Shown piece after piece: positions 1-33,015 of a DNA stretch of 33,015 bases. This DNA is from Halolamina rubra (GTDB lineage Archaea; Halobacteriota; Halobacteria; Halobacteriales; Haloferacaceae): the NCBI RefSeq assembly GCF_000739555.1, contig NZ_BBJN01000038.1, forward strand, positions 1 through 33,015. Direction: 5' to 3'. How positions within the stretch are numbered: position 1 is the stretch's first letter; every line of letters starts with the position of its first letter. The notes under the pieces are model-generated. The model worked only from the letters and a program-made list of their open reading frames with translations. It was not told where the DNA came from and ran no database searches. Made by a program: the position numbers and the translations under genes.

Positions 1-58
1 GCTCGAAGCTGTCCTGCGCTTCGAGCCGGGCTTCGAGTTCTGTGTCATCGTCCGACAT
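1..58 (-). CDS. Partial gene, possibly AMP-forming acyl/acetyl-CoA synthetase (N-terminus only)
   Basis: Only the first 19 codons are inside the window. They start with ATG at 58 on the minus strand and read MSDDDTELEARLEAQ and onward. An acidic start followed by ELEARLE and an aromatic residue resembles the N-terminus of haloarchaeal acetyl-CoA synthetases, which would suit a neighbour of an acyl-CoA mutase. That identification is recall from a very short stretch and is weak. The gene is read in the same direction as the mutase gene upstream of it, 75 bp away, so the two could be co-transcribed. Confidence 0.35.
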   Translation of the reverse strand, partial: MSDDDTELEARLEAQDSFE

Positions 59-133
59 AGTCAGGACTACTGTGTGTCTCTGCAGCCATAAACCCCACCG
101 CCGGCGGCGGGAAATCGCGCGGTCGCGGGTCGA

Positions 134-1834
134 TCAGGCCAGGCCGATCTTCTCGCGATACTCGCCGTACTCGGCCTCGAACACGTCCATGATCTCGCCC
201 ATCGTCGCGTACGCCTTCACCGCGGTGACGATGGCGGGCATCACGTTCTCGTCGGCGTCGATGGCGTCCTGCAGGTCGTCGAGCGCGGCCTCGACGGCCG
301 CGTCGTCGCGCTCCTCCTTTACGGAGGCGAGGCGCTCGCGCTGGTGTTCGGCGACCTCCTCGTCGACCTTCAGCACCTCGGGCGAGGTGTCCTCGTCGGA
401 GACGTACTTGTTGACGCCGACGACGACCTCCTCCTCGTCCTCGACGCGCTCCTGGTACTCGTAGGAGGCCTCCTGGATCTCGCGGTGGAAGTACCCCTCC
501 TCGATGCCGGTGAGGACGCCGTCGCGGACCGAGCCGTCGCCCATCTCCTTGATCGTCTCGATGTACTCCATCGCTTCCTCCTCGACCTCGTCGGTGAGGC
601 TCTCGACCATGAACGAGCCCGCCAGCGGGTCGACGCTGTCGGCGGCGCCGGACTCCTCGGCGATGATCTGCTGCGTGCGGAGGGCGACCCGGACCGCCTC
701 CTCGCTGGGCAGCGCCAGCGCCTCGTCGTAGGAGTTGGTGTGGAGGCTCTGCGTGCCGCCGAACACGCCCGCGAGCGCCTGGATCGTCACCCGGACGATG
801 TTGTTGAGGGGCTGCTGAGCGGTCAGCGACTGGCCGGCCGTCTGGGTGTGGAACTTCAGCTGCTTGGACTCGTCGGCCTCGGCGTCGTACCACTCGTCCA
901 TCACCCGCGCGTAGATGCGCCGCGCGGCGCGGAACTTCGCGACCTCCTCGAAGATGGAGTTGTGGGAGTTGAAGAAGAAGCTGAGCTGGGGCGCGAACTC
1001 GTCGACGTCCATCCCGCGGTCGAGGCAGTCCTCGACGTACGCGAACCCGTCGGCGAGGGTGAACGCGAGCTCCTGCACCGCCGTCGAGCCGGCCTCGCGG
1101 ATGTGGTAACCCGAGATCGACACCGGGCTGAACTTCGGCGTCTCCGCTGCCGCGAACTCGATCGTGTCAGTGACGATATCCAGCGACGGCTCGGGGGGGA
1201 TCACCCACTCCTTCTGAGCGATGAACTCCTTCAGCATGTCGTTCTGGAGGGTGCCGCGCACCTCCTCGCGGGGGACGCCCTGCTGGTCGGCCAGCGCGAG
1301 GTACATCGCGTAGATCACGGGCGCCGAGGGGTTGATCGTGAACGAGGTCGACACCTCGCCGACGTCGATCCCGTCGAACAGGATCTCCATGTCCCGCAGC
1401 GTGTCGACGGCGACGCCCTCCTTCCCGACTTCCCCGAGCGCCATCGGGTCGTCGGAGTCGATCCCCATCAGCGACGGCATGTCGAACGCCGTCGAGAGCC
1501 CGGTCTGGCCCTCCTCGATCAGGTAGTGGAAGCGCTCGTTGGTGTCCTCGGCGGAGCCGAAGCCCGCGAACTGCCGCATCGTCCACGTGCGGCCGCGGTA
1601 CATCGTCGGGTACGGCCCCCGCGTGAACGGGAACTCGCCGGGGTTGCCCAGATCCTCCTCGTAGTCCAGGCCCGCGACGTCGCTCGGGTCGTACAGCCGG
1701 TCGACCTCGAGGTTCGAGACGGTCGCGAACCGGTCCTTCCGTTCCCCGTAGGCGTCGAGGGTCGGGTCGAGCGTCTCCGCCTCCCACTCCTCGCGGGACT
1801 CGCGTATCTCCGCGAGATCCTCCTCGTCGTACAT
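134..1834 (-). CDS. mcmA1: Acyl-CoA mutase large (catalytic) subunit, methylmalonyl-CoA mutase family
   Basis: This 566-residue protein is the TIM-barrel half of an adenosylcobalamin-dependent acyl-CoA mutase, which rearranges the carbon skeleton of a CoA thioester in the cytoplasm. It lacks the C-terminal B12-binding domain, as usual in archaea where that domain is a separate protein (28316-28732 here). Visible active-site residues, numbered from the ATG at 1834, are Tyr75, Thr77, Arg82, Arg87, Gln197 and His244 in SGYHIREAG, all matching the family. Position 89 is Phe (RQFAGF) and position 207 is Gln (FIAQKEW). In characterised methylmalonyl-CoA mutases these are Tyr and the carboxylate-binding Arg; Phe and Gln are the isobutyryl-CoA mutase pair. 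The family is certain but the substrate is not. A TTG two codons upstream is in frame, but the ATG fits an AT-rich box at about -26. Confidence 0.93.
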   Translation of the reverse strand: MYDEEDLAEIRESREEWEAETLDPTLDAYGERKDRFATVSNLEVDRLYDPSDVAGLDYEEDLGNPGEFPFTRGPYPTMYRGRTWTMRQFAGFGSAEDTNERFHYLIEEGQTGLSTAFDMPSLMGIDSDDPMALGEVGKEGVAVDTLRDMEILFDGIDVGEVSTSFTINPSAPVIYAMYLALADQQGVPREEVRGTLQNDMLKEFIAQKEWVIPPEPSLDIVTDTIEFAAAETPKFSPVSISGYHIREAGSTAVQELAFTLADGFAYVEDCLDRGMDVDEFAPQLSFFFNSHNSIFEEVAKFRAARRIYARVMDEWYDAEADESKQLKFHTQTAGQSLTAQQPLNNIVRVTIQALAGVFGGTQSLHTNSYDEALALPSEEAVRVALRTQQIIAEESGAADSVDPLAGSFMVESLTDEVEEEAMEYIETIKEMGDGSVRDGVLTGIEEGYFHREIQEASYEYQERVEDEEEVVVGVNKYVSDEDTSPEVLKVDEEVAEHQRERLASVKEERDDAAVEAALDDLQDAIDADENVMPAIVTAVKAYATMGEIMDVFEAEYGEYREKIGLA

Positions 1835-1854
1835 AGCCAAGGGTTTCGCCGGAA

Positions 1855-1864
1855 CGATTATGAA
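1855..1864 (-). promoter_or_regulatory. Probable TATA-like box of the acyl-CoA mutase gene
   Basis: On the minus strand the sequence TTCATAATCG lies about 21-30 nt before the ATG at 1834. That is where a TATA box should sit for a leaderless transcript. A second AT-rich stretch (GGTTTATTT on the minus strand, about 1905-1915) could drive a longer leader. Spacing and composition are the only evidence. Confidence 0.4.
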
Positions 1865-1941
1865 GGGTTCGGGTAGCGAAAGGCGAAAAACCCGATCGCG
1901 AACGGAAATAAACCGTTACCAGCGATACAGAACCCCGAGAG

Positions 1942-2307
1942 CTACTGCTCGCAGCCGACGACGCGGAGCTCGGTCCCGTCGTCGCCGATGGAGAGTTCGA
2001 CGCCGTCGACACAGCGACGGTACTCGCTGGCGTGCTTCCCGGAGCTGCGGATCCGGATCCCCTCCTCGAGGAGGCCGAGGTCGACCAGCCGCTCGATCTT
2101 GCGGTACGCCGTCGACGACGGGATCTCACAGCGCTCGACGATGTCTTTCGCCGACAGCGGCTCCTCGCCGGTGACTTCGAGGACGGACCGGCAGTCCGGA
2201 TCGTCGAGCGCGGCGAGCAGGTCGGTGATCTCGCTCTCGGCACGGATGACTTCCTCAGAATCGGTGCCCGGGCGCTGGTTCTGCGACGCGGAGACAGCGT
2301 AGCTCAT
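1942..2307 (-). CDS. ArsR-like winged-helix transcriptional regulator
   Basis: This is a 121-residue cytoplasmic protein. Residues about 20-85 form a winged helix-turn-helix: LLAALDDPDCRSVLEVT, then SAKDIVERCEIPSSTAYRKIERL as the recognition helices, then LGLLEEGIRIR as the wing. The C-terminus is a short beta-rich tail (VELSIGDDGTELRVV). This layout is common in haloarchaeal ArsR/HTH_20 repressors of unknown ligand. No metal-binding cysteine cluster is visible, since only one cysteine lies in each half, so metal sensing is not supported. It is divergent from the HTH-10 gene at 2437 and the two share a 129-bp control region with a palindromic TATA-like box. It may regulate itself or the mutase gene downstream, which lies in the same direction 107 bp away. 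Confidence 0.85.
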   Translation of the reverse strand: MSYAVSASQNQRPGTDSEEVIRAESEITDLLAALDDPDCRSVLEVTGEEPLSAKDIVERCEIPSSTAYRKIERLVDLGLLEEGIRIRSSGKHASEYRRCVDGVELSIGDDGTELRVVGCEQ

Positions 2308-2362
2308 ACTCTACCGTGGGGGCCCGTTCCCCACAAGCGTGGAGCACGGATATTGGGGGTGG

Positions 2363-2369
2363 TTTATAA
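2363..2369 (+). promoter_or_regulatory. TATA-like box between two divergent regulator genes
   Basis: TTTATAA stands out in an otherwise GC-rich 129-bp gap. Its core TTATAA is a palindrome and could be read from either strand. It lies 68-74 nt before the HTH-10 ATG at 2437 and 56-62 nt before the ArsR-like start at 2307, so a transcript on either side would have a 30-45 nt leader. Which gene it serves cannot be told from sequence. Confidence 0.4.
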
Positions 2370-2436
2370 GCAACCGGCGACAGTCGGGGGACCACCGCAC
2401 TCAAGAGGGTTCGAACACGATACGGTTGTGACACAC

Positions 2437-3132
2437 ATGAGCTCCGGTATCCGGGCGACCGTCACGTTCGATACCCCGGCGGGCTGTTCGGTCGCGCGGT
2501 TCTCGGCGGCGGCCGACGCCGAGATCGACAGCGTCGCCACCAGCGTCGCCACCAGTGGGGCGGCCGTGACGGAGTTCCTCGTCGACGACGCGTCGCGGCC
2601 CGAGTCGGGCGCCGACGCCGTCGACGGCAGTCCGAGCCAGTGCTCGGGGGAGCAGGTCGAGCCGGTCGCGGACGCCGAGCCGGTGTTCTCCTACGGGAGC
2701 GCCGACGTGTACCGGGTCGAACACGCGGGCGACTGTCCGTGCACCTGTCTAGGCCAGTTCGACTGCCCGATCCATCGGTTCCTCGCTTCGCCTACGGAGC
2801 TCACCGTCGTCTTCCACGCCGAGACGTTCGAGCAGCTCCAGGACGTGACCGCCGCGCTGCGCGAGCGGTTCCCGTCGATGGACGTCCAGCAGCTCCTGCA
2901 GCCGCCGCTGTCCGGGAGTCCGGAGGACCGCCGGTTCGTCAACTGCGGGAAGCTGACGGACCGCCAGCAGGAGGTGCTCCGGACGGCGTACGATCGGGGG
3001 TACTTCGAGCGCCCCAGAGGGGCCAACGCCACCGAACTCGCCGCGGAACTGGGCATCTCCCAGTCGACGTTCGCCGAACACCTCACCGCCGCCCAGCGAA
3101 AGCTGTTCGGGGACGTGTTCGACGACGGGTAG
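2437..3132 (+). CDS. HTH-10 family (Bat/DmsR-like) transcriptional regulator
   Basis: This is a 231-residue protein. The C-terminal 60 residues are the HTH-10 DNA-binding domain named after the bacterio-opsin activator: LTDRQQEVLRTAYDRGYFERPR, then TELAAELGISQSTFAEHLTAAQRKL. The N-terminal part is the sensor-like region of this family. It includes a cysteine-rich segment, CPCTCLGQFDCPIH at about residues 102-115, which could bind a metal or iron-sulphur cluster or sense redox state; that role is inferred. The open frame runs further upstream, but the ATG at 2437 matches the normal N-terminus of the family (MSSGIRATVTF). It is divergent from the ArsR-like gene. The target genes are unknown. 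Confidence 0.88.
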   Translation: MSSGIRATVTFDTPAGCSVARFSAAADAEIDSVATSVATSGAAVTEFLVDDASRPESGADAVDGSPSQCSGEQVEPVADAEPVFSYGSADVYRVEHAGDCPCTCLGQFDCPIHRFLASPTELTVVFHAETFEQLQDVTAALRERFPSMDVQQLLQPPLSGSPEDRRFVNCGKLTDRQQEVLRTAYDRGYFERPRGANATELAAELGISQSTFAEHLTAAQRKLFGDVFDDG

Positions 3133-3203
3133 CCGGCGGGCGATCGGCTCTGCTGCGCCAACCGTAATGGATTAACCGGACGCTCTGTTGGGTCGGGGTA
3201 AGG

Positions 3204-3659
3204 ATGCCACTCGCCCGAGAGACCGAGATGACGCGTGCGGAGACGGACGCGTTTCTCGGAGAGAACGAGACGGGGGTACTTTCGCTCGCCCAGGGCGACG
3301 ACCCGTACGCGGCGCCGGTTTCGTACGGTTACGACGCGGAGCGATCGTCGTTCTACTTCCGGCTGGTCTCGACGCCGGAGAGCGAGAAACGCCGGTTCCT
3401 GGAGGCCGACACCCCCGCCCGCTTCGTCGTCTACGGCGACGAGGGCGAGGAAGTGTACCGCAGCGTCGTCGCCGAGGGGCGGCTCAGCGAGATCGACCCG
3501 AGCGAGCTCTCCGTCGACCAGATCGAGCAGTACGGCCACGCCAAGCGACCGCTGTTCGAGATCTGGGGCGAGCCCAAGGAGGATCTCGACATCCGCCTGT
3601 ACGAGTTCGCGACGACGAAACTGACGGGTCGGCGTACCGAGGTCGACCGAGACGCCTGA
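3204..3659 (+). CDS. Pyridoxamine 5'-phosphate oxidase-fold flavoprotein
   Basis: This 151-residue protein has the split beta-barrel of the PNPOx-like flavin-binding family. The order of motifs is typical: AFLGENETGVLSLAQGDDPYAAPVSYGYD, then FYFRLVSTPESEKRRF, then ARFVVYG and SVVAEGRL. Such proteins bind FMN or a deazaflavin and act as small-molecule reductases or oxidases; the real substrate is unknown. An AT-rich box (ATTAA, 3171-3175) lies about 30 nt before the ATG and suggests a leaderless transcript. Its stop codon directly abuts the stop codon of the convergent zinc-ribbon gene. A related protein lies at 31478-31927 and shares the same blocks. Confidence 0.85.
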   Translation: MPLARETEMTRAETDAFLGENETGVLSLAQGDDPYAAPVSYGYDAERSSFYFRLVSTPESEKRRFLEADTPARFVVYGDEGEEVYRSVVAEGRLSEIDPSELSVDQIEQYGHAKRPLFEIWGEPKEDLDIRLYEFATTKLTGRRTEVDRDA

Positions 3660-3797
3660 TTACTGATCGCAAAAATCGTCGGCCCGTGCGGGCGCCGAGC
3701 AGACCGGACAGCCGTTGTCGAGGATGGCCTCACGCATCGGTGCGTTGACCTCGATCTGCTGCCCGCATTCCTGACAGACGTACTCGTGCTCCTTCAT
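3660..3797 (-). CDS. Small zinc-ribbon protein (45 aa)
   Basis: This short minus-strand reading frame begins MKEHEYVCQECGQQIEVN and ends near GCPVCSAPARADDFC. It has two CxxC pairs (CQEC and CPVC) about 25 residues apart, the pattern of a single zinc ribbon, plus a further cysteine near the C-terminus. Tiny proteins of this kind are common in haloarchaea and most have no known role. They may bind nucleic acid or a protein partner. Its TAA starts at the very next base after the TGA of the convergent flavoprotein gene, so the two share no spacer. The 315-bp stretch upstream holds its promoter and the hairpin repeats. Confidence 0.78.
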   Translation of the reverse strand: MKEHEYVCQECGQQIEVNAPMREAILDNGCPVCSAPARADDFCDQ

Positions 3798-4112
3798 CAG
3801 TATCTCTCTCGGTCGAGTTGGTGCTGGTTCGACCCTACGTAGGAAAGGGGTTTCCTCTTAGGAGTCGGTGTCGGAAAATCCCACCCAGTAGGAACCGGCG
3901 TCCAACGGGGCCGAACCTCGACGCAGACGTTCCTGCACGGAGGCTGGATGTGGTCGCGTGCCGGAGTTGGGTACACACGACTGCGGCAACAGCTCCGACG
4001 ATCCAGCCCGGAGGCTGGATCGGGTCGCGTGCCGAGGAGGGTTCGACACGACTGCGGCAACAGCTCCGACGATCCAGCACGGGGGCTGGATCGGGTCGCG
4101 TGCCGCAGTCGG
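3798..4112. other. Intergenic region: zinc-ribbon promoter side plus hairpin repeats
   Basis: No gene is visible in these 315 bases. The first 65 or so form the upstream region of the zinc-ribbon gene and include the AT-richer stretch near 3840-3860. The rest, from about 3929, is made of 71-nt repeats following the M42 peptidase gene on the minus strand. A very long minus-strand open frame crosses this region but has no protein-like content. Confidence 0.6.
3929..4092 (-). repeat. Tandem 71-nt hairpin repeats after the M42 peptidase gene
   Basis: Two good units and one decayed unit repeat with an exact period of 71 nt. Read on the minus strand, each has GATCCAGC, a six-base loop, GCTGGATC, a 12-nt spacer and then GCCGCAGTCGTGT. 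The hairpins are at 4071-4092 (loop CCCCGT), 4000-4021 (loop CTCCGG) and 3929-3950 (loop CTCCGT, only 5 of 8 pairs left). The boxes are at 4046-4058 and 3975-3987. The first hairpin begins 20 nt after the stop codon of the M42 gene, in the sense direction of that transcript. Units of the same design follow the MTH865 gene at 5567-5706. Confidence 0.88.
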
Positions 4113-5159
4113 CTACAGCGAGTAGTCGTGGGCGCCGTCCTCGCTCTCGAGGAACGCGGTCAGCAGGTCGATCGTGGCGCGGATGTCGTCGCCGTTCGCC
4201 GTCTCGGTGACGGTGTGGAGGTAGCGCGTCGGGATCGAGATGGCGCCGACGGGGATCGCGCCGTTGGTGTTCTGGAACCCGGCCGTGTCCGTGCCGCCAG
4301 AGGGGAGCACCTCGAGCTGGTGGTCGATCCCCTCGGCCTCGGCGACCGAGCGCAGTCGCTTGTGGACCTTCGGCGTCGTGATGACCGAGCTGTCCTTCAG
4401 CTTGATCGCCGTCCCGTCGCCCAGCGAGGTGACGTGTTTGTCCTCGCTGACGCCCGGGATGTCGCTCGCGATCGTCACGTCGAGCGCGATCGCGAGGTCG
4501 GGGTCGACGTCGACGCCCAGCGCGGTCGCGCCGCGGATGCCGACCTCCTCCTGGACGGTCGCACAGAAGTGGATCGTCGCGTCGGGGTTCTCGATCTCGC
4601 GGGCGGCCTCGAGCATCGCGAACAGGCAGACCCGGTCGTCGAGCGCCTTCCCGGTGACCGAGTCGCCCATCTCGATCGTCGACTGGTTCATCGTGACCAC
4701 GTCGCCGACGCTGACGAGCTCCTCGACCGCCTCGGCGTCGCGGCCGAGGTCGACGACGCGATCGCCGACCTCCTCCTCGCCCTCCTCGGCGTCGTCCAGC
4801 GTGTGCGGCGGGACCGAGCCGAACACGCCGGTGACGTCCTCCTCGCCGTGGACGGTCACGCGCTGGGCGCGGAGCACGCGCGCGTCCCAGCCGCCGAGCG
4901 CGTCGAGTTTGAGGAACCCGTCGTCGGTGATGTGTTTGACCATGAACCCGATCTCGTCCATGTGGGCCGCGACGGCGACGGAGTAGTCCGCGTCGCCCTC
5001 GATCGTGCCGACGACGTTCCCCATCGCGTCGGTGCGGACGTGGTCGGTGTTGGCCTCTAGCTCGTCGCGCGCGAGTTCGCGCACGCGGTCCTCGTAGCCG
5101 GGGACGCCGCTGGTCTCTGTCAGGTCTCGCAGCAGGTCGAAGTCGAACTCGAACGCCAT
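4113..5159 (-). CDS. M42 family metallo-aminopeptidase
   Basis: This is a 348-residue cytoplasmic peptidase of the M42 family (TET/glutamyl aminopeptidase-like), which removes N-terminal residues from peptides using two metal ions and usually assembles into large tetrahedral particles. Visible metal and catalytic residues are His66 and Asp68 (AAHMDEIGF), Asp174 (KALDDR), Glu204-Glu205 (VQEEVG), Asp227 (IALDVT) and a C-terminal His in TRYLHT. The length is normal for the family. The start chosen is the ATG at 5159; longer versions of the frame run into the divergent gene. It is divergent from MTH865 (136 bp gap), and its stop is followed at 20 nt by hairpin repeats. The peptidase call is strong; the exact substrate preference is open. 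Confidence 0.92.
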   Translation of the reverse strand: MAFEFDFDLLRDLTETSGVPGYEDRVRELARDELEANTDHVRTDAMGNVVGTIEGDADYSVAVAAHMDEIGFMVKHITDDGFLKLDALGGWDARVLRAQRVTVHGEEDVTGVFGSVPPHTLDDAEEGEEEVGDRVVDLGRDAEAVEELVSVGDVVTMNQSTIEMGDSVTGKALDDRVCLFAMLEAAREIENPDATIHFCATVQEEVGIRGATALGVDVDPDLAIALDVTIASDIPGVSEDKHVTSLGDGTAIKLKDSSVITTPKVHKRLRSVAEAEGIDHQLEVLPSGGTDTAGFQNTNGAIPVGAISIPTRYLHTVTETANGDDIRATIDLLTAFLESEDGAHDYSL

Positions 5160-5265
5160 GGCGGTAGCTCCGGCCCTGCGACCTAAAACCGGGCGGTTCC
5201 GGCCATCGACGCGGGTTCTCAACCGGGCGGGAACCGGTGTGACGTTCTCCCACGTTTCGGAAACG

Positions 5266-5270
5266 CTTAT
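5266..5270 (+). promoter_or_regulatory. TATA-like box of the MTH865 gene
   Basis: CTTAT, in the context AACGCTTATCC, lies 26-30 nt before the ATG at 5296. This is the spacing of a haloarchaeal leaderless promoter and supports the chosen start. Confidence 0.45.
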
Positions 5271-5295
5271 CCGACCTTCGGCGGCATTGGGGTGT

Positions 5296-5559
5296 ATGGC
5301 CGACGAGGAAACCGAACGCGAACTCCGTGCACAGCTCACCGACGCCTTCGAGGGCGCCGACTTCCCGGTCGACAGCCAGATGGATCTCGTGCCCGCGCTC
5401 CCCCAGGGGCCGAGCACGAAGTTCGAAGCCGGCGACGTGTCGTTCACGGCGATGGAGCTGGCCGCGAAGCTCGGCGGCGAGCAGGAGTTCCCCTACGACG
5501 ACGTGGAGTCGCTCGTCGACGACGTGATGGAGGGGCTCGAAGCGCAGGGGATGCTCTGA
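5296..5559 (+). CDS. MTH865 family protein
   Basis: This 87-residue acidic protein matches the MTH865 family, named after a Methanothermobacter protein of solved structure but unknown function. The hallmark segment is FEGADFPVDSQMDLVPALPQGP followed by TKFEAGDVSFTAMELAAKL. It is small, soluble and helical, with no membrane segment or signal. The gene is divergent from the M42 peptidase gene. Its stop is followed after 18 nt by a hairpin of the same repeat family that follows the peptidase gene, so the two genes sit in a mirror-image arrangement. Confidence 0.88.
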   Translation: MADEETERELRAQLTDAFEGADFPVDSQMDLVPALPQGPSTKFEAGDVSFTAMELAAKLGGEQEFPYDDVESLVDDVMEGLEAQGML

Positions 5560-5566
5560 CCGACGC

Positions 5567-5706
5567 GGCGAAATCCTGCCGACGCCTCCGGGCGTCGGCG
5601 ACTGATACTCTGCCGCAGTCGTGTTGTGACCACCGTGGCGAAGTTCCGTCGAGACCTCCGTGTCTCGACTTCGAACACTCCGCCGTAATCGCGTCGTAAC
5701 CAACGA
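5567..5706 (+). repeat. Two 70-nt hairpin repeats after the MTH865 gene, with compensatory stem changes
   Basis: Two units begin with GGCGAA at 5567 and 5637. Unit 1 has the hairpin GCCGACGC-CTCCGG-GCGTCGGC at 5578-5599, a 12-nt spacer and GCCGCAGTCGTGT at 5612-5624. Unit 2 has GTCGAGAC-CTCCGT-GTCTCGAC at 5648-5669, a 12-nt spacer and GCCGTAATCGCGT at 5682-5694. The stem sequences differ in several positions, yet both stems are perfectly paired and the loops are nearly the same. Length and layout equal those of the repeats at 3929-4092 on the other strand. Confidence 0.88.
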
Positions 5707-5747
5707 ACAGCGTGGTCGCTGCCGTACTGCACCGACGAGAGCCGCTT

Positions 5748-5891
5748 CTATAGGAAGTAGATCATCACCACGCCGGCGCCCAGCACCAGCACCAGCCACA
5801 GCAGGGTGATGAGCAGGAGGCGGTTGGCGTAGTACTCCTCTTCCTCCGTGGTGCCGTTGGCGCCGTCGTTCTCCGAAGTCGAGTTTGCCAT
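5748..5891 (-). CDS. Small single-span membrane protein (47 aa)
   Basis: This short minus-strand frame starts with ATG at 5891 and ends with TAG at 5748. The first 24 residues are polar and acidic (MANSTSENDGANGTTEEEE, then YYANR). The rest is one hydrophobic helix, LLLITLLWLVLVLGAGVVMIYF, which should anchor it in the cytoplasmic membrane with the N-terminus exposed. An AT-rich box (CTAAGTAAGG on the minus strand, about 5913-5923) lies at leaderless distance before the ATG. The composition change from polar to hydrophobic is protein-like. The function is unknown. Confidence 0.7.
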   Translation of the reverse strand: MANSTSENDGANGTTEEEEYYANRLLLITLLWLVLVLGAGVVMIYFL

Positions 5892-5972
5892 TACCCCTAC
5901 TAGCCGTTCGCCCCTTACTTAGCTACCGGTGACTGCCTGCGGCGGGCGGCGGCCGCGAACTGAGTCGGGGCA

Positions 5973-5978
5973 GTTTTT
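5973..5978 (+). promoter_or_regulatory. TATA-like box of the glycosyltransferase gene
   Basis: TTTTTA lies 26-31 nt before the GTG at 6004. It is the only AT-rich stretch nearby, and it decides the start in favour of GTG 6004 over the longer open frame that begins at 5929. Confidence 0.5.
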
Positions 5979-6003
5979 ACCCCCCGGGAAGCAACCACTC
6001 CGC

Positions 6004-7059
6004 GTGCACATCGCGTTCGTCTCCATGGAGACCGCCCACCACGTCGACCGACGGGGGCTGGAGCGAGCGCAGCGGACCGCCCGCACGCTGGCCGACCGCG
6101 GCCACGACGTGACGTTTCTCTGTTCGCAGTGGTGGGGCGGCGACGCCGTCCCGACGTTCGAACACGAGGGGATCGAGTACCGCCGGGTGACCGCCGAGCC
6201 CGCGGCCGGAGCGTTCGCCGCGAAGCTCCCTGCCGCGCTGTGGCGCGCCGGCGCCGACGTGATCCACGCGGTCCACGGGCCCCCGCGACACGTCGCCGTC
6301 GCCGAGAAAGTCGGGACGCTGCTCCGGACGCCCGTGCTCGTCGACTGGTTCGGCGACGGCCCCACCGACCCGGGGAGCGAACCCCGGGCCGCGTCGGGCG
6401 CGGACCTGGTGACGACCCCCTCGGAACTGGTCCGCACGCGCGTCCGCGAACACGGCGCCGACGACGGGGCGGTCCGGATCGTCCCCGAGAGCATCGACGT
6501 GGAGCTGATCCGGGAGGCGCCGACGGACGACCGGTTCGACGTGGTGTACGCCCGCCGGCTGGACGAAAACGCGAACGTCAGTACGCTGCTGCTCGCGCTC
6601 GCCGAGCGACGGCGACAGGACTGGTCGGCGGCGATCGTCGGCGACGGCCCCGAGCGCGAGGCGATCGAGGCCGCCGCGCGCGACCTCCGGATCGACGACC
6701 GGATCACGTTCACCGGCTCGCTCGCCGAGCGCGAGCGCGTGAGCATCTACAAAGGCGCCCACGTGTTCGCCCAGACCGCCTCCGCGGAGGTGTTCGCGAC
6801 CGAGCTCCTCCGGGCGCTAGCGTGTGGCTGTCTCGGCGTCGTCGAGTACCAGGCCGACTCCAGCGCCCACGAGCTGGTCGAGGGCGTCGACCGCGGGCGG
6901 CGGGTGACGAGCCCGGAGGAGCTGGCCGACGTGATCAGCGAGGCCGGGGCCGTCCCGCGTCGCGAGTACGACGACTCCTTCGAGCAGTTCGACCACGACG
7001 CCGTGCTGGGCACGTACCTGAACTGCTACGAGAGCCTCAGGGGCGGCGGCCTGCTGTAG
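6004..7059 (+). CDS. GT4-like glycosyltransferase (GT-B fold)
   Basis: This is a 351-residue cytoplasmic or membrane-associated glycosyltransferase. It begins VHIAFVSMETAHHVDRRGLERAQRTARTLADRGHDVTFLC, the N-terminal Rossmann half of a GT-B enzyme. The C-terminal half has AAIVGDGPEREAIEAAARDL, then RITFTGSLAERERVSIYKGAHVF and EVFATELLRALACGC, the nucleotide-sugar-binding blocks of glycosyltransferase group 1. It would transfer a sugar from a nucleotide donor to a lipid, glycan or protein; neither donor nor acceptor can be named. The start is the GTG at 6004. The gene stands alone, convergent with the halocyanin gene, the stops being one base apart. No other surface-glycan genes are near. Confidence 0.85.
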   Translation: MHIAFVSMETAHHVDRRGLERAQRTARTLADRGHDVTFLCSQWWGGDAVPTFEHEGIEYRRVTAEPAAGAFAAKLPAALWRAGADVIHAVHGPPRHVAVAEKVGTLLRTPVLVDWFGDGPTDPGSEPRAASGADLVTTPSELVRTRVREHGADDGAVRIVPESIDVELIREAPTDDRFDVVYARRLDENANVSTLLLALAERRRQDWSAAIVGDGPEREAIEAAARDLRIDDRITFTGSLAERERVSIYKGAHVFAQTASAEVFATELLRALACGCLGVVEYQADSSAHELVEGVDRGRRVTSPEELADVISEAGAVPRREYDDSFEQFDHDAVLGTYLNCYESLRGGGLL

Positions 7060-7060
7060 C

Positions 7061-7765
7061 CTACTCGGCGTCGTGGCCGGGGCTGTCGCCGCCGTACTTC
7101 AGGAAGAAGAACGCGATCAGCAGCGTCGCCACCATCGCGAAGGCGGCGCCGACCCCCAGCGTCTTCGCGCTGTCGGGCACCGCGGGGCCGCCGCCGCCGG
7201 CGGCCTCGGTCGGTTCGAGCTCCTCGACGACCTCGACGGTGCCCACCATCCCCACGCCCTCGTGGGGGATACAGAAGTACTCGTGCGTGCCGACCGTCTC
7301 GAACGTGTGCTCGTAGCTCTCGCCGCCGGGGACGTCACCCTGGTCGGGGTAGTTGTCCCGCGCGGCCTGCTCGTTGTCGAAGCCGCCCGACGCCCAGAAC
7401 TCGGCGCCGTCCGGGATATCCTCCTCGTAGGCGGTGACGCTGTGGCCGACCGAGCCGACGTTCTCCCAGACGATCGTGTCGCCGACCGCGACCGTGATCG
7501 AGTCGGGGTCGAAGATCAGGTCGTCGGTCATGTCGACGGTGTGGGTCGTGCCGCCACCGCCACCGCCGCCGCCACCGGTGCTGGTTCCGGTCGCGGTCTC
7601 GTTGCCCGTCGCCGTCCCGGTGGCCGTGCCGTTGGACGTGCCGGTCGGGGTCGCCGTTTCGGTCCCCTCCTGTGCCGCCGCGGTCCCGGCTGCCGCCGCC
7701 GTCGCGGCGCCGACGGTTCCTGCCCGGAGGAACGAGCGGCGAGAAAGGGCGTCGTCGTTATCCAT
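7061..7765 (-). CDS. Halocyanin-like type 1 copper protein with Tat signal and C-terminal anchor
   Basis: This 234-residue blue copper electron carrier is exported by the Tat pathway (RRSFLRAG at residues 9-16, then an Ala-rich h-region ending AAAQ). A low-complexity Thr/Gly/Asn linker with a run of nine glycines follows. The plastocyanin domain comes next: IFDPDSITVAVGDTIVWEN, the first copper His in VGHSV, then Cys, His and Met in FCIPHEGVGM. After an acidic, Gly-rich spacer the C-terminus has one hydrophobic helix (LGVGAAFAMVATLLIAFFFL). It would therefore be tethered on the outer face of the membrane and pass electrons to respiratory complexes. Most family members are anchored at the N-terminus by a lipid, so the C-terminal helix is worth noting. 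Confidence 0.9.
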   Translation of the reverse strand: MDNDDALSRRSFLRAGTVGAATAAAAGTAAAQEGTETATPTGTSNGTATGTATGNETATGTSTGGGGGGGGGTTHTVDMTDDLIFDPDSITVAVGDTIVWENVGSVGHSVTAYEEDIPDGAEFWASGGFDNEQAARDNYPDQGDVPGGESYEHTFETVGTHEYFCIPHEGVGMVGTVEVVEELEPTEAAGGGGPAVPDSAKTLGVGAAFAMVATLLIAFFFLKYGGDSPGHDAE

Positions 7766-7821
7766 ACACCCGGGTTGTAGACGCCCGATAGTGAATACTT
7801 TGGTTCGGTCCCGACCCCGAG

Positions 7822-8460
7822 CTACCCGAAGTTCTCGACTTTCGCGCCGTCGGGGTCGCCGCCCGCGGCCTCGATAGCCGCGGTCGCCGCGTCGACGAAC
7901 TCGGCGAATCCGTAGACGAACACGCCCTCGCCCTCGGAGTTCGTCAGCGCGTCGGCGACCGCGGCGTCGAACTCGTCGCCGTCCGCGAGCGTAATCACGT
8001 CGGCGCCGGCGTCGACGAGCGCGTCGAGTCGCGCCGTGTGAGCCGGTTCGTCGTCGTACTGGTAGACGACGGCGGCCTCGGCGTCGTTGGCGACCGCGGC
8101 CTCGGCGATCGCGACGGCGGCGCCGACGCCCGGCCCGCCCGCGAGCACGACCGCGCGCGCCTCGCCGTCGTAGTATTCGTCGCCGTACGGGCCGGCGACG
8201 GCGATCTCGTCGCCTGGGGAGAGGTCGTCGAGGTAGTCGCTGAACGGGCCGCCCTCGTCGGCGACCTCGACGGTGATCTCGAACGTGTCCTCGGTGTCCG
8301 GCGAGGAGAGCGTGTAGAACCGGGCGTAGCTCTCGCCGGAGCGCTCGGCGGAGAGGCGAACGAACTGGCCGGCGAGCCCCTCGAACCCCTCGGGCGTCTC
8401 GAACGTCAGCGTGAACGTGTCGGGGCCGACCGGCTCGCGGTCGACGACGGTGGCGTCCAT
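7822..8460 (-). CDS. FAD-dependent oxidoreductase, ferredoxin-NAD(P) reductase-like
   Basis: This 212-residue protein has the two-domain FNR layout. The N-terminal FAD barrel carries RFYTLSSPD (the RxYS/T flavin motif) and GGPFSDYLDDL. The C-terminal nucleotide-binding half carries VLAGGPGVGAAVAIAEAAV and ends with VYGFAEFVDAA. It has no iron-sulphur domain. It likely transfers hydride electrons between NAD(P)H and a carrier such as ferredoxin. The gene is divergent from porAB with a 159-bp gap, so a functional link to the ferredoxin pool is plausible but inferred. The start is the ATG at 8460 (MDATVVDREPVG). The longer open frame upstream on this strand overlaps porA antisense and is not real. 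Confidence 0.85.
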   Translation of the reverse strand: MDATVVDREPVGPDTFTLTFETPEGFEGLAGQFVRLSAERSGESYARFYTLSSPDTEDTFEITVEVADEGGPFSDYLDDLSPGDEIAVAGPYGDEYYDGEARAVVLAGGPGVGAAVAIAEAAVANDAEAAVVYQYDDEPAHTARLDALVDAGADVITLADGDEFDAAVADALTNSEGEGVFVYGFAEFVDAATAAIEAAGGDPDGAKVENFG

Positions 8461-8586
8461 GTCGCGAGGTTCCGTCTCGGCGGGGAAAGCCGCTTCCCTT
8501 CGGCCGAGGCGGTTTCGACACGAACGGTCAGCTTTTGCCGGTTGTACACGGTCGTAACTGACCGATTGACCCGGCGCTTCAGAAGG

Positions 8587-8592
8587 CTTTTG
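8587..8592 (+). promoter_or_regulatory. TATA-like box of porAB
   Basis: CTTTTG, in GGCTTTTGCG, lies 28-33 nt before the porA ATG at 8620. It is the most AT-rich spot near the start and would give a leaderless or near-leaderless transcript. Confidence 0.35.
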
Positions 8593-8619
8593 CGGGCGCC
8601 GGGGGTAGTTCGTGCCAGC

Positions 8620-10371
8620 ATGCCTGCGGACTTCAACTGGGCCATCGGCGGCGAAGCCGGCGATGGCATCGACTCGACCGGGAAGATCTTCGCGCGAGCA
8701 CTCTCCCGGGCCGGTCGACACGTGTTCACCTCGAAGGATTTCGCCTCCCGTATCCGCGGCGGGTATACGGCGTACAAAGTTCGGACCTCCGTCGACCAGG
8801 TCGAGAGCACCGTCGACCGACTGGACGTACTGATCGCGCTGACCCAGCGCACCGTCGACGAGAACATCGACGAGCTCCACGAGGGGTCGGTGATCGTCTA
8901 CGACGGCGAGCGCACGTCGATGCAGGACCTCGAGATCCCCGACGGGATGGTCGGGATGGACGTGCCCCTCAAGTCGCTGGCCGAGGAGGCCGGCGGCGCC
9001 ATCATGCGCAACATCGTCGCCCTCGGCGCGGCGTGTGAGGTCACCGACTTCCCGATCGAACATCTCGGCTCCTCGCTGGAGAAGCGCTTCAGCGACAAGG
9101 GGCAGTCGATCGTCGAGAACAACAAGACGGCCGCCGAGCTCGGCGCCGAGTACGTCGCGGAGAACTACGCGACCGAGAGCGACGAGTTCGAGTACGAGCT
9201 CGAGACCACCGACGAGGACTACGTCCTTATCAACGGCGACGAGGCGATCGGGATGGGCGCCATCGCGGCCGGCTGCCGGTTCTACTCGGGCTACCCCATC
9301 ACGCCGGCGACCGACGTGATGGAGTACCTGACCGGCCGCCTCGAACGCTACGGCGGCCACGTCGTGCAGGCCGAGGACGAGCTCTCGGCGATCAACATGG
9401 CGCTGGGCGCGGCCCGCGCTGGCGCACGATCCATGACCGCGACCTCCGGCCCCGGGATCGACCTGATGGCCGAGACGTTCGGGCTCGTCGCCCAGAGCGA
9501 GACGCCGCTGGTCATCTGTGACGTGATGCGCTCGGGCCCCTCGACGGGGATGCCGACCAAGCAGGAGCAGGGCGACCTCAACATGGCCCTGTTCGGCGGC
9601 CACGGCGAGATCCCGCGGTTCGTGCTGGCGCCGACGACGATCTCGGAGGCGTTCTGGAAGACCGTCGAGGCGTTCAACCTCGCCGAGAAGTACCAGACGC
9701 CCGTCTACCTGATCGCCGACCTCGAGATGGCGGTCACCGAGCAGACGTTCCCCCCGGAGGCGTTCGACATGGACGCGGTCGAGATCGACCGCGGGAAGAT
9801 CGTCGACGAGGACGAGATCGACGAGTGGCTCGACGACGAGGGGCGCTTCCGCGCCCACGCCGCCACCGAGGACGGCATCAGCCCGCGCGCGCTGCCGGGC
9901 ACGACCGACGGCGCCCACATGTCCACCGGGCTCGAGCACAACGAGCTCGGCCGACGGACCGAGGACACGGAGATCCGCGTCGAGCAGGTCCAGAAGCGCC
10001 AGCGGAAAGTCGAGACCGCGAAGGAGCGCGAGGACTGGAGTCCGCGCGAGTTCGGCAACGCCGACGCGGACAACCTCGTCGTCTCGTGGGGGTCCAACGA
10101 GGGGACCATCGTCGAGGCGATGGACCTGATGGACGACGACGCCCCCGAGTTCCGGTTCCTCTCGGTGCCATACCTGTTCCCGCGGCCGGACCTCACCGAC
10201 GCGGTCGAGGACGCCGAGCAGGTCGTCGTCGTCGAGTGTAACGCGACCGGGCAGTTCGCGGACGTGCTGGAGCACGACACGCTCGAGCGCGTGGATCGGG
10301 TGAACAAGTACAACGGCGTCGGGTTCAAAGCGGACGAGCTCGCCGAAGAGATCACGGAGGTGCTCCAATGA
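8620..10371 (+). CDS. porA: 2-oxoacid:ferredoxin oxidoreductase alpha subunit (probably pyruvate type)
   Basis: This 583-residue subunit oxidatively decarboxylates a 2-oxoacid to acyl-CoA and reduces ferredoxin, with PorB as partner. It is the fused gamma-alpha form typical of haloarchaea. Residues 1 to about 190 are the gamma domain (IGGEAGDGIDSTGKIFARALSRAG, then SRIRGGYTAYKVR). From about 205 the alpha domain begins (INGDEAIGMGAIAAGCRFYSGYPITPATDVMEYL), with TATSGPGIDLMAE further on. The sequence resembles what I recall as haloarchaeal PorA more than KorA, but the substrate, pyruvate or 2-oxoglutarate, cannot be proved here. It overlaps porB by four bases (ATGA), so translation is coupled. 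Confidence 0.9.
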   Translation: MPADFNWAIGGEAGDGIDSTGKIFARALSRAGRHVFTSKDFASRIRGGYTAYKVRTSVDQVESTVDRLDVLIALTQRTVDENIDELHEGSVIVYDGERTSMQDLEIPDGMVGMDVPLKSLAEEAGGAIMRNIVALGAACEVTDFPIEHLGSSLEKRFSDKGQSIVENNKTAAELGAEYVAENYATESDEFEYELETTDEDYVLINGDEAIGMGAIAAGCRFYSGYPITPATDVMEYLTGRLERYGGHVVQAEDELSAINMALGAARAGARSMTATSGPGIDLMAETFGLVAQSETPLVICDVMRSGPSTGMPTKQEQGDLNMALFGGHGEIPRFVLAPTTISEAFWKTVEAFNLAEKYQTPVYLIADLEMAVTEQTFPPEAFDMDAVEIDRGKIVDEDEIDEWLDDEGRFRAHAATEDGISPRALPGTTDGAHMSTGLEHNELGRRTEDTEIRVEQVQKRQRKVETAKEREDWSPREFGNADADNLVVSWGSNEGTIVEAMDLMDDDAPEFRFLSVPYLFPRPDLTDAVEDAEQVVVVECNATGQFADVLEHDTLERVDRVNKYNGVGFKADELAEEITEVLQ

Positions 10372-11231
10372 GCAGCGACGTTCGATTCATCGACTTCAAA
10401 TCTGACAAGCAGCCCACCTGGTGTCCCGGCTGCGGCGACTTCGGGACGATGAACGGCATGATGAAGGCGCTGGCGAACACGGGGAACGACCCCGACAACA
10501 CGTTCGTCGTCGCCGGCATCGGCTGTTCGGGCAAGATCGGCACGTACATGCACAGCTACGCGCTCCACGGCGTCCACGGCCGCGCGCTCCCCGTGGGCAC
10601 GGGCGTGAAGATGGCCAACCCCGACCTCGAAGTGATGGTCGCGGGCGGCGACGGCGACGGCTACTCGATCGGTTCGGGCCACTTCATCCACGCGGTGCGC
10701 CGGAACGTCGACATGAGCTACGTCGTGATGGACAACCGCATCTACGGGCTCACCAAGGGCCAGGCGTCGCCGACCTCGCGCGAGGACTTCGAGACGTCGA
10801 CGACGCCCGAGGGGCCGAAGCAGCCGCCGGTCAACCCCCTCGCGCTCGCGCTCTCGGCGGGCGGGACGTTCATCGCCCAGTCGTTCGCCTCCGACGCCCA
10901 GCGCCACGCGGAGCTGGTCCAGGCGGCCATCGAGCACGACGGGTTCGGCTTCGTCAACGTGTTCTCGCCGTGTGTCACGTTCAACGACACGGACACGTAC
11001 GACTACTTCCGCGACAACCTCACGGATCTCGCGGAGACCGACCACGACGCCTCGGACTTCGACGAGGCGAAGGACCGCATCATGGACGGCAGCAGCGAGT
11101 ACCAGGGGATCCTCTACCAGAACGAGGACTCCGTCCCCTACCACGAGGCCCACGGCGTCACCGAGGACATGACCGAGATCCCCGACGGCGCCCCGGAGGA
11201 CGCGACGGACCTCGTCCGCGAGTTCTACTGA
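10368..11231 (+). CDS. porB: 2-oxoacid:ferredoxin oxidoreductase beta subunit (probably pyruvate type)
   Basis: This 287-residue thiamine-diphosphate-binding subunit pairs with PorA. Visible motifs are PTWCPGCGDFG near the N-terminus, GIGCSGKIGTYMHSY, the ThDP/Mg site GGDGDGYSIGSGHF followed by MDNRIYGLTKGQASPTS, and a conserved cysteine in FSPCVTFND. Cysteines in these places ligate the iron-sulphur cluster of the family. The start ATG overlaps the porA stop. The stop at 11231 is followed by a pyrimidine-rich stretch that may end the transcript. Confidence 0.92.
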   Translation: MSSDVRFIDFKSDKQPTWCPGCGDFGTMNGMMKALANTGNDPDNTFVVAGIGCSGKIGTYMHSYALHGVHGRALPVGTGVKMANPDLEVMVAGGDGDGYSIGSGHFIHAVRRNVDMSYVVMDNRIYGLTKGQASPTSREDFETSTTPEGPKQPPVNPLALALSAGGTFIAQSFASDAQRHAELVQAAIEHDGFGFVNVFSPCVTFNDTDTYDYFRDNLTDLAETDHDASDFDEAKDRIMDGSSEYQGILYQNEDSVPYHEAHGVTEDMTEIPDGAPEDATDLVREFY

Positions 11232-11238
11232 GCCGGCC

Positions 11239-11284
11239 GTCCCGTTTCCACGCTTTCTACGTTCTTTCAGGTTTCAGTAGTTTT
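11239..11284 (+). terminator. Possible T-rich terminator after porB
   Basis: From 11239 the plus strand has several short T clusters (GTTTCC, CTTTCT, GTTCTTTC, GGTTTC, GTTTTAA) within 46 bases of an otherwise GC-rich genome. Archaeal termination favours U-rich RNA without a hairpin, so this could be the porAB terminator. The last cluster also serves as the probable TATA box of the next gene. Confidence 0.3.
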
Positions 11285-11286
11285 AA
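11281..11286 (+). promoter_or_regulatory. TATA-like box of the subtilisin gene
   Basis: TTTTAA lies 51-56 nt before the ATG at 11337, which would leave a leader of roughly 25 nt. Confidence 0.4.
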
Positions 11287-11336
11287 CTGTCTTCTGGGGC
11301 GGAACTCGACCACTCACTCCGTGTGAGTATCTCACA

Positions 11337-12698
11337 ATGACTGACGACACGACAGACCCATCACTCGGTCGGCGACAGTTCGCGAAACTGAGCGGCGCGG
11401 CGCTGGGGCTCTCGGGGTTCGGCGGCGTCGTCGCCGCGGCGTCCACGGAGCGGTTCATCGTGAAGCGCCGCGGCGAGCGCTCCATCGACGCCGAGGTGCT
11501 CCACGACCTCCCGGAGATCGGTTATGCGGTCGTGCGAGGCAGCGAGGCGGAACTGGAGGATGACGGCGCAGTGCAGTCGTTCGCGCCCGACGTGGAGCTG
11601 GAGTTCGTCGATCCGGTCGACAGCCAGGAGCGGGAAGACGACGCTGCCGACGACGAGTACTACCCCTACCAGTGGGACAAGCAGGACCTCGACGTGCCGA
11701 CGGCCCACGAGACGACGAAGGGCGAAGGGACCCGAATCGGGATCATCGACAGCGGCGTCGACGCCGGTCATCCGGACCTGACGGTCGACATAGAGCGCTC
11801 GCGGGACTTCACCGGCGATGGGCTCGGCGCCGGCGTCCCCGGCGGCGGCTACCACGGCAGCCACGTCGCCGGCATCGCGGGGGCGGACACGGCGGGCGAG
11901 GCCGGCGTCGCGGGCACCGCGCCCGGCGCCGACCTCGTCGACTTCCGCGTGTTCTCCGACTTCGGCGGGGTCAACGGCGCGTTCTCCGCCGTCGTCGCGG
12001 CGGTCGTCCAGGCGGTTCGGACGGACTGCGACGTGGCGAACCTCTCGCTGGGTGGCTACCCCATCCCGCGGGAGGGGCTCGGGAGCTTCTACGGCGGCGT
12101 CCTGAACAAGACCATGAACTACGCGAAGAAGCAGGGGACGCTGGTGGTCGCCGCAGCCGGCAACGACGGCGCCGACCTGCAGCACGACGGCGGCGTGATC
12201 AGCCTCCCGAACGAGTCCGCGGGGGTGCTCTCCGTCGCCGCGACCGGGCCGGTCGGGTTCGCCCCCGGCGTGGATCCGGCGGCGCCGGCAGACACGCCGG
12301 CCGCGTACACGAACTACGGTACGAACGCGGTCGACCTGGCCGCGCCGGGCGGGAACTACGGCGAGGGGTCGTCGACCTTTGACTACGTTTTGAGCCCGGG
12401 CTCGTTCTTCGTCAACGAGGAAGGGGAGTTCCTGCCCGTCGACGATGACGACGACGGCGAGATCGAGCCCGCGGAGCCGTCGGACATCGCGGGGGTCTAT
12501 CGCGCGTACTTCTGGTCGGCCGGCACCTCCATGGCCGCACCGCAGGTCGCCGGCGCCGCGGCGCTGGTCAAGAGCGCGAACCCCGACTACAACGCGAACC
12601 AGGTCCGTTCCGCACTGGAGAACGCCGCCGACGTGCCCGAGGAGTACGGGAAGGCGTACTACGGCAGCGGCTACCTGAACGTCGTCGACGCGCTCTGA
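11337..12698 (+). CDS. Tat-exported S8 subtilisin-like serine protease
   Basis: This is a 453-residue secreted protease. Residues 12-35 are a twin-arginine signal (GRRQFAKLSGAALGLSGFGG). Residues about 37-95 look like an I9-type inhibitory propeptide (ERFIVKRR, YAVVRGSEAELEDD). The catalytic domain has Asp138 (IGIIDSGVDAGH), His173 (YHGSHVAGIAG), Asn276 (AAAGNDGAD) and Ser398 (SAGTSMAAPQVAGAAALVKS). An acidic, Asp-rich loop at residues 369-382 (DDDDDGEIEPAEPSD) precedes the Ser motif and may bind calcium; that is inference. The protein ends just after the catalytic domain, so it lacks the C-terminal extension of classical halolysins. It probably degrades extracellular protein. The gene stands alone. 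Confidence 0.93.
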   Translation: MTDDTTDPSLGRRQFAKLSGAALGLSGFGGVVAAASTERFIVKRRGERSIDAEVLHDLPEIGYAVVRGSEAELEDDGAVQSFAPDVELEFVDPVDSQEREDDAADDEYYPYQWDKQDLDVPTAHETTKGEGTRIGIIDSGVDAGHPDLTVDIERSRDFTGDGLGAGVPGGGYHGSHVAGIAGADTAGEAGVAGTAPGADLVDFRVFSDFGGVNGAFSAVVAAVVQAVRTDCDVANLSLGGYPIPREGLGSFYGGVLNKTMNYAKKQGTLVVAAAGNDGADLQHDGGVISLPNESAGVLSVAATGPVGFAPGVDPAAPADTPAAYTNYGTNAVDLAAPGGNYGEGSSTFDYVLSPGSFFVNEEGEFLPVDDDDDGEIEPAEPSDIAGVYRAYFWSAGTSMAAPQVAGAAALVKSANPDYNANQVRSALENAADVPEEYGKAYYGSGYLNVVDAL

Positions 12699-12812
12699 GC
12701 GCGTGAGCGTAATCCGACCCCGGCGAGCCGACGGAAACCGACCGACTGCGCCCTTGGCTCGGCCACTCCGGAGTTAGCAACACTCATTACGCACACGCCG
12801 CTTCGTCTGTTC

Positions 12813-14044
12813 ATGTCCGAGCGTTTTGACGTGGTCATCGCGGGGGCGGGCCCGGCGGGCGCACAGTGCGCTCGCGACCTCGCCCAGCGAGGCTACGAGG
12901 TCGTCCTCCTGGAACTGGAGTCGGAGGACGAGTTCCCGCGTCAGAGCAACAAGTCGACCGCCGGCACGTTCCCGTCGATGATGGCGTCCTTCGGCGTCCC
13001 TGACGACGTGGTGATGAACTACACCGACGACGTCGTGCTCGAGTCACCGAGCCACCACTACGTCCAGAACCAGCCCGGGGCCGTGCTGGAGTTCGCCGAG
13101 TTCAAACAGTGGCTCGTCGCCGACGCCCGCGAGAAGGGCGCCGAGGTGTGGTTCGACGCCCGCGTCTCCCGGCCGATCACCGAGGACGGCAAGCCGGTCG
13201 GCGTCCGCTACAACGGCGACGAGGAGGTGTACGGCGACATCATCGTCGACGCCACCGGCCCCGCGGCGCCGCTGGCGAAGGATCTCGGCGTCAGCGACCT
13301 CGAACGCGAGAAGCAGGCCATCGGCGTCGAGTACGAGATGGCGGGGATCGATATCGACCACCCCGACTACGCCGACCTGACGGACTCGATGATGCTGCGG
13401 CTGGATCACGACCTCGCGCCCGGCGGCTACTCGTGGATCTTCCACACCGGCGGCGACGAGGCGAAAGTCGGGCTCTGCTACATCCAGAACGACAGCCACC
13501 GCCGTCACGGGAAGGAGGGGATGAGCATCGACGACTACCTCCAGTACTGGCTCGACACCGACCCGCGCTTCGAGGACGCCGAGCGGCTGGAGGGGAAAGT
13601 CCACCGCGGCTCGGCGCACATCCAGACGCCGGGCGACCTGACCACTGACAGCTTCATGGCGATCGGCGACACCGTCCCCACCATCGACCCGCTCTGGGGC
13701 GAGGGGATCCACAAGGGGATGCAGTCCGGCCGCGTGGCGGCGACGACGGCCGACCGCTGTCTCACACCCGAGGAGCCGGACACCTCGCGTCGGCGATGGC
13801 GGTGTACAACAAGCTCTGGCACAGCGAGGTCGCCCCGCGGATGCGCGAGCGCCTGCTGATGACGGAGCTGCTGTACCTCGCGCCCAACTCCCGCTACGAC
13901 AAGCTGATGGCCGACCTCAACGACACCGAGGAGGAGACGCTGGCGAAGGTCAACGCCGGCAACCTCGGCGCGATGCGGAAGCTCCTGCGGCTGAGCGACG
14001 TGCCGCTGCTCGCGAAGTTCGCCCGCGAGCGCCTGTCGGAGTAA
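12813..14044 (+). pseudogene. Geranylgeranyl reductase family flavoprotein, frameshifted
   Basis: The first frame (12813-13859) begins with the FAD-binding MSERFDVVIAGAGPAGAQCARDLAQ and runs through the family block GDTVPTIDPLWGEGIHKGMQSGRVAA. It turns into Arg/Ser-rich nonsense after CLTPEEPDTS. The expected sequence resumes in another frame with MAVYNKLWHSEVAPRMRERLLMTELLYLAP (13796-14044, ending ARERLSE). Restoring one base near 13784-13787, for example CC for C in ACCTCGCG, joins them into a protein of about 410 residues, the usual family length. Enzymes of this family saturate isoprenoid chains of archaeal membrane lipids or quinones. The gene is either truly broken or carries a sequencing error. 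Confidence 0.85.
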
Positions 14045-14046
14045 CC

Positions 14047-14108
14047 CGATCACGGCGCGCGACCTGCAGCGACCGATGGGTCGCTGCAGGAGCCCCTTGC
14101 CGTGATCG
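14047..14108. repeat. Nested inverted repeat (two-tier hairpin)
   Basis: An outer 10-bp perfect pair CGATCACGGC (14047-14056) and GCCGTGATCG (14099-14108) encloses an inner 12-bp perfect pair CCTGCAGCGACC (14063-14074) and GGTCGCTGCAGG (14079-14090) with a four-base loop, GATG. It starts two bases after the TAA of the geranylgeranyl reductase gene. It could be an mRNA 3'-end structure, a protein-binding palindrome or a small element. It is not followed by a T run. Confidence 0.8.
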
Positions 14109-14243
14109 TGTGACCCCAAATACGGCCCGGGCGTCTCGCGCGAACGCGGGAACCGGATCGAGCGACGATGTCTGACGGGCGTCATTTGTTAGGCGTTCGC
14201 CGCACCGCAACTTTCACTTCGGCGGGACTGCTCTACTCGCTCA

Positions 14244-15008
14244 ATGCAAGGGCAAAGAACCGGCCTGATCGACGCGATCCGAATCGACGTCGCGCGCCTC
14301 CACGCGACGTGGATGGAGCTGGCGTTCCCCAGACAGCTCGACCCCAGCAGCGTGCTCGGCCGCTGGGAGCCCGAAACCGGCCCCCAGAAGGCGGCGTACT
14401 ACGCGTGGGCCGCCGTCGGGATTCCGCTGGTCGTGATCGGCTACCCGCTCCTCCTGCTCGGCTTCGCGACGCGCTACTACGCGACCAAGCTCGACTCCGC
14501 GACGACGCGGCTGGGGATCGTCGGCGTCGTCGGCCTCGCCGCGGTCACGTGGGGGCTGCTGACCGTCGGCGCCTGGGTCAGACAGTTCTCGACGAACGGG
14601 CTGATCGCCGTCGGCGCCGCCGGCGGCGTCGCGACAGTCTCGGCCGGGCTCGCGTTCGTGCTCTCCCGTCGCGGCGGCCGGCTGACCAGCGTGCTGCTCG
14701 CCTACCCGGCGGCGATGACCGCGCTGTTCCTCCCGCCGGTCGTGGCTGCGCTGTACTCCCCCGCGCTGGCTGGCGTGCTCACGGGCTCGACCAACCTCGC
14801 GATCTGGATCCTCGACAACGTGCTGACGGTCGGCGGGCTGAACCAGCTCATCCGCGACCGGTTCGCCCTGGAAGGGCCGGCGTACGTCGCGATGTGGTTC
14901 GGGATCGCGGTCCCGCTCGGCTGGCTGCTCGGCGGCGTCGTGACGCTGGCCGACGTGATCCGCCCGCAGGAGAGTAGCTCGACCGCCTCGAGCTCCGGTC
15001 AGTTCTAG
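14244..15008 (+). CDS. Polytopic membrane protein of unknown function
   Basis: This 254-residue protein has an N-terminal amphipathic region (about residues 1-50, ending ETGPQKAAYY). Five or so hydrophobic spans follow: AWAAVGIPLVVIGYPLLLLG, LGIVGVVGLAAVTWGLLTVG, LIAVGAAGGVATVSAGLAFV, VLLAYPAAMTALFLPPVVAALY and MWFGIAVPLGWLLGGVVTLA. I do not recognise a domain. The start is the ATG at 14244. The gene meets the DUF373 gene head-on: the tetranucleotide CTAG at 15005-15008 supplies the TAG stop of both. Confidence 0.78.
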   Translation: MQGQRTGLIDAIRIDVARLHATWMELAFPRQLDPSSVLGRWEPETGPQKAAYYAWAAVGIPLVVIGYPLLLLGFATRYYATKLDSATTRLGIVGVVGLAAVTWGLLTVGAWVRQFSTNGLIAVGAAGGVATVSAGLAFVLSRRGGRLTSVLLAYPAAMTALFLPPVVAALYSPALAGVLTGSTNLAIWILDNVLTVGGLNQLIRDRFALEGPAYVAMWFGIAVPLGWLLGGVVTLADVIRPQESSSTASSSGQF

Positions 15009-16152
15009 GACTGCTCGGGGTCGCCGTCGGACTCCTCGCCGGCGACGTTCTCCTCTTCGACGTCCTCGGTGACCTGTGACGCGACGCGGACGCCGACCAG
15101 CGAGACGACGATCCCCGCGACGATGAAGCCGAGCAGGCGCTGGCCCGGCTGGAACGTGATCTCGACGCTCAGAAGCGAGAGCGTCAGGTGGGGGATGTCC
15201 GCCTGCTGTTCGAGGAAGTAGCCCGCGAACCCGCGGATCACCAGCCCGACGGCGACGATGCCGAACGGGAGGTTCAACACGGGCGAGGTGAGTCGCTCGT
15301 CGCGGAGCCGTTCGTCGACCACCCGGCCGGCGGAGGCCGTCAGCGCCGCCAGCGCCAGCCACGGCACCGCGTCGTAGACGAACAGGACGAACCGGATCAC
15401 CGCCGGGTCGCGCCCGCCTCGGTCGCCGAGAGCCCGCCGAGGAAGGCGCCGACGAGCGCCAGCCCGACGCCGACGGCGTACGTGACGACAGACACCTGCC
15501 CCGAGTAGAGCGCCTCGCGAACCTGTTCTGGGGTGTTCTCCAGGCGGTCGTCGATGGCGAGCCCCTTGAACAGCAACACGGCGCCCAGCAGCGACGCGAG
15601 CCCGGCCATCGCGATCTCCGGCGAGAACTGGATCGCCAGCGCCGGCAGCACGAGGAGGGCGACGCCCAGGGGGACGAGCACCGTCTTCCGCATCTCCTCG
15701 TCGCCGAGAAACTGCTTCAGCAGGTAGTACGTCGACTCGATGTCCCGCGCCTGCCGGACGACGACGCGGTCGACGCCGTCGACGCCGACGCGTGACTCGA
15801 CGATGGGGACGACGCGCTCGTCCTCGGCGCTGTCGACGACGACGATGGCGGAGTCCGGCGAGTAGCGCTCCAGCAGGTCGTCGATCTGGCGGGCGATCGC
15901 GCGGTCGGCGTTGACGCGGGAGTCGGCGCCGCCGGAGACCACCGCGACGGTGGCGTCGTCGCCGCTGTCGGTCAGATCCCGGGTGACCCTGAGCGCCTCG
16001 AGCAGACAGTTGACGCTCGCGTCCTCGGGGTCTGCCAGCCCCACGTCCGTGACGAGCGAGCGGACCGCCTCCCAGCCGGCCACCGGCATCGACGCGCCCG
16101 TCTTGGCGCCGACGTCGTTCGAGCGGTCCACACAGAGGACCAGCGTGCTCAC
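15005..16152 (-). pseudogene. DUF373 family membrane protein, split by an apparent frameshift
   Basis: The upstream frame (15397-16152, 251 aa) has the soluble DUF373 N-terminus, MSTLVLCVDRSNDVGAKTG, the block VVSGGADSRVNADRAIARQID and the first membrane spans. It ends shortly after GAFLGGLSATEAG. The downstream frame (15005-15400, 131 aa) continues with more membrane spans, IRFVLFVYDAVPWLALAALTASAGRVVDERLRDE and LNLPFGIVAVGLVIRGFAGYFLEQ, and an acidic tail. Together they make about 382 residues, the size I expect for haloarchaeal DUF373 proteins. One missing base at about 15410-15411 (GC for GCC) would join them as TEAGADPAVIRF. A 4-bp GTGA overlap could instead mean two coupled genes, but length argues for one. 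The function is unknown. Confidence 0.78.
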
Positions 16153-16227
16153 GCGCGGAGGGACGGGCCCCGGGACGTTAAGCTTCTGGTCAGGTCCCGG
16201 CGGCCGGCTGCGGCTCCCGGCGGTCGA

Positions 16228-17232
16228 TCACGCCCGGAACTGGAACCCCAGCCCGTCGGCGTCGACGCGGCTGGCGATCCCGGCGCCGAAGGCGTACGCC
16301 ACCGCGCGGGCGCCCATGCCCACGCGAGCCAGCGGGCCGCGCTGGGGCTCGAACTCGCGGACGCTCACTTCCTCGCCGAGCTCGTCCTCGAGGCGGTCGG
16401 TCACGTCCTCCCGGCTGCCGATCTCGTCGACGAGCCCCATCTCGGCGGCCTCGTCGCCCAGGTAGATCCGGGCCTCGGTGTCGCGGATCTCGCTCTCCTC
16501 CAGCGCGCGGCCCTCGGCGACGCGGTCGACGAAGCGGTCGTACAGCCCGTCGATGATCCCCTGGAGGTACTCGCGTTCGTCCTCCTCGATCTCCTTCAGG
16601 GGAGTGCCGGCGTCCTTGTACTCGCCGGCGGTGAACTGCTCGTAGCTCACCCCGAGCCGGTCCGCGAGGTCGGCGACGTTCGGGCGGGAGCCGATCACGC
16701 CGATCGAGCCGACGACGGAGGGCTCCCTGGCCCAGATCTCGTCACAGCCGGCGGCGATCCAGTAGCCGCCGCTGGCACACACGTCGGTCGCGTAGGCGAT
16801 CGTCGGGCCGTCAAACGACTCCGCGGCGTTGCGGATGTCCTCGCTGGGGACCACCTCGCCGCCGGGGGTGTTGAGTTTGACCAGCAGCGCGTCGACGGCG
16901 GGGTCCTCGTCCGCGTTGTCGATCTGTTCGGCGATCTCGTCGGCGGTCGCCCCCACGGGACCGGTCGGGACGGGGTTGCTGCCGCCGCCGTCGCGGGTGA
17001 TCGGCCCCTCGACGCCGACCTCGGCGACGTTGTACGTCGGGAACTGGCTCGCCGCCAGCCCGGAGGCGAAGCGGACGGCGGCGGCGCCGAGGAGCAACAC
17101 GAGGAGGATGCCGAGCAGGTCCGCGAGATCCGCGGCGAACTCCACGAACAGCAGCCAGCCCGCGAGCAGCGCGAACAACGTCACGCCCGCGATCACGAGC
17201 AGCTGTCCCAGTCGGTCGGAGCTGTTGGACAT
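16228..17232 (-). CDS. sppA: Signal peptide peptidase SppA-type S49 membrane protease
   Basis: This 334-residue membrane protease cleaves leftover signal peptides or other membrane peptides. Two N-terminal hydrophobic spans (LLVIAGVTLFALLAGWLLFV and LLGILLVLLLGAAAVRF) anchor it. The S49 domain follows, with LLVKLNTPGGEVVPSEDIRNA, the nucleophile Ser in VCASGGYWIAAGCDEI, then GSIGVIGSRPNVADLADRLGV and the general-base Lys in FTAGEYKDAGTP. This single-domain length is typical of archaeal SppA. The start is the ATG at 17232 (MSNSSDRLGQL); an AT-rich stretch about 26 nt upstream (minus strand TTTTTTGTACC) supports it. It follows the DUF373 gene's direction with a 75-bp gap. Confidence 0.9.
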   Translation of the reverse strand: MSNSSDRLGQLLVIAGVTLFALLAGWLLFVEFAADLADLLGILLVLLLGAAAVRFASGLAASQFPTYNVAEVGVEGPITRDGGGSNPVPTGPVGATADEIAEQIDNADEDPAVDALLVKLNTPGGEVVPSEDIRNAAESFDGPTIAYATDVCASGGYWIAAGCDEIWAREPSVVGSIGVIGSRPNVADLADRLGVSYEQFTAGEYKDAGTPLKEIEEDEREYLQGIIDGLYDRFVDRVAEGRALEESEIRDTEARIYLGDEAAEMGLVDEIGSREDVTDRLEDELGEEVSVREFEPQRGPLARVGMGARAVAYAFGAGIASRVDADGLGFQFRA

Positions 17233-17344
17233 GGGCGCTACTGCGACGGCGTGGTACAAAAAATGGTGGTCGCCGGCGTCGACGGCGCCGGGGCTATCGG
17301 GGCTGCGTCACGGAAAAACGAAGTACGATCCGTCGCGTCGGAAG

Positions 17345-18268
17345 TTACAGCAGGCCGGTCTTCTGCAGCTTCATCAGGTCCTCGGTGTCGAGGGTCTCGC
17401 CCTCCTTGAACTTCTGGTAGATCTCCTCGGCCTCCTCCTTCTCCTCTTCCATCTTCTGCTCGCGCTCGTCCTTGCGCTCCTCCTCTTCCTCCTTGTCGAG
17501 TTCGCGCAGGCGCTTCTGGACGCGCACGAAGTCCTCGTGGTGGCGGTCGGCGGCCTCCTGGGCCTCGACGAACAGCTCGTGCATCTCGTCGGCCTCGTCG
17601 CGGATCTCGTCGGCCTCGCGGTAGGCCTCGATCATCTCGTTGTGGTGCTCCTGGGCCTTGTCCGCCAGCTCCGTCACCTTCTGGTGGTGCTGGCTGGCCT
17701 CGGAGCGGACCTCCTCCGCCTTCTCGATCTTCTCTTCGAGCTCGTCGCTCTGGTCGACTTTCTCCTCGCGCTCGGCGAGCTGCTCGCGCTTCTCCTCGAT
17801 CTTCTCGATGAGTTCGCGCTCGTCCTCGGCGGAGAGCACCTCGGTCTGCTGGCGGAACTCGAGGTCCTCGATCTCCTCGCGGAGCTCCTCGGCGTCCTTG
17901 CCGTCGTCGAGCTCGAGGTCCTCCTTCATCTCCTCGACCTCGTCGAACAGCTCGTTCGCGTCGGCGTTGAGCTCGTTCCGCTTCTCCTTGTGCTCCTGGA
18001 CCTGCTCGTTGAGCTCGTCGCGCTGCTCGCGGTGCTCCTGTGCCTCGTCGACCTTCTCTCGGGTCTTGGCGTTCAGGTCGTCCCGCTTGGACGCGCGCTC
18101 CGAGGCGATCTGGTTCAGGTCGTTCCGCCGGTCGCGCAGCTGGCCGGCGAGTTTGATGAGTTCGCCCTTAGAACCGTCCTCCAGTTTATCGTCGGGGAGG
18201 TCGACGTTGTCGGAGTCGTTCAGTGCTTCGATGTCGTACTTCTCGAGTACGTCCTGTTTCGTTACCAT
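17345..18268 (-). CDS. Long coiled-coil protein of unknown function
   Basis: This 307-residue protein is almost all charged heptads from about residue 40 to 280, rich in Glu, Lys, Arg, Asp and Gln, so it should form an extended coiled coil. The N-terminus (MVTKQDVLEKYDIEALNDS) and the C-terminus (FKEGETLDTEDLMKLQKTGLL) are short non-coil caps that look conserved. No ATPase or hinge motif is present, so it is not a full SMC or Rad50 protein. Similar coiled-coil proteins are widespread in haloarchaea without a known role; a scaffold or cell-shape function is a guess. The next gene in the same direction is sppA (112-bp gap). Confidence 0.85.
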   Translation of the reverse strand: MVTKQDVLEKYDIEALNDSDNVDLPDDKLEDGSKGELIKLAGQLRDRRNDLNQIASERASKRDDLNAKTREKVDEAQEHREQRDELNEQVQEHKEKRNELNADANELFDEVEEMKEDLELDDGKDAEELREEIEDLEFRQQTEVLSAEDERELIEKIEEKREQLAEREEKVDQSDELEEKIEKAEEVRSEASQHHQKVTELADKAQEHHNEMIEAYREADEIRDEADEMHELFVEAQEAADRHHEDFVRVQKRLRELDKEEEEERKDEREQKMEEEKEEAEEIYQKFKEGETLDTEDLMKLQKTGLL

Positions 18269-18371
18269 GCTAATCGAACCTCTGTACCATCCGCCCTCCG
18301 GACACAGCGGACGCTCGTGAAACCGCAGTAAATCGTGGATAAGAGTTCCCGATCATTCTGCGTGCGGTGCC

Positions 18372-18394
18372 ACCAGCGCCGGAGGCGTTCTGGT
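18372..18394. repeat. Short imperfect palindrome upstream of DUF371
   Basis: ACCAG-CGCC-GGA-GGCG-TT-CTGGT forms a 9-bp stem with a two-base bulge and a three-base loop. On the minus strand it reads ACCAGAACGC then CTCC. It shares the 10-nt arm ACCAGAACGC and the TCC loop with the perfect hairpin at 20028-20050. It sits in the 281-bp gap between the coiled-coil gene and DUF371; apart from this and an AT-rich box near 18419-18427 nothing else is visible there. Confidence 0.45.
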
Positions 18395-18549
18395 ACCTGA
18401 ACGTATGCTACTGGCGTAGTTAAATTCTTCGGTGAATCGTGGGTGTAATTGCGTCACACGGTCTCTATCGGCCGTCACGGACCCACACACCGCCCGGAGG
18501 GTCGTTCGAGTTCGGCAGGCACTTCCGGCGGCGTCGCCGACCGGCGGGT

Positions 18550-19047
18550 ATGAGCGACGCCGACGCGGCCCCCGGCGCGGGCGACGACGGGACGGCCGAC
18601 GACCACGACGAGACTACCGCCGTCGAACGGATCCACGCCCGCGGCCACGAGCACGTCGCGGGCACACACGAGAGCACCGTCGAACTGACGAGCGACGACT
18701 GGCTCACCCCCGCGGGAGACTGCATCGTCGGCGTCGAAGCCGACACCACGCCCGCCGAGTTCGACGAGGCGTTCGTCGGCGCCTGCCAGTCCGCGGCGGC
18801 GACGATCACCGCCGAGTTCGCCGTCGAAACCGAGGAGGGAACACTCACGGACACCATCACCGGTCGCGGCGACCCGGAGCTCACGTTCGAGGGCGACCGC
18901 AGCCTCGTCGGCCGGACCAGCGAGTACGTCGACGACCGGACCGTGTTCGTCGGAGCCGACGGCGCCGCCGCCGACCTGAATCGCGACCTGATCGACGCGC
19001 TCGCCGACGGGGCGACGCTGACGCTGACGCTGACCGTCGAGCCGTAA
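18550..19047 (+). CDS. DUF371 family protein
   Basis: This is a 165-residue soluble protein. After an acidic low-complexity N-terminus (residues 1-25) comes the DUF371 domain. Its family pattern is IHARGHEHVAGTHESTVELT followed by TPAGDCIVGVEADTTPAEF, GRGDPELTFEGDRSLVGRTSEY and a final LADGATLTLTLTVEP. The domain is archaeal and of unknown function. The start is the ATG at 18550; the frame is open upstream to 18439, but that part is Arg-rich and unlike the family. Endonuclease III follows 50 bp downstream in the same direction. Confidence 0.88.
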   Translation: MSDADAAPGAGDDGTADDHDETTAVERIHARGHEHVAGTHESTVELTSDDWLTPAGDCIVGVEADTTPAEFDEAFVGACQSAAATITAEFAVETEEGTLTDTITGRGDPELTFEGDRSLVGRTSEYVDDRTVFVGADGAAADLNRDLIDALADGATLTLTLTVEP

Positions 19048-19097
19048 CGACCGCCGCTGCCGGGCGATTTTTGCGGCCGCCGCGCCAACACCGGCGC

Positions 19098-19928
19098 ATG
19101 AGCGACGACGCCGACGACCGACCCGACGAGCCGTCGAGGAACATCAGCGGCGGCCCCGAGGGTGGTGGCGAGGCGGTCGTCTACGGCGACGGCGAACCCG
19201 AGACGCGCGCCGAGGCGGTCGTCGACGAACTCGGCGCGATGTACTGGCAGAAGGCCTACGGCGGCCAGGACGGGTTCGAGTGTCTCGTGCGGACGATCCT
19301 GAGTCAGAACACGAGCGACAAAGCCAGTCAGCCGGCGCACGACAGCCTGATGAGTCGGTACGGGGAGCGTGGGGATCTCGCCGAGTCGCTCGGCGACGCG
19401 GCACAGGACGAACTCGCCGAGACCATCGCCTCGGCCGGACTGTACAACCAGAAGTCCGAGACGATCATCCGGCTCGCGAACAGAGTCGTCGACGAGTACG
19501 GCGGCGAGGCGGGCTTCGACGAGTTCGTCAAAACCGGCGACCCCGACGAGGTCCGGGACGCGCTCCTCGAGATGAAGGGCGTCGGCCCGAAAACCGCCGA
19601 CTGCGTGCTGCTGTTCTCGGGCGGCCGCGGCGGCGTCTTCCCCGTCGACACGCACGTCCACCGCATCGCGCGCCGGATGGGGCTCGCGCCTGCCGACGCC
19701 GACCACGAGCAGGTCCGGCAGGCGATCGAGGCCGCGGTTCCGCCGGAGAAGTGCGGCTTCGGCCACACGGCGATGATCCAGTTCGGGCGGGAGTACTGCA
19801 CCGCCCGTGAGCCGGCGTGTCTCGACGGACCAGAGGCGTGCCCGCTGGTGGCGCACTGCGACCAAGTCGGCATCGACGAACTGTCGGGCGCGGTCGTCGA
19901 CCCGGCGGAGGTCGTCGCCGAGGACTAA
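19098..19928 (+). CDS. nth: Endonuclease III-like DNA glycosylase/AP lyase
   Basis: This is a 276-residue HhH-GPD enzyme for base-excision repair of oxidised pyrimidines. The helix-hairpin-helix is MKGVGPKTADCVLL with catalytic Lys165, and the GPD loop is FPVDTHVHRIARR with Asp184. Four C-terminal cysteines (234, 241, 248 and 254) can ligate a [4Fe-4S] cluster; the second spacing is six residues rather than the two of the E. coli enzyme. The N-terminal 35 residues are a disordered acidic extension. The start is the ATG at 19098. The stop is followed by the hairpin-rich region downstream of fttA. A T8 run at 20015-20022 may help end this transcript. Confidence 0.9.
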   Translation: MSDDADDRPDEPSRNISGGPEGGGEAVVYGDGEPETRAEAVVDELGAMYWQKAYGGQDGFECLVRTILSQNTSDKASQPAHDSLMSRYGERGDLAESLGDAAQDELAETIASAGLYNQKSETIIRLANRVVDEYGGEAGFDEFVKTGDPDEVRDALLEMKGVGPKTADCVLLFSGGRGGVFPVDTHVHRIARRMGLAPADADHEQVRQAIEAAVPPEKCGFGHTAMIQFGREYCTAREPACLDGPEACPLVAHCDQVGIDELSGAVVDPAEVVAED

Positions 19929-19952
19929 CTGCGGAAAGAGCCTCTCTGGCGG

Positions 19953-20192
19953 TTACTCGAACCGGAACGTCTCGAGGTTCTTCGGCGCGAGCGAGTCCGT
20001 AGGACGAGTGAGCGTTTTTTTTGCATCACCAGAACGCTCCGCGTTCTGGTTAGCAGTCAAAACCCGTCGGGTTTTGACGACATGAACGGGTTTTGCGGGG
20101 GTCTGGCCGCAGGCGGCGGTTACGCCGCCCAGGACATGCCCCCGCAAAAACGGGTCACTTGAACCGGAACGTCTCGAGGTTCTTCGGCGCGA
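19953..20192 (-). mobile_element. Duplicated 3' end of fttA around a hairpin-rich insert (possible decayed integration site)
   Basis: The last codons of fttA are present twice in direct orientation. The 32-bp block from GAACCGGAACG to CGGCGCGA at 20161-20192 lies in the gene, and an identical block is at 19959-19990, offset by 202 bp. Both copies read APKNLETFRF plus a stop (TGA in the gene, TAA in the copy). Between them are several hairpins: ACCAGAACGC-TCC-GCGTTCTGGT (20028-20050), a 10-bp stem at 20056-20078 (arm GTCAAAACCC), an 11-bp long-range pair TTTTGCGGGGG/CCCCCGCAAAA (20091-20101 with 20139-20149) and GGCGGCG-GTTA-CGCCGCC (20112-20129). No integrase or transposase is present. A remnant or a non-autonomous element is inferred. 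Confidence 0.6.
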
Positions 20193-22086
20193 ACGTGCGC
20201 ATGTTGAACTCGTGGTACAGCGCCGAGGAGAAGTCCTGCACGGAGCTCTCGTCGCCGTGGACACAGAGCACCTTCTCCGGGCGCGGGCTCATGTTCCGGA
20301 CGAAGTTCATCAGCCCCTCGCGGTCCGCGTGGCCGGAGAACCCGTCGACGGTCTCCACGTCCATCTTCAGCGTCAGCTTCGACCCGCGGCCGTCGCGGCC
20401 CGAGCCGAAGTCCGAGACCGGGATCTCGTCCCAGCCGTTCTGGATGCGTCGCCCGAGCGTCCCCTGGGCCTGGTAGCCGACGAAGGTGAGCGTGGAGTCC
20501 TCGTCGCTGCCGAGGTGGCGCAGCCAGGACATGATCGGGCCGCCGGTGACCATCCCGGACGTCGAGAGGATGATCGCCGGACCGTCGTCGACGACCTCCT
20601 GTCGCTCCTCCTCGCCGCCGTCGATGTGGTTGAACTGCTCGGCGAGGAACGGGTTCTCGTCCTCGTGGAAGATGCGGTCCTGCAGCTCGTCCCGCAGGTA
20701 CTCGGGGTAGGTGGTGTGGATCGCCGTCGCCTCCCAGATCATCCCGTCGAGGTGGACGGGCATCTCCGGGATCTTCCCCGAGCGCATCGCCTCCTCGATG
20801 ACGAGCATGATCTCCTGGGACCGACCGACGGCGAAGGCGGGGATCAGCACCTTCCCGCCCTTCTCGTGGGCCTCGTTGATCACGTCGATCAGCGCCTCCT
20901 CGGAGTCCTCCTGGTCGGTCTGGTAGTCGTTTCGGCCCCCGTAGGTGGACTCCATCACCAGCGCCTCGACGCGGGGGAAGTCGTTGACGGCGCCGTTGAA
21001 CAGGCGGGTGTCGTCGTAGTGGATGTCGCCCGAGAACGCGACGTTGTACAGCCCGTCGCCGACGTGGAAGTGGCTCACGGCGGAGCCGAGGATGTGGCCC
21101 GCGTTGTGGAAGGTGAGCTTCAGGTCCGGCGCGATGTCGGTCACGTCGCCGTACTCCAGCGGGATGCAGTGCTTGATCGCCTCGCGAACCTGCGCGGAGT
21201 CGTACGGCGGCGTCCGCCCCTCCTTCGCGGCCACGTCGAGGTAGTCGAGCGTCAGCAGCCCCATCAGGTCACGGGTGGGCTCCGTACAGTAGATCGGGCC
21301 GTCGTAGCCGTACTTGAACAGCAGCGGGATCAGCGCGGAGTGGTCGAGGTGGGCGTGGGTCAGGACGACCGCGTCGAGGTTCTGTGCCCCCGCACCGAGC
21401 GCCTCGGGAATCTGGAGGTACGGCACCTCGCCCTCGGCGCCCGGCTTGTCGCCGCAGTCGACGAGCACGCGCGTCTCCGCGGTGTTGAGGATGAACGCGG
21501 CGCGGCCGACCTCGCGACAGCAGCCGAGCGTGGTGATCCGGACCCACTGCTCGTCCTGCATCTCCTCGCGGTGGATCTGCCGGCCCACGCGTTCGAGGAT
21601 GTCTCGGCGCTCCTGGCGCTCCTGTTTCAGGAAGTTCCGGACGTTCGACACCGTCGACGACTCGATCGGCGGCGTCCGGACGACCTCGGGCGTCCAGCCC
21701 ACCTCCCGGGTGATCTCCCGGAGCGTGGAGCCGTGGCGGCCGATCACCATGCCGGGCTTCTCGGCCTCGATGACGACCTCGCCGGTGTCCTCGTGGAAAT
21801 CCAGATCCTGGACGCCGGCCTCCTCCGGGATCACGTCCATGACCTTCTCGCGTGCCTCCGCGGGACGGGAGAGCACGTCCGGGTCGGGACGGACCGTGAT
21901 GCGCTTGCGAAGCTTGGAGGCCAGCTGGCGGACCAGGTTGCCGTCGCCGGCGAACTCCTTGGGGTCCCGGGTGTAGACGACCAGCTCCGGCCCCTCGTAC
22001 TTCACGTCGGTGATGGAGATCGTGCTGGGGATCTCGGCCTCGATCTCACTTTTCAACTCCTCGAGTTGCGTATCTACTTGACTCAT
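20155..22086 (-). CDS. fttA: FttA/aCPSF1, beta-CASP ribonuclease and transcription termination factor
   Basis: This is a 643-residue archaeal cleavage-and-polyadenylation-factor homologue. Residues 1 to about 145 hold two KH-like RNA-binding domains (GMVIGRHGSTLREIT in the second). The metallo-beta-lactamase domain follows with THAHLDHSALIPLL, HNAGHILGSAVSHF and FSGDIHYDD. The beta-CASP part has LIPAFAVGRSQEIMLVIEEA, ILSTSGMVTGGP, GYQAQGTLGRRI and SGHADREGLMNFV. The protein ends PKNLETFRFK. In characterised archaea this factor cuts nascent RNA behind RNA polymerase and terminates transcription, and is usually essential. The start is the ATG at 22086. The gene is divergent from the Nudix gene, and its 3' end has been duplicated just downstream. 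Confidence 0.95.
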   Translation of the reverse strand: MSQVDTQLEELKSEIEAEIPSTISITDVKYEGPELVVYTRDPKEFAGDGNLVRQLASKLRKRITVRPDPDVLSRPAEAREKVMDVIPEEAGVQDLDFHEDTGEVVIEAEKPGMVIGRHGSTLREITREVGWTPEVVRTPPIESSTVSNVRNFLKQERQERRDILERVGRQIHREEMQDEQWVRITTLGCCREVGRAAFILNTAETRVLVDCGDKPGAEGEVPYLQIPEALGAGAQNLDAVVLTHAHLDHSALIPLLFKYGYDGPIYCTEPTRDLMGLLTLDYLDVAAKEGRTPPYDSAQVREAIKHCIPLEYGDVTDIAPDLKLTFHNAGHILGSAVSHFHVGDGLYNVAFSGDIHYDDTRLFNGAVNDFPRVEALVMESTYGGRNDYQTDQEDSEEALIDVINEAHEKGGKVLIPAFAVGRSQEIMLVIEEAMRSGKIPEMPVHLDGMIWEATAIHTTYPEYLRDELQDRIFHEDENPFLAEQFNHIDGGEEERQEVVDDGPAIILSTSGMVTGGPIMSWLRHLGSDEDSTLTFVGYQAQGTLGRRIQNGWDEIPVSDFGSGRDGRGSKLTLKMDVETVDGFSGHADREGLMNFVRNMSPRPEKVLCVHGDESSVQDFSSALYHEFNMRTFAPKNLETFRFK

Positions 22087-22279
22087 GTGTCGAAGACGCT
22101 CGCGTCGGCGGCGTTGCCCGACGCGAGGGTAGCGGTGATCGCTTCGGTGGTGCCGCGCGGGAAAGTACAGCGAGAACCCGCTTACCCCGAAATATTCCCG
22201 CGCGGTGGTAAAAACCTTCCCAAAGCGGGTGCGCTCCGTCGGCCGACACGCTTTTCTCGGCACCGACGAACCGCCGACC

Positions 22280-22819
22280 GTGTTCGCGGACGACCCCGTC
22301 GACGAGCTGCCCGCGGCGACGCTCTGCCACCTCGTCGACCGTGGCGACGACGCGACCGGCACCGAGCAACCGGACGGTGACGACGCCGCAGCCGGCGACG
22401 AGACGCTGCTGATCCACAAGAAACGCGGCGTCGGCAGCGGCCAGTGGATCGGCCCCGGCGGCAAAGTCGAGCCCGGCGAGACGGTCCGGGAGTGCGTGGT
22501 CCGCGAGGTGCGCGAGGAGGTCGGGATCGACGTGCTCGACCCGGAGAAGGCGGGCGTGTTCGTCTACCGCTCGGACGGCTGGGACGCCGTCGTCCACGTG
22601 TTCCGCGCGACCGAGTACGCGGGCACGCCCGAGGAGACCGCGGAGGCCGACCCGCGGTGGTTCCCCGTCGACGACCTCCCCTTCGCGGAGATGTGGCAGA
22701 CCGACCGCGAGTGGCTCCCGCACGTCCTCGACGGCGGCACGTTCCGCGGGCGGTTCGTCTACAGCGACGGCGAACCGCAGGCGGTACGCATGGAGACCGG
22801 CGTGACGCCTTCCCTGTGA
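22280..22819 (+). CDS. Nudix hydrolase (MutT/8-oxo-dGTPase-like)
   Basis: This protein of about 179 residues hydrolyses a nucleoside diphosphate linked to another group; several relatives clean up oxidised dGTP. The complete Nudix box is GGKVEPGETVRECVVREVREEVGI (23 catalytic-box residues: G-x5-E-x7-REVREEVG-I). Upstream is LIHKKRGVGSGQWIGPGGK, and downstream WDAVVHVFRATEYAG and WFPVDDLPFAEMW, as in MutT-type proteins. The frame is open from a GTG at 22205, but the first 25 codons there have many A/T-ending codons, unlike the rest, and look like promoter DNA. I therefore prefer the GTG at 22280 (VFADDPVDELPAATL), with the start uncertain. A 15-20 residue acidic loop lies in the middle of the first strand pair. 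Confidence 0.85.
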   Translation: MFADDPVDELPAATLCHLVDRGDDATGTEQPDGDDAAAGDETLLIHKKRGVGSGQWIGPGGKVEPGETVRECVVREVREEVGIDVLDPEKAGVFVYRSDGWDAVVHVFRATEYAGTPEETAEADPRWFPVDDLPFAEMWQTDREWLPHVLDGGTFRGRFVYSDGEPQAVRMETGVTPSL

Positions 22820-22878
22820 CTCCTCCCCCGTACTGCGACGCCACGTGAGCGCGGAGCAGGGGCACACACCTTCGGACG

Positions 22879-22885
22879 TTTTAAG
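22879..22885 (+). promoter_or_regulatory. TATA-like box of proS
   Basis: TTTTAAG lies 25-31 nt before the ATG at 22910, the expected spacing for a leaderless haloarchaeal promoter. Confidence 0.5.
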
Positions 22886-22909
22886 CCGCGACCACCACTT
22901 CCTCGCGGT

Positions 22910-24394
22910 ATGAGCGACGACGACCAGACGCTCGGGATCACCGAGTCCAAGGAGTACGCCACCGGCGATTGGTACGCCGAAGTCTGTCAGAAGGCGGGCC
23001 TCACCAACTACGGCCCGGAGGGGATGTCCGGGTTCATCGTCGCCCGCCCGCGCTCCTACGGTCTCTGGGAGCGCGTGCAGGGCGAGCTCGACGCCCGGTT
23101 CAAGGACACCGGCGTCCAGAACGCCTACTTCCCCCTGTTCATCCCCGAGTCCTACCTCGAACGCGAGAAGGACATCGTCGAGGGGTTCGACCCCGAGGTC
23201 GCGTGGGTCACCCACGGCGGCCACGAGGAGCTGGAGGAGCGCCTCGCGGTCCGGCCCACCTCCGAGTCGATCATCGCCCCCTACATGTCCCAGTGGATCC
23301 GCAGCCACCGTGACCTCCCCCTGCGCGTGAACCAGTGGGCCTCGGTGGTTCGCTGGGAGGCGACCGAGACGAAGCCGTTCTTCCGCACCAAGGAGTTCCT
23401 CTGGCAGGAGGGCCACACCGCCCACGAGACCGACGAGGACGCGTGGGAGGAGACGCTCACCCGCCTCGACCAGTACGAGGAGGTGTACGAGGACGTGCTC
23501 GCGATCCCCGTGATGCGCGGCCAGAAGCCCGACCACGACAAGTTCCCCGGCGCCGACACGACCACCACGGTCGAGGCGCTGATGCCCGACGGGAAGTCCG
23601 TGCAGGGCGCGACCTCCCACCACCTCGGCCAGTCGTTCGCGGAGGCGTTCGACATCACCTACAGCGACGAGGACGAGGAGGAGCGCGTCGCCCACACGAC
23701 CTCCTGGGGGTTCTCGTGGCGCTCGCTGGGCGCGCTGATCATGACCCACTCCGACGAGCAGGGGCTCGTGCTGCCCCCCACGCTCGCGCCCGAGCAGGTC
23801 GTGATCGTCCCCATCTGGCAGTCCGAGACGAAAGAGGAGGTCATCGACTACGCCGAGGAGGTCGCCGGCGAGCTCGAGGACGCCGGCGTCCGCGTCGAAC
23901 TCGACGACCGCGACGAGCGCAACCCCGGGTTCAAGTTCAACGAGTGGGAGCTGAAGGGCGTCCCCGTCCGCTTCGAGATCGGCCCCCACGAGGTCGAGGA
24001 CGGCGAGATCACGGCGGTCCACCGCCCCGACGGCGAGGAGGTCACCCTCGACCGCGAGAACGTCGCCGAGTCGGTCCGCGACGAGCTCGACACCGTCTAC
24101 GCCAAGCTGTTCGCCGACGCCGAGGAGAACATCGAGGCGAACGTCCGCGACGCCGACGACCGCGCGGGCATCCTCGGCACGCTGGGCCAGCACGGCGGCT
24201 ACGTGAAGGCGCCGTGGTGCGGCGACGAGGCGTGTGAGGAGGAGATCAGCGAGCAGATGGCGGCCGAGATCGTGATGGTCCCGTTCCCCGACGACGAGGA
24301 GAAACACCACGACGACGTGCTCGCGGGGGACGCCGACTGTGCGGTCTGTGGCGACGACGCCGACGAGACCGCCTACTTCGCGAAGTCGTACTGA
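22910..24394 (+). CDS. proS: Prolyl-tRNA synthetase, archaeal/eukaryotic type
   Basis: This 494-residue class II aminoacyl-tRNA synthetase charges tRNA-Pro with proline. Class II motifs are visible: the dimer region GFIVARPRSYGLWERVQ, the proline-binding RPTSESIIAPYMSQWI, motif 2 VRWEATETKPFFRTKEFLWQEGHTAH, and motif 3 WGFSWRSLGALIMTHSDEQGLVLPP. After the anticodon-binding domain (QVVIVPIWQ onward) comes the short-form C-terminal domain of archaeal ProRS, with CGDEAC and CAVCG cysteines that may bind zinc and the terminal AKSY. Length and layout are normal. No bacterial-type editing domain is inserted. It is transcribed from its own TATA-like box. Confidence 0.97.
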   Translation: MSDDDQTLGITESKEYATGDWYAEVCQKAGLTNYGPEGMSGFIVARPRSYGLWERVQGELDARFKDTGVQNAYFPLFIPESYLEREKDIVEGFDPEVAWVTHGGHEELEERLAVRPTSESIIAPYMSQWIRSHRDLPLRVNQWASVVRWEATETKPFFRTKEFLWQEGHTAHETDEDAWEETLTRLDQYEEVYEDVLAIPVMRGQKPDHDKFPGADTTTTVEALMPDGKSVQGATSHHLGQSFAEAFDITYSDEDEEERVAHTTSWGFSWRSLGALIMTHSDEQGLVLPPTLAPEQVVIVPIWQSETKEEVIDYAEEVAGELEDAGVRVELDDRDERNPGFKFNEWELKGVPVRFEIGPHEVEDGEITAVHRPDGEEVTLDRENVAESVRDELDTVYAKLFADAEENIEANVRDADDRAGILGTLGQHGGYVKAPWCGDEACEEEISEQMAAEIVMVPFPDDEEKHHDDVLAGDADCAVCGDDADETAYFAKSY

Positions 24395-24424
24395 CGCCCG
24401 CGGCTGCACCCGCGAAGCTCGTTT

Positions 24425-24742
24425 TTACGTCGAGACGGCGTGCAGACCGACGATCCCCACGACGATGACGCCGATGAATCCCAGCCGCGAGGCCGTCGCC
24501 GGCTCGTCGAACAGCGCGATCCCCAACAGCGCCGTCCCGACGGCGCCGATCCCGGTCCAGACGGCGTAGGCGGTCCCGACCGGCAGCTGTTCGACGGCTT
24601 TCGCCAGCAGCAGCATCGACGCCACGAGCGCGACGACGGTGCCGGCGGTCGGAACCGGTTCGGTGAACCCCTCGGAGTACTCCAAGCCGATCGCCCACGC
24701 GATCTCGAACAGCCCCGCGGCGAACAGGAGGTACCACGACAT
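24425..24742 (-). CDS. Small multidrug resistance (SMR) transporter, SugE/Gdx-like
   Basis: This 105-residue protein has four membrane helices, the whole length of an SMR subunit. It works as a dimer that exchanges protons for a cation. The essential Glu is residue 13 in LLFAAGLFEIAWAIGLEYSEGF. Helix 3 has the family stretch VGTAYAVWTGIGAVGTALLGI. The W-A-I-G-L-x-Y-x-x-GFT pattern resembles SugE/Gdx guanidinium exporters more than EmrE, but substrate assignment from this is tentative. The start is the ATG at 24742 (MSWYLLF); nine more codons are open upstream. It is convergent with proS and divergent from the CinA-like gene. Confidence 0.88.
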   Translation of the reverse strand: MSWYLLFAAGLFEIAWAIGLEYSEGFTEPVPTAGTVVALVASMLLLAKAVEQLPVGTAYAVWTGIGAVGTALLGIALFDEPATASRLGFIGVIVVGIVGLHAVST

Positions 24743-24834
24743 GCCCGTGGCTGGACGACCGCCGGCCATAGCTCCCGCGGTTCGGTCGGGCCGGAGGCGA
24801 ACGACTCAGGGGGCTGGCCCGCCTCCGGGGTCGC

Positions 24835-25566
24835 ATGGACGTGGCCATCGTCACCGTCGGCGACGAGATCCTCGCCGGCGACACCCGGAACACCAACGCC
24901 GAGTGGCTCGCCCGCCGGCTCGACGAGCGCGGCGCGACGGTCGTCCGGATGCTCACGATCCCGGACGACGCCGGCCTGATCGCCGACACGGTCGCCGACT
25001 GGGCCCGACAGTTCGACGCCGTCGTCGTCGGCGGCGGGCTCGGCGGCACGCACGACGACGTGACGATGGCGGCGGTCGCCGACGCGTTCGGCCGCGAACT
25101 GACACTCGAAGAGGAGGTTCGCGAGGACCTGATCGCTCACCTCGCCGACTACCGCGGCGTCGACGCCGACGCTCTAGATCCCGAGGAGATCGACCTCGAC
25201 CTGGCGGCGTGGGGCGCGACGCCCGCCGGCGCGCGGCCGCTGCTGAACCCCGAGGGGCTCTGTCCCGGCGCCGTCGTCGAGAACGTCTACGTGTTCCCCG
25301 GCCCGCCCGCGGAGTTCGAGGCGATGTTCGCGAGCGTCGCCGAGGAGTTCGGCGGCGACGCCGTGAGCGAGACGTTCGAGACGACCGCGCCGGAAGGGTC
25401 GCTGACCGGGACGCTCGCGACGTTCCGCAGTCGATTCGACCTCGCCGTCGGGAGCTACCCCTCGACGGAGGGGCGGAACCGACTGAAGGTGACCGGCGAC
25501 GACGCCGAAGCCGTCGCGGAGGGTGTCGAGTGGCTGCGCGAGCGCGTCCCCCGGCCCGACGAGTAG
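24835..25566 (+). CDS. CinA-like molybdopterin-binding domain protein
   Basis: This 243-residue protein has the MoCF_biosynth/CinA N-terminal domain: MDVAIVTVGDEILAGDTRNTNAEWLARRL, then DAVVVGGGLGGTHDDVTMAAVADAF, then LLNPEGLCPGAVVENVYVFPGPPAEFEAMF. In bacterial CinA this part is linked to a nicotinamide-nucleotide deamidase or ADP-ribose pyrophosphatase activity; the C-terminal deamidase domain is absent here, as in many archaeal homologues. It is sometimes annotated as molybdopterin-binding or damage-inducible, but its real reaction is unproven. The epimerase gene follows 55 bp downstream in the same direction. Confidence 0.85.
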   Translation: MDVAIVTVGDEILAGDTRNTNAEWLARRLDERGATVVRMLTIPDDAGLIADTVADWARQFDAVVVGGGLGGTHDDVTMAAVADAFGRELTLEEEVREDLIAHLADYRGVDADALDPEEIDLDLAAWGATPAGARPLLNPEGLCPGAVVENVYVFPGPPAEFEAMFASVAEEFGGDAVSETFETTAPEGSLTGTLATFRSRFDLAVGSYPSTEGRNRLKVTGDDAEAVAEGVEWLRERVPRPDE

Positions 25567-25621
25567 CCCCGCCGACTGCCGCGGGGCGCGTGCTTTTGCC
25601 GGCGGGGACGCATCTCCACCC

Positions 25622-26614
25622 ATGCCCCCAACCGCACTCGTCGTCGGCGGCACCCGGTTCGTCGGCCGCCACACCGTCGAGGAGCTGCTCGATCACGACT
25701 ACTGCGTCACCACGTTCACGCGCGGGGAGTCCGACAACCCCTTCGCCGACCGCGACGGCGTCCGTTCGCTCCACGGCGATCGCACGGACCGCGACGCGCT
25801 GGAAGACGCCCGCGACCGCGTCGATCCGGCGATCGTGATCGACACCTGCGCCTATCACCCCGGCGACGTGGCGACCGCGACCGAGGTGTTCGCCGACGCC
25901 GACGCGTACGTCTACGTCTCCTCCGGCTCGGCGTACGACGCGCCGGACGTGCCGATGCGGGAGGGCGAGACCGCGCTCCACGACTGCACGGCCGAACAGG
26001 CGACCGACGACTCGACGGAGAGCTACGGGCCGCGGAAAGCCGAGGGCGACCGCGTCGTCGCCCGCGCGGCCGAGGACGGCGTCCGCGCGATGGCGGTTCG
26101 GCCGATGCTCGTCTACGGCCCCCACGACTACACCGAACGGTTCGCCTACTGGACCGATCGCGTCGCCGAGTACGACGCGGTCGCGGTCCCCTTCGACGGC
26201 GACAGCCTGCTGCACCGCTCCTACGTCGAGGACGTGGCCAGTGCGCTCCGCATCGTCGCCGAACGCGGCGAGGCCGGCGAGGCGTACAACGTCGCGGACC
26301 GAAACACGTTCTCGCTCTCGCGCTCGCTGGAGCTGGTCGCCGAGGGGCTGGACACCGAGGTCGAGATCGTCGAGACGGGTCCCGCCGACCTCGATTCCGC
26401 GGGCGTCGAGCCGACGGAGTTCCCGCTGTACACCCCACAGCCCGCGCTGGCGGCGACGGGGAAGCTGGCCGCGCTCGGGTGGGAGTCGACCGACCCGGCC
26501 GAGGCCGTGGCGACGACGGCTCGGGCCCACCGCGAGGCAGGTCGTGACGGCGTCGAGAACGGCCCCGATCGGCAGACCGAGGAGGCGATAATCGAGGCGG
26601 CACGGGGGGAGTAA
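25622..26614 (+). CDS. NAD-dependent epimerase/dehydratase family protein (extended SDR)
   Basis: This 330-residue Rossmann-fold enzyme starts TALVVGGTRFVGRHTVEELLDH, the atypical GGTRFxG dinucleotide motif of extended SDRs. The catalytic pair is Tyr and Lys in SYGPRKAEGDRVV, preceded by YVYVSSGSAYDA with the catalytic Ser. Then come VRPMLVYGPHDY and LLHRSYVEDVASAL, as in UDP-sugar epimerases and in the chloroplast RNA-binding-type SDRs. It likely oxidises, reduces or epimerises a sugar nucleotide or related compound. The substrate cannot be assigned and no sugar cluster surrounds it. The start is the ATG at 25622. Confidence 0.85.
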   Translation: MPPTALVVGGTRFVGRHTVEELLDHDYCVTTFTRGESDNPFADRDGVRSLHGDRTDRDALEDARDRVDPAIVIDTCAYHPGDVATATEVFADADAYVYVSSGSAYDAPDVPMREGETALHDCTAEQATDDSTESYGPRKAEGDRVVARAAEDGVRAMAVRPMLVYGPHDYTERFAYWTDRVAEYDAVAVPFDGDSLLHRSYVEDVASALRIVAERGEAGEAYNVADRNTFSLSRSLELVAEGLDTEVEIVETGPADLDSAGVEPTEFPLYTPQPALAATGKLAALGWESTDPAEAVATTARAHREAGRDGVENGPDRQTEEAIIEAARGE

Positions 26615-26637
26615 GCGTCAGTATCGGTCAGCGGCGC

Positions 26638-27177
26638 TCACGGGAGGTTCTCGTGTAGCGCTTCGGCCCGGCCGAACGCCGCCTCGCGGGTCGGATCGTT
26701 CGCCGCGAGCGCCACGAGTCCGACGTACCTCCCAGCGCGGAACAGAACGCCCGTCTCGAACGCCTCGGGGTAGGCGGCGTACGTCTCGTCGCCGATACGG
26801 CCGTCCAGCGACTCACCGCCGGCGAACTGGCCCAACGCCGACTCCGTCGCCTGCTCGGCGAGGAGGACGCTGTCCTGGGCCCGCAGACCGACGAAGAGCT
26901 CTCGGTCGGTCTCCTCGTTCCGGAACACCCGTTCGGCGAAGTTCGGTTCGGACTCGCCGTTCGTCGTCTGGGCGGTTCGAGTCCACGCGTCGCCGAGGCC
27001 CTCGGCGGTGAACAGGTACGGGAGCAGTTCCTGCTCGGGGCCGTCGGCAGCGGTCGGCGACACCGTCCCGGTCGCCGTCGACGAACTCGGCTCGCTCTCG
27101 CTGCTCGGCGTGTCGCCCGAACAGCCCGCGAGTGAGAGCGCCGTCCCGACTGCGAGGAGGAGTCGGCGTCGTCGCAT
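26638..27177 (-). CDS. Secreted lipoprotein of unknown function
   Basis: This 179-residue protein begins MRRRRLLLAVGTALSLAGCSGD, a signal peptide ending in a lipobox (LAGC), so the cysteine at about residue 19 would be lipid-modified and the protein held on the outer face of the membrane. A Ser/Thr/Pro-rich linker follows to about residue 48. The folded part, LPYLFTAEGLGDAWTRTAQTT and onward to EALHENLP, is not a domain I recognise. No cofactor motif is visible. The gene is convergent with the epimerase gene (23-bp gap) and runs in the same direction as meaB, which lies 68 bp upstream. Confidence 0.8.
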   Translation of the reverse strand: MRRRRLLLAVGTALSLAGCSGDTPSSESEPSSSTATGTVSPTAADGPEQELLPYLFTAEGLGDAWTRTAQTTNGESEPNFAERVFRNEETDRELFVGLRAQDSVLLAEQATESALGQFAGGESLDGRIGDETYAAYPEAFETGVLFRAGRYVGLVALAANDPTREAAFGRAEALHENLP

Positions 27178-27245
27178 GTGGCCTGATGGTCGTTCGCGAC
27201 TGATGAATATAGTGAAACGAAAAACGGGGGTCGCCGTTCGGTCGG

Positions 27246-28319
27246 CTACTCCCGCTGCTCGCGGACGCAGTCCTCGATCGGGCCGAGCACCTCGTCGGCG
27301 ACCGTGTAGGGGTCGGTCTCGCGGTCGAGCACGCGCTCGGCCATCGCCTCGACGCCGCCGCGGCGATCGAGCTCGTCGTCGATCAGGTCGGCGGCGTCGG
27401 CCCGGAGCAGCTGGCGGATCTCCGCGGCGTAGCGCTGCTTGGCCTTCGTCTCGCGGCGGCCGGTCTCGTCGAGCCACGCCGAGTGGGCGTCGAGGGTGTC
27501 GAGCAGCTCCTCGACGCCCTCACCTGATTTGGCGACGGTCTCGAGCACCATCGGCTCCCAGTGCTCCGCCTCGTCCTCCTCGGCGTCGGCCCCGTCGGCG
27601 TCGATCCCGTCCTGGTCCGGGTGGTCGGGCTTCTCGAAGCCACCGGTGTCGAGTTTGGCGGTGGGGTCGCGCTCCATGTGGAGCATCTCCTCCAGGTCGG
27701 CGACGGTGCGGCTCGCGCCGTCCATGTCGGCCTTGTTCACCACGAACAGGTCGCCGATCTCGAGGATCCCGGCTTTGAGCATCTGTACGTCGTCGCCCGA
27801 CCCGGGCTGGACGAGCACGACGACGGTGTCGGCGGTGCGGACGATGTCGACCTCGTTCTGGCCGGCGCCGACGGTCTCGACGATGATGCGGTCCTTGCCG
27901 AACGCGTCGAGCGCCTTGATCGCGTCCGAGGTCGCCGTCGAGAGCCCGCCGAGCGTGCCGCGGGCGGACATCGACCGGAAGAACACGTCCATGTCGCCGA
28001 CGTTGCTCGCCATCCGGATGCGGTCGCCGAGGACGGCGCCGCCGGTGTACGGCGAGGAGGGGTCGACGGCGATCACGCCGACGGTCTCCCCGCGCTCGCG
28101 GTACTGTGCGGCGAGCTTGTCGACGAGCGTCGACTTCCCCGCGCCGGGGGAGCCCGTGACGCCGATCACGTCTGCGTGGCCGGTGTGCTCGTGGAGCCGG
28201 GAGACGATGTCGCGGTAGCCGGGCTGGCGGTTCTCGACTTTCGAGATGACGCGTGCCAGCGCGCGGTGTTTGCCCGCGAGCAGCTCCTCGACGAGCTCGG
28301 TCTCGGCGGCGGCGTTCAT
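27246..28319 (-). CDS. meaB: MeaB/ArgK family GTPase, acyl-CoA mutase chaperone
   Basis: This 357-residue G3E P-loop GTPase loads and protects the adenosylcobalamin cofactor of methylmalonyl-CoA mutase-type enzymes. Visible motifs are Walker A GVTGSPGAGKSTLVDKL (residues 53-69), the VIAVDPSSPYTGGAVLGDRIRM switch block with the Mg-binding Asp, IVETVGAGQNEVDIV, and the guanine-specificity VVNKADMDGA. An acidic insert of about 20 residues (DQDGIDADGADAEEDEAEHW) lies between the G domain and the C-terminal helices. The gene overlaps the B12-binding subunit gene by four bases (ATGA), so both are co-translated. This ties the GTPase to the mutase rather than to arginine transport, the origin of the old ArgK name. 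Confidence 0.95.
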   Translation of the reverse strand: MNAAAETELVEELLAGKHRALARVISKVENRQPGYRDIVSRLHEHTGHADVIGVTGSPGAGKSTLVDKLAAQYRERGETVGVIAVDPSSPYTGGAVLGDRIRMASNVGDMDVFFRSMSARGTLGGLSTATSDAIKALDAFGKDRIIVETVGAGQNEVDIVRTADTVVVLVQPGSGDDVQMLKAGILEIGDLFVVNKADMDGASRTVADLEEMLHMERDPTAKLDTGGFEKPDHPDQDGIDADGADAEEDEAEHWEPMVLETVAKSGEGVEELLDTLDAHSAWLDETGRRETKAKQRYAAEIRQLLRADAADLIDDELDRRGGVEAMAERVLDRETDPYTVADEVLGPIEDCVREQRE

Positions 28320-28732
28320 CGCTCGGGCGCGTTCGCCTCGACGAACTCGACGGTCTCCTCCATCGGCGTCCCCGGACCGAACACCTCGGCGACGCCCAGC
28401 TCCAGCAGCTCCTCCTTGTCCTCGTCGGGGATGATGCCGCCGACGAGCACGAGCGTGTCGTCGAACGCGTCGTACTCCTTCAGCCCCTCGATCACCTTGG
28501 GCACAAGCGTGTTGTGGGCGCCCGAGAGGATCGAGATCCCGAGCACGTCAACGTCCTCCTGGACCGCCGCCTGCACGATCTCCTCGGGCGCGCGGTGGAG
28601 CCCGGAGTAGATGACCTCGAAGCCGGCGTCGCGGAACGCACGCGCGATCACGTGTGCGCCGCGGTCGTGGCCGTCGAGCCCGACCTTGGCGACGAGACAG
28701 CGGATGGTGCGTTGCTCCTGGTCTGCGCTCAT
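28316..28732 (-). CDS. mcmA2: Acyl-CoA mutase small subunit (B12-binding domain)
   Basis: This 138-residue cobalamin-binding domain is the partner of the catalytic subunit at 134-1834. The base-off/His-on signature DxHxxG is present as Asp20, His22 and Gly25 in KVGLDGHDRGAHVIARAFRDAG. Other family blocks are VIYSGLHRAPEEIVQAA, LGISILSGAHNTLVPKV and LVLVGGIIPDEDKEEL. It holds adenosylcobalamin over the mutase TIM barrel. It is the first gene of the mcmA2-meaB pair, with a four-base overlap. The pair lies about 26 kb from the large subunit, so the mutase is assembled from two transcription units. Confidence 0.95.
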   Translation of the reverse strand: MSADQEQRTIRCLVAKVGLDGHDRGAHVIARAFRDAGFEVIYSGLHRAPEEIVQAAVQEDVDVLGISILSGAHNTLVPKVIEGLKEYDAFDDTLVLVGGIIPDEDKEELLELGVAEVFGPGTPMEETVEFVEANAPER

Positions 28733-28844
28733 TGGGAGCTACTTCGCCCGGCCGCGGTTTCACTCTAACGGGTCGGCATCACCCCTCGAGAACCAGATCG
28801 CCGAAGGGTTGAATACTGTGAGTGACTATTGGTAACACGTAACG

Positions 28845-28994
28845 ATGAAGAAGTCGCCGAACGAGTACCGATCGGGGAGAAAAGTGTACGAATGTACAGA
28901 CTGCCTCGAACACCACACGGCCGACGCGGGGCTCACGGTCTGTCCGGCGTGTGGCGGTCGGGTCGAGAACCTCACGAAGGACCGGGCGGAGTAG
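28845..28994 (+). CDS. Small rubredoxin/rubrerythrin-like zinc-ribbon protein (49 aa)
   Basis: This short plus-strand frame begins MKKSPNEYRSGRKVYECTDC and ends GGRVENLTKDRAE. Two CxxC knuckles, CTDC (residues 17-20) and CPAC (residues 33-36), with the second followed by GGRVENLT, make the rubredoxin-like ribbon seen in small haloarchaeal rubrerythrin-like-domain proteins. It should bind zinc or iron. An AT-rich stretch (GTTGAATACT, 28808-28817) lies about 28-37 nt before the ATG. It is divergent from the mcmA2-meaB operon and convergent with the membrane-protein gene at 29010. Confidence 0.78.
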   Translation: MKKSPNEYRSGRKVYECTDCLEHHTADAGLTVCPACGGRVENLTKDRAE

Positions 28995-29009
28995 CGCAGA
29001 AGCGGTCGG

Positions 29010-29639
29010 TCAGCCGGCGAGTCGCCGCGTCTCGCGTCGACGCCACGCGGCGACCAGCGCGGGCAGCCCCAGTGGGAACGCCAGGATCCCGAACGCCGCG
29101 AGCGCGGCCACGTCCCCGCGGAGCCGCCGGGCCGCGACGCCGGTCGCGCCGACGCCGAGCGCCGCGACGGCGTACGCCGCGTTGCTCCACACCGGCTCGT
29201 AGGAGGAGCAGTAGAGCCAGCAGACGAGGGTGTAGGAGGGCGCGTTCCACGTCGGCGGCTGGAGCTTCGGCCAGAGGAACCGACAGTACGTCGTCCACGC
29301 GAGCATCGCCGCCGCCGGGAGCCCGACCAGCCAGCCGGTCGCGCCGACGCCCCAGCGGAGCCGTCGATAGCCCGCGAAGAACAGCGTCGGGAACGCGCCC
29401 ACCCACAGCCAGATACCCACCGTGTACGTGACAGGCCAGTGTTCGATCCGGGGCTGGCGCACCGGCAGTCGCAGCGACGCCGGCAGCGTCGCCCACGGGA
29501 ACGACGGGTCCGGGACGGGGTTGGTGAACAGCGCGACCAGACAGAGCCCGGTCCCGACGACGAGCGCGTACAGGCCCACCGTCGTGTAGCGATCGACCCA
29601 CCGCGGGAGCGAGCGCCGGTCAGGCTGTCGAGCCGCCAC
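29010..29639 (-). CDS. Polytopic membrane protein of unknown function
   Basis: This 209-residue protein with about five hydrophobic spans starts at a GTG (VAARQPDRRSLPRWVDRY). Spans include TVGLYALVVGTGLCLVALF, TYTVGIWLWVGAFPTLFFAGY, ATGWLVGLPAAAMLAWTTY and AALAAFGILAFPLGLPALVAAW. The loop between spans 3 and 4 (WPKLQPPTWNAPSYTLVCWLYCSS) has two cysteines. I recognise no family. It lies six bases after the SHOCT-domain gene and is probably co-transcribed with it. Confidence 0.72.
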   Translation of the reverse strand: MAARQPDRRSLPRWVDRYTTVGLYALVVGTGLCLVALFTNPVPDPSFPWATLPASLRLPVRQPRIEHWPVTYTVGIWLWVGAFPTLFFAGYRRLRWGVGATGWLVGLPAAAMLAWTTYCRFLWPKLQPPTWNAPSYTLVCWLYCSSYEPVWSNAAYAVAALGVGATGVAARRLRGDVAALAAFGILAFPLGLPALVAAWRRRETRRLAG

Positions 29640-29645
29640 GACCGA

Positions 29646-30020
29646 TCACCCCTCGCGGTCCCGTTCGAGCGCCTCGCGACGGCTCTCGTACTCCTCGTCG
29701 CTCAGCTCGCCGCGAGCGTACGCCGAGCGGAGCTCCGCCATCGCGGGGTCCGTGCCGTCGTCGCCGGCGACGGCGCGGTAGAGCAGGTAGGCACCACCGA
29801 CGAGCGCGAGCAGGAACAGCAGCTGCATCGCCAGCCCGAGCAGGGGGACCCAGCCGCCCGTGGCGCCGCCGTCCCACATGTGGCCGCCCCAGGCGCCGCC
29901 CATCATGCCGCCGACGCCCATCATCCCGAACCCCATGAACAGGACGGGGAAGACGAACAGCGCGACGACGACGGCGAGCAGTACCAGTCCGAGCTGTCGG
30001 CCGTCCGAGTTCGAGGACAT
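29646..30020 (-). CDS. SHOCT domain membrane protein
   Basis: This 124-residue protein has two hydrophobic spans (LGLVLLAVVVALFVFPVLFMGFG and LLGLAMQLLFLLALVGGAYLLY). They are separated by a Gly/Met/His-rich loop (MMGVGGMMGGAWGGHMWDGG), and a C-terminal SHOCT motif follows: AMAELRSAYARGELSDEEYESRREAL. SHOCT is a short helical oligomerisation domain. The Met/His-rich loop could bind copper or another soft metal, but that is inference. The start is the ATG at 30020 (MSSNSDGRQL). It is the first gene of a likely pair with the membrane-protein gene downstream. Confidence 0.87.
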   Translation of the reverse strand: MSSNSDGRQLGLVLLAVVVALFVFPVLFMGFGMMGVGGMMGGAWGGHMWDGGATGGWVPLLGLAMQLLFLLALVGGAYLLYRAVAGDDGTDPAMAELRSAYARGELSDEEYESRREALERDREG

Positions 30021-30187
30021 GGTTGAACGTACGGGCGGCTACCTTACCACGTTTGCTCTTTCGAGAACGCGACTCATTCCGGTCTCGAACTTGGCGGACT
30101 GGTGGTGAGTAGCCGAGTTGCTTTGCGACGCGAAACCGACTTTACGATCCCGCCCTCGGCGACGAGGACCCGGAGTGGGTCACAACC

Positions 30188-30682
30188 GTGAAGGAAGCCC
30201 CCACCCTCGGAGTCCACGTGACCCGTCCGACTCCGCGGCTCGGCACCGAGGGCGAGACGTTCGGCCGCCGCGTGGGCGCGTTCCTCCTCGACGTGCTGCT
30301 CATCGGCGCCGTCTTCGGCGTGTTCTCGGGGCTCGTCGCCGCGCTCACGTTCGTGTTCGTCGCCGACCCCACGGGCCCGGTCGCCGTCGAGATCGCCGTG
30401 CTCGCCCTGCAGTCGCTGACGGTCGTCGCGGGGTTCGGCTACTTCGTTCTCACCGAGGGGAGCAGCGGGCAGACGCTCGGCAAGCGCGCGCTGGGGCTCG
30501 TCGTCGTCACCGAGGACGGCGAGGCCGTCGGCTACTGGGCGGCGCTGGTTCGGAACCTGCTCCGGGTCGTCGACGCGCTGCCGGCGGGGTTCCTGCTCGG
30601 CGCGGCGCTGATCGTCGTCACCGAGCGCGGCCAGCGGGTCGGCGATCTCGTCGCAGAAACGGTCGTCGTGGAGACGGCGTGA
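30188..30682 (+). CDS. RDD family membrane protein
   Basis: This 164-residue protein has the RDD domain: ETFGRRVGAFLLDVLLIGAVFG with the family Arg and Asp, a second span (VAVEIAVLALQSLTVVAGFGYFVLTEG), then GQTLGKRALGLVVVTEDGEAVGYWAALVRNLLRVVDALPAGFLLG, and the closing VTERGQRVGDLVAETVVV. RDD proteins are small integral membrane proteins of unclear or varied function; some have been linked to ion transport. The start is taken as the GTG at 30188, but a GTG 33 bases further on (VTRPTPRLG) is also possible. It is convergent with the DUF4013 gene (6-bp gap). Confidence 0.88.
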   Translation: MKEAPTLGVHVTRPTPRLGTEGETFGRRVGAFLLDVLLIGAVFGVFSGLVAALTFVFVADPTGPVAVEIAVLALQSLTVVAGFGYFVLTEGSSGQTLGKRALGLVVVTEDGEAVGYWAALVRNLLRVVDALPAGFLLGAALIVVTERGQRVGDLVAETVVVETA

Positions 30683-30688
30683 CGCGCT

Positions 30689-31378
30689 TCAGATCGCGGC
30701 TCCGTCCTCACTCACCGCGCCCGACACGTCGACGACCTTGCCGAAGGCGACGCCGAACATGTAGAACGCGGCGACCTGGACGTAGAACTGGATGAACGGC
30801 ACCACGATCAGCCCGACGACGGTGACCGCGAGCAGGAACACGACGACGTTCATCAGCGCGGCGAGCACGAACGGGATCAGCCACGCGACGAGGTAGTCGC
30901 CCGTGAGGATCACCTGCTTGATCGTGCCGAAGTCGAAGGCGGCGCCGAAGCTGTCCTCCAGCGCCATGTTCGTCAGCGCCGCGGGGATGAGGTAGTAGAG
31001 CAGGAACATCGCGACGACGCTCACCAGCATCCCCAGCAGGCCGATGCCACCGAGAATCCCCATGCCGGTGTCGCTACCGGACGCGGTCCCGCCGGCGATC
31101 ACGAAGACGCTGAGGAACACCAGCACGAACGGGATAATCCCGTAGACGATCGTGACCGCCGTCGCCTTCAGCCCGTCGACGATCATGTCGCCCCAGTTCT
31201 CGAAGGCTGGGGGCTCCTCCTCCCCGCGAGCGGCGCCGTCGAGCACCCATACCAGATACCCCATGAGCGCGATCGCCGGGACGATGAGGAAGCTACCGAA
31301 GCCGAGCAGCCCGCCGATGATGATCCGCCCGAGCGCACTGTCGCCGTTCAACGGGTACGAGAGTCCTTCTTCCAACAT
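30689..31378 (-). CDS. DUF4013 family membrane protein
   Basis: This 229-residue protein is very hydrophobic, with about six spans. Before the first span comes MLEEGLSYPLNGDSALGRIIIGG, and the pattern of PAFENWGDMIVDGLKATAVTIVYGIIPFVL in the first third is characteristic of DUF4013. Long Gly-rich membrane helices follow (MGILGGIGLLGMLVSVVAMFLLYYLIPAALTNM, then DYLVAWLIPFVLAALMNVVVFLLAVTVVGLIVVPFIQFY). The domain has no known function. The start is the ATG at 31378. A 99-bp gap separates it from the PNPOx-fold gene upstream. Confidence 0.87.
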   Translation of the reverse strand: MLEEGLSYPLNGDSALGRIIIGGLLGFGSFLIVPAIALMGYLVWVLDGAARGEEEPPAFENWGDMIVDGLKATAVTIVYGIIPFVLVFLSVFVIAGGTASGSDTGMGILGGIGLLGMLVSVVAMFLLYYLIPAALTNMALEDSFGAAFDFGTIKQVILTGDYLVAWLIPFVLAALMNVVVFLLAVTVVGLIVVPFIQFYVQVAAFYMFGVAFGKVVDVSGAVSEDGAAI

Positions 31379-31477
31379 GGCTGACCGGAACAGCCACCGA
31401 CGGCGACTTAACTATTTCCCACCAGACTGGTAGGTCTGATAACGCCCCCAGCGCCGCGCGAACTGGCTGCCGGGCGC

Positions 31478-31927
31478 CTACGGCCTGGTTCTCGCCTCCC
31501 GGCGGGCGCCGATGCGCTCCGGGACGAACCGGTAGAACTCGAACGACACCGTCTCGAGCGGCTGGTCGAAGATGTCGACGTACTGGATGTCGACGTTGCC
31601 GAGCCCCTCGAGCGTCTCGAGCGCGATCGAGTCCTTCTCGGTCGGCTCCAGTCGCCCCTCGGCGACGACGCTCTGCCAGCGGTCCGCCGGCCGGTCGTAC
31701 GTCACGAACGTCGCCGGCCGGTCGTCGAGCTCGCCCTTCTCGCTGTCGGCATCGGCCGCGAGCCGGAAGTAGAACGTACCGGTCGAGCGGTCGTAGCCGT
31801 AGGACACGGGGACCGAGTACGGCGACTCGCCACTGGCAGTGCTCAGCGAGAGGACGCCCGTGCCACCGGCTCCGAGGAACGCGTCCCGTTCGGCCTCGTC
31901 CATCTCGTTCGGGTGCTCGGCACTCAT
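31478..31927 (-). CDS. Pyridoxamine 5'-phosphate oxidase-fold flavoprotein (paralogue)
   Basis: This 149-residue protein is of the same family as the product of 3204-3659. Shared blocks are EMDEAERDAFLGAGGTGVLSL, SPYSVPVSYGYDRSTGTFYFRLA, DSEKGEL, ATFVTYDRPADRWQSVVAEGRL and a C-terminal FEFYRFVPERIGAR. It should bind a flavin or deazaflavin in a dimeric split barrel; the substrate is unknown. The start is the ATG at 31927. Upstream (31928-32089) no gene or clear promoter box is visible except a GATAAGG near 31951-31957 on the plus strand. Confidence 0.85.
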   Translation of the reverse strand: MSAEHPNEMDEAERDAFLGAGGTGVLSLSTASGESPYSVPVSYGYDRSTGTFYFRLAADADSEKGELDDRPATFVTYDRPADRWQSVVAEGRLEPTEKDSIALETLEGLGNVDIQYVDIFDQPLETVSFEFYRFVPERIGARREARTRP

Positions 31928-32089
31928 ACGGACCTGTACGGGAGCCGAGGTGATAAGGAGACGCCCGCGTTCACGGCTCCCGGGCGGGCTGCAGTACCCT
32001 CTCGGTCGCGAGCTGGTAGCCAGCCGGTCGCGACTCGGTCGGTGGGACCGAGCTGTCTCCCCTGCGAGGAGGGAGCCGGTGACCCGGCC

Positions 32090-33015
32090 TCAGACGTGCT
32101 CGTCGAGGAACTCCACCACCGCCGAGTACGCCTCGATGCGGTTCTCCAGCTTCGAGAACCCGTGGCCCTCGTCGGGGAAGATCAGCTTGCGGACGGGAAC
32201 GCCCTGGTCCCGAACGTCGTCGACGATCTGTTCGGCCTCGCTCACGGGCACGCGCGGGTCGTTCTCGCCGTGGAGCACGAACAGCGGCGCCGTGATGTTC
32301 TCGATGTTGTTCGTCGGCGAGATCTCCTGCAGGAACTCCCGGTCCTCGTCGAGACTGCCGTACTCCGCCTCGCGGAGGGAGCGCCGCCAGTCGCTGGTGT
32401 TCTCGAGGAACGTGACGAAGTTCGCGATGCCGACCACGTCGACGCCCGCGGCCCAGAGGTCGGGGTACTCCGTCAGCGCCGAGAGCACCATGAACCCGCC
32501 GTAGGAGCCGCCGTAGGCGACGATGCGGTCGGCGTCGGCGTCGGGGTGGTCCTGCAGCCACTCGACGCCGGCTTTCAGATCCTTCACCGAGTCCATCCGG
32601 TTGCGCACGTCGTCGAGGCTGGCGTACTCCTTCCCGTACCCCGAGGAGCCCCGGACGTTCGGCTCGAACACCGCGTACCCGTTGTTGAGGAAGTACTGCT
32701 TCACCGCGCGGAACGAGGGGCGGCGCTGGCTCTCCGGCCCGCCGTGGATGTCGACGATCCGGGCAGTTCGCCGTCGGCGTCCTCCGGAACCGAGAAGAAG
32801 CCGGGGATCTCCCGGCCGTCGAAGCTGGGCACGTGGACCAGCTGGGGCTCGACGAACGTCTCGCGGGGGATGCCCGCGGTGGCGGCGTCGGTCCAGCGCG
32901 CCGCCTCGCCGGCTGGCACGTCGCCGACGTGGACGTTGGTGTTGTCGGTGCTCGCGGTGACGGTGAGCGCGTAGCGGTCGCCGTCGGGCCCCCACTCGAC
33001 GCCGGCGACGACGCC
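32090..33015 (-). pseudogene. S9 family prolyl oligopeptidase, partial and frameshifted
   Basis: The gene enters from the right edge of the window, so its beta-propeller N-terminus is outside. The first visible frame reads VEWGPDGDRYALTVTAS and continues to VPSFDGREIPGFFSVPEDADGELP. It then turns to nonsense. The next frame picks up RIVDIHGGPESQRRPSFRAVKQYFLNNGYAVFEPNVRGSSGYGK. One base is missing around 32759-32763 (CCC for CCCC on the minus strand). The catalytic domain is otherwise complete: nucleophile Ser in YGGSYGGFMVL, Asp in LHGENDPRVP, His in PDEGHGFSKLENR, and end VVEFLDEHV. Such enzymes cleave oligopeptides, often acylated or after proline. It is either truly broken or carries a sequencing error. 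Confidence 0.85.

Follow-up and report, generated by a model that had tools for sequence, protein, structure and literature searches.

The described systems closest to the elements studied here are the REP and BIME sequences of bacteria, the PATE and SMR repeats of Haloquadratum, and hairpins near the message ends of Haloferax volcanii. REP and BIME sequences, which include the GTAG and CGTC classes and are linked to RAYT transposases, are multi-copy extragenic palindromes that often lie close past gene 3' ends, singly or in tandem; some REPs provide the stop codon, and those of the GTAG class, found near 3' ends, often provide a TAG stop (PMC3733652). In E. coli, REPs that lie no more than 15 nt from a stop codon reportedly stall ribosomes (PMC12306157). 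PATEs and SMRs are short non-coding haloarchaeal repeats with palindromes; PATEs are common in Haloquadratum, and some appear to be derived from IS605-type transposons (PMC3119063). For Haloferax volcanii, PMC7237163 describes hairpins upstream of 3' ends, a T stretch as the strong intergenic termination signal, and a coding-region hairpin that ended 59% of transcripts when tested.

We analyzed a 33,015-nt stretch of Halolamina rubra DNA (NZ_BBJN01000038.1), hereafter the window, which carries hairpin units directly behind stop codons. To our knowledge, few structured RNA families are known from archaeal 3' untranslated regions.

Hairpin units in the window and their family

An initial annotation of the window described two adjacent units that share a design and differ in their stems, and direct reading of the sequence bore this out. 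The first is GCCGACGC-CTCCGG-GCGTCGGC, followed after 12 nt by GCCGCAGTCGTGT at 5612-5624, and the second is GTCGAGAC-CTCCGT-GTCTCGAC, followed after 12 nt by GCCGTAATCGCGT at 5682-5694. The units that it placed at 3929-4092 also form a real array, which we refined to two minus-strand units and a decayed third. A lone unit further along the window was absent from its list (Table 1). The first unit of array 1 has perfect outer arms (CGACTGCGGCA/TGCCGCAGTCG) and a computed fold of -41.2 kcal/mol; the lone unit has an inner stem lengthened to 12 bp and a GATG loop. All three loci sit at a stop codon: array 1 adjoins the TAG of the M42 peptidase gene (4113-4115), array 2 the TGA of the MTH865-like gene (5557-5559), and the lone unit lies 1 nt past a TAA (14042-14044) that closes the frame RERLSE-stop. 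Upstream of this third locus, a FAD-dependent, geranylgeranyl-reductase-like gene (12813-14044, plus strand) has a stop at 13859 in one frame, and coding-like sequence runs on in another frame to the TAA at 14044, which looks like a frameshift or a sequence error.

Table 1. Hairpin units and host genes in the window
Feature	Position	Strand	Score
Array 1 unit 1	4046..4112	-	83.2 bits, E 3e-16 (R1; training unit)
Array 1 unit 2, tandem repeat	3975..4041	-	76.6 bits (R1; training unit)
Array 1 third unit, decayed, without 3' box	3910..3970 (approximate)	-	17 bits, E 3.8 (R1)
Array 2 unit 1	5559..5624	+	71.5 bits (R1; training unit)
Array 2 unit 2	5629..5694	+	67.2 bits (R1; training unit)
Lone unit	14046..14111	+	49 bits, E 6.5e-8 (R1; non-training)
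M42 glutamyl aminopeptidase gene, host of array 1	4113..5159	-	PF05343, E 8.5e-88
MTH865-like gene, host of array 2	5296..5559	+	PF07747, E 5e-30

We built a covariance model, R1, from a seven-unit alignment; four of its units come from the window, and the other three lie on contig C20 of the window's genome. R1 gave 88 matches at E ≤ 10 in that genome, spread over many contigs, and the six other genomes of the genus that were returned each had matches of E 5e-10 or better. A second model, R2, was built from 122 units of the window's genome (G000), G004 and G005; with at most 150 candidates scored per genome, it gave 104, 20, 78, 68, 71, 73 and 70 matches at E ≤ 0.01 in G000 to G006, respectively. 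These searches confirmed that the units are a family of approximately 67-nt hairpins present across all seven Halolamina genomes returned. The annotation had proposed such a search, reasoning that a lack of further copies would point to chance duplication; copies that keep their pairing in related genomes answer that concern.

Across 391 genomes of the class, a scan that scored 13 candidates per genome, and which weak families can therefore escape, gave matches at E ≤ 0.001 in 12, six of them Halolamina. Two of the other six (G027 and G394, of one genus) were real by eye; the remaining four (L161-L164) were rejected, each lying inside a predicted coding region. When 40 genomes of other genera were searched less strictly, 34 had matches at E ≤ 0.5, most of them weak by a wide margin. 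Two genomes (G042 and G025) had several matches of equal or near-equal score that covered just the inner hairpin (model positions 13-53 or 21-47) and are probably unrelated repeats of those genomes. A scan of named genomes returned 14 stretches, two from Halolamina and 12 from bacterial records that we took as chance. Among viral contigs, 52 stretches fitted a loose pattern, and the model, on 21 of these, gave no match at E ≤ 0.01; plasmid records held no match to window positions 3926-4112. The annotation had recognized no named element, and Rfam 15 gave no match in the window at gathering score. A lax Rfam scan of 3900-5710 gave three weak hits, none on a unit, and we found no description of the family in the open-licence literature.

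Fold and compensatory change

The units have a three-tier architecture. The consensus of the 122 units reads CC[AG][AG][CT]CACGGC[GT][CA]G[CT]GACCN in the 5' half, followed by an 8-nt inner stem arm and CUCCGU; the 3' half is the second 8-nt arm, N-ACGGA[GA]C, 2-3 nt, and A[TC]GCCGTG[GA][TC][CT]GTGT. An outer helix of up to 11 bp encloses a middle helix of pairs G-C, Y-R, G.A, A.G and C-G, which was absent from the model, and an inner stem of 8 bp whose sequence varies freely. The 12-nt spacing and box of the annotation were correct as sequence, but the box does not stand free: in the seven-unit alignment GCCGCAGTCGTGT is the 3' arm of the outer helix, and its partner at the 5' end of the unit resembles CCGACTGCGGC.

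By column counts, both G.A pairs of the middle helix are present in 93 of the 122 units and in 31 of 58 units of a second set (58 distinct units from G001, G002, G003 and G006, not in the model), so the tandem is missing in 29 and 27 units, respectively; among the pair types listed, both were replaced by Watson-Crick pairs in 7 and 2 units. A kink-turn has a three-nucleotide bulge directly 5' of tandem G.A pairs. Here the columns flanking the G.A pairs are both paired, leaving no bulge, and we rejected this assignment. CUCCGU, the loop seen most often, is exactly complementary to the conserved ACGGAG that follows the inner stem. Pairing between the two showed no covariation among the 45 strongest pairs, a weak test because both segments are well conserved, and a pseudoknot over the 8-bp stem was rejected, its linker being too short. 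Pairing of the loop with ACGGAG between neighboring units or messages is possible.

Pairing is kept while the letters change. We scored 171 of 173 units, leaving out two long ones with insertions. The inner stem was Watson-Crick at all eight positions in 116 units and at seven of eight in 31, and these 147 stems comprise 78 distinct sequences. The mean paired fraction was 0.925, a value favored by our taking the best-pairing register in each unit, compared with 0.476 when arms were swapped between units (largest of 200 swaps, 0.511). Of the cells in the 122-unit alignment, 93.3% pair. A double change that leaves the pair intact was counted in 512 cells, against 142.5 in shuffled and at most 83 in slid controls, and the second set gave 221 against 59.7, with both counts taken from alignments fitted to the model, which favors structure. 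The top eight pairs by mutual information in the 122 units were the eight inner-stem pairs. Outside the modelled pairs the highest was the middle-helix pair 23-62, apart from 3-78, which is a shadow of two modelled pairs; its types were C-G 61, U-A 23, U-G 22 and C.A 5, with an association p-value of 3e-7 (4e-4 in the second set). Taken together, these comparisons strongly support the view that the structure is conserved while its sequence changes, and the compensatory change at constant geometry first noticed in the window extends to four further genomes.

Compensation could also be mechanical, with no selection on structure, if arms were equalised by replication template switching or whole units were recombined. 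Tandem arrays favor such events, and outside the inner stem units were more alike within arrays (0.80) than between them (0.68). To follow the same genes across species, the upstream proteins of three genomes were placed in 53 groups, 14 of which had arrays in at least two genomes. In 13 orthologous first-unit comparisons covering 104 inner pairs, 65 pairs were the same, 35 had changed on both sides with pairing kept, two were a G.U step, two were other changes, and A.C was never seen. Because 35 of the 39 changed pairs are full swaps and intermediates are so few, the pattern also fits whole-unit replacement by recombination. However, a mechanical process leaves the internal-loop letters, the steady spacing, the tandem G.A pairs and the docking at stop codons unexplained, and we consider it very unlikely as the full account. 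Concerted change between copies may be the source of part of the compensation.

The annotation had left open whether selection acts on an RNA or on a cruciform. The evidence leans to sense-strand RNA without settling the matter, and it consists of the position behind stop codons, the tandem G.A pairs and the scarcity of C.A at the middle pair. Tandem G.A pairs would be T.C mismatches on the opposite strand, so they are strand-specific, and at pair 23-62 C.A was rarer than U.G in both sets (5 versus 22 and 2 versus 9). A weak sign in the same direction is the excess of G.U over A.C in inner stems (23 versus 9 in 171 units, p-value = 0.02 if independent; 16 versus 7 in the 122-unit set), which was 8 versus 1 in first units and 8 versus 6 in later units. 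A DNA element, whether it forms a cruciform or is bound between genes by a nucleoid protein or topoisomerase, would fit stems that are almost all Watson-Crick and an outer helix with no G.U excess once its mostly-G.U innermost pair is set aside. The strand-specific G.A pairs, the C.A counts and an orientation that follows the upstream gene speak against it, and we judge it quite improbable.

Stop codons, host genes and a candidate origin

We measured the distance from each array to the nearest gene end, with genes called by a simple codon-usage script trained on these loci. In G000, G004 and G005, 62 of 83 arrays started -4 to +3 nt from the stop codon of a co-oriented coding-like frame (34 of 42 in G000 and 28 of 41 in the other two). 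The same test was passed by 28 of 1740 positions drawn at random from the non-coding parts of these loci, and by 3 of 83 arrays when applied to the far end on the other strand. The docked stops were TAA in 24, TGA in 20 and TAG in 18. The element began 0 nt past the stop in 31, 1 nt in 9, 2 nt in 13 and at other offsets in 9. Since the offset varies, no reading frame is kept behind the stop, and we rejected recoding or readthrough. The 21 arrays that failed the test include at least three at contig ends and two at HerA-like genes whose stop lies inside the unit; the rest are real misses or failed gene calls. Relaxing the rule gave an upstream gene for 70 of the 83. Docking recurred in the four other genomes for 20 of 29 arrays (28 distinct, one array having been seen in two loci), and the nine misses there included three HerA-like genes whose stop falls within the unit, along with one array cut by the locus end.

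Arrays of one to five units numbered 27, 35, 12, 5 and 4, and 71 of 90 neighboring pairs were spaced by 70-74 nt. Linkers between units were commonly GTAA, GTAG or GTGA. A stop trinucleotide directly preceded the next unit in 48 of 76 linkers, compared with 4.4% at random positions of the loci, which are mostly coding; the duplicated unit thus seems to take in the stop codon. A Pfam scan of 30 proteins covered 28 hosts, among them HMG-CoA synthase, PCNA, superoxide dismutase, pyrophosphatase, archease, a KH-domain protein and the M42 peptidase, and found no transposase gene among the 28.

The M42 gene allowed a closer comparison. Its orthologs carry the stems GATCCAGC, GCTCCAGC and GTTCCAGC, each with matching arms, and the protein end DY[SATM][LY] is in place in all 24 sequences compared (the window and 23 loci), indicating that the element was added behind the native stop and that the protein was not shortened. 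By eye, the element stands behind the stop in four of seven Halolamina genomes (G000, G002, G003 and G006). In G004 it comes approximately 130 nt later, and G001 has what looks like a decayed copy. G005 lacks it, and the flanks there are too diverged to read an insertion joint or the target-site duplication that would mark a MITE. No element was seen by eye at this locus in 17 genomes of other genera. Between the M42 stop and the array in G004 (L258) is a chain of four other perfect hairpins, three of them with GGA or TCC loops, and L124 has a similar end; these were also read by eye, and the chain is perhaps another 3'-end repeat.

These observations bear on the idea that the family is selfish, a mobile palindrome of the REP or PATE sort that does nothing for the host. 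Its hairpin would be needed as single-stranded DNA by a mobilising enzyme, and it would sit at stop codons because insertion there is harmless. The copies are dispersed and many, they are numerous in one genus only, the M42 site is empty in G005, and the GTAG-class REPs and the PATEs of Haloquadratum offer precedents. A mobile palindrome does not readily account for three different stops at the left end rather than one fixed tag, offsets of 0-2 nt in 53 of 62, one main orientation (62 versus 3 of 83) or retention of the native M42 end. The Y1 transposase gene (PF01797), for which we searched G000, G001 and G003-G006, also fails to track the elements. G001 has none and yet 20 element matches; the sole copy in G000 is on contig C53, which has no listed element; the nearest listed element is approximately 51 kb away in G004 and 12 kb in G005; and no listed element lies within approximately 11 kb of the gene in G000, G003, G004 or G005. 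We regard a purely selfish element as unlikely, though it is the main rival to our reading.

Arrays at gene ends could instead be transcription terminators, with hairpins that stop or release RNA polymerase, and the Haloferax volcanii coding-region hairpin speaks for this. The T stretch that serves as the strong intergenic signal there is scarce here. T4 occurred inside 1 of 79 arrays, and within 150 nt downstream in 20 of 79 compared with 30 of 114 gene ends without arrays, which is no enrichment. Assignment as an archaeal U-tract terminator was rejected for lack of the 3' U tract, and termination as the role of the hairpins is in our estimate improbable.

Besides missing the outer helix and the docking, the annotation, which was right about the hairpin units, did not notice a link to a HerA-like ATPase gene. 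The Halolamina protein has the Pfam domains DUF87 and HerA_C, and its gene carries an array in six of seven genomes, with none in G001. In five of these six, the last codons are the 5' arm of the first unit and the stop lies inside the unit, as in G004 (TGT GTC ACC AGA CAC GGC GAC TGA). The first full unit in G000 is 1 nt past the stop, and the gene end resembles a unit start. In G002 (L255 and L256), the match to the gene is split into two overlapping parts that lie in different frames, through either a frameshift or an error in the sequence. The only clear arrays in G027 and G394 are related tandem units at the HerA-like gene; their further matches were weak, and the three-tier fold appeared in two of six folded stretches and not in the other four.

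The gene was found in 25 of 26 searched genomes of other genera. The C-terminus there is TRHG[DE]-stop in 14 of 25, and [TV][RK]H plus 1-3 residues in all 25. These last codons are conserved for the protein in other genera, so the letters are older than the element. Past the gene end, G011 has a complementary arm and then a second copy of the end, and G014 a partial second copy; both look like early stages of the element. By eye, no such copies occur within 150-200 nt past the end at the other 23 loci. Behind the M42 stop of a genome from another genus (L271, G007), the last codons and stop (CACGACTACACGCTGTAG) stand in tandem with the spacer TCCAACACC, partly decayed, and we read this as a second case of a gene end duplicated across its own stop codon.

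From these comparisons we infer that the whole family descends from the HerA-like locus. The end of the gene would have been duplicated in tandem, and with a complementary 3' arm would have given the first units; in Halolamina, copies would then have spread to more than 30 other gene ends. The full proposal is of an RNA element born from a protein gene, in which a coding end duplicated across its stop became a hairpin that copied itself exactly behind the stops of more than 30 unrelated genes in one genus. We offer it tentatively, as a possibility that is less than probable. If true, landing so precisely on a reading-frame signal while the protein keeps its native end would imply one of two things: strong selection for a 3'-UTR device coupled to translation termination, or a copying route that reads mRNA rather than DNA.

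Proposed function and relation to known repeats

Our best reading, to which we give roughly even chances on sequence evidence, is that the arrays act in cis as structured RNAs, each lying in the 3' untranslated region of its own gene from the stop codon onward. The transcript would fold into the three-tier hairpin. The space covered by a terminating ribosome includes the first nucleotides behind the stop codon. The outer helix mostly begins 0-2 nt past the stop, within this footprint, so translation would open it and idle messages would close it; a terminating ribosome would have to open the helix, and an untranslated message would keep it closed. Shielding of 3' ends has been proposed for bacterial REP hairpins. 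The hairpins described here may likewise decide what becomes of the message end. Most likely they would shield it against 3'-to-5' exonuclease, with more units giving more shield. Ranked second are effects on ribosomes that have reached the stop codon, of the kind reported for bacterial REPs no more than 15 nt away (PMC12306157).

The family is also a resource, with 20-104 natural copies per genome and matched changes in both stems, and many of the copies follow housekeeping genes. Species that carry the element at a given gene can be compared with species that lack it there. Two questions thereby become open to testing: the means by which haloarchaea protect or read their message ends, and the way in which repeats come to land on stop codons.

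A second palindromic repeat lies in the window at 20012-20080 (ACCAGAACGC/GCGTTCTGGT, then a second hairpin, with T8 upstream). Similar copies are inserted inside the stems of two G005 units (L128 and L129), and others stand beside units in L116 and L167. Insertion of another short repeat into palindromes is also reported for PATEs (PMC3119063). The family resembles PATEs and SMRs further as a short, non-coding haloarchaeal repeat with palindromes, and differs from PATEs in that its 28 scanned hosts include no transposase gene and its position is tied to stop codons. It shares with the Haloferax volcanii hairpins a place near haloarchaeal message ends; for those, the accessible portion of PMC7237163 mentions neither a repeat family nor the stop codon. 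Like REPs and BIMEs, the elements are multi-copy, single or tandem, and close past gene 3' ends, and they share with the GTAG class many extragenic copies near 3' ends. They differ from REPs in a unit of approximately 67 nt rather than a 20-40 bp palindrome, in the three-tier fold with its freely varying inner stem, in being archaeal and in having a 5' arm common to a host gene end. No fixed GTAG tag stands at the foot of the hairpin, although the linkers show a partial likeness, and unlike RAYT-linked REPs no Y1 transposase lies near listed elements in the genomes compared. Overall, the family looks like an as yet undescribed signal at message ends, resembling REPs in place and copy number and departing from them in the GTAG tag, size and transposase.
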